Shown here piece by piece: positions 1-64,000 of a stretch of DNA of 64,000 nucleotides. Below the pieces are notes generated by a model. That model saw only the letters and a list, made by a program, of their open reading frames with translations. It was not told the origin of the DNA and did not search any database. The stretch lies in assembly GCA_944322005.1 (NCBI GenBank), contig CALUNL010000002.1, positions 303,503-367,502 of the forward strand, read 5' to 3'. Made by a program: the position numbers and the translations under genes. This DNA comes from an uncultured Alistipes sp. (GTDB lineage: Bacteria > Bacteroidota > Bacteroidia > Bacteroidales > Rikenellaceae). Every line of letters begins with the position of its first letter. Position 1 is the stretch's first letter.

Positions 1-323
1 CGGAGCGTCCGGGAGGCTATACCCGTATCCTCAAGACCGGATTCCGTCTCGGTGACGGAGCCGAGATGTGCATCATCGAGTTCGTGGACTTCAATGAGGC
101 ATATACGCTCGGTGTAACCCCTTCGGCAGCTGCCGTTGAGGCAAAGCCGAAGACGCGCCGTTCACGCTCGAAGAAGGCATCGACCGACGCAGTAGAGGAT
201 GCAGCCGTAGTTGCAGAGAAGAAGGCCGCTCCGAAGGCAGCCGCTCCGAAGGCTCCGAAAGCCGTAAAGGGCACTGCTCCGAAGGCAGCCGCCAAGAAGA
301 CCAACGTCGGCAAGAAGATGTAA
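1..323 (+). CDS. rplQ: 50S ribosomal protein L17, C-terminal part (5' end outside window)
   Basis: The reading frame is open from base 3. It encodes the conserved L17 C-terminal core ([20 protein letters not shown], then a VDFNE segment), a protein of the large ribosomal subunit near the peptide exit tunnel. The start lies upstream of the window. After the core comes a tail of roughly 60 residues rich in Ala, Lys and Pro (repeated KAAPKA-type units) ending [10 protein letters not shown]. coli L17 lacks such a tail; longer L17 proteins are usual in Bacteroidetes. A strong terminator follows 50 bases after the stop, so this is the last gene of its operon, probably the rpoA-rplQ end of a ribosomal protein operon (inference). 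Confidence 0.93.
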
Positions 324-372
324 GTCGAAGCATAGTCAGCCCTGCGGCCCGAGCCGCGGGCGTACGATGCAT

Positions 373-414
373 AAAAGGAAGCGACGCAGAGAAATCCGCG
401 TCGCTTCCTTTTTT
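373..414 (+). terminator. Rho-independent terminator after rplQ
   Basis: A 15-bp stem (AAAAGGAAGCGACGC pairing with GCGTCGCTTCCTTTT) with a 10-base loop runs into a T tract. It closes the ribosomal protein operon. Confidence 0.9.
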
Positions 415-442
415 AGTTATATGTGCGTTCTTGTGCTGGGGA

Positions 443-853
443 CTATAGCGCCTGTTTCGTCAACCTCCTGTACTCCTCTCTTGTCATAATCCCTTCGCGG
501 ACCTTCTCCGGCGACTCGGCCTCCTTGTAGAATATCCAGTGTATTATGGGATGGCCGCCGTATGAGGATGAGTATGCCTGTTGAAAGGTCCAGCCTTTGT
601 CGACCATGTAGTTTGCCGCATCAACCATGCTGTTGAACCTGATCTTCTCTCCGTTCCCGTCTACAAGTTCCTGTTTCGAGCTGAGACTGCCCGATATATT
701 GTAGGTGGGATCATCTCCGAGGTCGAATATAATCTTCAACCCGGCGGAAAATCCATTCTCGATTCCCTTTATTTCACAGTAGTATCGTTTGGCCTGGGCG
801 AATGCCGGCAGGGCGGACAGTGCGAACAGCAGTATCAGTAGGCGTTTTGTCAT
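443..853 (-). CDS. Small exported protein of unknown function
   Basis: A 136-residue protein starting MTKRLLILLFALSALPAFAQA, a clear Sec signal peptide with a likely signal peptidase I site after AQA. The reading frame can be extended 15 codons upstream (to 898), but that extension precedes the signal peptide and is unlikely to be translated. The mature part begins KRYYCEIKG and has alternating hydrophobic and polar residues, a GDDPTYNISG segment and a helix-rich end (VREGIMTREEYRRL). It is probably periplasmic or surface-exposed. I do not recognise a named family with certainty; similar small exported proteins of unknown role are common in Bacteroidales. It lies downstream of the OmpA-type gene on the same strand, but a terminator separates them. 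Confidence 0.75.
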   Translation of the reverse strand: MTKRLLILLFALSALPAFAQAKRYYCEIKGIENGFSAGLKIIFDLGDDPTYNISGSLSSKQELVDGNGEKIRFNSMVDAANYMVDKGWTFQQAYSSSYGGHPIIHWIFYKEAESPEKVREGIMTREEYRRLTKQAL

Positions 854-936
854 TATGCATGGCAGAATACGCCTGTGTGTGGAGGAATGACGTATCATCT
901 TAATATTGTTTGAGTTGAGTGTGTTGCGAGAAAAGA

Positions 937-963
937 AAAACGGGCGGAATTTCCGCCCGTTTT
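937..963 (-). terminator. Terminator of the OmpA-family gene
   Basis: Hairpin AAAACGGGCGGAA / TTCCGCCCGTTTT about 20 bases past the stop of the minus-strand OmpA gene. The A run on the plus strand gives the U tract on the minus transcript. Confidence 0.85.
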
Positions 964-981
964 ATTGTCTGTGTCAGCCGT

Positions 982-2190
982 TTAGTAGATGACTACGATG
1001 CGGTTGTGGCGAGGCTTGCCGAACGGGCAGTTCTGGGTTCCGCAATTGCGGTACTCCATACGCTCTGCAGGAACGCCCTTCGAGAGGAGGTATTCGTATA
1101 CCAGACGCGCACGCTTCTCGGCCAGACGGACGTTGCACGACTTGCTTCCAGTCTCAGGATCGCTGAATCCGTCGATCTTGAATACCGGCTTCTTCGAGTT
1201 CTTGATGTGCTCGGCAATGAGGTCGAGACGCTTCTTTGCGGTGTCGGTCAGTACGCCGTAGCCGTAGGAGTAGAAAATCATCTCGTCATAGTTGTCGGTC
1301 GAAACAGCCTCCTTTGCGGTTTCAGCCTGTGCCTTCTGATCCTCCACGAGCTTTGCGAGCTCCTCGGCCTGATTCTGTGCATCGGTCAGGGCCTGCTTTA
1401 CAGCCTCGAGTTCAGCCTGTCTGTCGGCAGCCTGCTTCTCTGCAAGCTCCTTCTCTGCAAGCGCCTTCTGCTCTGCAGCCTTGTGCCTGTTAAGCTGCTC
1501 GAGGGCGGCCTTTGCCTGCTCCTCGGTAGCACCCGAACGCTCGAAGGTACGCTTGTTGAAGTTTACGGTAAATCCTGCCATTGCAGTCAGACCGTGGAAA
1601 TGTGCCGATTTGTCGATTGCAACCGGGCGGAAACCTCCCTTGCCGAGATCATACTGTACCTGAATGTCGATGCTTACGGCATCGCATACGCGGAAACGGT
1701 TCTGCAGTCCGATGTTCGCAAGGAACTCATATGTGCGCAGATCCGGCGTATTGAGGGCACCTACGCCCAGGCCGGCTCCTGCATAGAGCACAGCATTGTA
1801 AACGCGCTGCTTGTAGCCTCCGATCCAGTTGGAGAGGTTGACCATGAAGTCCGGGTGTATGTGTATATATGACCAGTTGGCGGTTTTCTGACCCCAACGG
1901 CCGCCTTCACCTGTAACACGAACTCCGAATATCGGGTGGAACCATTTGCCTACAGCCAGATATCCGCCGACATATACGGCATCGGCAGACTGAAGCCCGG
2001 CGCCGAGGTTGAAGGTAGGACCTACTCCGCCCTGGAGCTCCCAGTTGTCCCAGAAACCGTTGGATATGAATCCGGCCACATGTTTAGGCTTTTCGTTCTG
2101 GCATTTGTCTTGTTTTTCAGCTGCATATGCACTGACAGTAAAGAGAGCGCATATCAGTGTGCAGGAAAGAATGGATATAAACTTTTTCAT
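982..2190 (-). CDS. OmpA-family outer membrane porin/peptidoglycan anchor
   Basis: A 402-residue protein starting at ATG (MKKFISILSC...) with a signal peptide cut near AYAAEKQ. A TTG two codons upstream is a less likely start. Residues about 30-215 look like an eight-strand OmpA barrel with alternating aromatic strands and Gly turns. Residues about 220-290 form an Ala/Glu/Lys/Gln-rich coiled-coil linker. Residues about 300-402 are the OmpA_C peptidoglycan-binding domain, with DGFSDPETGS, NVRLAEKRARLVYEYL and the terminal NRIVVIY. Such proteins tie the outer membrane to the cell wall and are usually abundant. The sequence just upstream of the start is AT-rich without a strong Shine-Dalgarno site, as is normal in this phylum. 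Confidence 0.92.
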   Translation of the reverse strand: MKKFISILSCTLICALFTVSAYAAEKQDKCQNEKPKHVAGFISNGFWDNWELQGGVGPTFNLGAGLQSADAVYVGGYLAVGKWFHPIFGVRVTGEGGRWGQKTANWSYIHIHPDFMVNLSNWIGGYKQRVYNAVLYAGAGLGVGALNTPDLRTYEFLANIGLQNRFRVCDAVSIDIQVQYDLGKGGFRPVAIDKSAHFHGLTAMAGFTVNFNKRTFERSGATEEQAKAALEQLNRHKAAEQKALAEKELAEKQAADRQAELEAVKQALTDAQNQAEELAKLVEDQKAQAETAKEAVSTDNYDEMIFYSYGYGVLTDTAKKRLDLIAEHIKNSKKPVFKIDGFSDPETGSKSCNVRLAEKRARLVYEYLLSKGVPAERMEYRNCGTQNCPFGKPRHNRIVVIY

Positions 2191-2510
2191 AAGCAATGAA
2201 AATTAATTATTTCAGTGTGATTGAATAAATTCGGTTTGCATACTTTGCCGAAAGGTAATATATTTTTTTCAAATGTGCGAATTTTCAACGGAAAACTTTC
2301 CCGGGAGTTTGCGTTCCGGGCAGAAGGGCATTGACGATTTATAATGCTATTGCTTTCAAATATATTGCTTTTTTTGATGTATTATATATCACATGTGTTG
2401 ACTTTTGTGATTTTTTTTGTGTACTTTTGCCTTCCGATGAAATATTTTTATTAATTTTACGAATACATAATTGCAAACACCATACAAAACCCCGAATAAA
2501 AAACAATTTT
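2191..2510. other. Divergent intergenic region between the OmpA gene and the HAD gene
   Basis: 320 AT-rich bases between two divergent genes. The minus strand has only a weak -7-like TACCTTTC near 2255, which could serve the OmpA gene. The plus strand carries the better promoter listed separately. I see no RNA gene or repeat. Confidence 0.5.
2398..2429 (+). promoter_or_regulatory. Bacteroidetes-type promoter for the HAD gene
   Basis: TTG at 2398-2400, a 21-base spacer, then TACTTTTG at 2422-2429, matching -33 TTG / -7 TAnnTTTG. Predicted start of transcription is near 2435, leaving a leader of about 75 bases. Confidence 0.6.
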
Positions 2511-3374
2511 ATGTCGAAATTTCATGAATATCGTTCGATATACTCGCACGATGAACTTATGTCGCGGTTGCGCCGCATAAAACATGTCGCTCTCGACATG
2601 GACGGAACCATTTACATGGGAATGTCGCTTTTCCCCTTCACCAAGCCTTTCCTTTCGAAGCTCGGAGACCTCGGGGTGAACTACTCGTTCCTTACGAACA
2701 ACCCTTCGAAGTCGATTGCCGACTACCTTCACAAGCTTGAGGTGCTCGGAATAGAGGCAACCGAGGAGGAGATGTACACGACGGCGCTCGCCACGATAGA
2801 CTACATAAAGAAGAACTACCCGAAGGCGCACCGGCTCTTCCTGCTCGGCACCCCGTCGATGATATCGGAGTTCGAGAAGGCCGGATTCGAATCGACGGCC
2901 GATGACCCGGACGACGTTCCGGATGTTATTGTCGCTGCATTCGACATGTCGCTGGTCTACAACCGCCTGTGCCGTGCCGCATGGTGGATATCGCAGGGTG
3001 TGCCTTATGTGGCCACCAACCCCGACCGCGTATGCCCTACGGACCAGAGGGTTGTCCTGGTCGATTGCGGATCGATATGCGCATGTCTCGAGCATGCCAC
3101 AGGCCGCAAGCCGGACATCACGCTCGGCAAGCCCGACCCGAACATGCTCTCCGGCATAGAGAGCCGTTACGGGCTCTCTTCCGACGAGATTGCCATGGTG
3201 GGAGACCGCATCTACACCGATATCGAGATGGCTCACAACGCAAATGCCTTCGGAGTCCTTGTCCTGTCGGGCGAGACGACTCTCGAGGTGGCCGATGCGG
3301 CTCCGAAACAGCCGCACCTCATCTGCGACAGCATCGAGGTGCTGGGCCGCCTTATCGAGGAGGCACACAGATAG
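2511..3374 (+). CDS. HAD-IIA family sugar-phosphatase (NagD/AraL type)
   Basis: A 287-residue cytoplasmic hydrolase. ATG at 2511 begins MSKFHEYRSIYS; the open frame upstream (from 2331) has the AT-rich composition of a leader and overlaps the promoter. HAD motif I is LDMDGTIYMG (nucleophile Asp and acid/base Asp). Motif II is the STNNPS-like FLTNNPSKS, motif III lies in TLGKPDP, and motif IV is MVGDRIYTDIEMA. The cap is the C2 type of the NagD subfamily, which dephosphorylates sugar phosphates and other small metabolites; substrate cannot be read from sequence. It stands alone between its own promoter and a terminator. Confidence 0.88.
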   Translation: MSKFHEYRSIYSHDELMSRLRRIKHVALDMDGTIYMGMSLFPFTKPFLSKLGDLGVNYSFLTNNPSKSIADYLHKLEVLGIEATEEEMYTTALATIDYIKKNYPKAHRLFLLGTPSMISEFEKAGFESTADDPDDVPDVIVAAFDMSLVYNRLCRAAWWISQGVPYVATNPDRVCPTDQRVVLVDCGSICACLEHATGRKPDITLGKPDPNMLSGIESRYGLSSDEIAMVGDRIYTDIEMAHNANAFGVLVLSGETTLEVADAAPKQPHLICDSIEVLGRLIEEAHR

Positions 3375-3488
3375 CGCATGTTCGGCGGTCGCGCCGGCGC
3401 TGTTACGGTCGCCTCGTCATGTGCCGATATGGTTACGGTCGGCAGTGACGGGCGTCCCGTATGCCGCGGAGGACCGTCGGAATGGACG

Positions 3489-3524
3489 GACAAGGCCGGA
3501 GGGTAACCTCCGGCCTTGTCTTTT
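3489..3524 (+). terminator. Terminator between the HAD gene and prfC
   Basis: A 14-bp perfect stem GACAAGGCCGGAGG / CCTCCGGCCTTGTC with loop GTAA, followed by TTTT. It lies between convergent genes and could stop both transcripts. Confidence 0.85.
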
Positions 3525-3569
3525 GTATATAATATATGTGTCTCCGATGCGGCACCCTGGCCGCCGAGG

Positions 3570-5153
3570 CTAAAATTCCGACGTGAAGTGGAACCTTATG
3601 TCTGGGAACTTCTCCTGTGCCAGGGCGAGCGAGTAGCTTGTGTCGGCGAGGAATACGTCGCGACCGTGCTTGTCGGTGGCCATGTTGGCGTGCTTGCGCA
3701 TCTTGAAGTCGGCCAGCTGTGCGGCGTTGTCGCTCTCTATCCAGCAGGCCTTGTGTATCGATATGGGCTCCCAGCGGCACTTTGCACCGTATTCGTGCTC
3801 GAGACGGTACTCGATGACCTCGAACTGGAGTGCTCCGACCGTGCCGATTATCTTGCGGCCGTTGAGCGATGATACGAACAGCTGCGCCACACCCTCGTCC
3901 ATCAGCTGGTCGATGCCCTTTGCAAGCTGCTTGAACTTCATCGGGTCGGCGTTCTCTATGTAGCGGAACAGCTCCGGCGAGAACGACGGTATGCCGGTGA
4001 ACTTGAGCTTTTCGCCCTCGGTGAAGGTGTCGCCTATCTTGAAGTTGCCCGAGTCGTGCAGGCCGACGATGTCGCCCGGATAGGCCGTGTCGATTACCGA
4101 CTTCTTCTCGGCCATGAAGGCCGTCGGTGCCGAGAATTTGAGCATCTTGCCGCTGCCCACGTGCAGGTAGTTGCGGTTGCGCTCGAACACGCCCGAGCAT
4201 ATCTTCAGGAAGGCTATGCGGTCGCGGTGGTTCGGGTCCATGTTGGCGTGTATCTTGAAGATGAATCCGGTGAGCTTCGGCTCGTCCGGCATCACGGTGC
4301 GCGTCTGCGTGGTCGACGGACGCGGCGACGGGGCTATGCGTATGAAACACTCGAGCAGCTCCCTCACTCCGAAGTTGTTTATCGCCGAGCCGAAGAATAT
4401 CGGGGCAAGGTGTCCTTTCAGGTACTCCTCGCGGTCGAACGGTTCGTATACCCCCTCGACAAGTTCGACGTCGTTGCGCAGCTGCGCGGCGAACTTCCCT
4501 CCGACGAGTTCGTCGAGCTGCGTCGAGGCTATGTCGTCGATCTCGACGGTCGAGGCGTCGGCCGTCTGCCTCTGATCCGACGTGAAGAGGTTTATGTTGT
4601 GCTCGTAGAGGTTGTAGACCCCCTTGAAGGTCTGCCCGCTCGAGATCGGGAACGCGAGCGGCCTTACGCGTATCTGCAGCTCCTTCTCGACCTCGTCCAG
4701 CAGGTCGAACGGGTCCTTGCACGGGCGGTCGAGCTTGTTGATGAATACGATTACCGGCGTGTTGCGCATGCGGCATACGTTCATCAGCTTGCGCGTCTGC
4801 GTTTCGACTCCCTTCGCACCGTCGATGACGATGATTACCGAGTCGACAGCCGTAAGTGTGCGGTACGTATCCTCGGCGAAGTCCTCGTGTCCGGGGGTGT
4901 CGAGGATGTTTATCTTGACTCCCTCGTATTCGAATCCCATTACGGAGGTGGCCACCGATATTCCTCGCTGGCGCTCGATCTCCATGAAGTCGGATGTCGC
5001 TCCGCGCTTTATCTTGTTGCTCTTGACGGCTCCGGCGACGTGTATCGCCCCTCCGAACAGAAGCAGTTTCTCGGTGAGGGTCGTCTTTCCGGCATCCGGG
5101 TGCGATATTATCGCAAATGTGCGTCTTCTCTCTATCTCTTCTCTTAGTGTCAT
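3570..5153 (-). CDS. prfC: Peptide chain release factor 3
   Basis: A 527-residue translational GTPase that recycles RF1/RF2 from the ribosome after peptide release. G1 is [13 protein letters not shown] (residues 17-29), switch I carries [11 protein letters not shown]3 is DTPGHEDF (from residue 86) and G4 is NKLDR (140-144). The length matches E. coli RF3 (529). The start ATG overlaps the nadB stop in an ATGA (5150-5153), indicating translational coupling to the upstream gene. RF3 is told from EF-G by the short domain set and the HPDAGKTT form of G1. Confidence 0.96.
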
Positions 5154-6736
5154 TCGGCTGTCTCCGTTTTGCCGCTGTCGGCCACCGGCGGATAGTCAAT
5201 AGTATAGTGGAGTCCCACCGACTCCTTGCATTCGCGCGCCTGCTTGATGGTAAGGTACGCAACGGCAATCATGTTGCGCAGCTCGCACAGTTCGCGGTTC
5301 GGCCTGGTGCGGTTGTAGAGACCTTCGGTCTCCTGCCATATCACTGCCAGGCGCTTCATGGCGCGGTCCAGGCGCAGGTTCGAGCGTACGATACCCACAT
5401 AGTTGGACATTATGCTCTGAAGCTCCTTGCGGCTCTGGAGCACGAGCACCATCTCCTCGGCTTCGGCCGTGCCCTCGAAATCCCAGTCCGGGATGCCCTC
5501 CTGGAATCCCACCTTGTCGATGTACTGTGCTGCATGGCGTGCGGCGCGGTCCGAATATACGAAGGCCTCGGATAGGGAGTTCGATGCCAGACGGTTGGCT
5601 CCGTGCAGTCCCGTGCAGGAGCTTTCGCCCAGCACGTAGAGCCGCTTGATGGAGCTCTCGCCGTTGAGGTCCACCGTGACTCCGCCGCAGCAGTAGTGCG
5701 CCGCCGGGCATACAGGAATCATATCCTTGGTTATGTCGATGCCTATCGAGAGGCACTTCTCGTAGATGTTCGGGAAGTGGTGCCGAGTCTGTTCCGCCGG
5801 CATGTGGGTCACGTCGAGGTAGACGAACTCCTCGCCGCGGATCTTCAGCTCATGGTCGATGGATCGGGCCACCACGTCGCGCGGTGCGAGCGAGCGCATC
5901 GGGTGGTACTTGTCCATGAACTCCTGTCCGTTCTGCAGCCGCAGCACGCCGCCGTATCCGCGCATCGCCTCCGTGATGAGGAACGACGGACGCTCGCCCG
6001 GATGGTAGAGCGAGGTGGGATGGAACTGTATGAACTGCATGTTCTTGGTGAAGGCCTTGGCTCGGTGGCACATGGCTATGCCGTCGCCCGTGGCCACGAC
6101 CGGGTTGGTGGTCGTGTTGTAGATGTTTCCGCAACCGCCGGCCGCCACGACCGTGAACTTGGCGAGGATGGTTATTATCTCGTCGGTGTCGGTGTTGAGG
6201 ACGTATGCACCGAAACATGCGAGCCCGCGGGTGTGCCGCGTTACGATCTCGCCCAGATGGTGCTGCGTGAGCAGGTCTATGGCGAAGTGGTGCTCGAGGA
6301 CCGTGATGTTCGGGTTCGTGCGCACCTGCTCGATGAGGGCGCGCTCGATTTCGGCTCCGGTGAGGTCGTTGTGGTGGAGTATGCGGTGCTCGGAGTGTCC
6401 GCCCTCGCGGTGCAGGTCGAACCGCCCGTCGGGCGTGCGGTCGAAGTTGACTCCCCACTCTATGAGGTCCTTTGCCGCCTCCGGGGCGCTGCGTACGACC
6501 ATCTCCACGGCCGCCATGTCACACCGTCCGGCTCCGCAGACCACGGTGTCGTGTATGTGTTTCTCGAAGGTGTCGGGCGGATAGGTCACGGAACATATTC
6601 CTCCCTGTGCATAGTTGGTGTTGCACTCGGCGAGTTCCCCCTTTGTGACGAGTGTCACATGCCCTGTCTTTGAGGCCCGGAGCGCAAAGCTCAATCCTGC
6701 CGCTCCCGAACCGATTACCAGAAAATCAGTTTTCAT
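5150..6736 (-). CDS. nadB: L-aspartate oxidase
   Basis: A 528-residue flavoprotein that oxidises L-aspartate to iminoaspartate, the first step of de novo NAD synthesis. The FAD-binding motif is [16 protein letters not shown] at the N-terminus. Characteristic blocks are [51 protein letters not shown] and [11 protein letters not shown], then [18 protein letters not shown]. The start is ATG at 6736; the frame stays open upstream to 6934 but only as antisense of pckA. The last four bases overlap prfC. The partner genes nadA/nadC are not in the window, so the pairing with prfC is not a pathway operon. Confidence 0.95.
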
Positions 6737-6760
6737 TCCCGATAAGTCTAAAATCCTGTG

Positions 6761-6768
6761 CAAAGATA
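6761..6768 (-). promoter_or_regulatory. -7 box for nadB-prfC
   Basis: TATCTTTG on the minus strand, 24 bases upstream of the nadB start. It touches the U tract of the pckA terminator, so termination and new initiation occur within about 40 bases. No clear -33 TTTG is visible. Confidence 0.55.
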
Positions 6769-6770
6769 AA

Positions 6771-6807
6771 AAAAAACGGCGGGAGTTCGCACTCCGCGCC
6801 GTTTTTT
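6771..6807 (-). terminator. Terminator of pckA
   Basis: Hairpin AACGGC-G-GGAGT / ACTCC-GC-GCCGTT. A 9-base A run on the plus strand gives the U tract for the minus-strand transcript. It lies 19 bases past the pckA stop. Confidence 0.85.
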
Positions 6808-6825
6808 CGTATTGAGTATCGGTTA

Positions 6826-8433
6826 TTACAACTTCGGACCTGCAGCCACGAGAGCCTTGCCGGCCTCGTTGGTGGTGTACTTGCCGAAGTTCTTGATGAA
6901 GCGTCCGGCCAGATCCTCTGCCTTCTTCGTCCACTCTGCCGGATCGGCATAGGTGTCGCGAGGGTCGAGAATCTTAGGGTCTACGCCCGGCAGCTCGGTC
7001 GGAACCTCGAAGTTGAAGATAGGAATATGCTTCGTAGGCGCCGTCTTGATGGAGCCGTCGAGGATTGCATCGATGATGCCGCGGGTGTCGCGGATGGAGA
7101 TACGCTTGCCGGTCCCGTTCCAGCCGGTGTTGACCAGATAAGCCTTGGCTCCGCTCTTCTCCATGCGCTTTACGAGCTCCTCCGCATACTTGGTAGGGTG
7201 CAGCTCGAGGAATGCCTGGCCGAAGCATGCCGAGAAGGTCGGGGTCGGCTCGGTGATGCCGCGCTCGGTACCTGCCAGCTTGGCGGTGAATCCGCTGAGG
7301 AAGTAGTACTTCGTCTGCTCCGGAGTCAGGATCGATACCGGAGGCAGTACGCCGAATGCATCGGCCGAAAGGAATATCACGTTCTTTGCGGCAGGTGAAG
7401 CCGATACCGGCTTCACGATGTTGTTGATGTGGTAGATAGGGTACGAAACACGGGTGTTCTCCGTAACGCTCTTGTCGTCGAAATCGATCTTGCCGTTCTC
7501 GTCAACAGTAACGTTCTCGAGCAGAGCGTCGCGCTTGATGGCGTTGTAGATATCCGGCTCCGACTCCTTGTCGAGCTTGATAACCTTTGCGTAGCAGCCG
7601 CCCTCGAAGTTGAAGATGCCGTTGTCATCCCATCCGTGCTCGTCGTCGCCGATAAGCTCGCGCTTAGGGTCGGTCGAAAGGGTGGTCTTGCCGGTTCCGG
7701 ACAGACCGAAGAAGATAGCGGTCTCTCCGGCTGCGTTGGTGTTGGCCGAGCAGTGCATCGAAGCGATGCCCTTGAGCGGAAGGTAGTAGTTCATCATCGA
7801 GAACATACCCTTCTTCATCTCGCCGCCGTACCAGGTGTTGATGATGACCTGCTCGCGCGAGGTGATGTTGAACACCACGGCCGTCTCGGAGTTCAGACCG
7901 AGTTCCTTGTAGTTCTCGACCTTGGCCTTCGAAGCGTTGTAAACCACAAAATCAGGCTCGAAGTCCTTGAGCTCCTCTTCGGACGGACGGATGAACATGT
8001 TCTTTACGAAGTGTGCCTGCCATGCAACCTCCATGATGAAACGTACGGCCATGCGGGTGTCCTTGTTGGTTCCGCAGAAGCCGTCGACAACGAACAGCCT
8101 CTTGCCGGAGAGCTCCTTCTGTGCAATCTCCTTTACGGCTGCCCATGTCTTCTCGGATGCAGGCTTGTTGTCGTTCTTGTACTCGTCGGAGGTCCACCAG
8201 ATGGTGTTCTTCGAGTTCTCGTCCATGACGATGAACTTGTCCTTCGGCGAACGGCCGGTGTATACGCCGGTCATAACGTTTACGGCGCCCAGCTCGGTTA
8301 CCACGCCCTTCTCGTAGCCGGTGAGTCCCGGCTTGGTCTCCTCCTCGAACAGCTGCTCGTAGGATGGATTGTACACTACCTCGGTGGTTCCGGTGATGCC
8401 GTACTTCAGCAGATCTTCTTTCTTGAATGCCAT
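6826..8433 (-). CDS. pckA: Phosphoenolpyruvate carboxykinase (ATP)
   Basis: A 535-residue cytoplasmic enzyme interconverting oxaloacetate + ATP and PEP + CO2 + ADP. In gut Bacteroidales it usually works in the carboxylating, ATP-yielding direction toward succinate (family knowledge). The kinase-1a P-loop is GLSGTGKTT at residues 243-251. The substrate loop is GRSPKDKF (60-67), and metal-binding residues lie in WYGGEMKKG and [10 protein letters not shown]. The length fits the ATP-dependent family (E. coli 540), not the roughly 620-residue GTP family. It is monocistronic, with its own terminator and a long upstream leader. The class I fumarase at 31153-32763 belongs to the same fermentative branch. 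Confidence 0.97.
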
Positions 8434-8652
8434 AGCTTTTTTATTTTAATGATTAACCTCTTGCCTTTTCCTTCACAAGCATTGTTCGCGCCAATGCCCG
8501 TCATTTAGTCGGATTTTATCTCCGTTTTCTCCTACGGATGCTTTCCGCCGGCTGCCGTGTCCCGCTGCAATTGTATCCTTGATTTTTGCAAATGCCTGAT
8601 TTACAGATGCTGCAGCTGTTTTTGCGGCCAATTCCGGAGTTTTTTCCGATGC

Positions 8653-8660
8653 AAATATAT
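8653..8660 (-). promoter_or_regulatory. -7 box for pckA
   Basis: TATATTTG on the minus strand, preceded by an AT-rich stretch but no perfect TTTG at -33. It implies an untranslated leader of about 215 bases for pckA. Confidence 0.5.
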
Positions 8661-8814
8661 TGCTTTATTTTTTAATTGTGAAAAAAATAACAATAAATAG
8701 TCAAAAAATTTACAAATGGGTCCATAAGCTTTGCTTATATTCTCCGCACACACCCTTCAAACGTTAGGGTTTGTCGCCGTATTGTGGCGCGGTGCGAAAA
8801 ATCGTAACCCGCTA

Positions 8815-8845
8815 TTGTGCGTTCGCTTCATATTCATTATATTTG
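8815..8845 (+). promoter_or_regulatory. Promoter abutting the hemW start codon
   Basis: TTG at 8815-8817, a 20-base spacer, TATATTTG at 8838-8845. Only six bases separate the -7 box from the hemW ATG at 8852, so transcription should start on or next to the start codon. Confidence 0.6.
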
Positions 8846-8851
8846 TATGAG

Positions 8852-9976
8852 ATGTCCGGGATATATTTCCACATACCGTTCTGCAAGAGAATATGCGGCT
8901 ACTGCGATTTCCACAGGAGCGTCAGGTTGAGGTATATGCCGCAGACGGTGGAGCGCATGATGTGCGAACTCGAGCAGGAGAGCGGATGGCTCTCCGACCG
9001 CCGTGTGGCGACGATATATTTCGGCGGGGGCACACCGTCGCTGCTTCGGCCGCGTGTGCTTGCGGAGTTCGTGGAGCGTGCCGGCCGTCTTTTCGACTGT
9101 TCGGCGACGGAGGAGATAACCGTCGAGGTGAATCCCGACGACGTTACTCCGGAGTATGTCGCGGAGCTGAGGAGTACCCCCGTGAACAGAATTTCGATAG
9201 GCGTGCAGTCGCTCGACGACGATGTCCTGAGGTTCATGGGACGCCGCCATGATGCCGAAGGGGCCCGCCGGGCAATTGGGCTGCTGCAGGATGCCGGGTT
9301 CGACAACCTCTCGGCCGACGTGATCTTCGGCGTCGAGGGTTTCGGTGCGGAGCGGCTCGCCCGTACCATCGAAGAGATTGTCGGAATGGGCGTCTGCCAT
9401 ATCTCTGCCTACCATCTTACGCTTGAGCCGGGAACACGCTTCGGGCGCATGCTCGAGCGTGGCGAACTGCATGCCGTTCCGGAGGAGCGGAGCGAGGAGG
9501 AGTACATGCTCGTGCACCGGATGCTGACCGATGCCGGCTTCGAACACTACGAGGTGTCGAACTACGCCCTTCCCGGGAGGCGCTCACGCCACAACTCGTC
9601 GTACTGGACCGGCGCGGAGTATCTCGGCATCGGCCCAGGGGCGCACTCCTATTCGCATGGCGTGAGGCGGTGGTGCGAGCAGAGCGTCGAGGAGTATGCG
9701 GAGGGGATCGTGTACGGGTCGGAGAGGCTCTCGGAGCGCGATATGGTCAACGAGTGCGTGATGACGTCGCTGCGCCGCATCGAGGGGCTGTCCATGGGCG
9801 AGGTGGCCCGTCGTTTCGGCGATGCCGAGGCTGCAAGGATCGAACGTGCGGCCGGGAATTTTCTGAGTGCGGGGCTGCTCGTGCGGCACGGCGAAGGGGA
9901 GGAGCGCAGGTATGCTGTTCCGCCCGAAAAGTTTCTCGTATCGGACGCCGTCATAAGTACGCTTTTTGAAGATTGA
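8852..9976 (+). CDS. hemW: HemW-like radical SAM protein (heme chaperone)
   Basis: A 374-residue radical SAM protein. The [4Fe-4S] motif is CKRICGYC, that is C11-x3-C15-x2-C18, in the HemW form. Further blocks are YFGGGTPS (SAM contact), EVNPDDVT, RISIGVQSLDDDVLRFMGRRH, AYHLTLEPGTRF and HNSSYWTGAEYLGIGPGAHS. HemW was long annotated as oxygen-independent coproporphyrinogen oxidase, but members with a single N-terminal Cys motif and this length act as heme-binding chaperones (family knowledge). ATG at 8852 is chosen because the motif follows at once; in-frame codons upstream overlap the promoter. It may be translated from a leaderless mRNA. Confidence 0.9.
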   Translation: MSGIYFHIPFCKRICGYCDFHRSVRLRYMPQTVERMMCELEQESGWLSDRRVATIYFGGGTPSLLRPRVLAEFVERAGRLFDCSATEEITVEVNPDDVTPEYVAELRSTPVNRISIGVQSLDDDVLRFMGRRHDAEGARRAIGLLQDAGFDNLSADVIFGVEGFGAERLARTIEEIVGMGVCHISAYHLTLEPGTRFGRMLERGELHAVPEERSEEEYMLVHRMLTDAGFEHYEVSNYALPGRRSRHNSSYWTGAEYLGIGPGAHSYSHGVRRWCEQSVEEYAEGIVYGSERLSERDMVNECVMTSLRRIEGLSMGEVARRFGDAEAARIERAAGNFLSAGLLVRHGEGEERRYAVPPEKFLVSDAVISTLFED

Positions 9977-10015
9977 CAATATGTTCGAATATTATTAAAA
10001 AATTTTAATAAAATA

Positions 10016-10046
10016 TTTTTTATCTGCACGCAAAGTAGTATCTTTG
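10016..10046 (+). promoter_or_regulatory. Promoter of the alpha-glucan locus
   Basis: TTTT at 10016-10019, a 19-base spacer, TATCTTTG at 10039-10046. It lies 35 bases upstream of the ATG at 10082. Confidence 0.65.
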
Positions 10047-10081
10047 CGGCGAATACCAGGAAAACAAAAGACCGTAATATT

Positions 10082-13000
10082 ATGAGTGAGATGAAATTTA
10101 CGCCCGACACCCTCTTTGAGGTGAGTTGGGAGGTGTGCAATAAGGTCGGAGGCATACATACGGTGATTGCGACCAAGGCTCAGACCGTGACCAGACTTCT
10201 GGGGGACAAATACATAACCATCGGTCCGGATTTCTCGCAGGACAACGGCGTGACGGAGTTCGAGGAGGATGCGTCGCTGATGAAGACATGGCGCCAGAGC
10301 CTTTACGATGCAGGCATCCGCGTCCGCATAGGAAGGTGGAAGGTCGTGGGCTCCCCGATTGCAATACTCATAGATTTCACGACTCTCTTCTCGCAGAAGG
10401 ACGACATACTGAAGATGTTGTGGGAGAGCTATAATGTCGATTCGATATCGGGCCAGTGGGACTATGTCGAGCCGGTGCTTTTCGGCCACATTGCCGGACA
10501 GGTCATCGAGTCTTACGTGGACAACTTCTGTACGGCGACCGACAAGGTCGTGGCCCATTTCCACGAATGGATGACCGTAGCCGGAGGCCTCTACCTCCGC
10601 AAGCACTCCCCGTACGTGGCCACCGTCATGACCACTCACGCGACCGTCATGGGTCGCTGCATAGCCGGCAACAGGCTCTCTCTCTACAGCGGACTTTCGG
10701 GATTCAACGCCGATGACATGGCGCGCCAGTTCAACGTCACGGCCAAGCACTCCATCGAGAAGATGGGCGCCAAGTACCACGACGCCTTCACCACCGTAAG
10801 CGAAATCACCGCCCTCGAGTGCAAGTACCTGTTGGGCAAGGATGTCGATGTGGTGACACCTAACGGATTCGAGAACGATTTCGTGTGGACGGGCAAGGAG
10901 TACGACACCAAGCGCCTCGAGGCCCGCAAGGCGATGATAACGGTTGCCGAGGCGTGTCTGGGCTGCAAGTTTGCGGGCGACCCGCTCATCGTGGGCACCA
11001 GCGGCCGCTACGAGTTCCACAACAAGGGCCTCGACATGTTCTTCGACGCGCTCAAGCGTCTCGAGGAGTCGGGGCGTCTGGAGAGGGAGGTACTCGCATA
11101 TGTGACCGTCCCTGCCGCCAACCATGGCGCGCGCGTAGACCTGCAGGCGCACCTGCAGGATGCCAAGAACCCGATAGACGCCTCGCAGTACAGGTATTCG
11201 ACGCACTATCTCGAGAATCCGGCATGGGACCAAATCGCGCAGGCCATCAACGGCAGCGTGCTCGACCGTCCGGAATCGAAGATCAAGGTGATATTCGTGC
11301 CGACGTACCTCAACCAGAACGACGGCATATTCAACAAGAACTATTACGAACTGCTGGTGGGAATGGACCTTACGCTGTTCCCGTCATACTACGAGCCGTG
11401 GGGCTACACGCCGCTCGAGTCCATCGCCTTCTCGGTGCCGACGGTGACTTCGTCGCTGGCCGGCTTCGGCGCATGGGCCGCATCGCTCGACGAGCGTGAG
11501 GGCGTTGTCGTCATCGAACGCAACGACGACAACTACTCCAAGGCCACGGACGAGGTTGCCGATGCCGTCCTGCGTTTCTCGCGCCTTTCGGATAAGGATG
11601 TGAAGGCCGTCCGCAAGTCGGCATACGAGATCTCGAAGCGCGCGCTGTGGGACAACATGTTCCGCCACTACCTCACTGCATACGAGTGCGCAATCGAGAG
11701 TTGCGTTTCGCGTACCAACAAGGCTGTGTTCGGCGACGGCGGCTCATCGAACGAGCAGATAAACTTCGTGCGCCAGCAGCTTGTCACCGAGCGTCCGACA
11801 TGGCAGCGCATCATGGTCGAGAAGTCCCTGCCGAAGCGCCTGCACGCGCTCGAGGAGCTTTCGCGCAACCTCTGGTGGAGCTGGACTCCGGGCGCCCGCG
11901 ACCTGTTCGAGTACATCGACAAGGAGCTTTGGATAGAGGTCGACAGGAACCCTATCGTACTGCTCGACAGGCTTTCGATGGACCGTCTGGTGGAGCTTGA
12001 GAACGATACGGTGTTCCTCGGAATGCTCGACGGGGTATACACGCAGTTCAAGGACTACATGAACGAGAAACCGGACCCGAAGGCCGAGAAGATAGCATAC
12101 TTCTCGATGGAGTACGGTCTGCACCACTCGCTGAAGATATACTCCGGAGGCCTCGGCATCCTTGCCGGCGACTACCTCAAGGAGGCGTCGGACAAGAACG
12201 TTCCGATGGTCGCAGTGGGACTTCTCTACCGTTACGGCTACTTCACGCAGCGACTCTCGGCGCAGGGAGCGCAGGAGGCTGCCTACGAGGCGCAGAACTT
12301 CTCCAAACTGCCGATATCGCCGGTACGTGAGGCCGACGGCAGCTGGGTTTCCGTGCAGGTGGCATTCCCGGGCCGTATGCTCAACGCCCGCGTATGGCGC
12401 TGCCAGGTGGGCCGCACCGACCTCTACCTGCTCGATGCCGACTACGAGGCCAACATCGAGGAGGACCGTCAGGTCACGCATTACCTCTACGGAGGCGACT
12501 GGGAGAACCGCCTCAAGCAGGAGATTCTGCTCGGCATCGGCGGTATCCGCGCCCTGGTGAAGATGGGTATCAAGCAGACCGTCTACCACTGCAACGAGGG
12601 TCATGCCGCATTCATCGGCATAGAGCGTATCCGCAACCTCATCGCCCGCAAGAAGCTCTCGTTCTCGGAGGCGCTGGAGGTTATCCGCTCGTCGTCGCTC
12701 TTCACGACCCACACGCCGGTTCCGGCGGGCCACGACGCCTTCCCGGAGTCGATGATACGCCAGTACATGTCCTACTACCCGGAGGTTCTCGGAATCACTT
12801 GGGAGCAGTACATGAACCTCGGAAAGGTCAACCCGAACGACCCTAACGAGCGCTTCTCGATGTCGGTTCTGGCATGCAACCTCTCGCAGGAGGTCAACGG
12901 TGTGTCGTGGCTGCACGGAGAGGTCTCGAAGAGCATCCTCGGCAGCATGTGGCCGGGATACTTCAAGAACGAGCTCCACATCGGCTACGTCACCAACGGA

Positions 13001-14332
13001 GTGCACTTCCCGACATGGGTGGCCTCGAACCTGCGCAGGCTCTACGCCCGCTACTTCCCGAAGGGATTCGAGGGACACGACTACGACATCGCCGAGTGGA
13101 AGAAGGTCTACGAGATCTCGGACGAGGAGCTCTGGGGCGAGCGCCTGTTCCTCAAGAACCGACTCATAAAGACCATCAAGCGCCGTTACAGCGATCCGAG
13201 CCAGGTGCGTTTCGACTCGCCGCGCCAGATAGTGCAGGTTACCGACCGCCTGAGGCCGGAGGTGCTCACCATAGGTTTCGCCCGCCGCTTTGCGACCTAC
13301 AAGCGTGCATACCTGCTCTTCACGAACCTCGACCGTCTGTCGGCAATCGTGAACAACAAGGAGCATCCGGTGCAGTTCATCTTCGCCGGCAAGGCTCACC
13401 CGAACGACAAGCCGGGACAGGACCTCATCAAGCGCATCGTCGAGGTGTCGTCGATGCCGCAGTTCGTGGGCAAGATCATCTTCCTGCAGAACTACGACAT
13501 GGACCTCGCGCGCCGTATGGTGCAGGGCGTCGACGTATGGCTCAACACTCCTACGCGTCCGCTCGAGGCATCGGGAACGTCGGGCGAGAAGTGCGTAATG
13601 AACGGCGTGATGCAGTTCTCCGTGCTCGACGGCTGGTGGGTCGAGGGCTACAAGGAGGGTGCCGGCTGGGCGCTCCCTATGGAGCAGACCTTCGCCGACA
13701 AGGGACATCAGGACGAACTCGACGCCGAGATGATATACTCGACCATCGAGGAGCAGATCGTTCCGAAGTACTATGCGCGCAACGAGCGCGGTATACCTAC
13801 CGACTGGGTGGCCTCCATCAAGAAGTGCATCGCCGAGATTGCGTCGAACTTCACCACCAACCGCATGCTCAAGGACTACGAGGAGCGGTTCTACAATCCG
13901 CTCGCCGCACGCAAGCGCGAGATAATCTCGGGCAACTATGCCCTGGCGCGTGAGATAGCCGCATGGAAGCGCAAGGTTTCGGCCGCATGGGACAATGTCA
14001 GGGTCCTCGACGTGCAGCGTGCCGGAGTCGACAAGGAGGCGATACTCGTGGGTGCCGCTTACCATTTCGAGGTTACGCTCGACATCGCCAATCTCCAGCC
14101 ATGCGACATAGGAGTCGAGCTTGTCGTGGCCAAACCGGTCGAGGGAGCCGAGCAGGCCGATGTCGAATACTCGATAGAGCTGCCGCAGACGAAGGTCGAG
14201 GGCTCGAAGGTTACCTACGCTCTCGACTATATACCAGACCGTACCGGAACGTTCGACGTCGCACTGCGAATATATCCGAAGAATCCGAGACTGCCGCACC
14301 GTATGGATTTCGCCCTCGTGAAGTGGGCCTGA
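10082..14332 (+). CDS. GT3 glycogen synthase / GT35 alpha-glucan phosphorylase fusion
   Basis: A 1416-residue two-enzyme protein. Residues 1 to about 550 resemble the eukaryote-type GT3 glycogen synthase: FEVSWEVCNKVGGIHTVI at the N-terminus, HFHEWMTVAGG and TTHATVMGR mid-domain, then the donor-site block ending SYYEPWGYTPLES. From about residue 565 the protein is a GT35 alpha-glucan phosphorylase of the shorter TM1168-like type: ELSRNLWWSWTPGARDLFEY, FSMEYGLHHSLKIYSGGLG, YHCNEGHAAF, FARRFATYKRA and FAGKAHPNDKPG. The PLP site is EASGTSGEKCVMNG, whose Lys is residue 1170. About 100 C-terminal residues form an extra beta-rich domain. Synthesis and phosphorolysis of glycogen are thus joined in one chain. 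It leads the four-gene glucan locus. Confidence 0.93.
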   Translation: MSEMKFTPDTLFEVSWEVCNKVGGIHTVIATKAQTVTRLLGDKYITIGPDFSQDNGVTEFEEDASLMKTWRQSLYDAGIRVRIGRWKVVGSPIAILIDFTTLFSQKDDILKMLWESYNVDSISGQWDYVEPVLFGHIAGQVIESYVDNFCTATDKVVAHFHEWMTVAGGLYLRKHSPYVATVMTTHATVMGRCIAGNRLSLYSGLSGFNADDMARQFNVTAKHSIEKMGAKYHDAFTTVSEITALECKYLLGKDVDVVTPNGFENDFVWTGKEYDTKRLEARKAMITVAEACLGCKFAGDPLIVGTSGRYEFHNKGLDMFFDALKRLEESGRLEREVLAYVTVPAANHGARVDLQAHLQDAKNPIDASQYRYSTHYLENPAWDQIAQAINGSVLDRPESKIKVIFVPTYLNQNDGIFNKNYYELLVGMDLTLFPSYYEPWGYTPLESIAFSVPTVTSSLAGFGAWAASLDEREGVVVIERNDDNYSKATDEVADAVLRFSRLSDKDVKAVRKSAYEISKRALWDNMFRHYLTAYECAIESCVSRTNKAVFGDGGSSNEQINFVRQQLVTERPTWQRIMVEKSLPKRLHALEELSRNLWWSWTPGARDLFEYIDKELWIEVDRNPIVLLDRLSMDRLVELENDTVFLGMLDGVYTQFKDYMNEKPDPKAEKIAYFSMEYGLHHSLKIYSGGLGILAGDYLKEASDKNVPMVAVGLLYRYGYFTQRLSAQGAQEAAYEAQNFSKLPISPVREADGSWVSVQVAFPGRMLNARVWRCQVGRTDLYLLDADYEANIEEDRQVTHYLYGGDWENRLKQEILLGIGGIRALVKMGIKQTVYHCNEGHAAFIGIERIRNLIARKKLSFSEALEVIRSSSLFTTHTPVPAGHDAFPESMIRQYMSYYPEVLGITWEQYMNLGKVNPNDPNERFSMSVLACNLSQEVNGVSWLHGEVSKSILGSMWPGYFKNELHIGYVTNGVHFPTWVASNLRRLYARYFPKGFEGHDYDIAEWKKVYEISDEELWGERLFLKNRLIKTIKRRYSDPSQVRFDSPRQIVQVTDRLRPEVLTIGFARRFATYKRAYLLFTNLDRLSAIVNNKEHPVQFIFAGKAHPNDKPGQDLIKRIVEVSSMPQFVGKIIFLQNYDMDLARRMVQGVDVWLNTPTRPLEASGTSGEKCVMNGVMQFSVLDGWWVEGYKEGAGWALPMEQTFADKGHQDELDAEMIYSTIEEQIVPKYYARNERGIPTDWVASIKKCIAEIASNFTTNRMLKDYEERFYNPLAARKREIISGNYALAREIAAWKRKVSAAWDNVRVLDVQRAGVDKEAILVGAAYHFEVTLDIANLQPCDIGVELVVAKPVEGAEQADVEYSIELPQTKVEGSKVTYALDYIPDRTGTFDVALRIYPKNPRLPHRMDFALVKWA

Positions 14333-14507
14333 TACGGCTTACGGCCGACACAATCCCGCTGTGGAGGGGCGCAAAGCCTCTCCGCGGCGCAGGGTGTACC
14401 GCGCGTAAATCGACGTTTTGCGGCAAAAAAATGGTTTAAATCGCAGGGATTTAGACAATATTTTATTATCTTTACGATAGAGGTTGAAAAATTTCATATA
14501 AAATACT

Positions 14508-16601
14508 ATGCCGGGACTTACTTTTGATAAACGGGAGCTGGGTAATCTCGAATACTCGCTCCAAAGGGAGATGTTGGCCACCGACCGTCGCGGAGGTTAC
14601 ATGTGCACGACCATTGTCGGATGCAACACGCGCAAGTACCACGGACTCATCGTCGCGCCTATCGACAACAGCCATAACGCCTATGTGCTTCTGTCGTCGC
14701 TCGACGAGACGATAGTGCAGCACGACCAGTCGTTCAATCTGGCGCTGCACCGTTTCCGCGGAGTTTACGAGCCGCGCGGACACAAGTACATCACCGATTT
14801 CGGCTATACGCCGACGCCGACCATCACATACCGTGTCGGCGGGGTTGTCCTCCGCAAGGAGCTGCTGTGGATTCACAAGCGCACGCAGCTGATGATCCGC
14901 TATACGCTTGTGGACGCCCATTCCGAGACCACGCTGCGCCTGCGCCCGTTCCTTGCCTTCCGCAACAAGCACGAGCTTTCGAAGGCCAACATGTACGCCA
15001 ACGTGCGTTCGTATCCGGTGCACAACGGTGTCAAGAACCGCCTGTATGACGGATTCCCGTGGCTGTACATGCAGCTCAGCAAGGATGACGCGCGGTTCGT
15101 TCCGGCTCCGGACTGGTACTACGACTTCGAATACCAGCAGGAGATAGAGCGCGGTTACGAGGGGCATGAGGATCTCCTCACGACGGGCTATTTCGAGATG
15201 AAGATCCGCAAGGGCGAGAGCATTATCTTCTCGGCTTCGGTGGACGAGATGCACTCGGCCGACGAGATCAGGGAGGCGTTCGAGACCTCGATTGCCCGCC
15301 GCACCCACAAGATAGATTTCCTGAGCTGCCTGCGCCACTCCGCGCGTCAGTTCATCATGCGCCGTCCCGGCGACCGCACCGAGGTCATATCGGGCTATCC
15401 GTGGTACTGGAAGGACGGCCGCGCGACGTTCATCTCCCTGCCTGGCCTTACGCTGGAGCAGGGCAACAAGGAGGACTGCATGGCCGTGCTCGATACGATG
15501 GTGGGCGACATGCGCAACGGCGACTTTGCCGGATCGGCATCGGCCGAAGAGGAGGTGGATGCACCTCTCTGGTTCTTCTGGACGCTTCAGCAGCTCGAAC
15601 GTCATGTCGGCGCCAGGGAGATATGGAAAAAGTACGGGGAGGCCATGAAGGGCATACTCCGCGCATACCGCAAGGGATTCTACGGCGGCAGCATCGCGCT
15701 CCATGAGAACGGCCTCATCTGGGCCGACCGCGAGGACCGCGCCCTGACGTGGATGAACGGCACGCTCAACGGTTCGCCGGTTACGCGCCGCGCCGGATAT
15801 GCTGTGGAGGTGAACGCCCTGTGGTACAATGCCGTGCAGTATACGCTGGCCCTCGCCTCGAAGAACGGCGACAAGGATTTCGTGGCCGAGTGGAAGGATG
15901 TGCCGGCACGCACGAAGGCGTCTTTCATCGGAAAGTTCTGGCTTGCCGATGAGGAGTATCTTGCCGACTATGTCGGATACGACCGCGTGAACCGTTCGGT
16001 GCGCAGCAACCAGATTGTGGCCTGCGGCCTCGACTATACGATGCTCGACGACGAGCAGCGTGTGAACGTGCTGATGACGGTGCGCCAGCACCTGCTTACG
16101 CCGAAGGGGTTGCGTTCGCTATCTCCGCAGGACCCGATGTTCGAGGCGTCGTATCGTGAGAATCCTATTGAGCAGGAGTCGGTGAGCCGCAACAGGGCCG
16201 TATGGGTATGGCCTATGATGTTCTACGTCAATTGCGGTCTTTCGCTCGAAGGGGCTAAGTTCCTGCCGGTTGTAAGGGAGATGCTCGAGAACTTCCTCGA
16301 GAACATACAGACCTACTGTATCGGCTCGCTGGCCGAATATTATGATGCAAACCCTCCGTTCTCGCCACGCGGTGCCATTTCGCAGGCATGGAGCGTGGGC
16401 GGCGTACTCTATATAAAGGATGTGGCCGAACGTGTGGCCGATATGGCCGCGGCTTCTGCCGTCGCGAAACGGACAAAGAGCAGCGCAGCGAAGAAGGGCA
16501 CGGCAAAGCCGGCCGCCGCAAAGGGTGCCGCCGGCAAGACAACGGCCGCGCCGAAAACGGCGAAGGCGTCAGCAAAGGGTGTCAAGAAGCAACAGAAATA
16601 G
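14508..16601 (+). CDS. Glycogen debranching enzyme (amylo-alpha-1,6-glucosidase family) with Lys/Ala-rich tail
   Basis: A 697-residue protein. The N-terminal domain (LGNLEYSLQREMLATDRRGG, GCNTRKYHGLIVAP) and the (alpha/alpha)6 barrel (SGYPWYWKDGRATFISLPGL, LIWADREDRALTWMNG, GYAVEVNALWYNAV, AISQAWSVGGVLY) are those of the GDE family, which removes alpha-1,6 branches from glycogen. The last 52 or so residues (about 646-697) are a low-complexity tail of Ala, Lys, Gly and Thr resembling histone H1 tails, not part of the catalytic fold. The gap from the fusion gene is 175 bases and holds a -7-like TATCTTTA at 14467-14474, so it may have its own promoter. The next gene starts 16 bases after the stop. 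Confidence 0.92.
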   Translation: MPGLTFDKRELGNLEYSLQREMLATDRRGGYMCTTIVGCNTRKYHGLIVAPIDNSHNAYVLLSSLDETIVQHDQSFNLALHRFRGVYEPRGHKYITDFGYTPTPTITYRVGGVVLRKELLWIHKRTQLMIRYTLVDAHSETTLRLRPFLAFRNKHELSKANMYANVRSYPVHNGVKNRLYDGFPWLYMQLSKDDARFVPAPDWYYDFEYQQEIERGYEGHEDLLTTGYFEMKIRKGESIIFSASVDEMHSADEIREAFETSIARRTHKIDFLSCLRHSARQFIMRRPGDRTEVISGYPWYWKDGRATFISLPGLTLEQGNKEDCMAVLDTMVGDMRNGDFAGSASAEEEVDAPLWFFWTLQQLERHVGAREIWKKYGEAMKGILRAYRKGFYGGSIALHENGLIWADREDRALTWMNGTLNGSPVTRRAGYAVEVNALWYNAVQYTLALASKNGDKDFVAEWKDVPARTKASFIGKFWLADEEYLADYVGYDRVNRSVRSNQIVACGLDYTMLDDEQRVNVLMTVRQHLLTPKGLRSLSPQDPMFEASYRENPIEQESVSRNRAVWVWPMMFYVNCGLSLEGAKFLPVVREMLENFLENIQTYCIGSLAEYYDANPPFSPRGAISQAWSVGGVLYIKDVAERVADMAAASAVAKRTKSSAAKKGTAKPAAAKGAAGKTTAAPKTAKASAKGVKKQQK

Positions 16602-16617
16602 ATAAAACAGATAACAG

Positions 16618-17928
16618 ATGAGGGTATTGATGTTTGGTTGGGAGTTTCCTCCCCATATTGCCGGCGGACTCGGTACGGCCTGCTACGGCATGACCCGCGG
16701 ACTGGCCCGGAACGGGGTCGAGGTCACGTTCGTCATGCCGAGGGCATACGGAGACGAAGACCGTCGGTTCGTCCGCGTCATAAACGCGAGCGATGTAGAG
16801 ACGGTGTTCGGCAATGTCTCGTCGGATGCCGCTGACATCATCGAGAAGATGTCGTTCATACATATAGACTCCAACCTCGTTCCGTACATCTCTCCGGAGG
16901 ATTACGAATCCTACCATGACGAGTTCGTCAAGAGCGGGGAGAAGCGTTGGGAGACCACCGACGTGTGGAGTCAGCGCTACACCTTCTCGGGAAAGTACGG
17001 CGCCAACCTCATGGAGGAGGTTGCGAGATACGCCATAGTTGCGGCCGAGGTCGCAAAGGAGCTCGAAGGGCAGTTCGATGTCATCCATGCCCACGACTGG
17101 CTCACCTACTTTGCCGGCATAGCCGCCAAGAGGGTGTCGGGCAAGCCGCTGGTGGTGCACATGCATGCTACGGAGTTCGACCGCTCGGGCGAGAACATAA
17201 ACACGCAGACCTACGCCATCGAGCGTGCGGGAATGATGGCCGCCGACAAGGTGATAGCGGTGTCGAACCTCACGCGCAACATCGTCATCGAGAGGTACGG
17301 CATACCGGCCGACAAGGTGGTTACTGTGCATAACGCAGTGCGTTTTGCCGAGAACGAGTCGGAGGTTCCTGAGCGCGGCGTGACGGACAAGGTTGTGACC
17401 TTCCTCGGCCGAATCACCTACCAGAAGGGCCCGGACTATTTCGTAGAGGCCGCCGCAAAGGTGCTCAAGCGGGTGCCGAACGTAAGGTTCGTGATGGCCG
17501 GCTCTGGCGACATGATGAACCATGTTATACGCCGCGTGGCAAGGCTCGGCATCGCCGACCGATTCCACTTCACGGGATTCCTCCGCGGCGAGGATGTACA
17601 CAGGATGTTCCAGTTGTCGGACGTCTACGTGATGCCTTCGGTGTCGGAGCCGTTCGGAATATCGCCGCTCGAGGCCATGCGCTCCAACGTGCCGGTGATA
17701 ATCTCCAAGCAGAGCGGTGTGGCCGAGGTGCTCGACTATGCCGTCAAGGTCGACTACTGGGATGTCGATGCCATGGCCGACGCCATATACGGCCTGATTA
17801 CCTATCCTGCCCTCTCGCGTATGTTCGCCAAGAAGGGATTGGAGGAGGTCACCAACCTCAAGTGGAACAATGCCGCCGCCAAGATCAAGGCCGTGTACGA
17901 GGAGGTCGTATCGGCACAGAACAGGTAG
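16618..17928 (+). CDS. GT4-family glycosyltransferase of the glucan locus
   Basis: A 436-residue cytoplasmic GT-B enzyme. The N-terminal domain opens with LMFGWEFPPHIAGGLGTACYG, the Gly-rich acceptor loop of glycogen-synthase-like GT4/GT5 enzymes. IHAHDWLTYFAG and HMHATEFDRSGE follow. The C-terminal domain has FLGRITYQKGPDYFVEAA and the E-x7-E donor motif in SEPFGISPLEA. Its place between a debranching enzyme and a GH57 amylase makes alpha-glucan elongation or remodelling the likely job; whether it uses ADP- or UDP-glucose, or makes maltose 1-phosphate, cannot be told. It sits 16 bases after the debranching gene, so the two are probably co-transcribed. Confidence 0.9.
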   Translation: MRVLMFGWEFPPHIAGGLGTACYGMTRGLARNGVEVTFVMPRAYGDEDRRFVRVINASDVETVFGNVSSDAADIIEKMSFIHIDSNLVPYISPEDYESYHDEFVKSGEKRWETTDVWSQRYTFSGKYGANLMEEVARYAIVAAEVAKELEGQFDVIHAHDWLTYFAGIAAKRVSGKPLVVHMHATEFDRSGENINTQTYAIERAGMMAADKVIAVSNLTRNIVIERYGIPADKVVTVHNAVRFAENESEVPERGVTDKVVTFLGRITYQKGPDYFVEAAAKVLKRVPNVRFVMAGSGDMMNHVIRRVARLGIADRFHFTGFLRGEDVHRMFQLSDVYVMPSVSEPFGISPLEAMRSNVPVIISKQSGVAEVLDYAVKVDYWDVDAMADAIYGLITYPALSRMFAKKGLEEVTNLKWNNAAAKIKAVYEEVVSAQNR

Positions 17929-17968
17929 AAGAGGCGGATTTGAAATTGACAATAAAAAAGCAAAGGAT

Positions 17969-19201
17969 ATGAAAACAGTTTGTTTGTATTTTCAGGTACA
18001 CCAGCCGTGGCGTCTGAAGACCTACCGCTTCTTCAACATAGGCAAGGACCACAACTACCTCGACGACCTCACCAACCGTGCGATAATGCAGAAGATCGCC
18101 CGCGAGTGCTATCTTCCGATGAATGCCCTCTTCCTGAAGGTCATCAAGGAGAGCAAGGGCGCGTTCCGCTGCTCGTTCTCCCTTACGGGAACCGTCGTGG
18201 AGCAGTTCAGGCTCTATGCTCCGGAGGTACTCGACTCGTTCCGTGCTCTCGTGGATACGGGCTGCGTCGAGCTTCTGGGCGAGACCTATTCCCACTCTCT
18301 CTCGGCAATGGCCTCGAAGGAGGATTTCGAGGAGCAGGTGAAGAAACACTCGGCCATGCTCAAGCGCGAGTTCGGCGTCAAGCCGAAGGCCTTCCGCAAT
18401 ACCGAGCTGATATACTCCGACGCAATCGGAAAGATGGTCGGCGAGATGGGCTTCAAGACGATGCTGGCCGAGGGTGCCAAGCATGTCCTCGGATGGAAGT
18501 CCCCGAACTATGTCTATGCCGGAGGCGACGACCAGAGCCTGCGCCTGCTGCTACGCAACTACAAGCTCTCGGACGACATCGCGTTCCGCTTCTCCAATGC
18601 CGGATGGAGCGAGTATCCGCTTACGGCCGACAAGTATGCCTCGTGGCTCTCGAGGGAGAACGGCGAGGTGGTGAACCTGTTCATGGACTACGAGACCTTC
18701 GGTGAGCACCAGAAGGCGTCGACGGGAATCTTCGAGTTCATGAAGAGCCTCCCGAAGGCCATACTCAATTGCGGCGACATGGAATTCGCGACCGTATCGG
18801 AGGCTGCGGCAAAGCACCAGCCGGTAGCGGTTCTCCACTGCCCGCACGTGATGTCGTGGGCCGACGAGGAGCGAGACATCACCGCATGGCTCGGCAACGA
18901 CCTGCAGAACGAGGCCTTCAACAAGCTCTATGCGATGAAGGACAAGGTCAAGGCCCTGCACAGCGCCGACTTCGATTATGTGTGGGATTTCATGCAGACC
19001 TCCGACCACTTCTACTATATGGCCACCAAGTGGCTCTCGGACGGGGATGTACACTCCTACTTCAACCCTTACGGCTCGTCGTACGAGGCGTTCATCAACT
19101 ACATGAACGTGCTTTCGGACTTCGAGATAGAGGTCGACAAGGCCCTGGCAGCGAAGCGGTCGCGCCAGCGCAAGCCTGCCGCAGCTGCGGCGAAGGCATA
19201 G
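17969..19201 (+). CDS. GH57 family alpha-amylase / glucan-acting hydrolase
   Basis: A 410-residue protein starting MKTVCLYFQVHQPWRLKTYR; GH57 conserved region 1 is HQPWR. The region with the putative nucleophile Glu is FRNTELIYSD, and region 4 with the putative acid/base Asp is FMDYETFGEH. ATG at 17969 has a good AAAGGA ribosome-binding site; the open frame upstream overlaps the previous gene. GH57 members are retaining amylases, 4-alpha-glucanotransferases or branching enzymes. This gene is about the length of the short amylases of Bacteroidetes glycogen loci; branching activity is possible. No signal peptide, so cytoplasmic. The C-terminus is basic and Ala-rich (AAKRSRQRKPAAAAAKA), like the tail on the debranching enzyme. 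Last gene of the locus. Confidence 0.9.
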   Translation: MKTVCLYFQVHQPWRLKTYRFFNIGKDHNYLDDLTNRAIMQKIARECYLPMNALFLKVIKESKGAFRCSFSLTGTVVEQFRLYAPEVLDSFRALVDTGCVELLGETYSHSLSAMASKEDFEEQVKKHSAMLKREFGVKPKAFRNTELIYSDAIGKMVGEMGFKTMLAEGAKHVLGWKSPNYVYAGGDDQSLRLLLRNYKLSDDIAFRFSNAGWSEYPLTADKYASWLSRENGEVVNLFMDYETFGEHQKASTGIFEFMKSLPKAILNCGDMEFATVSEAAAKHQPVAVLHCPHVMSWADEERDITAWLGNDLQNEAFNKLYAMKDKVKALHSADFDYVWDFMQTSDHFYYMATKWLSDGDVHSYFNPYGSSYEAFINYMNVLSDFEIEVDKALAAKRSRQRKPAAAAAKA

Positions 19202-19226
19202 CTGCGCCGGGAGGGATACAAGTTGT

Positions 19227-19261
19227 GCCGATGCCGTCAATACGACGGCATCGGCCTTTTT
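19227..19261 (+). terminator. Terminator of the alpha-glucan locus
   Basis: A 12-bp stem GCCGATGCCGTC / GACGGCATCGGC with loop AATAC, followed by CTTTTTC. Confidence 0.88.
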
Positions 19262-19305
19262 CATGTCGCATATGAGCCATAGCCCGGTGCAATGCTGGCG
19301 GTGTG

Positions 19306-19336
19306 TTGTAACGTAAGATGTTTTTTGATATATTTG
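19306..19336 (+). promoter_or_regulatory. Promoter of the DUF3575-like gene
   Basis: TTG at 19306-19308, a 20-base spacer, TATATTTG at 19329-19336, 24 bases before the ATG. Confidence 0.65.
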
Positions 19337-19360
19337 CGGGAACAGAATGTAGCGGAAACC

Positions 19361-20059
19361 ATGAGGAAAACACCCGGAATTCTCCTTTTCTGCCTCTCCG
19401 TGCTGTGGTGCGGCACGGTTTATTCGCAGGTCAACCTCAAGCTCAATTGCCTGTATGCCGTTGCGGGCGTGATAAACCCGCAGGCGGAGTTCGTACTGTC
19501 GAACCACTCGTCGATGTCGCTCGACGTGACATATTCTCCGTGGCGCTCGATAAACGGACGGCACGCCAATTTCGGAATCTTCACCGGCGAGTACCGCTAC
19601 TATGTCGGCAGACACCGCACCCGCGGTTTCTACGTAAGCGGACATGCCGGAATGATGGGCTTCGACATAAGCAAGCCTCGGATGTTCAGCTACGGCAAGT
19701 TCATCTCGTTCAAGGACGGGTACAGCAAGGGTTTCGGTGTGATTCTCGGCATAGGCATTGGATACCAGCACGAGTTTTGCCGCCGGTGGGTTGTCGACGC
19801 CTTTCTCGGCGCGAGCTGGCTGCACAGCTGGTACAACGGCTACTTGAAGGACGGGGAGATAAACATGACTCCGAACCATACGAAGCCTACGCCGTACGAC
19901 GACCCGTTCAACATGTCGGGCGAGTTCCTGCCGACGAAGATAGGTGTCTCGATAGGCTACCGCATATTCGATCCGGCAAGACACCGCGGAGTGAAGCCCG
20001 AGACGGCCGGAGTGGGGCGTGTAAAGCGGCGCCTGCACCGTGGCCTGCCTGCTGATTAG
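19361..20059 (+). CDS. DUF3575-like outer membrane beta-barrel protein
   Basis: A 232-residue protein with signal peptide MRKTPGILLFCLSVLWCGTV (cleaved near YSQ). The body is a small barrel: LKLNCLYAVAGVINPQAEF, SLDVTYSPW, FGIFTGEYRYYVG, GFYVSGHAGMMGF, GVILGIGIGYQHEF, VDAFLGASWLHSW, and a closing TKIGVSIGYRIF. The NCLY-N-x-x-x-x-E start with alternating aromatic strands is typical of DUF3575 proteins, found beside Bacteroidetes fimbrial and surface genes. About 25 basic residues follow the last strand, unusual for a barrel whose C-terminal aromatic normally ends the protein. No fimbrial genes are in the window. Transcribed alone from its own promoter. Confidence 0.75.
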   Translation: MRKTPGILLFCLSVLWCGTVYSQVNLKLNCLYAVAGVINPQAEFVLSNHSSMSLDVTYSPWRSINGRHANFGIFTGEYRYYVGRHRTRGFYVSGHAGMMGFDISKPRMFSYGKFISFKDGYSKGFGVILGIGIGYQHEFCRRWVVDAFLGASWLHSWYNGYLKDGEINMTPNHTKPTPYDDPFNMSGEFLPTKIGVSIGYRIFDPARHRGVKPETAGVGRVKRRLHRGLPAD

Positions 20060-20130
20060 CCGCAGGGCGACCGGTCGCACGGCGGACAGGAATATCGGAA
20101 CCGTGCGGCGGATATTGCCGTTAAATATGA

Positions 20131-20157
20131 AAACGAGGGCCCGAAAGCCCTCGTTTC
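20131..20157. terminator. Terminator between convergent DUF3575-like gene and frr
   Basis: A 10-bp stem AAACGAGGGC / GCCCTCGTTT with loop CCGAAA. Short T/A tracts on both sides suggest it serves both strands. Confidence 0.7.
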
Positions 20158-20181
20158 CCGTTTGTGCGGCCTGATCTTGCG

Positions 20182-20739
20182 TCAGACGGTCATAATCTCC
20201 TTCTCCTTGCGGGCGAAAGCCTCGTCGATGGCCTTCGAGTACTTCTCCAGAAGTTTCTGGGCCTTTGCCTCTCCGTCCTTGCTCTCGTCCTCAGGCATTC
20301 CCTCCTTCACGGCCTTCTTGAATGCCTCCACGGCGTCGCGGCGGGCATTGCGAAGCGAGATGCGGGCGTTCTCCGCCTCGGCCTTCGACTGTTTCACGAG
20401 CTCCTTGCGCCGCTCCTCGGTCAGAGGCGGCATCGTAAGGCGTATCTGTTCGCCGTTGTTCGAAGGTGTGAGGCCGATGTTGGCGTCGAGTATGGCCTTC
20501 TCTATGGTGCGGATCATGTTCCTGTCCCACGGCTGTATGAGCACCGTCTTGGCATCGGGTACCGTAACGCTGGCAACGCCCGAAACAGGAGTCTGCGAGC
20601 CGTAATAATCCACGTACACTCCGTTGAGTATGGCCGTGGAGGCCTTGCCTGCACGTATGTTCAGCAGAGTGTCCTCCAGAAAGTCGACGGCCTTCTGCAT
20701 GCGGCCGGAGGTCTCGTCGATGATTGATTTGGTATCCAT
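20182..20739 (-). CDS. frr: Ribosome recycling factor
   Basis: A 185-residue protein that, with EF-G, splits post-termination ribosomes. It opens with a three-helix-bundle signature (SIIDETSGRMQKAVDFLEDT, LLNIRAGKASTAILNG). The beta domain is VDYYGSQTPVSGVASVTVPD, followed by PWDRNMIRTIEKAI and NGEQIRLTMPPLTEERRKEL. Length matches E. coli RRF (185). It lies three bases after tlpA and is the last gene of pyrH-tlpA-frr. In most bacteria frr follows pyrH directly; here a thioredoxin gene sits between them. Confidence 0.97.
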   Translation of the reverse strand: MDTKSIIDETSGRMQKAVDFLEDTLLNIRAGKASTAILNGVYVDYYGSQTPVSGVASVTVPDAKTVLIQPWDRNMIRTIEKAILDANIGLTPSNNGEQIRLTMPPLTEERRKELVKQSKAEAENARISLRNARRDAVEAFKKAVKEGMPEDESKDGEAKAQKLLEKYSKAIDEAFARKEKEIMTV

Positions 20740-20742
20740 AGT

Positions 20743-21357
20743 CTATTTTCCGTTAATGGTTTTCTCTATCGTCTTTATCAGCTCCGCGAACTCGTCCGTG
20801 TCGTATCCGACCGACGCCAGCACAATCTTTCCGTCGCGGTCGATGAGGAAGTTGCGCGGGATGTAGTTGGAGGCATAGAGCCTGTATATGTTCTGCTCCG
20901 GGTCCAGACCCATCGGGAAGCCGTATCCCGTGCTTTTGCGGAACTCCTCCACCGTGCTCTTATCCTCTCCGCGCGAAACGGGGATGAATACGAACTCCTC
21001 TCCCTTGAAACGGTCGATGATTTCGGTCTGCACATGCTTCAGCTCCTCGCGGCAAGGCGGGCACCACGTTGCCCAGAAGTTGAGCAGAACCACCTTCCCG
21101 CGAAGGTCGGACAGCGTGATCTTCTCGCCGGACACCATCTCCACGGTGAAGTCCGGGGCCATGCTGCCCTCCCCGGCGATGGTCGTATCCGCGATCTTCC
21201 GTTCCATCTCATTCTGAGCGTCGGCCGAGTTGCCGTTGCCGGCCGTTGGATCCTCCGGGTTCCAGAAAATCAGTACGGCACAAAGGGCTGCAATGAGGGC
21301 AATCATTATGTATATGAGGGTCGAATTCGACTTTCTCCTCGGTCTCTTGATGTTCAT
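20743..21357 (-). CDS. TlpA/ResA-like membrane-anchored thiol-disulfide oxidoreductase
   Basis: A 204-residue protein: a basic N-terminus (MNIKRPRRKSNS), one membrane helix (about residues 13-32), a short linker, then a thioredoxin fold of the AhpC/TlpA type (APDFTVEMVSGEKITLSDL, VVLLNFWATWCPPCREEL). The active-site cysteines are C99 and C102 in WCPPC. FIPVSRGEDKSTVEEFRKSTG, GLDPEQNIYRLY and the cis-Pro strand YIPRNFLIDRDGKI follow. Topology puts the active site in the periplasm, where such proteins reduce disulfides, for example for cytochrome c maturation. It starts one base after the pyrH stop and ends three bases before frr, so it is tightly bound into that operon. The exact partner is unknown. 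Confidence 0.92.
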   Translation of the reverse strand: MNIKRPRRKSNSTLIYIMIALIAALCAVLIFWNPEDPTAGNGNSADAQNEMERKIADTTIAGEGSMAPDFTVEMVSGEKITLSDLRGKVVLLNFWATWCPPCREELKHVQTEIIDRFKGEEFVFIPVSRGEDKSTVEEFRKSTGYGFPMGLDPEQNIYRLYASNYIPRNFLIDRDGKIVLASVGYDTDEFAELIKTIEKTINGK

Positions 21358-21358
21358 G

Positions 21359-22069
21359 CTATTTAACTTTTATGGTTGTTCCTATCTTTTCGCCGCCGAG
21401 CACCCGCATCAGGTTGCCGCATGTGTCCATGTCGAAAACCTCGATGTTGAGGCCGTTCTCCTTGCAGAGCGTGAATGCCGTCATGTCCATTATTCGGAGG
21501 TTGCGGGCATATACCTCGTCGAACGTAATCTCGTCGTACTTCACCGCCGAATGGTCCTTCTCCGGGTCGGCCGAGTAGACGCCGTCGACGCGGGTGCCCT
21601 TGAAGAAGCCGTCGGCCCCGAGTTCAATGCCACGCAAAGCCGATGCCGAATCGGTCGAGAAGAAGGGGTTCGATGTTCCGCCTCCGATTATGACCACATA
21701 TCCGTTGTCGAGATACTCCGATGCCTTGTCGCGCGAGTAGTATTCGCCTATCGGCTCCATGCGGATGGAGGTCATTACCTTGCACTTCGCCCCGGCCTTC
21801 TGGAGGGCGTCCTGCAGCGCCAGCGAGTTGATTATCGTGGCCAGCATGCCCATCTGGTCGCCGCGCACGCGGTCGAAACCCTCGCTTGCCCCCTTGAGGC
21901 CGCGGAAGATGTTGCCGCCGCCGATGACTATCCCTATCTGCACGCCTGAATCTGCCGCCTGCTTTATCTGTTCGGCATACGTCTTCAGCCGTGCCGGCGA
22001 TATGCCGCCGCTCTTTTCGCCTTCGAGCGACTCGCCGCTCAACTTCAGGAGTATTCTTCTGTATTTCAT
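21359..22069 (-). CDS. pyrH: UMP kinase
   Basis: A 236-residue amino-acid-kinase-fold enzyme that phosphorylates UMP to UDP. Start MKYRRILLKLSGESLEG: ATG at 22069 has a good AGGAAAA site just upstream; an in-frame ATG seven codons earlier (22090) is possible but lacks one. The nucleotide motif is GIVIGGGNIFRG, the UMP and Mg contacts lie in GDQMGMLATIINSLAL, VIIGGGTSNPFFSTDSAS covers the catalytic Asp, and FKGTRVDGVYSADPEKD follows. It ends EVFDMDTCGNLMRVLGGEKIGTTI. First gene of pyrH-tlpA-frr. The usual rpsB-tsf genes are not upstream. Confidence 0.96.
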   Translation of the reverse strand: MKYRRILLKLSGESLEGEKSGGISPARLKTYAEQIKQAADSGVQIGIVIGGGNIFRGLKGASEGFDRVRGDQMGMLATIINSLALQDALQKAGAKCKVMTSIRMEPIGEYYSRDKASEYLDNGYVVIIGGGTSNPFFSTDSASALRGIELGADGFFKGTRVDGVYSADPEKDHSAVKYDEITFDEVYARNLRIMDMTAFTLCKENGLNIEVFDMDTCGNLMRVLGGEKIGTTIKVK

Positions 22070-22144
22070 CTTTTCCTGTTTTCCGTTCATAATGCGAATA
22101 TAATTGATTTTTGCGACAAAACCTAAAAACGCCGCCGCAAGGGC

Positions 22145-22182
22145 ATAAAAAAGAGTCCGTGCCGGTCGCGGCACGGACTCTT
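22145..22182 (-). terminator. Terminator of the sialate esterase gene
   Basis: A 13-bp stem AAGAGTCCGTGCC / GGCACGGACTCTT with loop GGTCGC. The A run at 22147-22152 gives the U tract on the minus transcript. Confidence 0.88.
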
Positions 22183-22204
22183 GCGGTCCCGCATGCGGGG
22201 AGAG

Positions 22205-24118
22205 TTACTCCTCGGTCGGGATGTATTCGATGCTCTTCGCGAGCAGGAACACCGAATAGTGGTCCTTCACTCGCGGAAGCTCCACTACCTCGCCGTCCTT
22301 GACATCCTTGTATACGACGTACTGGGTCGAGATCTTGCGGCCGTCAGGCGTTATGGCCTTCAGCCATGCAGGGATGATCGTGCGCCAGCCGTTCTTGGTG
22401 CAGGCCTTGAGCAGGTCCTTGGTGTTGCGGGCGATGCAGTATACGCGGCCGTCGCCGTGAGCCGTGATCTTGCCGCCTGCCGTGTACACCTTCTTCACGG
22501 AGTTGGCCGTGAGCATCTCGAATCCCTCGAACTCCTTCGGATAGTCGTCGCTCAGCACCTGCTGGAGGTTAGGCCACATGTGTGCTCCCTCGGTAAAGGT
22601 GCTCTTCTTGTAGCCCTTGCCCTCGAATGTAACCGAAATCTCCGACGGGGTGTCGATGCGCGGGCGAACGCCGATAGCCGAGTAGTTGTCGTCGGTGCGG
22701 AATGCTCCGAGCGGCAGTCCCTCGGCGGAGAATACGTTGCCTATGTCCTCGTTGAAGCAGTAGCGTACGGCTACAGGGTTCTTTATCTCGTCGGACCATA
22801 CCAGGATCGAGTTGTCTGGCTGTATCTCGGCATTGGCGAGTGCGAAACGTATCTTCTTCGGGTTGTTCGGGTCGGTCTGCTCGGCAATCTGGAATCCGTT
22901 GATGAAGTCGCCGTGTGCGACGATCTTCGTAGGCACGTTCTTGAGGCGGATCCTCACGGCGTTGCCCTCTACGGTCATGGACTCGTATGCCGGGCTGCGG
23001 AACTCGGCCTTCGAGACGCCGTAGTGCTCGCCGAGCGCACACTGTGCAAGGCGGTGCGAGACGTCGGCCTTCAGACGCGGGTGGATGTCGCCCGGAATCT
23101 CCTGCTGGTCGTTGGTTATGACAACCTCGCAGTGGTCGGTCTTGTCGGCCGTTGCCGCCTGGCCCTCACGTACGAGCGCACCCTTTATGCCGCCGTAGGT
23201 GTGAGGCGCGATCTGCACGATGTAGAAAGGCATCTCCGGATTGCGGAACTCCTCCCTCCACGAGTCGATGAGCGTACGGAGCGAGTATCCGTAGTTACGC
23301 GGGCGCGAAGCCACGTTGGCACATCCCTGATACCATATCACGCCGGCTATGGTGGTGAGGCGGATAGGGTAGATGTTGGCGTTGTAGAGCTGCGACTCCT
23401 TGCCGGCCCACTTCTTGTGCTTTATCGCGCGGCAGTCCGAGACGATGCTCGGGTTGTCGTCGATGACGCTCTTCTTGAGCCATCCCTCGATGAAGGTGCC
23501 GCCGTAGGAGGCGTCGATAAGACCTATCGGAACGTTCAGCGCCTGGAACAGCTCCTTGCCGAAGCCGTATCCCACGGCCGAGAAGGTGGCGAGATCGTCA
23601 GGGTTGCATATGGCCCAGAAGGCATTGACATCCTGCTGCTCAGCCTCATTGTATACGCGGCCGGTATCGAACAGGCGAATGTACGGGCTCAATTCGCCCT
23701 CGAGGTCGCCCTTCATGTCGAGCGTGCTCTTCACGTTCCACTCCATGTTGGACTGTCCGGAGCAGAGCCATACCTCTCCGATGAGGACATTCTTTATTGT
23801 TTCCGACTCCTTGCCTGCAGTTACGGTCACCGTTACCGGATCGAAGCTTCCGGCCGGAGTCTGGAGCTGTGCCACCCACATTCCCTCCGGGTCGGCCTTG
23901 ACGGTTACGGTCTTGTTGTCCCAGCTGCCGGTCACGCTGACCTTGGATTTGGGCTTCGCCCAACCCCAGATGTTCACTGTGGCCTTCTGCTGGAGCACCA
24001 TGTTGTCCCCTACTACCGACGGCAGACGGAGCCCTTCCGGTTTCTCCTGTGCAAGTGCGCCGGCGAAGGTGAATGCCGCCAGCACGATTGCCATGACGAT
24101 TGATTTGAATCTTTTCAT
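22205..24118 (-). CDS. Sialate O-acetylesterase (SASA family), secreted
   Basis: A 637-residue protein with signal peptide MKRFKSIVMAIVLAAFTFAG (cleaved after ALA). The SGNH-type catalytic Ser is S123 in GEVWLCSGQSNMEW, the hallmark of this family. A jelly-roll segment precedes it (LPSVVGDNMVLQQ and IWGWAKPKSKVSV, typical of the family). SYGGTFIEGWL, AGVIWYQGCANV and QIAPHTYG follow; the last third is a beta domain with a probable catalytic Asp/His part. These enzymes strip O-acetyl groups from sialic acids or plant xylans so that glycosidases can act. No sialidase or xylanase gene is nearby, so the substrate is open. Monocistronic. Confidence 0.9.
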   Translation of the reverse strand: MKRFKSIVMAIVLAAFTFAGALAQEKPEGLRLPSVVGDNMVLQQKATVNIWGWAKPKSKVSVTGSWDNKTVTVKADPEGMWVAQLQTPAGSFDPVTVTVTAGKESETIKNVLIGEVWLCSGQSNMEWNVKSTLDMKGDLEGELSPYIRLFDTGRVYNEAEQQDVNAFWAICNPDDLATFSAVGYGFGKELFQALNVPIGLIDASYGGTFIEGWLKKSVIDDNPSIVSDCRAIKHKKWAGKESQLYNANIYPIRLTTIAGVIWYQGCANVASRPRNYGYSLRTLIDSWREEFRNPEMPFYIVQIAPHTYGGIKGALVREGQAATADKTDHCEVVITNDQQEIPGDIHPRLKADVSHRLAQCALGEHYGVSKAEFRSPAYESMTVEGNAVRIRLKNVPTKIVAHGDFINGFQIAEQTDPNNPKKIRFALANAEIQPDNSILVWSDEIKNPVAVRYCFNEDIGNVFSAEGLPLGAFRTDDNYSAIGVRPRIDTPSEISVTFEGKGYKKSTFTEGAHMWPNLQQVLSDDYPKEFEGFEMLTANSVKKVYTAGGKITAHGDGRVYCIARNTKDLLKACTKNGWRTIIPAWLKAITPDGRKISTQYVVYKDVKDGEVVELPRVKDHYSVFLLAKSIEYIPTEE

Positions 24119-24210
24119 AAGCGGTAATTATAAAGATTGGTTGTTGATGTGTCGTTTTTAAGTCTCTGCCTCTGGGGCGGGTCCGTCCGGACACCGTTCC
24201 AGCCATCTAA

Positions 24211-24218
24211 CAAATATA
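24211..24218 (-). promoter_or_regulatory. -7 box for the sialate esterase gene
   Basis: TATATTTG on the minus strand, giving a leader near 90 bases. The -33 region is A/T-rich and overlaps the palindrome at 24225-24244. Confidence 0.55.
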
Positions 24219-24224
24219 GTGAAA

Positions 24225-24244
24225 AAAACACAAAATTGTGTTTT
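24225..24244. promoter_or_regulatory. Perfect inverted repeat between divergent promoters (possible operator)
   Basis: AAAACACAA-AA-TTGTGTTTT, a 9-bp perfect inverted repeat with a 2-base centre. It sits over the -33 zone of the minus promoter and just upstream of the plus promoter (24268-24298). The position fits a dimeric regulator controlling both genes; no regulator gene is adjacent. Confidence 0.4.
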
Positions 24245-24267
24245 GTATGCATATTATGGCCGAATAT

Positions 24268-24298
24268 TTTGCTTTTGCGGATATTAAATATAATTTTG
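24268..24298 (+). promoter_or_regulatory. Promoter of the MG2/TonB-plug surface protein gene
   Basis: TTTG at 24268-24271, exactly 19 bases, TAATTTTG at 24291-24298: a full match to the Bacteroidetes consensus. The ATG is 23 bases further on. Confidence 0.8.
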
Positions 24299-24321
24299 AT
24301 AAAGGTTTAACACAAAATCCC

Positions 24322-27084
24322 ATGAGAAAGCTACTGCTCGTATTGCTTCTCGCGTCGGCAACATATGCTGTCGCGTCGGCGCAGCGCGGTCGCAAGGACC
24401 AGCCCGAAGAGCCTCCCAAAAGTCTCATTCAGCAGGTGTCGGACGACTATGCCGCATTCTACCGTAACGGCGGCGTCTTCGAGAAACTCTATCTGATGAC
24501 CGACAAACCGTATTACAGCGCCGGAGAGACGATATTCTTCAGCGGTTTTCTCCTGCACGCGACGTTCCTGACGAGGTTCTCGTCGTCGGAGTTTATCTAT
24601 GTCGAGCTCATAAGTCCCGAGGGAAGGCTGGTGCAGCGCGAGAAGATCGCTGCCGAGAACCGGCAGTTTGTCGGTACGCTCTCGCTGTCGCCGCGCCTTG
24701 CCGCCGGCCGCTATACACTCCGTGCCTACTCGCGGTGGATGACCAATTTCGATACGGGATATTTCTATGTCCGTGAAGTGAATGTCGGCAACTATATCGA
24801 CGATGCGGTGCAGATATCCGTCTCCTACGAGCTCGACGAAAAGGGAGTGGTGACGGCCACGGCACGATTCATCGACCAGTATTCGATGCCGCTCGCGTCG
24901 CAGCAGGTGCGCTACCGCACCGTTGTCGGGGGCCGGTCCAGAAGCGCTACCGCCCGGACCGACGACAAGGGTTGCATCGAGATACGTTTCCGGCCTTCGG
25001 ACGACCCGGGCGACTGTTTCGAGTTCGACATCCGCGCCAACGACCGTGAGTTGAGCCGTTTCGTGCAGATGCCGTCGTTCTCCGACGATTTCGACGTTGC
25101 TTTCTGCCCGGAGGGCGGCAGCCTCATCGGCGGGAAGATGCAGATCGTGGCCTTCAAGGCCATACGCGGCAACGGCCGTTCGGTCGGGGTCGAGGGAAAG
25201 GTCTTCGATGCCGACGGCACGTTCCTTACCGACTTTTCGTCCGAGCACAAGGGTATGGGCCGCTTCCTGTTGAGGCCTGAGGCCGGTCACTCGTATTATG
25301 CCGAGTGCACATCCGCGTCGGGCCTTACCAAGCGCTTCGAACTGCCGGCCGTGGAGCCTTCGGGCGCCACGTTGCGTGTGCTGCGCCGTGCAGGCGGCCA
25401 TATGTTTATCGTCGAGGTCACGCCCGACCTCAATATTGCCGACTTTGCGGCCGTCGTGCATTCGCGCGGTGCGGTGATGTCGGTGATAGAGGATCTCTCG
25501 CACCCTTCGCGGATACGCAACAGCGACATGTTCGACGGCATAGCGCAGATCTCGGTGGTACACAAGCCTACGCGCCGCATCGTGGCCGAGCGCCTCTTCT
25601 ACGTGCGCGACAACCGTATGGCCCGTGCCTCCGTGTCGTCCGACAAGGAGGGATACGCACAGCGCGAGCGCGTGATGCTGACGCTCGACGTGAATGATTC
25701 CGAGGGCCGTCCGGCCGCGGGCAACTTTGCAATGTCGGTAACCGACGCGAACTATGTGACGATGGATGGCGACGCCCCCAACATACTCTCGTACCTGCTC
25801 CTGTCGTCCGACCTCAAGGGGGAGGTCGAGGATGCGGGTTCGTACTTCGCCGACGACAGCGAGGCAATGCTCGGCAAGCTCGACCTCGTCATGCTCACCA
25901 ACGGCTGGCGCCGCTATTCGCTCGAGGATGTCTTCAACCACGAATATCCGCGCATAATGTATCCGGTGGAGGACTCGCAGCGCATAATAGGTTCGGTGTT
26001 CGGACTCTTCGGGCGCGCCCGCAAGCCGAGCATCGTGGTGATGGAGCCGAAGAGCAAGTATGTCGAGTCGTTCGAGCTGAACGAGGCCAACAACTTCATC
26101 ATATCGGGCCTTGAGGCCTTCTCTACGACGACCTATATCGTGCAGGCTCTGAACAAGAAGGGCCGCGACACGACCGTCCGCATAAAGATCGAGAGCGAGA
26201 ACTATCCTGTCGCCACGCCGGAGACGCGGCGCGAGTTCTACCGTGAGATTCCGCAGGACACCATCCCGCAGTCGTTCCTCTCGCGTGCCAAGGAGCGCTA
26301 CTTCTACGAGGGCGGCGAGCGCATAGTCGACATCGAGGAGATCGTGGTCACGGCGCGCCGCCGCACAACGCCGTTCTTCTCGGCCGGAAATACGGGAACA
26401 ATGCTCAACGGCGACCTGTCGCGCTTCGCCACCGTCTACGATGCGCTGGCGACATTCAAGGAGCTGGATGTGATCGGTACGACCGTCACGACGCTGCCGA
26501 AGTACGTCGACCGCAGCACTTCCGTGCAGTCGCCGTCGGAGTTCGCCGTCACGCAGGGCGGCGAGGGCGAGGAGGACCTTGGTATTCAGGAGGATGTCGG
26601 CCTGCTCGATGACGACATGCGCACTCCGGAGCTCTATGTCAACGGCAATATATCCAGTATCGACGCGCTCGACTCCTACGATACGCGCTATATCGAAAGG
26701 CTTGCCTTTGTCGATGGCCGCGGGGCCTACATGCTCGGGCTTTCGGCTCCGTCGGGCGCCATAATGATGGAGGTGAGCAAGGAGGGGCTCTACACCACGA
26801 CCACGAGCGATGCCATGGCTCGCGTGGTGGTGCGCGGATGCCAGAAGCCGGAGGAGTTCTACAAACCGAAGTACACGACCGAGGCCGAGCGTATCGACGC
26901 ACGGCGCGACATGCGCTCCACGATAGCGTGGGAGCCGCTCATACGCACCGACTCGACGGGGCATGCCGCCGTATGGTTCTATACGGCCGACCTGCCGGGT
27001 ACCTATGATGTCGTGCTCGAGGGCGTGACCGACGAGGGCGAACCGTGCCGCCTGCACCGTACGCTGGAGGTCGGACGCAAGTAG
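24322..27084 (+). CDS. Surface protein with MG2-like and TonB-plug-like domains, no barrel
   Basis: A 920-residue exported protein; ATG at 24322 begins the signal peptide MRKLLLVLLLASATYAVASA. Residues about 40-170 hold an alpha-2-macroglobulin MG2-type domain (LYLMTDKPYYSAGETIFFSG; family signature DKPxYxxGE). Several beta-sandwich segments follow. From about residue 660 there is a TonB-receptor plug-like domain introduced by IVDIEEIVVTARRRTTPFF, with PELYVNGNISSIDAL and APSGAIMMEVS. There is no room for a 22-strand barrel: about 70 residues remain, ending in a beta-sandwich-like strand pair (GHAAVWFYTADLPGTYDVVLEG). Similar proteins are frequent in Bacteroidetes and usually called hypothetical or carboxypeptidase-regulatory-like. 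Function unknown; a surface binding or scaffolding role is only a guess. Confidence 0.8.
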   Translation: MRKLLLVLLLASATYAVASAQRGRKDQPEEPPKSLIQQVSDDYAAFYRNGGVFEKLYLMTDKPYYSAGETIFFSGFLLHATFLTRFSSSEFIYVELISPEGRLVQREKIAAENRQFVGTLSLSPRLAAGRYTLRAYSRWMTNFDTGYFYVREVNVGNYIDDAVQISVSYELDEKGVVTATARFIDQYSMPLASQQVRYRTVVGGRSRSATARTDDKGCIEIRFRPSDDPGDCFEFDIRANDRELSRFVQMPSFSDDFDVAFCPEGGSLIGGKMQIVAFKAIRGNGRSVGVEGKVFDADGTFLTDFSSEHKGMGRFLLRPEAGHSYYAECTSASGLTKRFELPAVEPSGATLRVLRRAGGHMFIVEVTPDLNIADFAAVVHSRGAVMSVIEDLSHPSRIRNSDMFDGIAQISVVHKPTRRIVAERLFYVRDNRMARASVSSDKEGYAQRERVMLTLDVNDSEGRPAAGNFAMSVTDANYVTMDGDAPNILSYLLLSSDLKGEVEDAGSYFADDSEAMLGKLDLVMLTNGWRRYSLEDVFNHEYPRIMYPVEDSQRIIGSVFGLFGRARKPSIVVMEPKSKYVESFELNEANNFIISGLEAFSTTTYIVQALNKKGRDTTVRIKIESENYPVATPETRREFYREIPQDTIPQSFLSRAKERYFYEGGERIVDIEEIVVTARRRTTPFFSAGNTGTMLNGDLSRFATVYDALATFKELDVIGTTVTTLPKYVDRSTSVQSPSEFAVTQGGEGEEDLGIQEDVGLLDDDMRTPELYVNGNISSIDALDSYDTRYIERLAFVDGRGAYMLGLSAPSGAIMMEVSKEGLYTTTTSDAMARVVVRGCQKPEEFYKPKYTTEAERIDARRDMRSTIAWEPLIRTDSTGHAAVWFYTADLPGTYDVVLEGVTDEGEPCRLHRTLEVGRK

Positions 27085-27100
27085 GCTTCCGACATGAACG

Positions 27101-27140
27101 GACTGCGGGGACGGAATCATCCGTCCCCGCAGTCGTTTTA
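27101..27140 (+). terminator. Terminator after the MG2/TonB-plug gene
   Basis: A 14-bp stem GACTGCGGGGACGG / CCGTCCCCGCAGTC followed by GTTTTA. It lies between convergent genes. Confidence 0.75.
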
Positions 27141-27158
27141 CATAAGGCGCGGCAGCCG

Positions 27159-27593
27159 TTACAGAGCCTTGAACAGAGCCTTGATGGTGCCGTCGCTGAT
27201 GATTATCAGCATGTCGTAGTCTATGTCGTAGTGCGTAGCCGACGAGAGCACTCCGAGCATCTCGCTCTCTATGTCTATGTTCTCGCAATACATCCGTGTG
27301 GAGGCCATCGGACCGAAGTGTATCCCGAGTTTCCCGGAGAGCTCGTACCCGCCCGTAAAGCGGTTGCAGGCCCCGATTCCGCTGACTCGGCCCTCAGCGT
27401 CGAATGTCATGTTGTACTTGTCGGCCGGGAGCGACATCTCCTCCCCGCCTATCTGCACCAGATGCCATGTGGTGCCCGTGAGCGGCTTGGCGTTCTTCTG
27501 CCGCTGGCGGCATACGGAACAGCATCCGCACAGGATGATTGTTGCGGCCAGTATGGCCGACATGGCGATTGCCCTGACGATTCTGTGTGTCAT
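27159..27593 (-). CDS. META-domain (HslJ-like) lipoprotein
   Basis: A 144-residue protein. The N-terminal hydrophobic stretch ends in LCGC, a lipobox-like site, so it is probably a lipoprotein. The META domain follows: GTTWHLVQIGG, MTFDAEGRVSGIGACNRFTG, YELSGKLGIHFGPMASTRMYC, and a C-terminal DMLIIISDGTIKALF. In E. coli the META protein HslJ is linked to novobiocin resistance and motility; the biochemical role is unknown. The DxEGRVxGxxACNxxxG and MAxTxMxC blocks make the domain call firm. Transcribed alone or with genes upstream on the minus strand; recR starts its run 51 bases away. Confidence 0.88.
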   Translation of the reverse strand: MTHRIVRAIAMSAILAATIILCGCCSVCRQRQKNAKPLTGTTWHLVQIGGEEMSLPADKYNMTFDAEGRVSGIGACNRFTGGYELSGKLGIHFGPMASTRMYCENIDIESEMLGVLSSATHYDIDYDMLIIISDGTIKALFKAL

Positions 27594-27644
27594 AGTGTCG
27601 TTTGTTGTGCCGCCGCCATGCTGCGGCGGGCGTTTTTACATGTG

Positions 27645-28256
27645 TTATTCATCTTCCGGCCGCTCTATCTCGCGCCGGTTGGCCATGGCCTGCGTGATGG
27701 TATGCTCGTCGACGTACTCCAGTTCGTCGCCGAAGCCGATGCCGCGGGCGATGGTGGTTATCTTCAGGTGCGGGAATCTGCGCAGACAGTTCATCAGGTA
27801 GTAGAGCGTCGTCTCACCCTCGACCGATGCCGGAATGGCTATTATGACCTCCTTGACCTCGCCGAGCGCTATGCGGTCGAGCAGCAGGTCGATGCGCAGG
27901 TCTGACGGCGCTATGCCCTGCATGGGCGATATGACGCCTCCCAGGACATTGTACACACCCCTGTACTGCCGGGTGTTCTCTATCGAGAGCAGGTCGCCCA
28001 CCTGTTCGACCACGCATACCGTCGAGCGGTCGCGGGTGCGGTCGCTGCATATCTCGCAAACCTCCGTGTCGGAGAGGTTGTTGCACTGCGCACAGCGGCA
28101 AATGCCGTTGCGGAATTCGTCGATGCTCGATGTCATGCAGCGGACGCTCTCCTTGTCGGTCTTGAGTATGTGCATGGCCAGGCGCAGCGCCGTGCGGCGG
28201 CCTACGCCGGGAAGCCGGGACAGCTCCGATACGACGTTCTCCAGAAGTTTGGACAT
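27645..28256 (-). CDS. recR: Recombination protein RecR
   Basis: A 203-residue protein of the RecFOR pathway that helps load RecA onto gapped DNA. The N-terminal helix-hairpin-helix is SRLPGVGRRTALRLAMHIL. The zinc finger has C55, C58, C67 and C70 (CAQCNN...CEIC). The Toprim domain has VCVVEQVGDLLSIENT and YNVLGGVISPMQGI, then VIIAIPASVEGETTLYYL, and the C-terminal Walker-B-like part ends IARGIGFGDELEYVDEHT. Length is typical (about 200). It starts six bases after batE and probably shares the batD-batE transcript. Confidence 0.97.
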   Translation of the reverse strand: MSKLLENVVSELSRLPGVGRRTALRLAMHILKTDKESVRCMTSSIDEFRNGICRCAQCNNLSDTEVCEICSDRTRDRSTVCVVEQVGDLLSIENTRQYRGVYNVLGGVISPMQGIAPSDLRIDLLLDRIALGEVKEVIIAIPASVEGETTLYYLMNCLRRFPHLKITTIARGIGFGDELEYVDEHTITQAMANRREIERPEDE

Positions 28257-28262
28257 GGAACC

Positions 28263-29120
28263 CTATATTTTTTCGATGTTGCGGCCCTCGGTCCACCCCT
28301 TCTTGCCGTCGGCTATCACAATCTCGTACCAGTCGTCGATTTCGGTCACGATGCGCACCTTCGTGCCCTCGTGGAGCACGAAGAGGTCCGTTGCCGAGCG
28401 GTCGGGAGAGCTCTTGACCGATATGGCCGACGACATGACCACGGCATCCTTCCGTGCAAGCATGTCACGGCGTTCGGCCAGGGCGAAGGCCGTCGTGGCG
28501 GCGAAGAGCAGCATGGCGACAATAGTGCCGTAGAATCCGGTCTTACGGATAGAGAGCCGCTCCGAGAGCAGGAACATCAGCAGCATGGCCAGTGCCGCGG
28601 CGAATGCCGCCAGCGAGATTGCGCTCCATGCCGTGCAGCTCATCGAGTTGCGCAGCTGCCGCACCCACCGCTTGAGGAAGAACTCCGGCACCACCGCAAT
28701 CTTGTCCTTTGTCATCGCCTCGGCCATCTCGAGGTTGTAGCGTATGTCGTCGCTTGCCGGGGACATGCGCAGCGCACGGTTGTAGTAGAGTATGGCCGGG
28801 CCGGTTTCGCCGCACTTGAAGTAGGCGTTGGCCAGGTTATAGTATAGTTTGGCGGAGTAGAGCCCGCGCTCGATGATGCCGTTGTAGTACTTCACTGCAT
28901 CGGAGTATCTCTTGTCTGAATAGGCGTCGTTGCCCATATTCCACAACTCCTCGTCGGAGAGCTGTCGCTCCTTCTCTTCCGTGGCTGTCTCCGATGCGGC
29001 GCCGGTCACGGCGGCCGCCGTTGCCTCCGGCGTCTCCCCGGCCTTTTGCGGTGCGGGTTGTGCGGCCGCGGCCGCTACCGTCGACAGTGCGATAAACAGA
29101 TATGTGATTATGCTTTTCAT
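28263..29120 (-). CDS. batE: BatE-like TPR and SH3 membrane protein
   Basis: A 285-residue protein. A signal peptide (MKSIITYLFIALSTVAAAAA) is followed by an Ala/Glu/Thr-rich linker. Two TPR units come next (ELWNMGNDAYSDKRYSDAVKYYNGII and LYYNLANAYFKCGETGPAILYYNRAL, quoted in part). Two membrane helices span about residues 160-215. A C-terminal SH3b-like domain (AISVKSSPDRSATDLFVLHE, WYEIVIADGKKGW) ends the protein. This order is that of BatE of the Bacteroides aerotolerance (Bat) operon. It lies 23 bases after batD and 6 before recR. BatA-C, the MoxR ATPase and the DUF58 protein usually linked with it are absent here. Confidence 0.85.
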   Translation of the reverse strand: MKSIITYLFIALSTVAAAAAQPAPQKAGETPEATAAAVTGAASETATEEKERQLSDEELWNMGNDAYSDKRYSDAVKYYNGIIERGLYSAKLYYNLANAYFKCGETGPAILYYNRALRMSPASDDIRYNLEMAEAMTKDKIAVVPEFFLKRWVRQLRNSMSCTAWSAISLAAFAAALAMLLMFLLSERLSIRKTGFYGTIVAMLLFAATTAFALAERRDMLARKDAVVMSSAISVKSSPDRSATDLFVLHEGTKVRIVTEIDDWYEIVIADGKKGWTEGRNIEKI

Positions 29121-29143
29121 CTTTTCCTTGTCGTTTGCAGCCG

Positions 29144-31006
29144 TTATCGTTTTATCGCCGACTCGACCTTCGATATGATGTCGATGCCCTCGGCATACAC
29201 TTCATTCATCTGTGACGATGCCACCGGCGAATACTGTGCCTCCTCGCACTTGGATATGATCTCCGTGACGCGCCGTGCCTCGTCGGTTATGCCGCGGCGC
29301 GAGAGCTCCTCGCGTATGCTCTCCTTCGTGAGGTCGGCCACGGGTATGTTGAAGCGGTCGCTCATGTATCCCCACAGTGCACGCAGCATCTCCTCGTAGA
29401 AGGCGTGCTGGTTCTGCTCCTTCATGTAGCGCTCCGCGGTACGGAACCTCTGTACGGCCACCTTGTTCGCGCGCCGTCCCCTCACGAGAGCCGTATTGCG
29501 GTTGTCGCGCAGGTACTTGCGTATTATGAAGTATGCGGCTGCGGCGGCCAGGATGATTGCGGCCAGCAGCAGGAAGTAGAGCGGCGAGAGTATGAACGGT
29601 GCGGCATGGCTGCGCAGGGAGGCGTTGCCGTACTTTATGTGGCGTATGTCGCGCCCGAGAAGTTTCACATCCTCCTTGCTCGATATCACGGAGGCCTGCT
29701 GCGGTGTCGAACCGGCGTTGAGGTCAGGCGTCACGGTGATGTCGAAGGCCTTTGACCGCAGTGTGACATAGCGCCCGGCTTCCGGGTTGAAGTATGTGAA
29801 CTCTATCGGCTGTATGGTGTAGCTGCCCTCCGCACGCGCGATGAACGGATATTCGAACTTCTTGTATCCGAAACTTCCCGCACTGCCGTTGCGCAGCGAT
29901 TCGCTCGACTTGACGTCGTATAGTTCGAACGATGTCGGCAGCGTGAGCGCCGGTGCCTGGAGCAGGTTGATGTTGCCCGAACCCGAAATCTTCACCGTGG
30001 CCGTGGCCGCGGAGTTTGCCGCAAGTTCCGATGCGGACATTTCGGCCTCCATCGAATACTTGCCCACGGCTCCGGTGAACGATGCCGGGGCACCTGCCGG
30101 GAACTCCTTGACATCTACCTTTATGGCCGGTGTCGAGAGGTTGTACCGCAGGTTGTATATCTCGTGTCCGCCGCCGAAGAACGGGTCGTAGTTGCGGTTG
30201 CTCTGGACGATGACCTGCACGATTACGGTCAGCTCCGACGGCTCAATCGTCAGGCGTCCGGTCTGCTGCGGGTAGAGCAGGTATTCGGCCACCGTGTAGG
30301 TCTCGTAGACCTTTCCGTCGACAGTTTCGCGGAACGGGCCCTGCTCGCTCTCTATCTCCTGGCTCCAGAATCCGTTGAACGTAGGCATCTTCGCTCCGTC
30401 GGAGCCAACGACGTTCACGCGGCTGTATAGCTTGAGCGCTGCCCGTATCGGTTCTCCCTTGTAGGCCGAACGGCGTGACAGTTCCAAACGCAGCATCAGG
30501 TCGTCCTTGCCGATCTGGCGGCTTGCCTGTTTCTCGAGCGAGGCGTCGTCCTGCATCTGTGACTGCCCCTGTCCCTGGCTCTGCTGCTGTCCCTGTGTCC
30601 CCGACGAGTTGTCGCGGACCTCGACGAACGTCTCATGGGTCTTGTATGTCGTATCCTTTACCTTTATCGAGGCCTCGCCGATTCTGAAGTTGCCCGCCGT
30701 CTGCGTCATCAGCACGTAGGATATGGTGTAGTTGACGCTCTTGGTCATCGAGCCGTTGAGAATCTGTACCGACGAGCCTTTGGATACGACCGGACCGGCC
30801 AATACGTTGAAATCGTCGAACGACGGCGGCGTAAATGTGTCGTCATCCGGCTTGGCGTTGAGCGAGAACTCCACGCGGAACGCTTCACCCGTCGAAACAA
30901 GCATCGGGGCATTGGTCTCGAAGGTGGTCTTCTCGTCGGCCAGTGCCGCGGATGCGCACAGGAAGGTCGCTGCGACGGCGAATAATATTTTCATGTACGT
31001 TTTCAT
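29144..31006 (-). CDS. batD: BatD-like oxygen tolerance protein
   Basis: A 620-residue exported membrane protein. ATG at 31006 (MKTYMKILFAVAATFLCASA) gives a signal peptide; a second Met four codons later is an alternative. The ectodomain is a series of beta-sandwich repeats: FETNAPMLVSTGEAFRVEFS, FDDFNVLAGPVVSKGSSVQI, YTISYVLMTQTAGNFRIG, the ALKLYSRVNV block, and QPIEFTYFNPEAGRYVTLRS. One membrane helix lies at about residue 475-500 (LYFLLLAAIILAAAAAYFII). A cytoplasmic helical tail follows (RFRTAERYMKEQNQHAFYEE, WGYMSDRFNIP). This is the BatD architecture. A Gln/Gly/Ser-rich stretch (near residue 165) interrupts the ectodomain. First gene of batD-batE-recR. Confidence 0.88.
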   Translation of the reverse strand: MKTYMKILFAVAATFLCASAALADEKTTFETNAPMLVSTGEAFRVEFSLNAKPDDDTFTPPSFDDFNVLAGPVVSKGSSVQILNGSMTKSVNYTISYVLMTQTAGNFRIGEASIKVKDTTYKTHETFVEVRDNSSGTQGQQQSQGQGQSQMQDDASLEKQASRQIGKDDLMLRLELSRRSAYKGEPIRAALKLYSRVNVVGSDGAKMPTFNGFWSQEIESEQGPFRETVDGKVYETYTVAEYLLYPQQTGRLTIEPSELTVIVQVIVQSNRNYDPFFGGGHEIYNLRYNLSTPAIKVDVKEFPAGAPASFTGAVGKYSMEAEMSASELAANSAATATVKISGSGNINLLQAPALTLPTSFELYDVKSSESLRNGSAGSFGYKKFEYPFIARAEGSYTIQPIEFTYFNPEAGRYVTLRSKAFDITVTPDLNAGSTPQQASVISSKEDVKLLGRDIRHIKYGNASLRSHAAPFILSPLYFLLLAAIILAAAAAYFIIRKYLRDNRNTALVRGRRANKVAVQRFRTAERYMKEQNQHAFYEEMLRALWGYMSDRFNIPVADLTKESIREELSRRGITDEARRVTEIISKCEEAQYSPVASSQMNEVYAEGIDIISKVESAIKR

Positions 31007-31152
31007 CTGAAATGAAACGGAATGAGTCGGTTCATTATTATTGAAAGAGGGACAAAAAACGTGCATTTTTACGCACTTTTCCGCCCCGCTTCACAACACA
31101 ATCCCCCTTCGCCGCAGCGAAGAGGGTGTGCTGTGCCTTATGGCATCGGATC

Positions 31153-32763
<1,611 letters not shown>

Positions 32764-32880
32764 AATGTCAATATTTTTGTGTTAATCCTTGTTGCGATGC
32801 TGCGGCGTCCCTCCGGGCTGCCGTCTCCTTCCGGGGCGGTGCAATTTCCGTTCCTGCACCTCTTTCCGTACAAAGGCTCA

Positions 32881-32888
32881 CAAAAGTA
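32881..32888 (-). promoter_or_regulatory. -7 box for the fumarase gene
   Basis: TACTTTTG on the minus strand, about 118 bases upstream of the start. The -33 area is A/T-rich; the nearest TTTG is 16 bases away, shorter than usual. Confidence 0.45.
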
Positions 32889-33032
32889 CAAAATTTTCCA
32901 GAAACAAAGAAAGAAAGGAGGTACTATCGTAACGTTGGCGTGGACGAATGCCACGAACGTGACGGCAATGGTGTTCCGGCAATGGTGCATTGTCCGAACT
33001 TTATGTCCCGAATATGCCTTACAGCCGATTGT

Positions 33033-33878
33033 TTAATGCCGGTTGAGTTTACGCAGCATGCATCTTATGGCATCCTTGTACTTTTGTGCATCACGCAGGT
33101 CTATGCTGTCTCGGGCAAGAATTTCGTCTATCAGGTAAGATTCGGTCAGGGATGCAGGGGATATTTTCCCGTTTATAAGCAGGTCGGAAGCAATGGAAGT
33201 TATTACGGCTGAAGTGTCGGACATTTCGTTTATGCCGTATCCCGCGGCGCATTCCGAGAAGTCGGCACTTATTCGCTCCTTTATGATTGCTGCAGCGGCC
33301 TTGCCGGTGTCGTACGTATCCGGCCGTATGCCGCTTCCATCGTAATACTCTGTTGTTTCGGCCGGTGACGACGGTATGTTGATTATTCCCCTGGCGTCGA
33401 GAATAAGGATTAGGAGGTAGGCCGCGTATGCGACAACTATCCCGCCAATCCCGCCCAAAAACAGTCGGACGAGGAATCTCTTTGCCGCGTCGGCGTTGTC
33501 CGAGCTATTCTCCTGTTTTCTGCCGCTTTCGGAAATGTCAATGCCGATGGGAGGAGATGTGCGTTCCCTGCGTTTGCCTTCATCGTATCTCTTTTTTCTC
33601 CTCTTCCGTCTCGAAAACAATACCCTGCCGCATTCTGCACATAGAATTTCCGTCTTACCGTCTTTGTCCTTGCCTACTATGACATTGGCAATGTCGCTGT
33701 CCGTAAGCGAGCATACGGGATTGCCGCACCTGCATCTTATGGCACTGTCGGTAAACTTAAGCAGGCTGCGGTCGGCGAACAGGCCGAGCCTCTTCTCTGC
33801 CGATTCGATGATTGACTCCAGACGCTCCTTTACGTTGAACCTCATCGTACCGGGATTGAATGATGACTCCTCGTTCAT
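33033..33878 (-). CDS. Unknown membrane protein with a zinc-ribbon-like N-terminus
   Basis: A 281-residue protein I cannot assign. ATG at 33878 (MNEESSFNPG) is preferred over an upstream in-frame start. The N-terminal cytoplasmic part carries RCRCGNPVC and, 40 residues on, ILCAECGRVLF, two Cys pairs that could bind one zinc. A very basic segment (FSRRKRRKKRYDEGKRRERT) follows. One long membrane helix lies at about residues 145-170 (FLGGIGGIVVAYAAYLLILI). The roughly 110 residues beyond it are mostly helical and acidic. It has its own promoter and no close neighbours on its strand. Codon use is less biased than in flanking housekeeping genes. Confidence 0.7.
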   Translation of the reverse strand: MNEESSFNPGTMRFNVKERLESIIESAEKRLGLFADRSLLKFTDSAIRCRCGNPVCSLTDSDIANVIVGKDKDGKTEILCAECGRVLFSRRKRRKKRYDEGKRRERTSPPIGIDISESGRKQENSSDNADAAKRFLVRLFLGGIGGIVVAYAAYLLILILDARGIINIPSSPAETTEYYDGSGIRPDTYDTGKAAAAIIKERISADFSECAAGYGINEMSDTSAVITSIASDLLINGKISPASLTESYLIDEILARDSIDLRDAQKYKDAIRCMLRKLNRH

Positions 33879-33939
33879 GGCTGTCGTGGAATTGCGCGGC
33901 CCCGGCAACATGCACGGCCCGCCTGATTCCGTTGAGATA

Positions 33940-33970
33940 CAAATATATGCATTGGAGGCCGATTATGCAA
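33940..33970 (-). promoter_or_regulatory. Promoter of the zinc-ribbon membrane protein gene
   Basis: On the minus strand TTG (33970-33968), a 20-base spacer, TATATTTG (33947-33940). The leader would be about 55 bases. Confidence 0.6.
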
Positions 33971-34009
33971 TCCATTCAGGCCGTATGGGGCGTTTTTTTG
34001 TGCGACGGA

Positions 34010-34046
34010 CAAAAAAAGGGGAGCCGAATCTGAATTCGGCTCCCCT
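34010..34046 (-). terminator. Terminator of clpB
   Basis: A 13-bp stem AGGGGAGCCGAAT / ATTCGGCTCCCCT with a 4-base loop. The A7 run at 34011-34017 is the U tract on the minus strand. Confidence 0.9.
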
Positions 34047-34074
34047 GTCTGTCGCCCGGACACTATGCCCGGCG

Positions 34075-36675
34075 TCAGTTGCCGAACGTAAGCCCGTCCT
34101 TGCCTGCGTCGATGCGTATCGGCTTGTCGCGGTTCACGTCGCCGGCAAGAATCCTCTTCGAGAGTTCGTTCACGACCTCCCGCTGGATGACCCTCTTGAC
34201 CGGACGCGCTCCGAACATCGCATCGTAGCCGGCCGCCGCAATCCACCTCTTCGCGGCATCCGTATATTCGAGCGTTATGCCGTTGTGGGACAGCATCTTG
34301 CCGATGGCGGTCATCTGTATCTCCACGATCTTCTCGATATCCTTCTCGGTCAGAGGTTCGAACATCACTATCTCGTCGATACGGTTCAGGAACTCCGGCT
34401 TGAGCTGCTGCTTGAGCAGGTCGATGACATCCCTCCTCGTCTGTTCGACGACCTCCGCAGGTACGTTGCCCTCGCGGTCGGCCCCCTTCGAGAAGTTCTC
34501 CTGTATGAGCGACGAGCCCATGTTGGAGGTCATGATGATGATGGTGTTGCGGAAGTCCACCGTACGGCCCTTGTTGTCGGTCAGACGTCCGTCGTCGAGC
34601 ACCTGCAGCAGGATGTTGAATACGTCCGGGTGAGCCTTCTCTATCTCGTCGAGAAGCACCACCGAGTACGGCTTGCGCCGCACGGCCTCCGTCAGCTGTC
34701 CGCCCTCGTCGTATCCGACGTATCCCGGAGGCGCTCCGACCAGACGCGAGACGCTGTGGCGCTCCTGGTATTCGCTCATGTCGATTCGCGTCATCATGTT
34801 CTCGTCGTTGAACAGGAACTCGGCGAGCGCCTTCGCAAGCTCGGTCTTTCCGACACCCGTCGAACCGAGGAAGATGAACGAGCCTATCGGCTTTTTCGGG
34901 TCGTTGAGGCCCGCACGCGAACGGCGTACGGCATCGGCCACCACTTCTATCGCATGCTCCTGCCCGACAACCCGCTTGTGGAGCTCGACCTCGAGGTTGA
35001 GCAGCTTCTCGCGCTCCGATGCGAGCATCCTCGTGACCGGTATTCCGGTCCACTTCGATACCACCTCGGCGACATCCTGCGCATCGACCTCCTCCTTTAT
35101 CATCGAACCGTTGGCGGTCGATATCCTGAGTTCGTGCTGCAGGGCGTCGATCTGCTTCTGCGCCTCGACGATCTTGCCGTAGCGGATCTCGGCCACGCGG
35201 CCGTAGTCGCCCTGGCGCTCGGCCTGCTGCGCCTCGATCTTGAGCCGCTCGATGGAGTCCTTGTTCTCCTGTATGCGCTTGAGGATGTCGCGCTCGCCCT
35301 GCCACTTGGCCCTCATCTCCGAATCCTTCGACTTGAGGTCCGCAATCTCCTTGTTCAGGGCATCGATACGCTGCTGGTCGCCCTCGCGGCGGATGGCCTC
35401 CCGCTCGATCTCGAGCTGGCGCATCCTGCGCTCGAGGTTGTCTATCTCCTCGGGTACGGAGTTCATCTCCAGACGCAGCCTCGATGCGGCCTCGTCGATA
35501 AGGTCGATCGCCTTGTCCGGCAGGAACCGCGAGGTTATGTACCGGTGCGACAGCTCCACGGCGGCGATTATCGCCTCATCCTTGATGCGCACCTGGTGGT
35601 GGTTCTCGTAGCGCTCCTTCAGCCCTCGCAGGATGGATATGGCATCGTCGGTCGTCGGCTCGTCCACCATCACCTTCTGGAAACGGCGTTCGAGCGCCTT
35701 GTCCTGCTCGAAGTACTTCTGGTATTCGTCGAGGGTCGTGGCGCCTATCGTCCGCAGCTCGCCACGGGCCAGTGCCGGCTTGAGGATGTTCGCCGCATCC
35801 ATCGCCCCGCTCGACTTGCCCGCACCCACAAGGGTGTGTATCTCGTCGATGAAGAGCAGTATCTCTCCGTCGCTGGCGATGACCTCCTGCACGACGCCCT
35901 TCAGACGCTCCTCGAACTCGCCCTGGTACTTGGCGCCGGCAATCAGCGCACCCATGTCGAGCGAGAAGATGACCTTCGACTTCAAGTTTTCCGGAACGTC
36001 GCCGTCGACTATCCTGTGGGCGATGCCCTCGGCGATGGCGGTCTTTCCCACGCCGGCCTCACCGACCAGGATAGGGTTGTTCTTGGTACGGCGCGAGAGG
36101 ATCTGGAGCACACGCCTTATCTCCTCCTCACGGCCGATGACCGGGTCGAGCTTTCCGGCACGCGCCTGCTCGTTGAGGTTGATGGCGTACTTGCCCAGTG
36201 CGTTGAACTCCTGCGAGTCGGTCTGCGAACTTACGGTCGAGCCCTTGCGGAACTGGCGTATGGCCTCCATGAGCTCCTTCTCGCTGGCTCCGGCCTGCTT
36301 GAGCAGGTCGGATGCCTGCCCGCGCTCGGCCAGAACGGCCAGCAGCAGGTGCTCCACCGATGCGTACTTGTCGTTGAACTTTGCGGTGAAGTCGACCGCC
36401 CGCTGAATCATCCGCGAGCAGTCGTTGGAGAAGTACTGCTCACCGCCTCCCGATACCCTCGGCAGTGCGTTCACGGCACTCTCCGCGGCCTGTCGGAGCG
36501 AACGCACGTTCACGCCGATGCGGCCCAGCAGGAAGGTGCTCAGCGAATCGTCCTCCGCAATGAGGGCGCTCAACACGTGGAGCGGCTCGACGCTCTGCTG
36601 CGAGTTCCTCCTGGCGATGGAGAATGCGCTTTGCAGCACCTCCTGTGCTTTGATTGTCAATGAATTGATGTTCAT
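34075..36675 (-). CDS. clpB: ClpB disaggregase (HSP100)
   Basis: An 866-residue AAA+ protein that with DnaK pulls polypeptides out of aggregates. Clp N-domain repeats: LTIKAQEVLQSAFSIARRNS and TAKFNDKYASVEHLLLAVLA. AAA-1 Walker A is GEAGVGKTAIAEG with Walker B ILLFIDEIHTLVGAG. A long coiled-coil middle domain (about residues 400-530) has alternating Arg/Glu/Leu. AAA-2 Walker A is GSTGVGKTELAKA, Walker B VVLLDEIEKAHP. C-terminal part: LNRIDEIVMFEPL. ATG at 36675 (MNINSLTIKAQEV) is chosen; the open frame upstream is leader. The middle domain and lack of a ClpP-binding IGF loop separate it from ClpA/ClpC. No CIRCE or sigma-32-like site was seen. Confidence 0.97.
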   Translation of the reverse strand: MNINSLTIKAQEVLQSAFSIARRNSQQSVEPLHVLSALIAEDDSLSTFLLGRIGVNVRSLRQAAESAVNALPRVSGGGEQYFSNDCSRMIQRAVDFTAKFNDKYASVEHLLLAVLAERGQASDLLKQAGASEKELMEAIRQFRKGSTVSSQTDSQEFNALGKYAINLNEQARAGKLDPVIGREEEIRRVLQILSRRTKNNPILVGEAGVGKTAIAEGIAHRIVDGDVPENLKSKVIFSLDMGALIAGAKYQGEFEERLKGVVQEVIASDGEILLFIDEIHTLVGAGKSSGAMDAANILKPALARGELRTIGATTLDEYQKYFEQDKALERRFQKVMVDEPTTDDAISILRGLKERYENHHQVRIKDEAIIAAVELSHRYITSRFLPDKAIDLIDEAASRLRLEMNSVPEEIDNLERRMRQLEIEREAIRREGDQQRIDALNKEIADLKSKDSEMRAKWQGERDILKRIQENKDSIERLKIEAQQAERQGDYGRVAEIRYGKIVEAQKQIDALQHELRISTANGSMIKEEVDAQDVAEVVSKWTGIPVTRMLASEREKLLNLEVELHKRVVGQEHAIEVVADAVRRSRAGLNDPKKPIGSFIFLGSTGVGKTELAKALAEFLFNDENMMTRIDMSEYQERHSVSRLVGAPPGYVGYDEGGQLTEAVRRKPYSVVLLDEIEKAHPDVFNILLQVLDDGRLTDNKGRTVDFRNTIIIMTSNMGSSLIQENFSKGADREGNVPAEVVEQTRRDVIDLLKQQLKPEFLNRIDEIVMFEPLTEKDIEKIVEIQMTAIGKMLSHNGITLEYTDAAKRWIAAAGYDAMFGARPVKRVIQREVVNELSKRILAGDVNRDKPIRIDAGKDGLTFGN

Positions 36676-36854
36676 AATAGTATTTGTTTTTTCGTTTGTT
36701 TTCCGTTTTCCGCCCCTTTGCAGGGACTTCGCCCCGTAATGTATCAAATCCTTTGCCACAGCCCGCCGGCAGTGCCGTTTGTCGCATTTTGTCACGGATT
36801 GACACGGCGGATGTGACATCCGTGCGCCATATTGTCGTAAAAAAGCGGCGAAAC

Positions 36855-36885
36855 TTTCTCTTTTGAGAGAATTTTGATACCTTTG
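36855..36885 (+). promoter_or_regulatory. Promoter abutting the dnaX start codon
   Basis: TTTC at 36855-36858, 19 bases, TACCTTTG at 36878-36885. The dnaX ATG is at 36894, only eight bases beyond the -7 box, so the mRNA should have a leader of about 0-4 bases. Confidence 0.6.
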
Positions 36886-36893
36886 CAGGGATT

Positions 36894-38813
36894 ATGGAAC
36901 AGTTCGTAGTATCGGCACGCAAATACCGTCCGACGACCTTCGCAAGCGTCGTGGGACAGAAGCACATAACCTCCACGCTCAAGAATGCCATCGAGCGCGG
37001 GCAGCTGGCCCATGCATATCTGTTCTGCGGTCCGCGCGGAGTGGGCAAGACCACCTGTGCCCGAATATTCGCCAAGGCGATAAACTGCCAGAATCCGCAC
37101 GGGGCGGAGGCCTGCAACGAGTGCGAGTCGTGCCGTTCGTTCAACGAGGGGCGCTCGCTCAACATCCACGAGCTCGACGCCGCCTCCAACAACTCGGTGG
37201 ACGACATCCGCAACCTCATCGAACAGGTGCGCGTGCTGCCGCAGACGGGTCGCTATTCGGTATTCATCATCGACGAGGTGCACATGCTCTCGCAGGCGGC
37301 GTTCAACGCCTTCCTCAAGACGCTCGAGGAGCCGCCGCAGCACGCCATATTCATCCTCGCCACCACCGAGAAACACAAGATAATCCCCACCATACTCTCC
37401 CGTTGCCAGATATACGACTTCAACCGCATCCGCGTGGAGGATGCCGTGGAGTATCTGCGGTACATCGCCTCCAACGAGGGGGTGACGTGCGACGAGGAGT
37501 CGCTGAACCTCATCGCCGGCAAGGCCGACGGCGGAATGCGCGATGCGCTGTCGATGTTCGACAAGGCGGTATCGTTCTGCGGGACGACGCTCGACTACCG
37601 CAGCGTGGCGCAGACGCTCAACGTGCTCGACTACGACACCTATTTCCGCTTCACGGAGATGCTGCTTACGGGGGATTACGTCAACGCCCTGCTCGAGTTC
37701 GATTCCGTGCTCTCGAAAGGCTTCTCCGGCCAGACCTTTATGTCGGGCCTGAACCAGCACATGCGCGACCTGCTCGTGGCCAAGGGCCCGGCCGTGTCGC
37801 TTCTCGAATATACGGGAGCGCTTGCGGAGCGTTACCGCTCGTGCGCGGAGCGCTGCGGCGTCGATTTCCTCTTCGGGGCCATTTCGCTCCTTTCGGATGC
37901 CGACGGACGCATACGCACATCTTCCAACCAGCGCTTGCTGGTGGAGCTTACGCTGATGAAGATAGCGGCTCTCGGTCAAAAAAAAAATAACGGGCTGACC
38001 GCCCCCGCCGCACCTGAATACGGATTGCCGGAGCTGTCTGCCGGGGTATCCGCACGCAGCGGTGCCGCGACGGGTGGCTCTTCCGCCGCACAGGCGGCAG
38101 CACCACGTCCGACGGTCACTTCGGCAGCATCAGCACCGGCGACGCCGGCAGCTGCAGCGCCGGTTGCCGCAGGCGCGGAGGTGCGGAAGGGCACGCCTCC
38201 GCAGCAAAGCCCGGCCGGGAATGGCGGCAGTGCGGAGAGTGGTGCCGCTGATGCCGTCAAGCCGGAGCAGCCTGTCACGACCGCATCCGCCGACAGACCT
38301 TTCGCAGCGGCATCCGTTGCCGGAAGCACCGCCGCCCAGCGTGCGGAGACACGCCTGTCGGGAGGTGCCGGACCGGTGCCTGGAGGCTCGCTTACGGAGC
38401 TTCTCGAGAAGCTGAACTGTTCGACGTCCGATTCCGCGGCCCCGGTACGCAGGGTCGATCCCCGGAGCGAGGCCAAGATGAAGGCTGCACGGGACGGGAT
38501 CGTTGAACGCATATGCCGCCAGCGGCCGCGTTTCGTGGTGGCTTTCGACAACGTCTCTTTCTCGGGCAACACGATGCATGTGGTCGTGCCGACGCAGGCA
38601 TTGAGGGACGACATGATGTCGGTGCGTTCGGAGATCGTCTCCGCCGTTGCCGAGACGGCGGGAGTGGATGGCGACGTGGAGCTGGAAATAGAGGTGCGCG
38701 AGCGCGAGGTGAAGCTGCGCCCGGTGCGCCTGGAGGACAGGCTCCGCCATATTGAGGAGCATACGCCCCTGTTCGGGGAACTGAAGAAGAGCCTCGACCT
38801 CGACGTCGAGTGA
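36894..38813 (+). CDS. dnaX: DNA polymerase III gamma/tau clamp-loader subunit
   Basis: A 639-residue clamp-loader ATPase. Walker A is GPRGVGKTT with K52. The zinc module is C65, C74, C77, C80. Walker B/DExH is FIIDEVHMLS, sensor 1 is ILATTEKHKIIPTILSRCQI with the SRC arginine, and sensor 2 lies in GGMRDALSMFD. Domain III ends near residue 360 (RLLVELTLMKIAAL). A low-complexity Ala/Pro/Gly/Ser linker runs to about residue 500, then the tau-specific domain (KMKAARDGIVERICRQRPRF...) that should bind polymerase alpha. At the domain III/linker junction there is an A10 run (37978-37987) within CAA AAA AAA AAT. A -1 shift there meets TAA at once (37988-37990) and would give a gamma protein of about 365 residues. 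Confidence 0.96.
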   Translation: MEQFVVSARKYRPTTFASVVGQKHITSTLKNAIERGQLAHAYLFCGPRGVGKTTCARIFAKAINCQNPHGAEACNECESCRSFNEGRSLNIHELDAASNNSVDDIRNLIEQVRVLPQTGRYSVFIIDEVHMLSQAAFNAFLKTLEEPPQHAIFILATTEKHKIIPTILSRCQIYDFNRIRVEDAVEYLRYIASNEGVTCDEESLNLIAGKADGGMRDALSMFDKAVSFCGTTLDYRSVAQTLNVLDYDTYFRFTEMLLTGDYVNALLEFDSVLSKGFSGQTFMSGLNQHMRDLLVAKGPAVSLLEYTGALAERYRSCAERCGVDFLFGAISLLSDADGRIRTSSNQRLLVELTLMKIAALGQKKNNGLTAPAAPEYGLPELSAGVSARSGAATGGSSAAQAAAPRPTVTSAASAPATPAAAAPVAAGAEVRKGTPPQQSPAGNGGSAESGAADAVKPEQPVTTASADRPFAAASVAGSTAAQRAETRLSGGAGPVPGGSLTELLEKLNCSTSDSAAPVRRVDPRSEAKMKAARDGIVERICRQRPRFVVAFDNVSFSGNTMHVVVPTQALRDDMMSVRSEIVSAVAETAGVDGDVELEIEVREREVKLRPVRLEDRLRHIEEHTPLFGELKKSLDLDVE

Positions 38814-38894
38814 TGCGGGGCGGCAGGCGCGAAAACTGGATTGGAACAACATGAATTTTGCATAAAACTTTGTGGAATTTGTAGAGACGAAACG

Positions 38895-40193
38895 ATGGGA
38901 AGAAAAAATTTCGTAGAGGAACTCAAATGGCGCGGCATGATACACACCATAATGCCGGGCGCCGAGGAACAACTGGAAAAGGAGATGACGACGGCCTATC
39001 TCGGGTTTGACCCGACGGCCGATTCGCTTCACATAGGGCACCTGGTGGGTGTGATGATACTCAAGCACCTGCAGATGTGCGGCCACAAGCCTATCGTGCT
39101 CGTAGGCGGTGCCACGGGAATGATCGGCGATCCGAGCGGCAAGTCGCAGGAGCGCAACCTGCTCGACGAGCAGGCCTTGCGCCACAACCAGGAGGCCATA
39201 AAGCGACAGCTCTCGAAACTCATAGATTTCGAGTCGGATGCGGAGAATGCCGCCGTGATGGTCAACAACTATGACTGGATGAAGGATTACCGTTTCCTCG
39301 ACTTTGCACGCGACATCGGCAAGCTCATCACCGTGAACTACATGATGGCCAAGGATTCGGTCAAGAAGCGCTTCAGCGGCGAGGGCGAGGGCATGTCCTT
39401 CACCGAGTTCACCTACCAGCTGCTGCAGGCATACGACTTCATGCACCTCTACCAGACCATGAACTGCAAGCTGCAGCTCGGCGGCGCCGACCAGTGGGGC
39501 AACATCACCACCGGAACGGAGCTTATCCGCCGCAAGCTGGGCCCGGAGGCCGAGGCGTTCGCCATAACCTGCCCGCTCATCACCAAGGCTGACGGCACGA
39601 AGTTCGGAAAGACCGAGAGCGGAAACGTATGGCTCGATGCGCGCTACACGTCGCCGTACAAGTTCTACCAGTTCTGGCTCAACGTGAGCGACGAGGATGC
39701 CAAGCGCTACATAAAGATATTCACCCTGCTGGACCGCGAGACCATTGAGGCTCTCACGGCGGAGCACGAGGCGGCGCCGCACCTGCGCGTACTGCAGAAG
39801 CGCCTGGCGAAGGAGCTTACCGTGATGATACACTCGGAGGAGGATTACGAGAAGGCGCTGGAGGCCTCCGAAATACTCTTCGGCCGCTCGACGTCGGAGG
39901 CTTTGCACCGCCTGGACGAGCAGACCCTCCTGCAGGTGTTCGAGGGTGTTCCGCAGTTCAGGATTCCGCAGTCGGACCTCGGCTGCTCCTTCATCGACCT
40001 GTGCGCCGAGAAGACGCAGATATTCCCGTCGAAGGGCGAGTGCCGCAAGATGGTCCAGGGCGGCGGCGTGTCGCTCAACAAAGAGCGCGTGGAGGATGCG
40101 CAGCGCACGGTGACGGCCGGCGACCTCATCGCGGGCAAGTACCTGCTGGTGCAGAAGGGCAAGAAGAACTACTATCTGGTTATCGTTGAGTAG
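38895..40193 (+). CDS. tyrS: Tyrosyl-tRNA synthetase
   Basis: A 432-residue class I aminoacyl-tRNA synthetase. ATG at 38895 ([16 protein letters not shown]) is chosen because alignment of the family begins there. The HIGH motif is HIGHL (H46-H49), tyrosine pocket [15 protein letters not shown] and [12 protein letters not shown], and [18 protein letters not shown]. The KMSKS loop is the KFGKT variant in [14 protein letters not shown]. The C-terminal S4 RNA-binding domain is [20 protein letters not shown], which reads the long variable arm of tRNA-Tyr. The folB gene follows seven bases after the stop, so they are co-transcribed. Confidence 0.97.
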
Positions 40194-40200
40194 GGTTGCG

Positions 40201-40566
40201 ATGAAAGGGCCGGAACTTTACACGATAGAGCTCGAGGGGATGGATTTCCACGCCTTTCACGGATGCTATCCGTTGGAGAGGCGTACGGGATGCCATTTCG
40301 AGGTGGGACTGCGCATAGGCGTGCCGCTCGGAGATGTGGCCGAGCGCGACGACGTCGGGGCGACGGTCAACTACCTCTCGGTCTATGAGACAGTCCGCGG
40401 GCAGATGAGTGTGCCGCGCCGTACGATAGAGTGTGTCGCCGGCAACATCATTGCCGCACTGAAGGAGCGCTTTCCGCAAATCGAGACGGTGGAGTGCCGC
40501 GTGACGAAGATCGCGCCGCCGCTCGGCGGAAAGGTCGCACGGGTGAGCGTTACGTTGCGCGGCTGA
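40201..40566 (+). CDS. folB: Dihydroneopterin aldolase
   Basis: A 121-residue tunnel-fold enzyme of folate synthesis that splits 7,8-dihydroneopterin to 6-hydroxymethyl-dihydropterin and glycolaldehyde. Blocks: LEGMDFHAFHGCYPLERRTG (with the usual FHAxHGxxxxE of the family, E being the substrate-anchoring Glu), FEVGLRIGVPL, DDVGATVNYLSVYETV, RTIECVAGNIIAAL and VECRVTKIAPPLGG with the catalytic Lys. ATG at 40201; a TTG five codons upstream overlaps the tyrS end and is unlikely. Length is typical (about 120). Coupled to tyrS. Confidence 0.94.
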   Translation: MKGPELYTIELEGMDFHAFHGCYPLERRTGCHFEVGLRIGVPLGDVAERDDVGATVNYLSVYETVRGQMSVPRRTIECVAGNIIAALKERFPQIETVECRVTKIAPPLGGKVARVSVTLRG

Positions 40567-40593
40567 TTCAGGCATGTTCTTCCTCATTAGGAT

Positions 40594-40633
40594 AAACGGG
40601 AGTCCCGTCGTCGACGGGACTCCCGTTTGTTTT
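40594..40633 (+). terminator. Terminator of tyrS-folB
   Basis: A 16-bp perfect stem AAACGGGAGTCCCGTC / GACGGGACTCCCGTTT with loop GTC, then GTTTTG. Confidence 0.9.
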
Positions 40634-40861
40634 GCCTGTCCGTGCCGGTTCCGGCGGCGCGGCCCGTACCGATGACGCGGACGGTTTCCCGGTACATGTG
40701 TCGCATACGGCGCACTGTGTGTGCAATATCGCTTTTATCCGTATTTGCATACAATATCACTTTTTGAAGACCGTTTTTTTTACGAATATTAAAAATTTTC
40801 ACTAATTTTACGACGCGAAAAGAGGTATTTGAGTTTTCAACTATATAAAAATCAAACAATT

Positions 40862-41863
40862 ATGGTATCTTATAAGGATTTGGGACTTGTAAACACCCGT
40901 GAGATGTTTGCAAAGGCGATTAAGGGCGGATACGCCATCCCTGCATTCAACTTCAACAACATGGAGCAGTTGCAGGCAATCATCATGGCGGCAGCCGAGA
41001 CCAAGTCGCCGGTAATTCTTCAAGTATCGAAGGGCGCGCGCAACTACGCCAACCAGACCCTTCTCCGCTACATGGCCGAGGGTGCCGTTGAGTATGCGAA
41101 GGAGCTCGGATGGGCAAAGCCGGAGATTGTGCTTCACCTCGACCACGGAGACAGCTTCGAGACCTGCAAGAGCTGCATCGACATGGGCTTCTCGTCGGTT
41201 ATGATCGACGGTTCGAGCCTCCCTTACGATGAGAACGTTGCTCTCACCAGGAAGGTTGTCGAGTATGCACACCAGTTCGATGTTACCGTAGAGGGCGAGC
41301 TCGGCGTTCTGGCCGGCGTTGAGGACGAGGTTTCGGCCGCAGAGAGCCACTACACCAAGCCGGAGGAGGTCGTGGATTTCGTAACCAAGACCGGTGTTGA
41401 CTCGCTTGCCATCTCGATCGGTACTTCGCACGGAGCCTACAAGTTCACTCCGGAGCAGTGCACCGTAGACCCGAAGACGGGCCGTCTGGTTCCGCCGCCA
41501 TTGGCATTCGACGTTCTGGCAGCCATCGAGAAGGAGCTTCCGGGCTTCCCTATCGTGCTCCACGGTTCGTCGTCGGTTCCGCAGGACGAGGTCGATACCA
41601 TCAACAAGTACGGCGGTGCGCTGAAGGCAGCCGTAGGTATTCCGGAGGAGCAGCTCCGCAAGGCAGCCAAGAGTGCCGTATGTAAGATCAACATCGACTC
41701 CGACTCGCGTCTGGCCATGACCGCCGCAATCCGCGAGGTGTTCGCCACCAAGCCTGCCGAGTTCGACCCGCGCAAGTACCTTGGTCCGGCCCGCGAGAAC
41801 ATGAAGAAGCTCTACATCCACAAGATCAAGGAGGTTCTCGGTTCGGACGGCAAGGCCGAGTAA
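40862..41863 (+). CDS. fbaA: Fructose-bisphosphate aldolase, class II
   Basis: A 333-residue zinc-dependent aldolase of glycolysis and gluconeogenesis. ATG at 40862 gives MVSYKDLGLVNTREMFAKAI; eleven more codons upstream are AT-rich leader. Catalytic Asp and first zinc His are D94 and H95 in VLHLDHGDSFE. VMIDGSSLPYDENV, VEGELGVLAGVEDEV, the second metal site in SIGTSHGAYKF, and VLHGSSSVPQDEV with a third His follow; KINIDSDSRLAMTAAIREVF completes the set. Length fits the class IIA/IIB group seen in Bacteroidales. A -7-like TAATTTTA lies at 40803-40810. Codon use is highly biased, as expected for an abundant enzyme. Confidence 0.96.
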   Translation: MVSYKDLGLVNTREMFAKAIKGGYAIPAFNFNNMEQLQAIIMAAAETKSPVILQVSKGARNYANQTLLRYMAEGAVEYAKELGWAKPEIVLHLDHGDSFETCKSCIDMGFSSVMIDGSSLPYDENVALTRKVVEYAHQFDVTVEGELGVLAGVEDEVSAAESHYTKPEEVVDFVTKTGVDSLAISIGTSHGAYKFTPEQCTVDPKTGRLVPPPLAFDVLAAIEKELPGFPIVLHGSSSVPQDEVDTINKYGGALKAAVGIPEEQLRKAAKSAVCKINIDSDSRLAMTAAIREVFATKPAEFDPRKYLGPARENMKKLYIHKIKEVLGSDGKAE

Positions 41864-41881
41864 TCGGAACGCCGATAAACG

Positions 41882-41918
41882 AAAAGAGGGGACGGATGAA
41901 TCCGATCCCCTCTTTTTT
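41882..41918. terminator. Bidirectional terminator between fbaA and the SpoU methyltransferase gene
   Basis: Stem AAAAGAGGGGA-CGGA / TCCG-A-TCCCCTCTTTTT with loop TGAA. A run on the left and T run on the right serve both convergent transcripts. Confidence 0.88.
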
Positions 41919-41957
41919 TGCTGCATTCTTTTGTCGCCTTTCCGGTTTGGATGTCGT

Positions 41958-42704
41958 TTACCTGCGGCGGAACTCCGAGCAGATTACGGCCGTGGCGATG
42001 GCCACGTTGAGCGACTCCGACCCGTGCCTCGACGGAGGGTAGGGCGGTATGAAAAGCCTGCGAGTGACGCTTGAGGCGCACTCTGCGCCGATGCCGCGTC
42101 CCTCGTTGCCCATAAGGACGATGCCGTTGTGCGAGAGTTCGGCCGAATAGATGTTCTCACCGTCGAGGAACGTGCCGTAGACGGGCATCCCGCGCCGGCG
42201 CTGGCCGTCGAGCCACGGCGCGAGAGCCGTATAGTGTACCCTGACGCGGATTATCGCCCCCATCGTCGCCTGCACCACCTTCGGGTTGAAGCAGTCGGCG
42301 CAATCCTCCGAACAGACTATGTCCGTGATGCCGAACCAGTCGGCAAGGCGCATTATGGTGCCGAGGTTGCCCGGGTTCTGCACGCGGTCGAGCGCAAGCA
42401 CGAGCGAGTGCTCCGCGTCGGCATCGTGAAGGCGGCGTTCGGGTATCTCCACCACGGCTATCGAGTCGTTCGGGGTCTTGAGCTGCGACATGCGCTCCAT
42501 CTCCTGCCCCGTGACCCTCTCGATGTCGGCCCGGAGCCCTCCTTCGGAAAATGCCCCCTCGAGCGCATATACCTTCCTTACGCGCATGTGCGATGCAATG
42601 AGTTCGCCGATGAGCTTTTCTCCCTCGGCGATGAACGCACCGTGCTCCAGCCTGCCCGATTTGTCGGCAAGCGAGCGTACCATCCGTATTTCGGCCTTTG
42701 TCAT
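41958..42704 (-). CDS. TrmH/SpoU-family RNA methyltransferase
   Basis: A 248-residue SPOUT methyltransferase. The N-terminal substrate-binding part has ADKSGRLEHGAFIAEGEKLIGE, typical of 23S rRNA 2'-O-methylguanosine enzymes (RlmB/TsnR-like). The knot domain has motif 1 DRVQNPGNLGTIMRLADWFG, motif 2 GIVLMGNEGRGIGAE and motif 3 IPPYPPSRHGSESLNVAIAT with the conserved Ser-Asn. It methylates a 2'-hydroxyl in rRNA or tRNA; the exact nucleotide cannot be read from sequence. The ATG overlaps the rnz stop in ATGA (42701-42704), so it is translationally coupled. Last gene of the minus-strand run that ends at the fbaA terminator. Confidence 0.92.
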   Translation of the reverse strand: MTKAEIRMVRSLADKSGRLEHGAFIAEGEKLIGELIASHMRVRKVYALEGAFSEGGLRADIERVTGQEMERMSQLKTPNDSIAVVEIPERRLHDADAEHSLVLALDRVQNPGNLGTIMRLADWFGITDIVCSEDCADCFNPKVVQATMGAIIRVRVHYTALAPWLDGQRRRGMPVYGTFLDGENIYSAELSHNGIVLMGNEGRGIGAECASSVTRRLFIPPYPPSRHGSESLNVAIATAVICSEFRRR

Positions 42705-43609
42705 ATTTCGTAAGTCTCTCCTTCGACGGCAATGTCGGTGTTCGGGAATATTGCGCGCGCCTCGTCGAGCAGCGGCGTGAGATCCCTGTAGCGTGACGAG
42801 AAGTGCCCTATGAGCAGCCTCCCGGCACCTGCCGCAAGCGCCGTCCTGGCGGCATCGGCGGCCGTCGCGTGGCCGCGCTCCTTCGCCTGCTTGCGCTCGC
42901 TGTCGGCGTATGTCGCCTCGTGGTAGAGCAGATCGACCCCGGCCACGCGCCGCGCGACCATCGCCGAGCGGTTGGTGTCGGAACAGTATGCGTATGCACG
43001 CGGACCGTGGGGCAGGTATGTCAGCTCCCCGTTGGGTATCGTCCGGCCGTCGTCGAGCGTGATGTCCTCTCCGCGTTTGGCGGCAACTATCTGCGCCACC
43101 GACAGCCCGTAGCGGTCGATTACCCCCTTGTCGACATTCAGCGGCGGCTCCTTCTCGCGGAAGAGGTAGCCGGATGCCGGCACGCGGTGGCGTAGCGGGA
43201 TGCTCCACACCTCCGTTGTGCGGTTCTCGAAGATTATTCGGTGCTTGGTGGTGTCGACCGGCACCCACTGCACCTCATACGGCAGGTTCTGGTCGAAATA
43301 GCGCAGGTGGTACTCCAGAATCTCCCCGAACGGGTGCGGTGCGAATACCTGCAGCGGCGTCCGGCGCCCGTAGAGCCCGAGCGTGGAGATGAGCGGGAAG
43401 AGCCCGAAGAGGTGGTCGCCGTGCAGATGCGATATGAAGACGGCACGCAGCTTGAGCGCGTTTATGCCGCAGCGCAGCATCTGCTGCTGCACACCCTCCC
43501 CGGCATCGACCAGAAAATACTGCTCGTTGACATTCACCGCCTGTGCCGACGGGTGGCTTCCGGCGGTGGGTTTGGCCGATGCGCGGCCGAGTATGGTGAC
43601 CCTTATCAC
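42701..43609 (-). CDS. rnz: Ribonuclease Z
   Basis: A 302-residue metallo-beta-lactamase-fold endonuclease that trims tRNA 3' ends. The zinc motif is HLHGDH (H61, H63, D65, H66). The sequence begins TILGRASAKPTAGSHPSAQ with the family N-terminal loop. FLVDAGEGVQQQMLR, a flexible-arm region (residues about 150-185), YCSDTN, LLYHEATYADS, AKERGHATAADAA and IGHFSSRY complete the set of zinc ligands. Length is that of the short RNase Z form. It lies 20 bases after trxB and overlaps the methyltransferase gene by four bases, a small RNA-processing pair. Confidence 0.96.
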   Translation of the reverse strand: MIRVTILGRASAKPTAGSHPSAQAVNVNEQYFLVDAGEGVQQQMLRCGINALKLRAVFISHLHGDHLFGLFPLISTLGLYGRRTPLQVFAPHPFGEILEYHLRYFDQNLPYEVQWVPVDTTKHRIIFENRTTEVWSIPLRHRVPASGYLFREKEPPLNVDKGVIDRYGLSVAQIVAAKRGEDITLDDGRTIPNGELTYLPHGPRAYAYCSDTNRSAMVARRVAGVDLLYHEATYADSERKQAKERGHATAADAARTALAAGAGRLLIGHFSSRYRDLTPLLDEARAIFPNTDIAVEGETYEI

Positions 43610-43629
43610 TCCGTTGTCCCGTTTTAGTC

Positions 43630-44559
43630 TTATTTCTTGCGCGATGAGAGGAACCTCTCGCAGTCGAGAGCCGCTATGCAGCCCGAGCCGGCCGCCACGA
43701 TTGCCTGGCGGTAGTGCGGGTCGCGGACGTCGCCTGCGGCGAAGATGCCCTCGACGGAGGTCTTCGACGTGTCAGGCTGCGTGCGGATGTATCCGTTCTC
43801 GTCCATGTCGAGTTTCCCGGCGAAGAGCTCGGTGTTCGGGTGGTGGCCGATGGCGAGGAAGAATCCCGATACCGGGATGTCGTAGACCTCGCCGGCGCCG
43901 TTGCGCACCTTTACGCCCGTCACGCCGTCATCGTCGCCGAGCACCTCGACCGTATTGTGCTCGAAAAGCACCTTGATGTTCGGCGTCGAGGCCACGCGCT
44001 CCTGCATCGCCTTCGATGCGCGCAGGAACGGCTTGCGGACTATCAGGTAGACCTGGCGGCATATCGATGCGAGGTACGTCGCCTCCTCGCATGCCGTGTC
44101 GCCTCCGCCGACGACGGCCACGTCCTGCTTGCGGTAGAAGAATCCGTCGCAGGTGGCGCAGGCGCTCACTCCCATGCCGCGGAAACGCTGCTCCGACTCG
44201 AGACCGAGGTATTTGGCCGATGCGCCCGTGGCTATGATTATGGACTCGGCCTCCAGGGCTCCGTCATCGGCCGTTACGGCAAACGGGTATTTCGCCGTGT
44301 CGACATCGGTGACCATGCCCGTGCGGACATCCGTGCCGAAACGCTCCGCCTGGCGGCGCAGGTCGGCCATCATGGCCGTACCCGAGATGCCCTCGGGATA
44401 GCCCGGGAAGTTCTCGATCTCGGTGGTTGTGGTGAGCTGGCCTCCTGGCTCGATACCCTCGTAGAGCACCGGCTCGAGACCGGCCCTTGCGGCATATATG
44501 GCGGCCGTGTATCCTGCAGGGCCGCTGCCGATTATGAGACATTTTACGTGTCGTTCCAT
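43630..44559 (-). CDS. trxB: Thioredoxin reductase
   Basis: A 309-residue NADPH-flavoprotein that keeps thioredoxin reduced. The FAD motif is IIGSGPAGYTAAIYAARAG; the redox pair is C134 and C137 in SACATCDG; the NADPH motif is VAVVGGGDTACEEATYL; the C-terminal FAD contact is GIFAAGDVRDPHYRQAIVAAGSG. GGQLTTTTEIENFPGYP is also typical. Length close to E. coli TrxB (321). It begins 12 bases after the WG-repeat pseudokinase gene, so it is probably read from the same transcript as the kinase/vWA group, which may tie that group to redox stress (inference). Confidence 0.97.
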   Translation of the reverse strand: MERHVKCLIIGSGPAGYTAAIYAARAGLEPVLYEGIEPGGQLTTTTEIENFPGYPEGISGTAMMADLRRQAERFGTDVRTGMVTDVDTAKYPFAVTADDGALEAESIIIATGASAKYLGLESEQRFRGMGVSACATCDGFFYRKQDVAVVGGGDTACEEATYLASICRQVYLIVRKPFLRASKAMQERVASTPNIKVLFEHNTVEVLGDDDGVTGVKVRNGAGEVYDIPVSGFFLAIGHHPNTELFAGKLDMDENGYIRTQPDTSKTSVEGIFAAGDVRDPHYRQAIVAAGSGCIAALDCERFLSSRKK

Positions 44560-44571
44560 TTTCAGTCTGTT

Positions 44572-45558
44572 TTATTGATGTTTGATTTGCAAAAACTCTT
44601 CCGTTCGGCGGCCGTCGTAGTCGAATACCGCCTGCATGCCCGCCCTGCGCACGAGCGATGTCCCGTCGTGGACGTCATAGCATACATCGTCGTATACGGC
44701 CGGAATCACCTCGCGCCCGCACTTGTCGATAAGCCCGAGACCGTCCGCCGTCTCCACCACGGCCCGCCCTTCGCGGAAGTCGTCGGCCCAGAGGTATTGC
44801 GGCGCTATGACCGTCTCCATATCTTCATCGGCGAATCCGTAAAGGCCGTTGCGGATGATGCGTATTAGGCCTTCGTGCGGCGTGAAGGGCGTATCTCCGG
44901 CGCCCTCCGTCGAGTATGGGGCGCGGATGTCGCTCAGGAGTCCGTATTGCGGCGTGCCGCAGCCGTCCTCGTCTGGATTCAGCCCCGCAGCCGCATAGAG
45001 CGCACGGAAATCGTCGCGGCAACCCTCGCCGATGGTGGCGTAGTGGTACCTTATCGGATGCAGTATCCCATCATCGCCGACAATGAGGTTTGACGGCTTG
45101 AGGTTGTTGTGCGAGAATCCCAGCCGGATGAACTCTTCGCGCAGCTCCCCGATCATGCGGCGCAGGCGCGCCGGCTCCATCCATGCCGCGGCCGAGGGGA
45201 ACGGCTCCCCGTCGGGCAGGCTCTGCCGTATCACGTCGCAGCTGTTCGTGCGGCCGAGCTCGTCCGAAAACGACATCTCGGAGTAGAGTATCCTGTATTC
45301 GCAAAGGTGGCTGCTCCGGATGAAACGCAACTGGGCGGCCGTACGTTCGACGGCCTCGACGGCCCCTTCGGCGATAGGCACGCACAGCAGATGCCATTTG
45401 CCCTCCAGCCGCACTCTCGCCTCGGCAAAGCGCGAGGTGCGGAACACGGCCGCCCCATCACCTCCGGTCTCGGGAATCATGCCGCCGAGGGTGCGGAAAC
45501 TCTCCGACGGTCTCTTCAGACTGTTGCGGAATGCGACTATGGTGGGAATGGCTGCCAT
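44572..45558 (-). CDS. Pseudokinase with C-terminal WG repeats
   Basis: A 328-residue cytoplasmic protein. Residues about 40-180 align with the kinase fold of the 48290-49423 gene: LGFSHNNLKPSNLIVGDDG corresponds to the catalytic loop HxDLKPxN, but the catalytic Asp is Asn (N152). The DFG Asp is replaced by Arg (about R170, in HPIRYHYA). It should therefore lack phosphotransfer and is best called a pseudokinase. The C-terminal part holds WG-type repeats: GLYGFADEDMETVIAPQYLW with DDFREGRAVV, and GLIDKCGREVIPAVYDDV. WG repeats usually mediate protein contact. Six bases after the vWA gene and 12 before trxB. Function unknown. Confidence 0.75.
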   Translation of the reverse strand: MAAIPTIVAFRNSLKRPSESFRTLGGMIPETGGDGAAVFRTSRFAEARVRLEGKWHLLCVPIAEGAVEAVERTAAQLRFIRSSHLCEYRILYSEMSFSDELGRTNSCDVIRQSLPDGEPFPSAAAWMEPARLRRMIGELREEFIRLGFSHNNLKPSNLIVGDDGILHPIRYHYATIGEGCRDDFRALYAAAGLNPDEDGCGTPQYGLLSDIRAPYSTEGAGDTPFTPHEGLIRIIRNGLYGFADEDMETVIAPQYLWADDFREGRAVVETADGLGLIDKCGREVIPAVYDDVCYDVHDGTSLVRRAGMQAVFDYDGRRTEEFLQIKHQ

Positions 45559-45564
45559 GCTGAC

Positions 45565-46422
45565 TTATCTCAATACGGTTGCGCTCCGCGAGCCTATGTC
45601 GAGCAGGGCAACGGCTTCGGTTATGGATGCGTTGTAACTCATCGCTATGAATGGCGGCAGCGCGAAATCACCGCGGAACCGCCTCACGGCCTCGTTCATC
45701 GGTTCGGGTACGGTGCTCGACATCTCGGCCAGCAGCCTTGCGTAGCGGTTGTCGGCGCCTATCTCGTCCCGCCGCGGGAATATCATCGACTCCTGTCCGG
45801 AGTTGGTCGATATGTGGACGTTCACCAGCAGTACGTCTCCGTCGCGCGTGCAGCATCGCTTGAGCCTCTCCGCCGCCTCGCACAGCTGCCTGTCGTCGCA
45901 GTCGGTCGCCTCGCCGTCGGTGATGTTGAACACCATCGGCGGGAAGCTGTCCGCATTCTGCGGCTCGGCGCACCAGCGGCCCACCATCTCCGTCACGGCC
46001 GACAGCATCTCGTACATCGGTGTGGAGCCTGCCGCATGCGGCTCTATCCACAACGGCGTCTCCTCGGTCACCATGCGAAGCTCTCCGGACGGGAGCAGCC
46101 TCTCGTACGAAAAGCGTCTGCGCATCGGGCTCTTGCCGGCCAGAAGCGTGACCGGAACGAACTCCATGCTGTCGTCGAGCAGCGGGTAGACGTTGTCGTC
46201 CGCATAGCCGACCACGGCTATGTCGTAGTAGTTGCGCACACCGTCCTCGCGCCTTGCGCGCATCAGCAGCTCGTCTATCAGGCGGCTCGTTATCGATGCC
46301 ACGGCCTCGGCCTTGGTCATGCGGCGCGAGTTCACCGTAATGCGCTCCTGCATCGAGCACGACTGGTCGATGGCGATGACGAATGCCGTACGGTGCATTC
46401 TCGTTATTTCACTGCCGTACAT
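45565..46422 (-). CDS. Von Willebrand factor A domain protein
   Basis: A 285-residue cytoplasmic protein without signal peptide. The vWA fold starts RTAFVIAIDQSCSMQERI: the metal-ion-dependent adhesion site is intact, DxSxS at D19, S21, S23. The MIDAS Thr lies in AAGSTPMYEML and the Asp in FNITDGEATD. NYYDIAVVGYADDNVYPLLDD fills the second strand region. In vWA/kinase/PP2C triads (TerY-type) such proteins organise phosphorylation-dependent complexes (family knowledge). This one sits between DUF4954 and a pseudokinase, with an active-looking kinase further upstream; no PP2C gene is seen. A purine-rich AGAAGAGACC precedes ATG 46422. Confidence 0.85.
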   Translation of the reverse strand: MYGSEITRMHRTAFVIAIDQSCSMQERITVNSRRMTKAEAVASITSRLIDELLMRARREDGVRNYYDIAVVGYADDNVYPLLDDSMEFVPVTLLAGKSPMRRRFSYERLLPSGELRMVTEETPLWIEPHAAGSTPMYEMLSAVTEMVGRWCAEPQNADSFPPMVFNITDGEATDCDDRQLCEAAERLKRCCTRDGDVLLVNVHISTNSGQESMIFPRRDEIGADNRYARLLAEMSSTVPEPMNEAVRRFRGDFALPPFIAMSYNASITEAVALLDIGSRSATVLR

Positions 46423-46495
46423 AGGTCTCTTCTCTGTTTCGGCCGGATGCCCCGGCCTTATATTTCGGCGGTCCGTAAGGCTCTGCCGTGTGCCG

Positions 46496-48229
46496 TCACA
46501 GCCCTCTCACCCGCTTGAAATCCTCCATGCGCTCCTGTTCGGAGTCGCTGTCGATGCCGTAGCCGACGCTCATGTCGGCCGAATTCTCGCGCTGCAGGTC
46601 GGCCTCGACCGTCTCGCACAGCGAGCGGTACGCCTCCTCCCCGCGGGCGATGCACTCCGCTATCTCCTCCTCCGACGGCTTGTGCCCGAGCATGCGGGCA
46701 AGTTCCGCTAGGGCCCATGCCCGCTCGTGTTGCAGCCTCTCGCCGTCGAACCGCCGCAGGCGTGCGTCAATCTCCTCCGGTGTGGTCACGCGCTCCGCCT
46801 CGATGTCGTCGATAAGCCGCTCCACGGCCGCCTTCGAGATATACTGTCCGGCCATGTCTACCCATTTGCCGTATGCCTCGTCGGTGTTGTCTGTCCGGCC
46901 TTCCGTCCCGTTCGAGAGCATCTGCCCGAGTGCACAGGCGATATATTTTTCGTAGAGCTTGATGCCCATCCGGAGCATCGATGCCTTTATGAAGGTGTTG
47001 CGGTAGTGGTACAGCTGTTCGTCGGGTTGCGAGTCCCCCATCTGCCGCAGGCTCTCCGCCGCACAGATGACGCGTCCGGTGAGGTACGGGTTGAACTCCT
47101 CGAAGTCTATCACGTCGCGGCGTACGCTCCTGCGGTCGCGCTGCGGCCACTTCGCGATGTCGCGTGCCGTACCGTAGCTGCGCAGGTTCATCGCCGGCAT
47201 GAGCATCGAGACGCCGTTGCTCTCCACAAGGTACGAGAAGGGCATCTCCGACGTGTCGTGGTGCTTTACATGCCTGCCCATGACCATCGTGAACGGCCCT
47301 TCGGCCGCCGGCGCCATGACGTAGGCGTTGCTGGCGAACTTGCAGCCGCGCGGGTGCACCGCCTGGTGCACTGCACCGCCCTTGAAGAGATGGTTGCTCT
47401 GGTTGGTGCCGCTGCCCCCGTTGAAGAAGGAGAAGATGCCGGCTATGAGCAGCGTCGACTTGTGGTGCGAAACCGTATAAGGCCCGGCGAATATGGATGC
47501 GGCCTCGCCGTTCTCGCAGTGGGAGTTGGCGAAGAAGAGCGAATTGGCGGCCGTGAAGCCGTTGCCGACGGTTGCGGCCTCGCCGATGAAACACTTCTCG
47601 CAGATTGCGCCGTTGTCCATCACGGAACCCTCGGCCGCGATGAAGTCGCGCGCCTTGACATCGGCTCCGACCCTCGCCCCGTCGAGCAGCGTGCCGTTCT
47701 CGAGCAGCGACGCCCCCTCTATCGTGACGCCGTTGCCGATGCGGACTTCGCGTATGATCCTTGCCCCGACGATCTGACAGTCGCTGCCGACCGTACCCGT
47801 CTCCGACGACACCTCTTCGCCGCGTCTTACGGCCATTGCGTCGAGCTTCGCTACGAGGTTCGGACGGTGGCGGTACATGGCTGCCATATAGGCGGCCTGT
47901 GCCGACATCCTGTCGTGGATGAGCACCCGGCGCCCGCCGCACTCGTTGACCGTTTCAACCGCCGTGCCGTTGCCGAACGGCGAGCGGTGGCGGCACTCGA
48001 GGAGCGTGACGCTGCGTACGACGCTGCGTTCGCCTATGCGGTAGCCCGAGACGGAGGAGTCGGTTATCCTGGCGCCCGAATCTATGAGCACCCTCCCCGA
48101 AAGGCGGCATCCGCTCAACTGTTCCGTGCGGAAGTCGTCGCAGACCATGACTCCGGACCAGTCGTCGGACCGGTTCCCGGCTGCTTCGAGACGTGCGACC
48201 TCACTGTCGGTCAGGTTTCTGAATCCCAT
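46496..48229 (-). CDS. DUF4954 protein with left-handed beta-helix repeats
   Basis: A 577-residue protein. Residues about 40-270 show hexapeptide-like repeats of a left-handed beta helix ([LIV]-G-x-x-x-x spacing): GCRLSGRVLIDSGARITDSS, YRIGERSVVRSVTLLE, GSDCQIVGARIIREVRIGNG, VTIEGASLLENGTLLDGARV, CEKCFIGEAATVGNG. A conserved block follows (FFNGGSGTNQSNHLFKGGAV, APAAEGPFTMVMGRHVKHHD). The last 200 residues are helical and charged. The fold resembles sugar-nucleotide acyl- and nucleotidyltransferases, and I recall this architecture as DUF4954, common in Bacteroidetes with unknown activity. It has its own promoter inside the kinase-gene end region. Position within the kinase/vWA cluster suggests a functional link. 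Confidence 0.82.
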   Translation of the reverse strand: MGFRNLTDSEVARLEAAGNRSDDWSGVMVCDDFRTEQLSGCRLSGRVLIDSGARITDSSVSGYRIGERSVVRSVTLLECRHRSPFGNGTAVETVNECGGRRVLIHDRMSAQAAYMAAMYRHRPNLVAKLDAMAVRRGEEVSSETGTVGSDCQIVGARIIREVRIGNGVTIEGASLLENGTLLDGARVGADVKARDFIAAEGSVMDNGAICEKCFIGEAATVGNGFTAANSLFFANSHCENGEAASIFAGPYTVSHHKSTLLIAGIFSFFNGGSGTNQSNHLFKGGAVHQAVHPRGCKFASNAYVMAPAAEGPFTMVMGRHVKHHDTSEMPFSYLVESNGVSMLMPAMNLRSYGTARDIAKWPQRDRRSVRRDVIDFEEFNPYLTGRVICAAESLRQMGDSQPDEQLYHYRNTFIKASMLRMGIKLYEKYIACALGQMLSNGTEGRTDNTDEAYGKWVDMAGQYISKAAVERLIDDIEAERVTTPEEIDARLRRFDGERLQHERAWALAELARMLGHKPSEEEIAECIARGEEAYRSLCETVEADLQRENSADMSVGYGIDSDSEQERMEDFKRVRGL

Positions 48230-48254
48230 TGCTGCAAATGTTTTCTATTGAGTG

Positions 48255-48285
48255 CAAATATAGCGTTTCCGCCCGAAAATAGCAA
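48255..48285 (-). promoter_or_regulatory. Promoter of the DUF4954 gene
   Basis: Minus strand TTG (48285-48283), a 20-base spacer, TATATTTG (48262-48255). The box lies 25 bases upstream of the DUF4954 start and just past the kinase stop, so the downstream genes can be expressed without the kinase. Confidence 0.7.
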
Positions 48286-48289
48286 TTCC

Positions 48290-49423
48290 TTACGGGAGCT
48301 CTTTCCCGTCGCGCCCTATTGCCGAGTGCCTGCCGCCGCGGACAACCTCCGCCCGTCCGTTGCGGAACGGCTTTACGGTGTCGCAGCCGGAGCAGTCGAT
48401 GACCGTACGGCCTCCGGTGTCGATGAAGTGCCATGAACTGCCCGTGCGGACTGCCGCCAGGCCCTCGCTGAACTCGAAACCGCAGTCGTACAGCGGCGGT
48501 ATTACGAATCCCACCTCGTCGCTGTATCCCCAAAGTCCGCCCTTTTCGGCAAGCTGCAACTTGCCGACGGCCTCGCGGACGGGCCTCTGCCCGTATTCGA
48601 GCAGCGTCCCGAGCCCGAACAGCCTCGGAATCGGTGAGCGCAGCAGTCGGGCGATGCGGTAGCGCAGGGCGTCGCCGCGTGTCGCGAAGAGCCGTTCGAT
48701 ACGCTCGAGCGTCTGGTCGCATCCGCCGACAGCCATTGCCGGATCGACCATCTCCCCTCCGTCGCCGACACACTCCCGCAGCGACATGTCGGCCGCAAGG
48801 GCGTGCAGGCATGTCGAGATCAGGGCGATGGGGTAGTCGTCTATGGACTTGTCGAAAATCTCTCCGCGGAGCGGGTGTTGGAATGCCCGTGTGCCGCTCT
48901 CCTCGCAGTCGCACTCATCCATGCCCGGGCGGTACATGGCGTCGAAGTCGATAAGGTGCATGCCCTCCCCGCCGACGATGATGTTTTCCGGCTTGAGGTC
49001 GCCGTGCGCCCACTCCTGCGAGAGCAGCCATGCGGCCGTGGCGTCGAACATCGATGCAAGCTGCGCCATGCGTGCGGCGTCGGTCTCCGGGCCCTTCATC
49101 GCGTGTTCCAGGGTCGTGCCGTCGTACCACTCGTCCAGCACCACGTCCGTCCACTCGCCGTGCTCGGCGTCGGTGTACACGAAGAGTTCCGACTGCAGCA
49201 GTCTGTCGCGGTAAATCTGCCGCAGGTTGCGCTTGTGGCGGAGGTAGCATCGGAGTTTGCACACCTCCCCGCGGCAACGCACCTTGAATACGACCGCAGA
49301 GTTGCCGACCGAGCAGAAGGGCTCGCCCCGCCCGTTGCGCAGGAGCTCCAACGGCCCGAGCGTCCGTGTGAGGCCCTCCGTGTCGGCCAGCGACGAGAGA
49401 TATTGGAATACGGATGTCACCAT
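48290..49423 (-). CDS. Protein kinase with C-terminal WG repeats
   Basis: A 377-residue cytoplasmic kinase-fold protein. The N-lobe has a loose Gly-loop (SVGNSAVVFKV) and the ATP Lys K56 in EVCKLRCY. The catalytic loop is complete: HGDLKPEN with D142 and N147. The DFG position reads DFD (D159-F160-D161), so metal binding is likely kept. An APE-like region is weak. The C-terminal third has WG-type repeats: GGLWGYSDEVGFVIPPLYDC with FEFSEGLAAVR, and SSWHFIDTGGRTVIDCSG. It is probably an active Ser/Thr kinase. First gene of the cluster with DUF4954, vWA and pseudokinase. A -7 box lies five bases from the ATG. Confidence 0.82.
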   Translation of the reverse strand: MVTSVFQYLSSLADTEGLTRTLGPLELLRNGRGEPFCSVGNSAVVFKVRCRGEVCKLRCYLRHKRNLRQIYRDRLLQSELFVYTDAEHGEWTDVVLDEWYDGTTLEHAMKGPETDAARMAQLASMFDATAAWLLSQEWAHGDLKPENIIVGGEGMHLIDFDAMYRPGMDECDCEESGTRAFQHPLRGEIFDKSIDDYPIALISTCLHALAADMSLRECVGDGGEMVDPAMAVGGCDQTLERIERLFATRGDALRYRIARLLRSPIPRLFGLGTLLEYGQRPVREAVGKLQLAEKGGLWGYSDEVGFVIPPLYDCGFEFSEGLAAVRTGSSWHFIDTGGRTVIDCSGCDTVKPFRNGRAEVVRGGRHSAIGRDGKELP

Positions 49424-49428
49424 ATTCT

Positions 49429-49436
49429 CAAAAATA
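49429..49436 (-). promoter_or_regulatory. -7 box abutting the kinase start codon
   Basis: TATTTTTG on the minus strand, five bases before the kinase ATG (49423). The -33 region is GTTTTC-like. It implies a near-leaderless transcript. Confidence 0.45.
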
Positions 49437-49470
49437 CGAAAAAGTTGTCTGAAAACGGCATCCTGACAGC

Positions 49471-49511
49471 AAAAAAATGGCTCCGGCAGGTGTTGTGTGC
49501 CCGTCGGAGCC
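49471..49511 (-). terminator. Terminator of gcvP-slyD
   Basis: Stem GGCTCCG / CGGAGCC with an A7 run at 49471-49477 that is the U tract on the minus strand. It lies 20 bases past the slyD stop. Confidence 0.75.
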
Positions 49512-49532
49512 GTCGTTTGCCGGATGCCGGTG

Positions 49533-50114
49533 TCAGTGCTTGCAGTGTTCGTGGTCGCAGTCGCAACCCTCGTGTCCGTGTCCGCCGCAGTCGTGGTCCG
49601 GACCGCAGCCCTCGCACTCGTGGTCGCCGCAGCCGCAGCTGCATCCGCCCTTGGCGGCGAGGTCCTCCGGGGTCACGTCACGTACCGATACCACCTCGAC
49701 GTCGAAGTTGAGCGTCTTGCCGGCCATCGGGTGGTTGAAGTCCATCGTGACGCTGTTCTCGCCGACGGCCTTCACCGTGCCGTTCATCCTGTGGCCCTCG
49801 GCATCGCTCATCGGGATGACGTTGCCCACGAAAAGTATCTCTTCGGCAATCTTTCCGTCCATCATGAATATGTTCTTCGGCAGTTCGACCACCGCTTCGG
49901 CGATAACCTCTCCGTAGCCGTCCTTCGGCTCGAGCGTGAACGACACCTTGTCGCCCGGCTCCTTGCCCAGCAGTGCGCCTTCGAACTTCGGCAGCAGCAT
50001 GCCCGTTCCGCATATGAATTCGAGCGGTGCGCCCGGCCTTGAGCTGTCGGCAACCTTTCCGTCCACGGTAAGCGTGTAGTTCACCGCCACCATTTTGCTG
50101 TTTTCTACTTTCAT
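49533..50114 (-). CDS. slyD: SlyD-like FKBP peptidyl-prolyl isomerase with metal-binding tail
   Basis: A 193-residue cytoplasmic prolyl isomerase and chaperone. The FKBP part runs MVAVNYTLTVDGKVADSSRP, PLEFICGTGMLLPKFEGALLG, KVSFTLEPKDGYGE, with the IF chaperone insert (LPKNIFMMDGKIAEEILFVG) and FNHPMAGKTLNFDVEVVSV. The C-terminal 38 residues hold nine Cys and seven His (GGCSCGCGDHECEGCGPDH and onward), like the nickel-binding tail of E. coli SlyD, which feeds hydrogenase maturation. ATG at 50114 is chosen; the open frame further up is antisense-like. It lies 50 bases after gcvP. No hydrogenase genes are in the window. Confidence 0.93.
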   Translation of the reverse strand: MKVENSKMVAVNYTLTVDGKVADSSRPGAPLEFICGTGMLLPKFEGALLGKEPGDKVSFTLEPKDGYGEVIAEAVVELPKNIFMMDGKIAEEILFVGNVIPMSDAEGHRMNGTVKAVGENSVTMDFNHPMAGKTLNFDVEVVSVRDVTPEDLAAKGGCSCGCGDHECEGCGPDHDCGGHGHEGCDCDHEHCKH

Positions 50115-50164
50115 AGTTCTCTTCTTGTTTCGTGAATATTCGATATTTGAATGTTGAATTTTCC

Positions 50165-52990
50165 TTATTCTTCCGTGTTGCGGCATACGAGGTTGCGGTC
50201 GCCGTAGCCGTTGTCGATGCGCGTCACGTACGGGAAGAACTTCGCCCGCGACACCCACTCCAGCGGGTAGGCTGCCTGCATGCGCGTGTAAGGGTGGCCC
50301 CACTCGCCGGCTATCTCCAATGCCGTGTGAGGTGCGTTGGCAACCACGTTGTCACCCTCGCCTCCGATGGCCTCGCACTCGCGCTTGATGCTCGTCAGCG
50401 CCTCGATGAAACGGTCCATCTCCGCCTTCGGCTCGCTCTCGGTCGGCTCCACCATAAGCGTCTCGTGTACCGGGAACGAGAGCGTCGGCGCATGGAAGCC
50501 GTAGTCCATCAGACGCCGTGCCACGTCGCCGCAGTCGACGCCGTAGTTGTGCTTGAACGACGTGAGGTCGAGTATCATCTCGTGTGCCACGCGGCCCGTC
50601 TCGCCCGAATAGTAGGTGCGGAACTCGCCGGCTATGGCCGAAGCCATGTAGTTGGCGTTGACGATGGCCATCTCGGTCGCCCTCTTCAGCCCTTCGTCGC
50701 CGAGCATCTTGATGTATCCGTATGTTATCGGCAGCAGCATCGCCGAACCCCACGGTGCCGACGATACGGCCGTGATGCCCTGTTCGCCGCCCGTGGCGAC
50801 TATCGGGTGGGTCGGCAGGAACTGTGCCAGATGTTCCGATGCGCATATCGGTCCCACGCCCGGGCCTCCGCCTCCGTGAGGCATCGCGAAGGTCTTGTGG
50901 AGGTTGAGGTGGCAGATGTCCGCCCCGATGTATCCCGGATTGGTCAGTCCCACCTGTGCGTTCATGTTGGCGCCGTCCATGTAGACCTCGCCTCCGGCGT
51001 CGTGCACCGCATCGACGATTTCGCGTATGCGGCTCTCGAACACGCCGTGGGTCGAAGGGTAGGTGACCATCAGCGCGCAGAGTTCCGAGGAGTGCTCCTG
51101 CGCCTTGGCCTTGAGGTCGTCGACGTCGATGTTGCCGTGGGCGTCGCAGCCCACCGTTACAATCTTCATTCCGGCCATCGCCGCCGATGCCGGGTTGGTG
51201 CCGTGTGCCGATGCCGGGATGAGCACCACGTTGCGGTATCCCTGGCCGCGGCTCTGGTGGTATGCGCGGATTACCATGAGGCCCGAGTACTCTCCCGCGG
51301 CGCCGGAGTTCGGCTGCAACGAGCAGGCCGCGAATCCGGTTATGGCTGCGAGCATGCGCTCGAGCTCGGCGATCATCTCGGTATAGCCCTCGCGCTGGTC
51401 GGCCGGCGCGAACGGGTGTATGTTCTGGAACCCTGCGAGCGAGAGCGGCTGCATCAGGACCGCCGCATTGAGCTTCATCGTGCAGGAGCCGAGCGGAATC
51501 ATCGAGTTGGCGAGCGATATGTCGCGCATCTCGAGCCGCTTGATGTAGCGCATCAGGTCGCTCTCGGAGCGGTAGCGGTTGAAGACCGGTTCGGTGAGGA
51601 TGCGCGAGCGGCGCAGCAGCGACGGAGTTATGGTCGGCTCCTCGGCCATCTTCACGGCCTTGTGCTTGCGGCCCTTGGCTTCGGCGAAGATTCCGACTAC
51701 CTCGTTGACCTCCTCCGGAGTGGTGACCTCGTCGAAGGCGATGCGCACACGATCCTCCGACGGGTAGAAGAAGTTGATTCCGTGTTCGAGCGCTATGGAC
51801 TCGATGACGGCCGATTCGGCCGCTATCTCAATCGTGTCGAAGAACGATTTGGTCGATATTTCATATCCGAGCGCCTCTATCGCCCTGGCGGCCGTTGCGG
51901 CCGAGAGGTGTGCCGTGAGTGCGGCGCGGCGCAGACCCTCCGCACCGTTGTATACGCAGTGGAACCCCACCATGGAGGCCATGAGTGCCGATGCGGTACA
52001 TATGTTGGAGGTTGCGCGCTCGCGCTTGATGTGCTGCTCGCGCATCTGCAGCGCCATGCGCAGCGCACGGTGTCCGAGACGGTCCACCGATACGCCGATG
52101 ATGCGTCCCGGAAGGTTGCGCTTGAATGCCTCGCGTGTGCCCATGTAGCCGGCCGAAGGGCCTCCGAAGCCCATCGGGCATCCGAGCCTCTGCGAAGTGC
52201 CGACGGCGATGTCGGCGCCCCACTCGGCAGGCGGCGTGAGCAGTACGAGCGAGAGCAGGTCGGCGGAGACTGCAACGAGCGCTCCGGCCGCATGCGCCGC
52301 GGCCGTGAAGTCGGCGTAGTCGCGTATCTCGCCGTCGGCTGCCGGGTACTGTACCAGCGCGCCGAACTCCTTGCCCGAAAATTCGTATCCGGCAAAGTCG
52401 TCCACGATAAGTTCGATGCCGAACGGCTCGCTGCGGGTGAGCAGTACGTCGAGCGTCTGCGGGAATATCTTTTCGTCGACGAATATCTGGTTGCGTCCCT
52501 CCCTGACAGCCTCGCGCGAGCGGAGGGCGAACATCATCAGCATCGCCTCGGCCGCCGCGGTGCCCTCGTCGAGCAGCGAGCAGTTGGCTATCTCCATTCC
52601 GGTGAGCGAACATATGGCCGTCTGGAAGTTGAGCAGCGCCTCGAGGCGTCCCTGCGAAATCTCGGCCTGATACGGCGTGTAGGAGGTGTACCATGCCGGA
52701 TTCTCGAATACGTTGCGCATGACGGCCGCCGATACGGCGTTCGGGTAGTAACCCATTCCGATGAACGAGCGCAACTGGCGGTTCTTGTCGGCCAGGGCGC
52801 GTATGTGTGCGGAGAATTCGTATTCGCTCATGCCGTTCCCGACGCCGAGCGGCCTGTCGAGACGTATGGATTGGGGTATCACCTGCGAAACGAGCTCCTC
52901 GACGGAGGAGACTCCTATGGTTTCGAGCATGGTTTTCAACTCGTCGGGATTTGTCGTCCCGATGTGACGGTCTGCGAATTTGTCGAACAT
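50165..52990 (-). CDS. gcvP: Glycine dehydrogenase (decarboxylating), P-protein
   Basis: A 941-residue PLP enzyme of the glycine cleavage system that decarboxylates glycine and passes the aminomethyl group to GcvH. N-terminal half: FADRHIGTTNPDELKTMLE and GYYPNAVSAAVMRNVFENPAWYTSYTPYQ (quoted in two parts within this region). The C-terminal half carries LGSCTMKLNAAVLMQPLSL, LQPNSGAAGEYSGLMVIRAY and the PLP Lys in LNLHKTFAMPHGGGGPG. Single-chain form (E. coli 957). GcvH and GcvT are not adjacent. The promoter is about 107 bases upstream. Confidence 0.97.
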   Translation of the reverse strand: MFDKFADRHIGTTNPDELKTMLETIGVSSVEELVSQVIPQSIRLDRPLGVGNGMSEYEFSAHIRALADKNRQLRSFIGMGYYPNAVSAAVMRNVFENPAWYTSYTPYQAEISQGRLEALLNFQTAICSLTGMEIANCSLLDEGTAAAEAMLMMFALRSREAVREGRNQIFVDEKIFPQTLDVLLTRSEPFGIELIVDDFAGYEFSGKEFGALVQYPAADGEIRDYADFTAAAHAAGALVAVSADLLSLVLLTPPAEWGADIAVGTSQRLGCPMGFGGPSAGYMGTREAFKRNLPGRIIGVSVDRLGHRALRMALQMREQHIKRERATSNICTASALMASMVGFHCVYNGAEGLRRAALTAHLSAATAARAIEALGYEISTKSFFDTIEIAAESAVIESIALEHGINFFYPSEDRVRIAFDEVTTPEEVNEVVGIFAEAKGRKHKAVKMAEEPTITPSLLRRSRILTEPVFNRYRSESDLMRYIKRLEMRDISLANSMIPLGSCTMKLNAAVLMQPLSLAGFQNIHPFAPADQREGYTEMIAELERMLAAITGFAACSLQPNSGAAGEYSGLMVIRAYHQSRGQGYRNVVLIPASAHGTNPASAAMAGMKIVTVGCDAHGNIDVDDLKAKAQEHSSELCALMVTYPSTHGVFESRIREIVDAVHDAGGEVYMDGANMNAQVGLTNPGYIGADICHLNLHKTFAMPHGGGGPGVGPICASEHLAQFLPTHPIVATGGEQGITAVSSAPWGSAMLLPITYGYIKMLGDEGLKRATEMAIVNANYMASAIAGEFRTYYSGETGRVAHEMILDLTSFKHNYGVDCGDVARRLMDYGFHAPTLSFPVHETLMVEPTESEPKAEMDRFIEALTSIKRECEAIGGEGDNVVANAPHTALEIAGEWGHPYTRMQAAYPLEWVSRAKFFPYVTRIDNGYGDRNLVCRNTEE

Positions 52991-53442
52991 GACGATTATT
53001 GTTTTATGGCTGTGAATCTATGGATTAATACGTCAAAGCGCTTCCCGGCCACTTCCCGTTTTCCGCGTCGTTGAGGGCTTTGCCGATTTGTCTCTGCAAA
53101 GATAACAAAATTTCCGTCGCTCCGCCGATCGCGCACCTTATTTTTGGAGCTGGCGTTATACATGCCGGCTTTTCGCCTGGATGTTTCCGCTGTGCCGGTG
53201 CTGTTCTCCTTTGTCGCTGGAATTCGGCGCGGTCAGCCGTCCTGGGCGGCATGCGGACGGAGTATGGAAGTCTTTCCGCGTTATGGTCCAGGCTTTTTGC
53301 GCGATTGTACCGTCGGGTCGTAATTTGTGGCGCTCTTTGTGCAATCTATATTTTTTCAAGTCTAATATCCTGATTGCCAGCTAAAATCGATTTAAGAATC
53401 AACATTATTCATAAACGATAAATCAACTTTCATAAAAATTAT
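52991..53442. other. Intergenic region upstream of gcvP and of the RNA candidate
   Basis: About 450 bases. 52991-53096 is the likely gcvP leader; I looked for a glycine riboswitch and could not recognise one. 53105-53360 is GC-rich with short open frames on both strands that have no ribosome-binding site or family resemblance. 53360-53440 is AT-rich and leads into the promoter of the RNA candidate. Confidence 0.45.
53097..53104 (-). promoter_or_regulatory. -7 box for gcvP-slyD
   Basis: TATCTTTG on the minus strand, about 107 bases upstream of gcvP. No clear -33 TTTG at the expected spacing. Confidence 0.5.
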
Positions 53443-53450
53443 TATCTTTG
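53443..53450 (+). promoter_or_regulatory. -7 box of the RNA candidate
   Basis: TATCTTTG within an AT-rich block, pointing at the structured region 53457-53765. The -33 position has no clean TTTG. Confidence 0.55.
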
Positions 53451-53456
53451 CATTAC

Positions 53457-53765
53457 AGAGGATTAGGACGATATCCGCAAGACGGCTGCAATGCCGCCGG
53501 CGAAATAGGGAAAGAAGGGGTATAGACCTCGATTCGGATTGGAACCGGAAAGGGAGCGGATGTCGGACGAAGACGGTGTCTCATCGTTTTTTTATGACAC
53601 GTCGTTTCTGGGCACGGATTTTGTTCCTGCACGGATTGAAAGGCAGGTAAGGATATTGCGCCGGCGGCGCATACGAAAAGTCTTCCGCGTTCTGCGGGGG
53701 ATGGTTTTAGGTAATTATGGGTTTTGTGTAGGTCCGCCCGGGGATGTCCCGGGCGGCGTTTTTTT
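53457..53765 (+). ncRNA. Candidate structured non-coding RNA, about 310 nt
   Basis: A stretch without a credible gene, framed by a -7 box (53443-53450) and a strong terminator (53734-53765). Long-range pairing is visible: GCCGCCGGCG (53493-53502) with CGCCGGCGGC (53659-53668), a perfect 10-bp helix. AAGAC (53479-53483) pairs with GTCTT (53680-53684), and an inner hairpin GTGTC / GACAC (53576-53580 with 53596-53600) is extended by GAC / GTC. The result is a rod with internal loops, a shape that recalls 6S RNA. RNase P conserved region GAGGAAAGUCC and tmRNA features were not found. The family is unassigned. Confidence 0.55.
53734..53765 (+). terminator. Terminator of the RNA candidate
   Basis: A 9-bp all-GC stem CCGCCCGGG / CCCGGGCGG with loop GATGT, followed by CGTTTTTTT. 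Confidence 0.88.
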
Positions 53766-53823
53766 GCTGCATGAGAACGGCGGGCCCGTCAGGCCCGCCG
53801 TCTCTTGTGCCGTGCGGAGAGAA

Positions 53824-55503
53824 TCAGTACTTGAAACTGCTCCCGCCTATGAATTCGCGCAGAATCGATGTCGGAGGAATCTCCCCGGTAGGTATCGGAG
53901 TGAAGTTGTCCAGAAGCTTGAGCAGCCGCGTGGCCTCGCCGTACTCCGGCACCGTGTCCGGAATCTCACGCAGGATAGGCTCGACAATCGGACGCAGGAC
54001 GGAGATCTCGTAGAAGAGCGACGAGTTGAACATCACGTCGGCGTTCTCCTGATACGGGAATATGTGCTTCTCCTCGCCGCGGCGTACGCTGCCCCAGCGC
54101 GAGATGGTGGCGTAGGCGTCGTTGCCGCGCGTGTAGTAGTCTCTGGTGAGGCGGCGCAGCATGCGGTTGTCGGTAGTCGGTATGCGCGTGACGTTGTCCA
54201 TGGCGACAGATGTGAAACACGATACGTATATCTTGAACTTCACGGAGTCGGGGATGCTCGGCGTCAGTCGCGGATTCAGAGCGTGTATGCCCTCTATGAT
54301 GAGTATCGAGCGCTCGTCGAGCCTGAGCGGGTTGTTGTGCCACTGCCGGGTGCCGGAGATGAAGTCGTAGCGCGGGATGTCGACGCTCTCGCCGGCGGCC
54401 AGACGCCGCAGGTGGTCGTTCAGCTGCTTGAGGTCTATCGCCTCGAGAGCCTCATAGTCGTAGTTGCCGTTCTCGTCGAGCGGCGTGTCCTCGCGGTTGA
54501 CGAAGTAGTCGTCGAGCGAGAGCAGCACCGGATGCAGTCCGAGCACGCGCAGCTGTACGCCGAGCCTCTTGGCGGTGGTCGTCTTTCCGCTCGACGAAGG
54601 TCCCGATATGAGCACCATCCTGACGTTGCGCGTGGAGTTGGCTTCGTATATCATGTCGGCGATGCGCGCGAGCATCTTCTCGTGGAACGCCTCGGCAATC
54701 TTTATGAGCTCGCTGCCGTCACCGTCGAGGACCTTGGCGTTGAGCCGGCCCACTGTCGGCACTCCCATGATGTCCACCCACGACTGGTATTCGTGGAATA
54801 TGCCGAACATCTTGTCCAGCTGCGGGGTCTTGCCGACCGACTTCGGGTCCGTGCGCTCGGGCAGCGCAAGGTAGAAGCCGTTGTAGTACGGGCGTATGTC
54901 GAACATGTCGACATAACCGGTCGACGGAGCCAGCGCCCCGAAGAAGTAGCCCGTCATGCCGTCCTCGCCGATGCGGTAGAGGTTGCTGTAGAGTCTCGGA
55001 CGGGTCCGGAGCAGGGCGATCTTGTCGTCGAACCCGTACTTTTCGAACTCTGCCACGACCTCCTCGGTCGGCACCTTGCGGCGCTCTATCACGATGTCCT
55101 TGCGTGCGAGCTCGCGCACCCCTTCGGCGATGCGTGCGCACTCCTCCTCCGTGAACTTCTCTATGCCGTCCACCTCGCAGTAGAAGCCGTTGCCGAGCGA
55201 GTGGCGGACATGGAAGCTGTGGCCCGGATAGAGGTCCCATGCCACGCTCTGAAGGAGGAACGATATCGTGCGCTGGTAGACGCGGTAGCCCTCGAAGTGG
55301 GTGGCGTCGATGAACCTGACCGATATCGGCGTGTAGACGCGGTAGTTCAGCTCCTTGATGCGGTTGTTGACGTAGGCCGCCAGGAAAGGATACTTGTTTT
55401 TGATGTCGAGGTTGCGGCATATCTCCATGAGAGGTGTGCCCATCTCCACCTCGAGGTTCGAGGATGTGTTCTCGCAGAACACGGTGATTTTTTTAGCAGT
55501 CAT
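53824..55503 (-). CDS. TGS-domain nucleoside (uridine-like) kinase
   Basis: A 559-residue cytoplasmic protein. ATG at 55503 (MTAKKITVFCENTSSNLEVE) starts a TGS-like domain (residues about 4-70). A threonyl-tRNA-synthetase second-domain-like region follows (ISFLLQSVAWDLYPGHSFHV, GFYCEVDGIEKFTEEECARI). From about residue 285 there is a P-loop kinase of the uridine kinase/phosphoribulokinase type: Walker A GPSSSGKTTTAKRLG, LLSLDDYFVNREDTPLDENG, DLKQLNDHLRRLAAGESV, ILIIEGIHALNP. This fusion is known in Bacteroidetes, Firmicutes and Thermotoga as nucleoside kinase; substrate undetermined. A TTG ten codons upstream overlaps the promoter and is rejected as start. Confidence 0.88.
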   Translation of the reverse strand: MTAKKITVFCENTSSNLEVEMGTPLMEICRNLDIKNKYPFLAAYVNNRIKELNYRVYTPISVRFIDATHFEGYRVYQRTISFLLQSVAWDLYPGHSFHVRHSLGNGFYCEVDGIEKFTEEECARIAEGVRELARKDIVIERRKVPTEEVVAEFEKYGFDDKIALLRTRPRLYSNLYRIGEDGMTGYFFGALAPSTGYVDMFDIRPYYNGFYLALPERTDPKSVGKTPQLDKMFGIFHEYQSWVDIMGVPTVGRLNAKVLDGDGSELIKIAEAFHEKMLARIADMIYEANSTRNVRMVLISGPSSSGKTTTAKRLGVQLRVLGLHPVLLSLDDYFVNREDTPLDENGNYDYEALEAIDLKQLNDHLRRLAAGESVDIPRYDFISGTRQWHNNPLRLDERSILIIEGIHALNPRLTPSIPDSVKFKIYVSCFTSVAMDNVTRIPTTDNRMLRRLTRDYYTRGNDAYATISRWGSVRRGEEKHIFPYQENADVMFNSSLFYEISVLRPIVEPILREIPDTVPEYGEATRLLKLLDNFTPIPTGEIPPTSILREFIGGSSFKY

Positions 55504-55531
55504 GGGTTTGTCGTCAGGTCGTTTCTTTTCC

Positions 55532-55539
55532 AAATTTAC
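55532..55539 (-). promoter_or_regulatory. -7 box for the TGS nucleoside kinase gene
   Basis: TAAATTTG on the minus strand, 28 bases upstream of the ATG at 55503. No clean TTG at -33. Confidence 0.5.
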
Positions 55540-55769
55540 GCATTATTGCGATACGGCGGACCGCGCAGGGGGCAAACCGGACTTTTTTTGCATGTTTTAC
55601 ATCCGTCCGAGCCGCTTCGCGCCCGCATCTTTCCTGAAATATAACGTTCGGTACATGCGAAATATTTGCCAATCCGGAGTTTTTTGTAACTTTACACTCC
55701 TGTTTTCCGGTTCTGTTTCGCAGCAGCGGACAGGATGTAACTTGAACGCGAAATAATTTTTCCAGAAGT

Positions 55770-57209
55770 ATGGGAGTGAAAAAACTCATCGTTTCCGCCA
55801 TCGCCTTTGCCGTCGTAGCCGGTGCGGCCGTGGCTCTGTATGACCTCGAGCTGCGCGAGCGGCGGGTGGTCATCCTCTCCACCAACGATATTCATGCCAA
55901 CATTTCGAGGTTCGCACGGCTCGCCGAGGCTGTCGAGCGGTGCCGGGATACGGTCGATGTGGTGCTCGTCGATGCGGGTGACCGCTGGACGGGCAATGCC
56001 TATGTCGACCTGGCCGAGGGAAGGCGCCCGATTATCGACCTTATGGACGGCCTCGGGTTCAGCGTCGCGACGCTCGGCAACCACGAGTTCGACAAGGGTC
56101 CCGGCCTTCTTTCCGATGCCATCGGGTATGCGAAGTTCGAGACCGTGTGCGCCAACGTCGTCTCCGAAGACGGGGAGCTTCCTGCCCTGCAGCCTGCTGT
56201 TACGGTCAGGACGGCCGACGGTATCCGGATACGCTTCGTTGGGGTCGTTACCAACTACGACAACGGCCATCCGGACGGCAGCCACAGGGTCTACGAGGAC
56301 CTCGAATTTCCGGACCCGATGGAGTCGGCGCGCGAACAGGCGCGTCTTGCGTCGGGCTGCGACCTGCTCGTTCTGCTCTCGCACATGGGCGACAGGAAGG
56401 ATGTCGAGTTTGCCGGAGGATGTTCCGACTATGACCTCATCATCGGCGGACATACGCATGCGGTGGTCGACACGCTCGTGAACGGCACGGTGATAGGCCA
56501 GACCGGATGCAGCCTCATGAACGTCGGCGCGACATCCGTCCGCATGAAGGGACGCCGCATCGTGGAACTGGAGTACCGCAACGTGAGCCTCGACGCATAC
56601 GGCGAGGAGCCGGCCGTGGCGGCACGCGTACGCGAGATCACCGACAACCCGGAACTCAACGTCTCCGTCGGTTCGACCGGCGTCGATCTGGACAAGGTCG
56701 GCCTTGCCGACATGTTCACCACCTCCCTGGTGGAGGCTACGGGGGCGGATATCGGTATGTACCATTACGGCGGAATACGCCTGATCACCCTGCCTGCCGG
56801 CGAGGTGTCGAGGGCGATGCTCTTTACCCTCGAACCGTTCTCCTCCTACGTCTATACGATGGAGATGACGCCGGAGCAGATGCGCCGGATGATAATCACG
56901 AAATACAACGACACGGGCAACCCCAAGGAGGCGCACCGTATCGACATATTCGCTTCGGTGCCCTACACGATAGTGACCGATGCCGCGGACAATGCCCTGG
57001 ACGTCGAGTTCCCGACGTTGAGGGAGGGGCGCGAGTACGAGGTAGCCATCGCCAACTACATCGTCGAGAAGTATGACGACGTGGAGGGCGACGACATCGA
57101 GTGCCGCGACGACGTGCTTGTGCTGGACGCCATTGCGGAATATCTCGGCGAACACTCCCCGGCGAAGTTTTCCAATGTTCCGAAACAGAAGCGGCGCGTC
57201 GTAAGATAG
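55770..57209 (+). CDS. 5'-nucleotidase (UshA-like) metallophosphatase
   Basis: A 479-residue exported protein: an N-terminal membrane helix (VKKLIVSAIAFAVVAGAAVA) serves as signal or anchor. The metallophosphatase domain has D40 and H42 in STNDIHANISRF, DAGDRWTGN with D68 and D71, GNHEFDKG with N104 and H105, LLSHMGD, and GGHTHAVVD. The C-terminal 5'-nucleotidase domain has MYHYGGIRLITLPAGEVSRA, FTLEPFSSYVYTMEMTPEQM and FASVPYTIVTDAADNALDVE. Such enzymes release nucleosides and phosphate from nucleotides in the periplasm. Codons about 68-139 (55973-56186) recur in diverged form at 59398-59611. A terminator follows. Confidence 0.93.
   Translation: MGVKKLIVSAIAFAVVAGAAVALYDLELRERRVVILSTNDIHANISRFARLAEAVERCRDTVDVVLVDAGDRWTGNAYVDLAEGRRPIIDLMDGLGFSVATLGNHEFDKGPGLLSDAIGYAKFETVCANVVSEDGELPALQPAVTVRTADGIRIRFVGVVTNYDNGHPDGSHRVYEDLEFPDPMESAREQARLASGCDLLVLLSHMGDRKDVEFAGGCSDYDLIIGGHTHAVVDTLVNGTVIGQTGCSLMNVGATSVRMKGRRIVELEYRNVSLDAYGEEPAVAARVREITDNPELNVSVGSTGVDLDKVGLADMFTTSLVEATGADIGMYHYGGIRLITLPAGEVSRAMLFTLEPFSSYVYTMEMTPEQMRRMIITKYNDTGNPKEAHRIDIFASVPYTIVTDAADNALDVEFPTLREGREYEVAIANYIVEKYDDVEGDDIECRDDVLVLDAIAEYLGEHSPAKFSNVPKQKRRVVR
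55973..56186 (+). repeat. Donor segment of a 214-bp dispersed duplication (copy A)
   Basis: Matches 59398-59611 over 214 bases without gaps and, by my count, 16 mismatches. Nine of these lie in a 27-base patch. It encodes the DAGDRWTGN to SEDGELP part of the metallophosphatase. Confidence 0.9.
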
Positions 57210-57237
57210 GCTGCGGTGCGGAACGGCCGCAAGGCGC

Positions 57238-57266
57238 GGGGCGGAGACCATCTCCGCCCCTTTTTT
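57238..57266 (+). terminator. Terminator of the metallophosphatase gene
   Basis: A 10-bp stem GGGGCGGAGA / TCTCCGCCCC with a 3-base loop and a T6 run. Confidence 0.88.
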
Positions 57267-57723
57267 GTGCGCCGTACACCGGCCCTGTGTCGCGGAAATG
57301 TCTCCTGTCCGGTGAAACTCCCAAATTTATAGCGCAATATCCCGCAAAGTGTTGTCCGTTAGAGAATATTTTTCGTAACTTTGCCCGTGCCGTCCTCCAT
57401 ATGGAGTGCGGCGGACATATTGAAAGTGTTTTCGCACTGTCCTTGACGGAAAATGTGGCAATTTTCAATAGCAAAGGACAACGGACAGCACCATCTCTTG
57501 TTTAGATTGAGGTGTGGACGCATTCTTGCGTCGCATGACCCATATCTATTCGAGTGTGGGGTATTGCGTCGTTTGTTTTGCTATGGGTTTGCCACAACCT
57601 TCCGTTAGACATTCGAAATCGGCTCCACACTTTCTTTTTGTACTTACCCGACCGACACCCACCATCGAGGAGCAGAATGGTAATTTGATTTGGTAAAGAA
57701 TGTTAAACCAAAAACATATTACT
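57267..57723. other. Intergenic region with an orphan promoter and the left edge of the low-GC island
   Basis: Up to about 57510 the composition is host-like and includes a promoter (57352-57383) with no gene of its own behind it. TTGTCCGTT at 57352 and ACAACGGACA near 57478 are near-inverted copies. Beyond about 57510 the GC content drops and the island begins. The only open frame (57514-57696) has no recognisable features. Confidence 0.45.
57352..57383 (+). promoter_or_regulatory. Orphan Bacteroidetes-type promoter left of the island
   Basis: TTG at 57352-57354, a 21-base spacer, TAACTTTG at 57376-57383. No host-like gene follows before the low-GC island at about 57510; it may now drive the island genes through a leader of more than 300 bases. 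Confidence 0.5.
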
Positions 57724-58071
57724 ATGGCAACAAACCGACCTACAAGAACTACCGCCTATACCATTATGGGCGAAATTGGCAACGAAACATTGTTTAATTT
57801 CATTCACACTGTATTACCTGTTCGTGAGTTTACTTCGCATGATTTCACAATGCTCTTTCCAGTTCATTTCCCGAATGAGTATGAACGGATGTTGGATGCA
57901 TATGTCGAGTACGGGGAAACACCGTATCGCAATCAAAAGATTACAAATGCAATAGGTAAATACCTCGGTAATCATCGACAAAGTTTGCATATCGAGAAAA
58001 TAGGCACAGCAAAGTCAAAGAATATCAACGGAACTGTTTCATCAGCCTCTATATGGCATAAAACTTTGTAA
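57724..58071 (+). CDS. Unknown protein of the low-GC island
   Basis: A 115-residue protein that I do not recognise. ATG at 57724 (MATNRPTRTTAYTIMGEIGN) is chosen; another ATG eight codons upstream (57700) is possible, and neither has a strong ribosome-binding site. No signal peptide or membrane helix. The middle (FTSHDFTMLFPVHFPNEYER) and end (ITNAIGKYLGNHRQSLHIEK) look like a small mixed alpha/beta or winged-helix domain, but this is only an impression. Codon use and GC content are much lower than in the flanking genes, a sign of recent acquisition. The next gene starts two bases after the stop, so the two form an operon. Confidence 0.65.
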   Translation: MATNRPTRTTAYTIMGEIGNETLFNFIHTVLPVREFTSHDFTMLFPVHFPNEYERMLDAYVEYGETPYRNQKITNAIGKYLGNHRQSLHIEKIGTAKSKNINGTVSSASIWHKTL

Positions 58072-58073
58072 TT

Positions 58074-59348
58074 ATGAAAAGATTTTTATTATTGATTCTT
58101 GCGATAACCGCCTTTAATACGGCAATCTATGCTGATGTAAAGACCATTAAATACAAACAGTATGGTTCTACCTACATGGTTATTAAAGGAAATTTTGAAA
58201 AACAAACATTGATAGATGGTGATGTTTCAATTGGTATGTATTATGGCATTCGAATCAAAGGAAAATATGAAAAAGGGGAACTAATTGGGGAAATTGATTA
58301 TAACGGTAACGGTTTTATCGTTGAAGTACAAGGAACCATTAGTAATAATGAGAATGGGGGTATATCAACAAAATGTAAACCATACGAATGGAAGTGCGAT
58401 TTGAGAACGAAGGTAGTACCCGCCTTTAACGATAGCAATTGTACAGTTTCGCTCATAATTGAGACCTCGCCAATTACGATTAATATTCCCGAGAACGAGA
58501 AATCTCATAGAGAATTTACATCTGATCTAAGAAAGGCTTTGCTTCACATACAGCAAGATATGGAAATTGAAGAAGTAAAAAACGGAGGTCTATACTCTGC
58601 CACTATTACATTCTCTGATGGGCTGACATATGAAGGTTTTGTAAAAATGCCAAGCCGTTGGGACATTGGCATCCCATGGATGTCAGAAAATGGCAGTTAT
58701 GATAATCCTAAGCTTCATGCTAAATTGACTTGGCCAAATGGAGACACCTTTGAGGGACAGGTATATAATAAAGCAAGTCATGACTACGGTAACTTCCATA
58801 GCAACCGAATCCGCCCCAAACGTGGGACCATTAGGTATCATGATGGCCAAGTGTTTGAATATAGCAATTCGGACTTTGACAACTTTAAGATAGGTGATAA
58901 TGGGCTGTGTGTTTCACCAAGTGAAATGAAGGAGAGCTTTGAGAATACAATAAGGGAACGCGAGGAGGAACGACTACGCAAAATTCGCGAGGACGAAGAA
59001 CGAAAAGCAGCAGAGTTGCGAGCAAAACAAGAAGAAGAGGCAAAAAAGATTGCTCGCAAAAACGAGTTGATTCGCAAGTATGGGCAACGATATGGCGAGG
59101 CAATATATAAAGGAGAACCCAAAATGGGAATGACAATAGAAATGATACAGGATATGCATCAACAAAGAGGTCATATGACCCGTCACATTTCTAATGGCAA
59201 TGAGATAACGGTTCTCTCCTATGGGGGTGGTTATGTTTCGTTCTTTGGTATATCCGGGATATCAGCCAGTTATAGATACACCTTTGTGAATGGCCGATTA
59301 ACTGAATTCACTTCGACAGACGCCAAAGCGTCAATAGATTGGCTATGA
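58074..59348 (+). CDS. Exported protein with MORN-like repeats and coiled coil, low-GC island
   Basis: A 424-residue protein with signal peptide MKRFLLLILAITAFNTAIYA. Residues about 20-130 form a beta-rich domain with regularly spaced Gly (FEKQTLIDGDVSIG, IRIKGKYEKGELIGEIDY). Residues about 175-265 hold three MORN-like units: ATITFSDGLTYEGFV, AKLTWPNGDTFEGQVY and GTIRYHDGQVFEY. Then comes a charged coiled coil (about 285-340, EREEERLRKIREDEERKAAE), and a short C-terminal domain (GNEITVLSYGGGYVSFFG, YRYTFVNGRLTEF). Function unknown; MORN-like repeats often bind lipids or proteins. AT-rich codon use points to horizontal origin. Its TGA overlaps the ATG of the next, chimeric frame in ATGA. Confidence 0.8.
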   Translation: MKRFLLLILAITAFNTAIYADVKTIKYKQYGSTYMVIKGNFEKQTLIDGDVSIGMYYGIRIKGKYEKGELIGEIDYNGNGFIVEVQGTISNNENGGISTKCKPYEWKCDLRTKVVPAFNDSNCTVSLIIETSPITINIPENEKSHREFTSDLRKALLHIQQDMEIEEVKNGGLYSATITFSDGLTYEGFVKMPSRWDIGIPWMSENGSYDNPKLHAKLTWPNGDTFEGQVYNKASHDYGNFHSNRIRPKRGTIRYHDGQVFEYSNSDFDNFKIGDNGLCVSPSEMKESFENTIREREEERLRKIREDEERKAAELRAKQEEEAKKIARKNELIRKYGQRYGEAIYKGEPKMGMTIEMIQDMHQQRGHMTRHISNGNEITVLSYGGGYVSFFGISGISASYRYTFVNGRLTEFTSTDAKASIDWL

Positions 59349-59671
59349 TTATGAAGAAGCTATTCATTACGCTATTGATAGTGGGTGTTACATCGTTTGC
59401 GGGTGACCGCTGGACGGGCAATGCCTATGTCGACCTGGCCGAGGGAAGGCGACCGATTATCGACCTTATGGACGGTCTCGGGTTCAGCGTCGCGACGCTC
59501 GGCAACCACGAGTTCGACAAGGGTGCGCGTTTTCTCGCCAATGCCATAGGGTATGCGAAGTTCGAGACCGTGTGCGCCAACGTCATCTCCGAGGACGGCG
59601 AGCTGCCGGCCCAATCCGGTCTCGATATCTTCAGGAAGGTGGATGCTGCAGTAAGGCGGAGGCAGCCGTGA
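59345..59671 (+). pseudogene. Chimeric ORF: island signal peptide fused to a metallophosphatase fragment
   Basis: A 108-codon frame. The first 18 or so codons (MIMKKLFITLLIVGVTSFA, low GC) are a signal peptide belonging to a third island gene that overlaps the previous stop in ATGA. At base 59398 the sequence switches to a host-like, GC-rich copy of the metallophosphatase segment (GDRWTGNAYVDLAEGRRP through CANVISEDGELP), in frame. After 59611 it changes again to unrelated sequence and stops. The DxH and GGHTH metal motifs of the parent are missing, so it cannot be an active phosphatase. It is a recombination product, probably non-functional, though a small exported protein could be made. Confidence 0.7.
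59398..59611 (+). repeat. Diverged 214-bp copy of the metallophosphatase segment (copy B)
   Basis: About 92 percent identical by eye to 55973-56186, no gaps, unrelated sequence on both sides. It marks the right edge of the low-GC island. The shared left boundary begins at TGCGGGTGACCGC. Confidence 0.9.
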
Positions 59672-59850
59672 ATTGATGTGCCGATGCCCGTCAGGCGGAT
59701 TGCCGGCGGCTGTCCCTCGTGCCGTCTCTCTCCGGCTGAAACGGGCGCCTTGCCCGAATCGGCCCGCTCTGTAATCCGTGCCGCGCGTCAGTGCGGCACG
59801 GATGGTTTCGGGACGTTTGTGCCGCGACAGGCAAAAAAACGGCCGCAATA

Positions 59851-59881
59851 TTTGCGGATTCGCTGAAAATAAGTATCTTTG
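59851..59881 (+). promoter_or_regulatory. Promoter of rpsA
   Basis: TTTG at 59851-59854, exactly 19 bases, TATCTTTG at 59874-59881: a perfect consensus. The leader to the rpsA ATG is about 75 bases and contains a small GCGCGC-rich hairpin (59891-59907). Confidence 0.85.
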
Positions 59882-59963
59882 CAAGCCTTTGCGCGCATAG
59901 CGCGCGGGAATAACTGATTTATTAACTTTTAACGGGCGATTGTATCGCAAAAATTTTTTCCTG

Positions 59964-61754
59964 ATGGAGAATAACAACATCAAAGTAGCAAACGAGAATT
60001 TCGATTGGAATGCGTTTGAGAACGAGGCGGGACTTTACGACCAGCCGAAGGAGCAGATTGCCGAGCAGTATGGCAAGTCGCTCTCCAACATCGCTGTAGG
60101 CGAGACCGTAGAGGGTACCGTAACCGAGATCAACAAGCGCGAGGTAATCGTGAATATCGGCTACAAGAGCGAGGGTGTGATTCCGGCATCCGAATTCCGC
60201 TACAACTCCGAACTTAAGGTAGGCGACAAGGTTGAGGTCTATGTTGAGTCGGTTGAGGACAAGGGAGGCCAGCTGGTTCTCTCGCACAAGAAGGCTCGTC
60301 AGCTCAAGTCATGGGATCGTGTGAACGAGGCTCTGGAGAAGGACGAGATAATCAAGGGATATGTGAAGTGCCGCACCAAGGGCGGAATGATTGTCGATGT
60401 CTTCGGCATCGAGGCATTCCTTCCGGGTTCGCAGATCGACGTGAAGCCTATCCGCGACTACGACATGTATGTCGACAAGACCATGGAGTTCAAGGTTGTG
60501 AAGATCAACCAGGAGTTCCGCAACGTGGTGGTTTCGCACAAGGTCCTGATAGAGGCCGAGCTCGAGGCACAGAAGCAAATCATAATGTCGAAGCTCGAGA
60601 AGGGACAGATCCTCGAGGGTACCGTCAAGAACATCACCTCCTACGGCGTATTCATCGACCTGGGCGGCGTGGACGGACTTATCCACATCACGGACCTCTC
60701 GTGGGGCCGCGTGAACCATCCGGAGGAGATCGTATCCCTCGACCAGAAGCTCCAGGTTGTCATCCTCGACTTCGACGAGAACAAGAAGCGTATCGCACTC
60801 GGTCTGAAGCAGCTCGTTCCGCATCCGTGGGAGGCTCTCGACCCGAACCTCAAGGTAGGCGACAAGGTCAAGGGCAAGGTTGTCGTAATGGCCGACTACG
60901 GTGCATTCGTAGAGATCGCTCCGGGCGTGGAGGGACTTATCCACGTATCGGAGATGTCGTGGAGCCAGCACCTGCGTTCGGCACAGGATTTCCTGAAGGT
61001 CGGCGACGAGGTGGAGGCAGTCATCCTGACCCTCGACCGTGAGGAGCGCAAGATGTCCCTCGGCATCAAGCAGCTTACGGCAGACCCGTGGGAGAACATC
61101 GAGCAGAAGTATCCGGTCGGAAGCAAGTGCACCGCCAAGGTACGCAACTTCACCAACTTCGGCGTATTCGTCGAGATAGAGGAGGGCATCGACGGCCTTA
61201 TCCACATCTCCGACCTCTCGTGGACCAAGAAGATCAAGCACCCGGGCGAGTTCACGCAGGTAGGTGCCGACATCGAGGTCGTAGTGCTCGAGATCGACAA
61301 GGAGAACCGCCGTCTGAGCCTCGGCCACAAGCAGCTTGAGGAGAACCCTTGGAACGAGTTCGAGAGCCAGTTCGCCGTGGATTCCATCCACAAGGGAACC
61401 GTAACCGAAGTTACCGACAAGGGCGCAATCGTATCCCTCGGTGAGAACATCGACGGATTCGCTCCTGCAAAGCAGCTTGTCAAGGAGGACGGAACGACCC
61501 TCAAGGCCGGTGAGACCGCCGACTTCAAGGTAATCGAGTTCTCGAAGGCCACCAAGCGCATCACCCTCTCGCACACCCGCATCTTCGACGACGCGAAGCG
61601 TGCCGAGGTAGCTGCCGAGAAGGCCGAGAAGAAGGCTGCCGCAGAGGCAACCAAGTCTTCCGTGAAGAAGATTCAGGCTTCGGTCGAGAAGACCACCCTC
61701 GGCGACATCGCCGGTCTGGCCGAACTCAAGAAGCAGATGGAGGAGCAGAAGTAA
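59964..61754 (+). CDS. rpsA: 30S ribosomal protein S1
   Basis: A 596-residue RNA-binding protein that helps mRNA bind the ribosome. ATG at 59964 (MENNNIKVANENFDWNAFEN) is preferred; a TTG eight codons upstream is less likely. It consists of S1 (OB-fold) repeats, each opening G-x-x-x-x-G-x-V: VGETVEGTVTEINKREVIVN, KGQILEGTVKNITSYGVFID, VGDKVKGKVVVMADYGAFVE, VGSKCTAKVRNFTNFGVFVE and SIHKGTVTEVTDKGAIVSLG, plus a more diverged one (DEIIKGYVKCRTKGGMIVDV). The C-terminus is rich in Ala, Lys and Glu (EKAEKKAAAEATKS). Highly biased codons and a consensus promoter fit strong expression. In Bacteroidetes S1 is thought to matter more because Shine-Dalgarno use is weak. Confidence 0.97.
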   Translation: MENNNIKVANENFDWNAFENEAGLYDQPKEQIAEQYGKSLSNIAVGETVEGTVTEINKREVIVNIGYKSEGVIPASEFRYNSELKVGDKVEVYVESVEDKGGQLVLSHKKARQLKSWDRVNEALEKDEIIKGYVKCRTKGGMIVDVFGIEAFLPGSQIDVKPIRDYDMYVDKTMEFKVVKINQEFRNVVVSHKVLIEAELEAQKQIIMSKLEKGQILEGTVKNITSYGVFIDLGGVDGLIHITDLSWGRVNHPEEIVSLDQKLQVVILDFDENKKRIALGLKQLVPHPWEALDPNLKVGDKVKGKVVVMADYGAFVEIAPGVEGLIHVSEMSWSQHLRSAQDFLKVGDEVEAVILTLDREERKMSLGIKQLTADPWENIEQKYPVGSKCTAKVRNFTNFGVFVEIEEGIDGLIHISDLSWTKKIKHPGEFTQVGADIEVVVLEIDKENRRLSLGHKQLEENPWNEFESQFAVDSIHKGTVTEVTDKGAIVSLGENIDGFAPAKQLVKEDGTTLKAGETADFKVIEFSKATKRITLSHTRIFDDAKRAEVAAEKAEKKAAAEATKSSVKKIQASVEKTTLGDIAGLAELKKQMEEQK

Positions 61755-61776
61755 TCCTGCCCCGGACATACAAACG

Positions 61777-61810
61777 GAGCGGGCGCCGAACACGGCGCCC
61801 GCTCTTTTTT
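61777..61810 (+). terminator. Terminator of rpsA
   Basis: A 12-bp stem GAGCGGGCGCCG / CGGCGCCCGCTC with loop AACA and a T6 run. Confidence 0.92.
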
Positions 61811-61881
61811 GTGTCTGTGCGGCTTTGTGCGTCGGAAATGCAAAGGAACATAGTCCGCCGGAAGGCCGCCAGATATTTGGA

Positions 61882-62436
61882 CTACTGCTGCGACTCCAGC
61901 CCCTCGATGCTTTCGAGCAGTTTGTCCCTGGTATCTCCTCCGGTATATATACGGCCTATTGTCAAAGTGTCGTCCCGGTCGCTCCATATGAACGGGGACT
62001 TTCCCGACATTTTGAACTCTCCGTTGCCGTACGAGTGCAGCGTTGCAGTACCCGTTATCCCAAGCTCTACATATTCGAACGTGAATGCCGCCGTTTCCGT
62101 ATTCACATCCACGAGCCGGTATTCGGTGCATCCGGATTTGATTCCTCCGTCAGGGCTCGGATCCTCTGCCTCCCAGAATAGGTAGATGGCCCCCTCTTCC
62201 GTAAATACGAATGTCTGCGAGCCTGTTCCGTCCATGAAGACGTCATCGACCGTTCCGTTTTCGTCCACATGATACAGGTTTGTGTATATGATGCCGTTGT
62301 TGGCATCATTCAGGAATGCCGCTATTTCGGGGCCAGAGGCTTTGGCCTGCATAATCTTTCCTCCGTCGTTCTTTTCGCAGGCCGTGCAGAACATCGCTGC
62401 CGCGGCAACTGCCAGCATTGCAAGACGTGTCTTCAT
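61882..62436 (-). CDS. Small lipoprotein, tandem paralogue 2
   Basis: A 184-residue protein. The signal MKTRLAMLAVAAAAMFCTAC ends in a lipobox-like Cys followed by EKND, so it is probably lipid-anchored. The mature part is beta-rich: NGIIYTNLYHVDENGTVDDV, TFVFTEEGAIYLFWEAED, GCTEYRLVDVNTETAAFTFE, ATLHSYGNGEFKMSGKSPF, IGRIYTGGDTRDKLLESIEG. It resembles the neighbouring gene throughout, and the two leader regions are nearly identical at the DNA level. Function unknown; no domain recognised. The pair lies convergent to rpsA. Confidence 0.75.
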   Translation of the reverse strand: MKTRLAMLAVAAAAMFCTACEKNDGGKIMQAKASGPEIAAFLNDANNGIIYTNLYHVDENGTVDDVFMDGTGSQTFVFTEEGAIYLFWEAEDPSPDGGIKSGCTEYRLVDVNTETAAFTFEYVELGITGTATLHSYGNGEFKMSGKSPFIWSDRDDTLTIGRIYTGGDTRDKLLESIEGLESQQ

Positions 62437-62437
62437 G
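62371..62437 (-). repeat. Near-identical signal-peptide-coding repeat, copy 1
   Basis: 67 bases that match 62954-63020 with two mismatches. They cover the start codon to the lipobox of the two lipoprotein genes. Confidence 0.9.
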
Positions 62438-62449
62438 ACGATATGTTTT

Positions 62450-63019
62450 TTACTTGTTCAGGCTCTCTATCAGTTCGTTGCGCAGCCCGCTGTCGAATAC
62501 GATGCTGCCGGTCGTAATGCGCCTTGTTCCATCATTAGATATCGAGCCCGGTAACTCTCCCGTAATGATATAGTCGCCGTCCTCGTATCTGTTCAGGGTC
62601 GCCGTTTGTCTCTCTCCGCTGATTATGCTCTCGAATGTCATTGCGGCAGAGCTTCCGTCCGACAGGCTCATGCGGTATTCTGAACATCCCGGTCCATAGT
62701 CGGGAATATCGCTCTCCCAGAAATCATATACCATCCCATCGTTTCCGAATACTATCCTCGACACACCTCCGCCTCCGTACAGGTCTCCCGGGCGGAATAT
62801 ACACTCGCCATCCTTAAAGATGTAGCTGCTTCCTCCGGTAATGACGATTATTCCGTTTTGCATGTCGGTCATAAAGGCATTCATCTCTTGGGCCGACGCC
62901 TCTTCGAACGATATATTCCATATATCGGATGGAGACATCTCCCAAAACTCCTTCTTTTCGCAGGCCGTGCAGAGCATCGCTGCCGCGGCAACTGCCAGCA
63001 TTGCAAGACGTGTTTTCAT
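62450..63019 (-). CDS. Small lipoprotein, tandem paralogue 1
   Basis: A 189-residue protein whose signal MKTRLAMLAVAAAAMLCTAC is the same as its neighbour's but for one residue; the lipobox Cys is followed by EKKEFWEM. The mature part parallels the other copy: NGIIVITGGSSYIFKDGECI, SRIVFGNDGMVYDFWESDIP, GCSEYRMSLSDGSSAAMTFE, ATLNRYEDGDYIITGELPGS, RITTGSIVFDSGLRNELIES. Similarity is high in the signal and moderate after it, so the pair arose by tandem duplication followed by divergence, or the 5' ends were homogenised by gene conversion. ATG at 63019; a longer open frame upstream is not supported. Thirteen bases separate it from the second copy. Function unknown. Confidence 0.75.
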   Translation of the reverse strand: MKTRLAMLAVAAAAMLCTACEKKEFWEMSPSDIWNISFEEASAQEMNAFMTDMQNGIIVITGGSSYIFKDGECIFRPGDLYGGGGVSRIVFGNDGMVYDFWESDIPDYGPGCSEYRMSLSDGSSAAMTFESIISGERQTATLNRYEDGDYIITGELPGSISNDGTRRITTGSIVFDSGLRNELIESLNK

Positions 63020-63020
63020 G
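62954..63020 (-). repeat. Near-identical signal-peptide-coding repeat, copy 2
   Basis: Partner of 62371-62437; two mismatches in 67 bases. Confidence 0.9.
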
Positions 63021-63434
63021 GTAGCGCAATTTTTTTGAGAAACTGTATCATGTTTTGCGGTTTCCCTGCAGGAAACCCTGTAAATGTCTTGAAAACGCCA
63101 TTGCGCGGCAGCCATCGCTGTCCGTCGGGAGGTTTTTCGTTTCGTTCGCTTTAGTGTCTCTTCCGTATGCAATCCGGTCGCATGGGGGGGGGTGAAGTCT
63201 TGCTTTCGTCGTCTTGTGCGATGTGTACGGTTTGCCTTTCGTTGCTCTATACCTTTGCAGTGAGTCCGAGTGCGGAACTTTTGCACCCACAATATAATAA
63301 AATTTTATCGAAATACAAAATTTTTTCTGCATTTCGGGCCCGGAACGGTTTGCCGCCGTCCGTCGGGTGATGTGCCATACATAATATATAATAATAGGGA
63401 AAATATGGAGGTTTTGCATCGTAAACATCCGCCC
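63021..63434. other. Intergenic region between the lipoprotein pair and the repeat array
   Basis: About 415 bases with no supported gene. It contains a hairpin GGTTTCC-CTGCA-GGAAACC (63059-63077), a G9 run (63184-63192) and a plus-strand -7-like TACCTTTG (63250-63257) with no gene following. 63280-63400 is AT-rich. Confidence 0.4.
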
Positions 63435-64000
63435 TTCCACTCACAGGAGTGGGGCAGGGGGTGGGTAACACAGGAAATATCCCGACGGTCGGTGCCGTAC
63501 AGACTTTGCTGTGGTGCAAGAAGTTTATATATACCCCCCTACCTAACACAAAAGGCTTCCTTTCGGAAAACAAAGTCCCCCTCGCAGGAGGGGGATTCAG
63601 GGGGATGGTAACACGAATAAATATCCCGACGGTCGTGGTTGTACAGACCTTGCTGTGGTGCAAGAAGTTTATATATACCCCCCCCCTACCTAACACAAAA
63701 GGCTTCCTTTTGGAAAACACAAGTCCCCCTCACAGGAGGGGGATTCAGGGGGTGGGTAACACAATAAATATTTCGAGGGCCGGAGCTGTACGGGCATTGA
63801 TGCAGAGAGAATTGGTTATATATCCCCTATACCTAACACAAAAGGCTTCCTTTCGGAAAACAAAAGTCCCCCTCGCAGGAGGGGGATTCAGGGGGTGGGT
63901 AACACACGAAATATCCCGACGGTCGGAGCTGTACGGGCATTGATGCAGAGAGAATTGGTTATATATCCCCTATACCTAACACAAAAGGCTTCCTTTCGGA
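63435..64000. repeat. Array of about 145-bp tandem repeats with two alternative central cassettes (continues past window)
   Basis: The block ACCTAACACAAAAGGCTTCC recurs at 63541, 63688, 63831 and 63974, giving periods of 147, 143 and 143 bases. Each full unit has a GC hairpin CCCCCTC-GCAG-GAGGGGG (63577-63594 in the first, slightly altered in the second) followed by AGGGGGTGGGTAACAC and an ATATCCCGACGGTCGG-like segment. The centre exists in two versions: one with TTTGCTGTGGTGCAAGAAGT (first two units) and one with CATTGATGCAGAGAGAATTG (last two). Frames run through on both strands but show no gene features. The last unit is cut by the window end. Confidence 0.9.

Follow-up and report, generated by a model that had tools for sequence, protein, structure and literature searches.

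Genes of the locus

The window, a stretch of 64,000 nucleotides from an uncultured Alistipes species, contains four consecutive genes on the minus strand, as described in the initial annotation, with open reading frames of 377, 577, 285 and 328 amino acids. They encode a WG-repeat protein kinase (KIN, positions 48290..49423), a protein with the domains DUF4954 and DUF6819 (46496..48229), a TerY-like vWA protein (45565..46422) and a truncated WG-repeat pseudokinase (PSK, 44572..45558). The intergenic gaps are 60, 73 and 6 bp, and trxB, the gene for thioredoxin reductase (43630..44559, minus strand; Pfam Pyr_redox_2), follows 12 bp further. Promoter and terminator scans of the region yielded results similar to those obtained with shuffled sequences, and a Bacteroidetes-type promoter pattern had two matches, both outside the cluster.

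KIN matches STK_OB, the padloc model for the TerY-P kinase (2.4e-21, residues 29-215), and retains the motifs HGDLKPEN and DFD, which classify it as a Ser/Thr kinase of the TerY-P type. The catalytic-loop aspartate D142 (48998..49000, minus strand) is found in 53 of 54 KIN sequences and the DFG-type aspartate D159 (48947..48949, minus strand) in all 54, the tallies covering 54 of the 55 KIN linked to vWA. These two residues and N147 had been listed as catalytic residues and are indeed present and conserved, but K56, listed as the catalytic lysine, had to be rejected. In the K56 column, 50 of 54 sequences have Ala, Ile, Met or Ser, and the conserved basic residue is R58 (49250..49252, minus strand) at the beta3 (VAIK) lysine position, with Arg in 34 and Lys in 20 of the 54. 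R58 follows two residues after K56, both lie inside the strand predicted for residues 53-60 in the KIN model, and we take them to correspond to A70 and K72 of PKA. From its sequence and model KIN is apparently catalytically competent. It is atypical in that it has an arginine at the beta3 lysine position and a short alphaC that, according to alignment and model, apparently contains no Glu, and its activity is therefore uncertain. At its C-terminus KIN carries a WG beta domain instead of a zinc ribbon or OB fold (residues 290-369, 48317..48556, minus strand; model strands and Pfam WG_beta_rep), and the STK_OB match ends at residue 215. WG repeats had been claimed for both kinase-like proteins, and Pfam confirmed them at 6e-9 and 4e-13.

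The vWA protein matches the padloc model for TerY over nearly its entire length (3.1e-51, residues 2-282), so that both the vWA protein and the kinase resemble components of Ter systems, as had been proposed. The DxSxS motif of the MIDAS (D19, S21 and S23; 46354..46368, minus strand) and D169 are invariant in 11 aligned sequences, the window included, and T134 is nearly so; the MIDAS is thus complete, in agreement with the earlier description. A Pfam search with the vWA protein gave no match, and a PDB sequence search with its profile gave nothing below 0.029. The second protein of the cluster is a clear member of the DUF4954 family (Pfam 1e-136) with DUF6819 in addition (5e-21), while the left-handed beta helix attributed to it was not confirmed, all Pfam matches to it being sub-threshold (LbH_EIF2B, 30.5 bits at a cut-off of 54). 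PDB sequence searches with this protein, and likewise with PSK alone, revealed nothing useful.

Linkage and distribution

The vWA gene is present in 97 of 101 genomes of the genus Alistipes but in 9 of 295 genomes of the order. The 97 Alistipes loci, the window included, form the census set, and many of their flanks are cut by contig ends. PSK lies directly behind the vWA gene in 78 of the 97 loci. This number comprises 77 separately called pairs and L106 (genome G333), where a single open frame covers both PSK and trxB and which was added for this reason. The downstream side cannot be judged at L206 and L231, where 17 and 0 bp are left, respectively, and in G366, the genome of L231, a different contig carries PSK next to the remainder of the vWA gene. 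Of the 77 pairs called separately, 51 have a distance of 1-25 bp between the vWA stop and the PSK start, 12 have one of -61 to 0 bp and 3 have one above 25 bp; the 11 values below -61 bp probably result from starts called too far upstream, the first ATG, GTG or TTG having been taken as gene start. KIN is found ahead of vWA in 55 of the 97 loci, and in nine loci KIN is beside vWA and PSK is elsewhere in the genome.

On the level of whole genomes, PSK with its kinase-like half is present in 93 of 101 genomes of the genus by our reading (best E 1e-25 or better; the remaining eight have values of 5e-15 or weaker, or none), and in 99 of 101 in the automatic tally, which also counts matches confined to the WG part. 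KIN is present in 90 of 101 genomes at a cut of E 1e-28 and in 98 of 101 in the automatic tally; some of the unlinked KIN matches may be other kinases. All four genomes that lack vWA also lack PSK (Fisher p 1.7e-5, in a test that ignores phylogeny, co-localisation and genome incompleteness, 71-98% in these four). The nearest relative, G337, contains KIN, DUF4954 and vWA, PSK is absent, and the vWA-trxB spacing is only 93 bp. Because G337 and three further genomes with vWA (G006, G028, G331) are without PSK, the pseudokinase is not indispensable.

The initial annotation had described a unit of four genes, with trxB joining the run. Linkage and co-occurrence counts led us to reject a unit of four or five genes: linkage of DUF4954 to vWA is seen in 38 of the 97 loci, trxB neighbours the locus in 51, and 26 loci retain vWA and PSK, with none of KIN, DUF4954 and trxB in the flanks retrieved. 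Because the linkage to vWA is 78/97 for PSK and 55/97 for KIN versus 38/97 for DUF4954, KIN, vWA and PSK are regarded as the core. The neighbourhood comparison did not support fixed membership of the other two, which are frequent yet optional neighbours.

Might the kinase module act on DUF4954 as its substrate or use it as its effector, in which case the four-gene reading would be right in the clade that has DUF4954? The 38 linked loci and the strong conservation of the protein (69% mean column identity, n=17) would fit. However, DUF4954 is unlinked in 59 of the 97 loci, the search of the 101 genus genomes did not find it in 20, among them 19 with vWA, and it occurs in 97 of the 295 order genomes versus 9 for vWA, with both present in 7. 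This role of DUF4954 is therefore regarded as quite improbable. Even less credit is given to the assumption that independent genes were gathered near trxB by chance. Adjacency to trxB could hold neighbours together, and some genomes have KIN and PSK apart from vWA. However, the vWA-PSK adjacency persists at several different chromosomal sites, in the sister genus, too, the vWA gene lies between a homologous kinase and PSK (L091, L092), and there are matches to both the TerY and the TerY-P kinase model. An association by chance is thus very improbable.

The pseudokinase in the slot of the phosphatase

PSK has a predicted protein kinase fold and is homologous to KIN (hhalign 99.5%). The two losses that had been predicted for it were found exactly at the expected positions: N152 replaces the catalytic Asp (45103..45105, minus strand) and R170 the DFG Asp (45049..45051, minus strand). 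In 75 of the 77 linked PSK, the set used for all residue tallies (the PSK of L106 was left out), position 152 is Asn in 65 and position 170 is Arg in 68, and Asp is retained at neither the HRD nor the DFG site in a single case. N157 is present in 68 and P61 in all 75. The columns of the activation segment have gaps in 77 of 77 aligned PSK, the motif of the segment is gone, and late C-lobe helices are absent from the fold model. At the beta3 position, residues are listed for 74 of the 75 PSK and none of them is Lys or Arg, as read with the help of the PSK 59 column, because the aligner shifts the beta3 column. What is kept is the signature site HNN...IR and the WG beta domain (residues 231-312, 44623..44868, minus strand; model strands and Pfam WG_beta_rep 4e-13). 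Sequence and model alike indicate that PSK is apparently an inactive kinase copy.

In a kinase tree PSK forms one clade with a support of 100/100, the sister genus included, and the KIN group is weak (69/0). The tree contains 38 of 132 linked KIN and PSK, selected in even steps after a length filter, together with four rows from the sister genus, whose two PSK rows stem from overlong frames, and five outgroup rows. As judged from these sequences, PSK originated before the split of Alistipes and its sister genus. The dN/dS values of PSK are 0.13-0.37 in the eight closest pairs with a median of 0.218 in 28, whereby the pairs are not independent and some ORFs have upstream extensions; for the kinase half, a wider set that mixes in saturated pairs gives a median of 0.535, and some of its pairs exceed 1. 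Conservation is lowest in this kinase half, with a mean pairwise identity of 31%, versus 43% for the WG part of PSK and 44% for the kinase part of KIN.

Some pseudokinases catalyze other reactions, e.g., AMPylation by SelO or polyglutamylation by SidJ. PSK might likewise be more than a scaffold, and its HNN...IR site might bind a nucleotide without metal or perform other chemistry as the output of the module. The specific substitutions kept at positions 152, 170, 157 and 61 and a dN/dS that stays far below 1 among close pairs would be in line with such a function, and the ULK4 pseudokinase with bound ATP-gamma-S was at rank 3 of a fold search with the PSK model, among neighbouring rows with similar scores. 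Against it stand the gaps in all activation segments, the missing C-lobe helices, the lack of Lys and Arg among the residues listed at beta3, and the variation of the conserved sites, where some species have H, G, A or C. Nucleotide binding or other chemistry by PSK is therefore judged to be unlikely.

In other TerY-P-like loci the position of PSK is occupied by a PP2C phosphatase. A padloc PP2C match lies right behind vWA in five of six outgroup genomes (G225, G241, G113, G313, G175), the six together representing five other families of the order, and PP2C follows vWA also in both cyanobacterial plasmids found. The padloc TerY-P PP2C model matched none of the 101 genus genomes, and no ORF within the 97 loci matched the PP2C profile. 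The search also matched none of 14 control genomes, and therefore the model was run on nine chosen genomes, of which five were positive and four (G103, G149, G249, G000) gave no match; in G103 an ORF behind vWA groups with PP2C ORFs by BLAST, leaves the contig, and has no padloc match. The proposal that the phosphatase is replaced by a pseudokinase is thus borne out for the slot behind vWA. A stronger version, i.e., that PP2C is absent from the whole genus, is ruled out, because 8 of 41 genus genomes encode PP2C_2-type phosphatases (PF13672) at other sites. These include the window's own genome, with a match at C4:3721-4284 beside an ORF that is HipA-like by eye, and the padloc PP2C model at E 1e-5 did not report this protein.

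The same models raise the question whether the locus is an anti-phage defence module of the TerY-P type, in which PSK would take the place of PP2C and serve as a sensor or decoy. The padloc TerY and STK_OB models belong to a defence library, and TerY-P-like modules with an OB-fused kinase are reported to be stand-alone anti-phage systems (Gao 2020, cited in PMC11090510). In the outgroup locus L095 vWA and a DarT domain are joined, with a DUF6939 protein next to them, and at the level of the order the vWA gene is patchy. However, the kinase has WG repeats instead of an OB fold or zinc ribbon, and the presence in 97 of 101 genus genomes, often with the locus situated between gcvP and trxB, is unlike that of patchy defence genes. 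Searches for the module gave no phage match and two plasmid matches, both cyanobacterial and none from Bacteroidota. A defence function is thus improbable, and the near-universal presence in the genus suggests a role in cell physiology rather than in mobile defence.

Proposed function and known systems

The explanation that we favour, with a probability of roughly 55%, is that KIN, vWA and PSK form a derived TerY-P-like phospho-module of Alistipes and its sister genus, in which PSK has replaced PP2C in its slot. KIN would phosphorylate the vWA protein, or else a client that the latter holds. As a regulatory subunit that carries WG repeats and has no catalytic role, PSK would bind to the vWA protein or to KIN, and it would turn KIN on or off, or recruit its client. 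Dephosphorylation, if any, would occur in trans. The allosteric pairing around a vWA scaffold that had been suggested earlier remains an inference. A more far-reaching version, which we consider doubtful, is a phosphatase-free switch of the TerY type, in which the HNN...IR pocket of the single-origin PSK would be a sensor for a ligand or a metal-free nucleotide, or a catalytic site, and the pair of active and inactive WG kinases would control vWA.

If PSK regulates KIN through vWA, a bacterial switch would have changed from control by kinase versus phosphatase to control by kinase versus pseudokinase, and WG repeats would have a concrete role in signalling. To our knowledge, bacterial kinase/pseudokinase pairs have been little described. 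The Alistipes pair can be compared with a well-defined reference, the TerY-P triad, and almost all genomes of this common gut genus have retained it. Among the matches listed from open-licence papers on TerY, vWA, pseudokinases, WG repeats and DUF4954, no account of the system was present, and PMC13174449 and PMC9933665 likewise yielded nothing on it. Well-known eukaryotic regulatory pairs of kinase and pseudokinase are Fam20C/Fam20A and LKB1/STRAD, which also combine an active kinase with an inactive homologue; they are not homologous to the Alistipes set as a system, and the bacterial vWA part belongs to the latter.

A vWA protein in a phosphorylation-dependent complex is described for ArnA-ArnB of Sulfolobus (PMC6509490). 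Compared by description, the vWA protein is shared, but its partner is an FHA protein and not a pseudokinase. L095 from another family of the order (L094 and L096 look similar) has a homologous kinase and vWA in the arrangement DarT-vWA / DUF6939 / kinase-LRR / PP2C; the PP2C, the DarT fused to vWA and DUF6939 are absent from the Alistipes locus. The TerY-P triad itself consists of the TerY vWA protein, a PP2C, and a Ser/Thr kinase to which either a zinc ribbon or an OB fold is fused (Anantharaman 2012; Gao 2020; both cited in PMC11090510). The Alistipes locus shares with it the TerY-type vWA protein, a kinase matching the TerY-P model and compact genes on the same strand. It differs in the WG repeats of the kinase, in its near-universal presence in the genus, and in having no PP2C and a pseudokinase behind vWA.

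Gene content and conservation

The four minus-strand open reading frames of the initial annotation are present, encoding a WG-repeat protein kinase (KIN, 48290-49423; 2e-21 to STK_OB, the model of the TerY-P kinase), a DUF4954 protein (46496-48229; Pfam DUF4954 and DUF6819), a TerY-like vWA protein (45565-46422; TerY model 3e-51, no match in the Pfam scan) and a truncated WG-repeat pseudokinase (PSK, 44572-45558); next in line come trxB and a gene read as rnz. The TerY, STK_OB and PP2C models were taken from the defence library padloc. Pfam confirmed the WG repeats of KIN and PSK, and D142, N147 and D159 of KIN, the DxSxS motif of the vWA protein, and N152 and R170 of PSK had been read correctly. 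The exception is K56, which had been proposed as the catalytic lysine of KIN and is not that residue. Its column is filled by Ala, Ile, Met or Ser in 50/54 sequences, and the position of this strand at which a basic residue is conserved is R58 (Arg 34/54, Lys 20/54).

The vWA gene was found in 97 of 101 sampled Alistipes genomes, and in only 9 of 295 sampled Bacteroidales genomes, including the 1.84 Mb genome of the window. The surroundings of all 97 genes (for this genome, the window itself) were fetched and scored with profiles. KIN, DUF4954 and PSK together stand beside vWA in 28 loci, PSK only in 26, KIN and PSK in 15, KIN only in 10, DUF4954 and PSK in 8, none of the three in 8, and KIN and DUF4954 in 2, one of them locus L106. 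PSK adjoins vWA in 78/97 loci, L106 counted in, and KIN is linked in 55/97. Nine of the ten genomes with KIN only carry PSK elsewhere (e.g. G341, G343, G351, G372); in the tenth, G366, the locus is cut by a contig end. At sequence level, the anatomy and the conservation of the module are established.

With the tally restricted to matches extending into the kinase-like half, PSK is present in 93/101 genus genomes. It is missing from each of the four that have no vWA (G007, G009, G036, G375; Fisher p 1.7e-5, with incomplete genomes and shared descent as caveats). Four genomes with vWA and without PSK (G006, G028, G331, G337) count against co-occurrence; among the genomes compared, G337 has the vWA protein most similar to that of the window (68% identity), and in its locus L209 only 93 bp, between 6858 and 6952, separate vWA from trxB. 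In-frame stops (TAG, TGA) inside the PSK matches G010:C305:1562-2497 and G394:C11:582456-583154 possibly reflect pseudogenes or assembly errors; one stop in the matches of some further genomes is perhaps merely the gene end.

The inclusion of DUF4954 and trxB in the unit was not borne out. DUF4954 is linked to vWA in 38/97 loci and trxB follows in 51/97; DUF4954 occurs in 81/101 genus and 97/295 order genomes, 90 of the latter 97 without a vWA match. Both are frequent neighbours outside the core. The DUF4954 protein is highly conserved (69% mean column identity, n=17), and numerous His, Asn and Asp positions do not vary at all, a pattern suggestive of an enzyme. A 643-aa open frame spans PSK and trxB at L106:10029-11960 (genome G333). 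It carries little weight, because the internal trxB ATG is kept, the case is single among the 97 loci, and KIN of G333 has HGGL instead of HGDL and has lost its catalytic Asp.

The PP2C slot

In outgroup families of the order, the PP2C model matches directly behind vWA in G225, G241, G113, G313 and G175, and has no match there in G103. The two plasmid relatives found, both cyanobacterial, have the order vWA, PP2C, STK_OB kinase. The model matched in 0/101 genus genomes and in neither of two sister-genus genomes, and the 97 genus vWA loci hold no PP2C-profile frames. Therefore, PSK occupies the PP2C position, as the initial annotation had proposed; this replacement and the grouping of PSK as one clade are likewise established from sequence comparison. 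A different PP2C (PF13672) is encoded elsewhere in 8/41 genus genomes, the window's own included, and thus dephosphorylation in trans is possible. In the window's genome this PP2C_2 phosphatase (L281:3580-4536, contig C4) lies beside a frame that looks HipA-like by eye (1818-3092).

Physiology or defence

TerY-P systems with OB-fused kinases are hypothesised, in a passage of PMC11090510, to act against phage. The module may likewise serve anti-phage defence, in line with its patchiness in the order (vWA in 9/295). However, vWA is near-universal in the genus (97/101), its loci often lie among housekeeping genes and the phage search gave no matches for the module; for these reasons a physiological role is favoured.

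At L095:5566-11762, a DarT domain precedes a TerY-like vWA in one fused protein. Its neighbours are a DUF6939 protein that matches NADAR-DarT1 weakly, a kinase with an LRR, and a PP2C; this is possibly a phospho-regulated DarT toxin-antitoxin locus. The vWA proteins at L094:5091-10667 and L096:1244-4280 resemble that of L095, in which DarT was read, in length and start.

A variant of TerY-P

PMC11090510 describes TerY-P as a kinase/phosphatase/vWA switch with hypothesised metal sensing. In the present module, the substrate of KIN would be vWA itself or a client that vWA binds, PSK may be a regulatory or docking subunit substituting for the phosphatase, and the WG domains of KIN and PSK might bind a common ligand or one another. 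The module is a real and conserved three-part system with a putative mechanism, a variant of the TerY-P kind. No description of a pseudokinase in the PP2C place was found among the open-licence papers listed.
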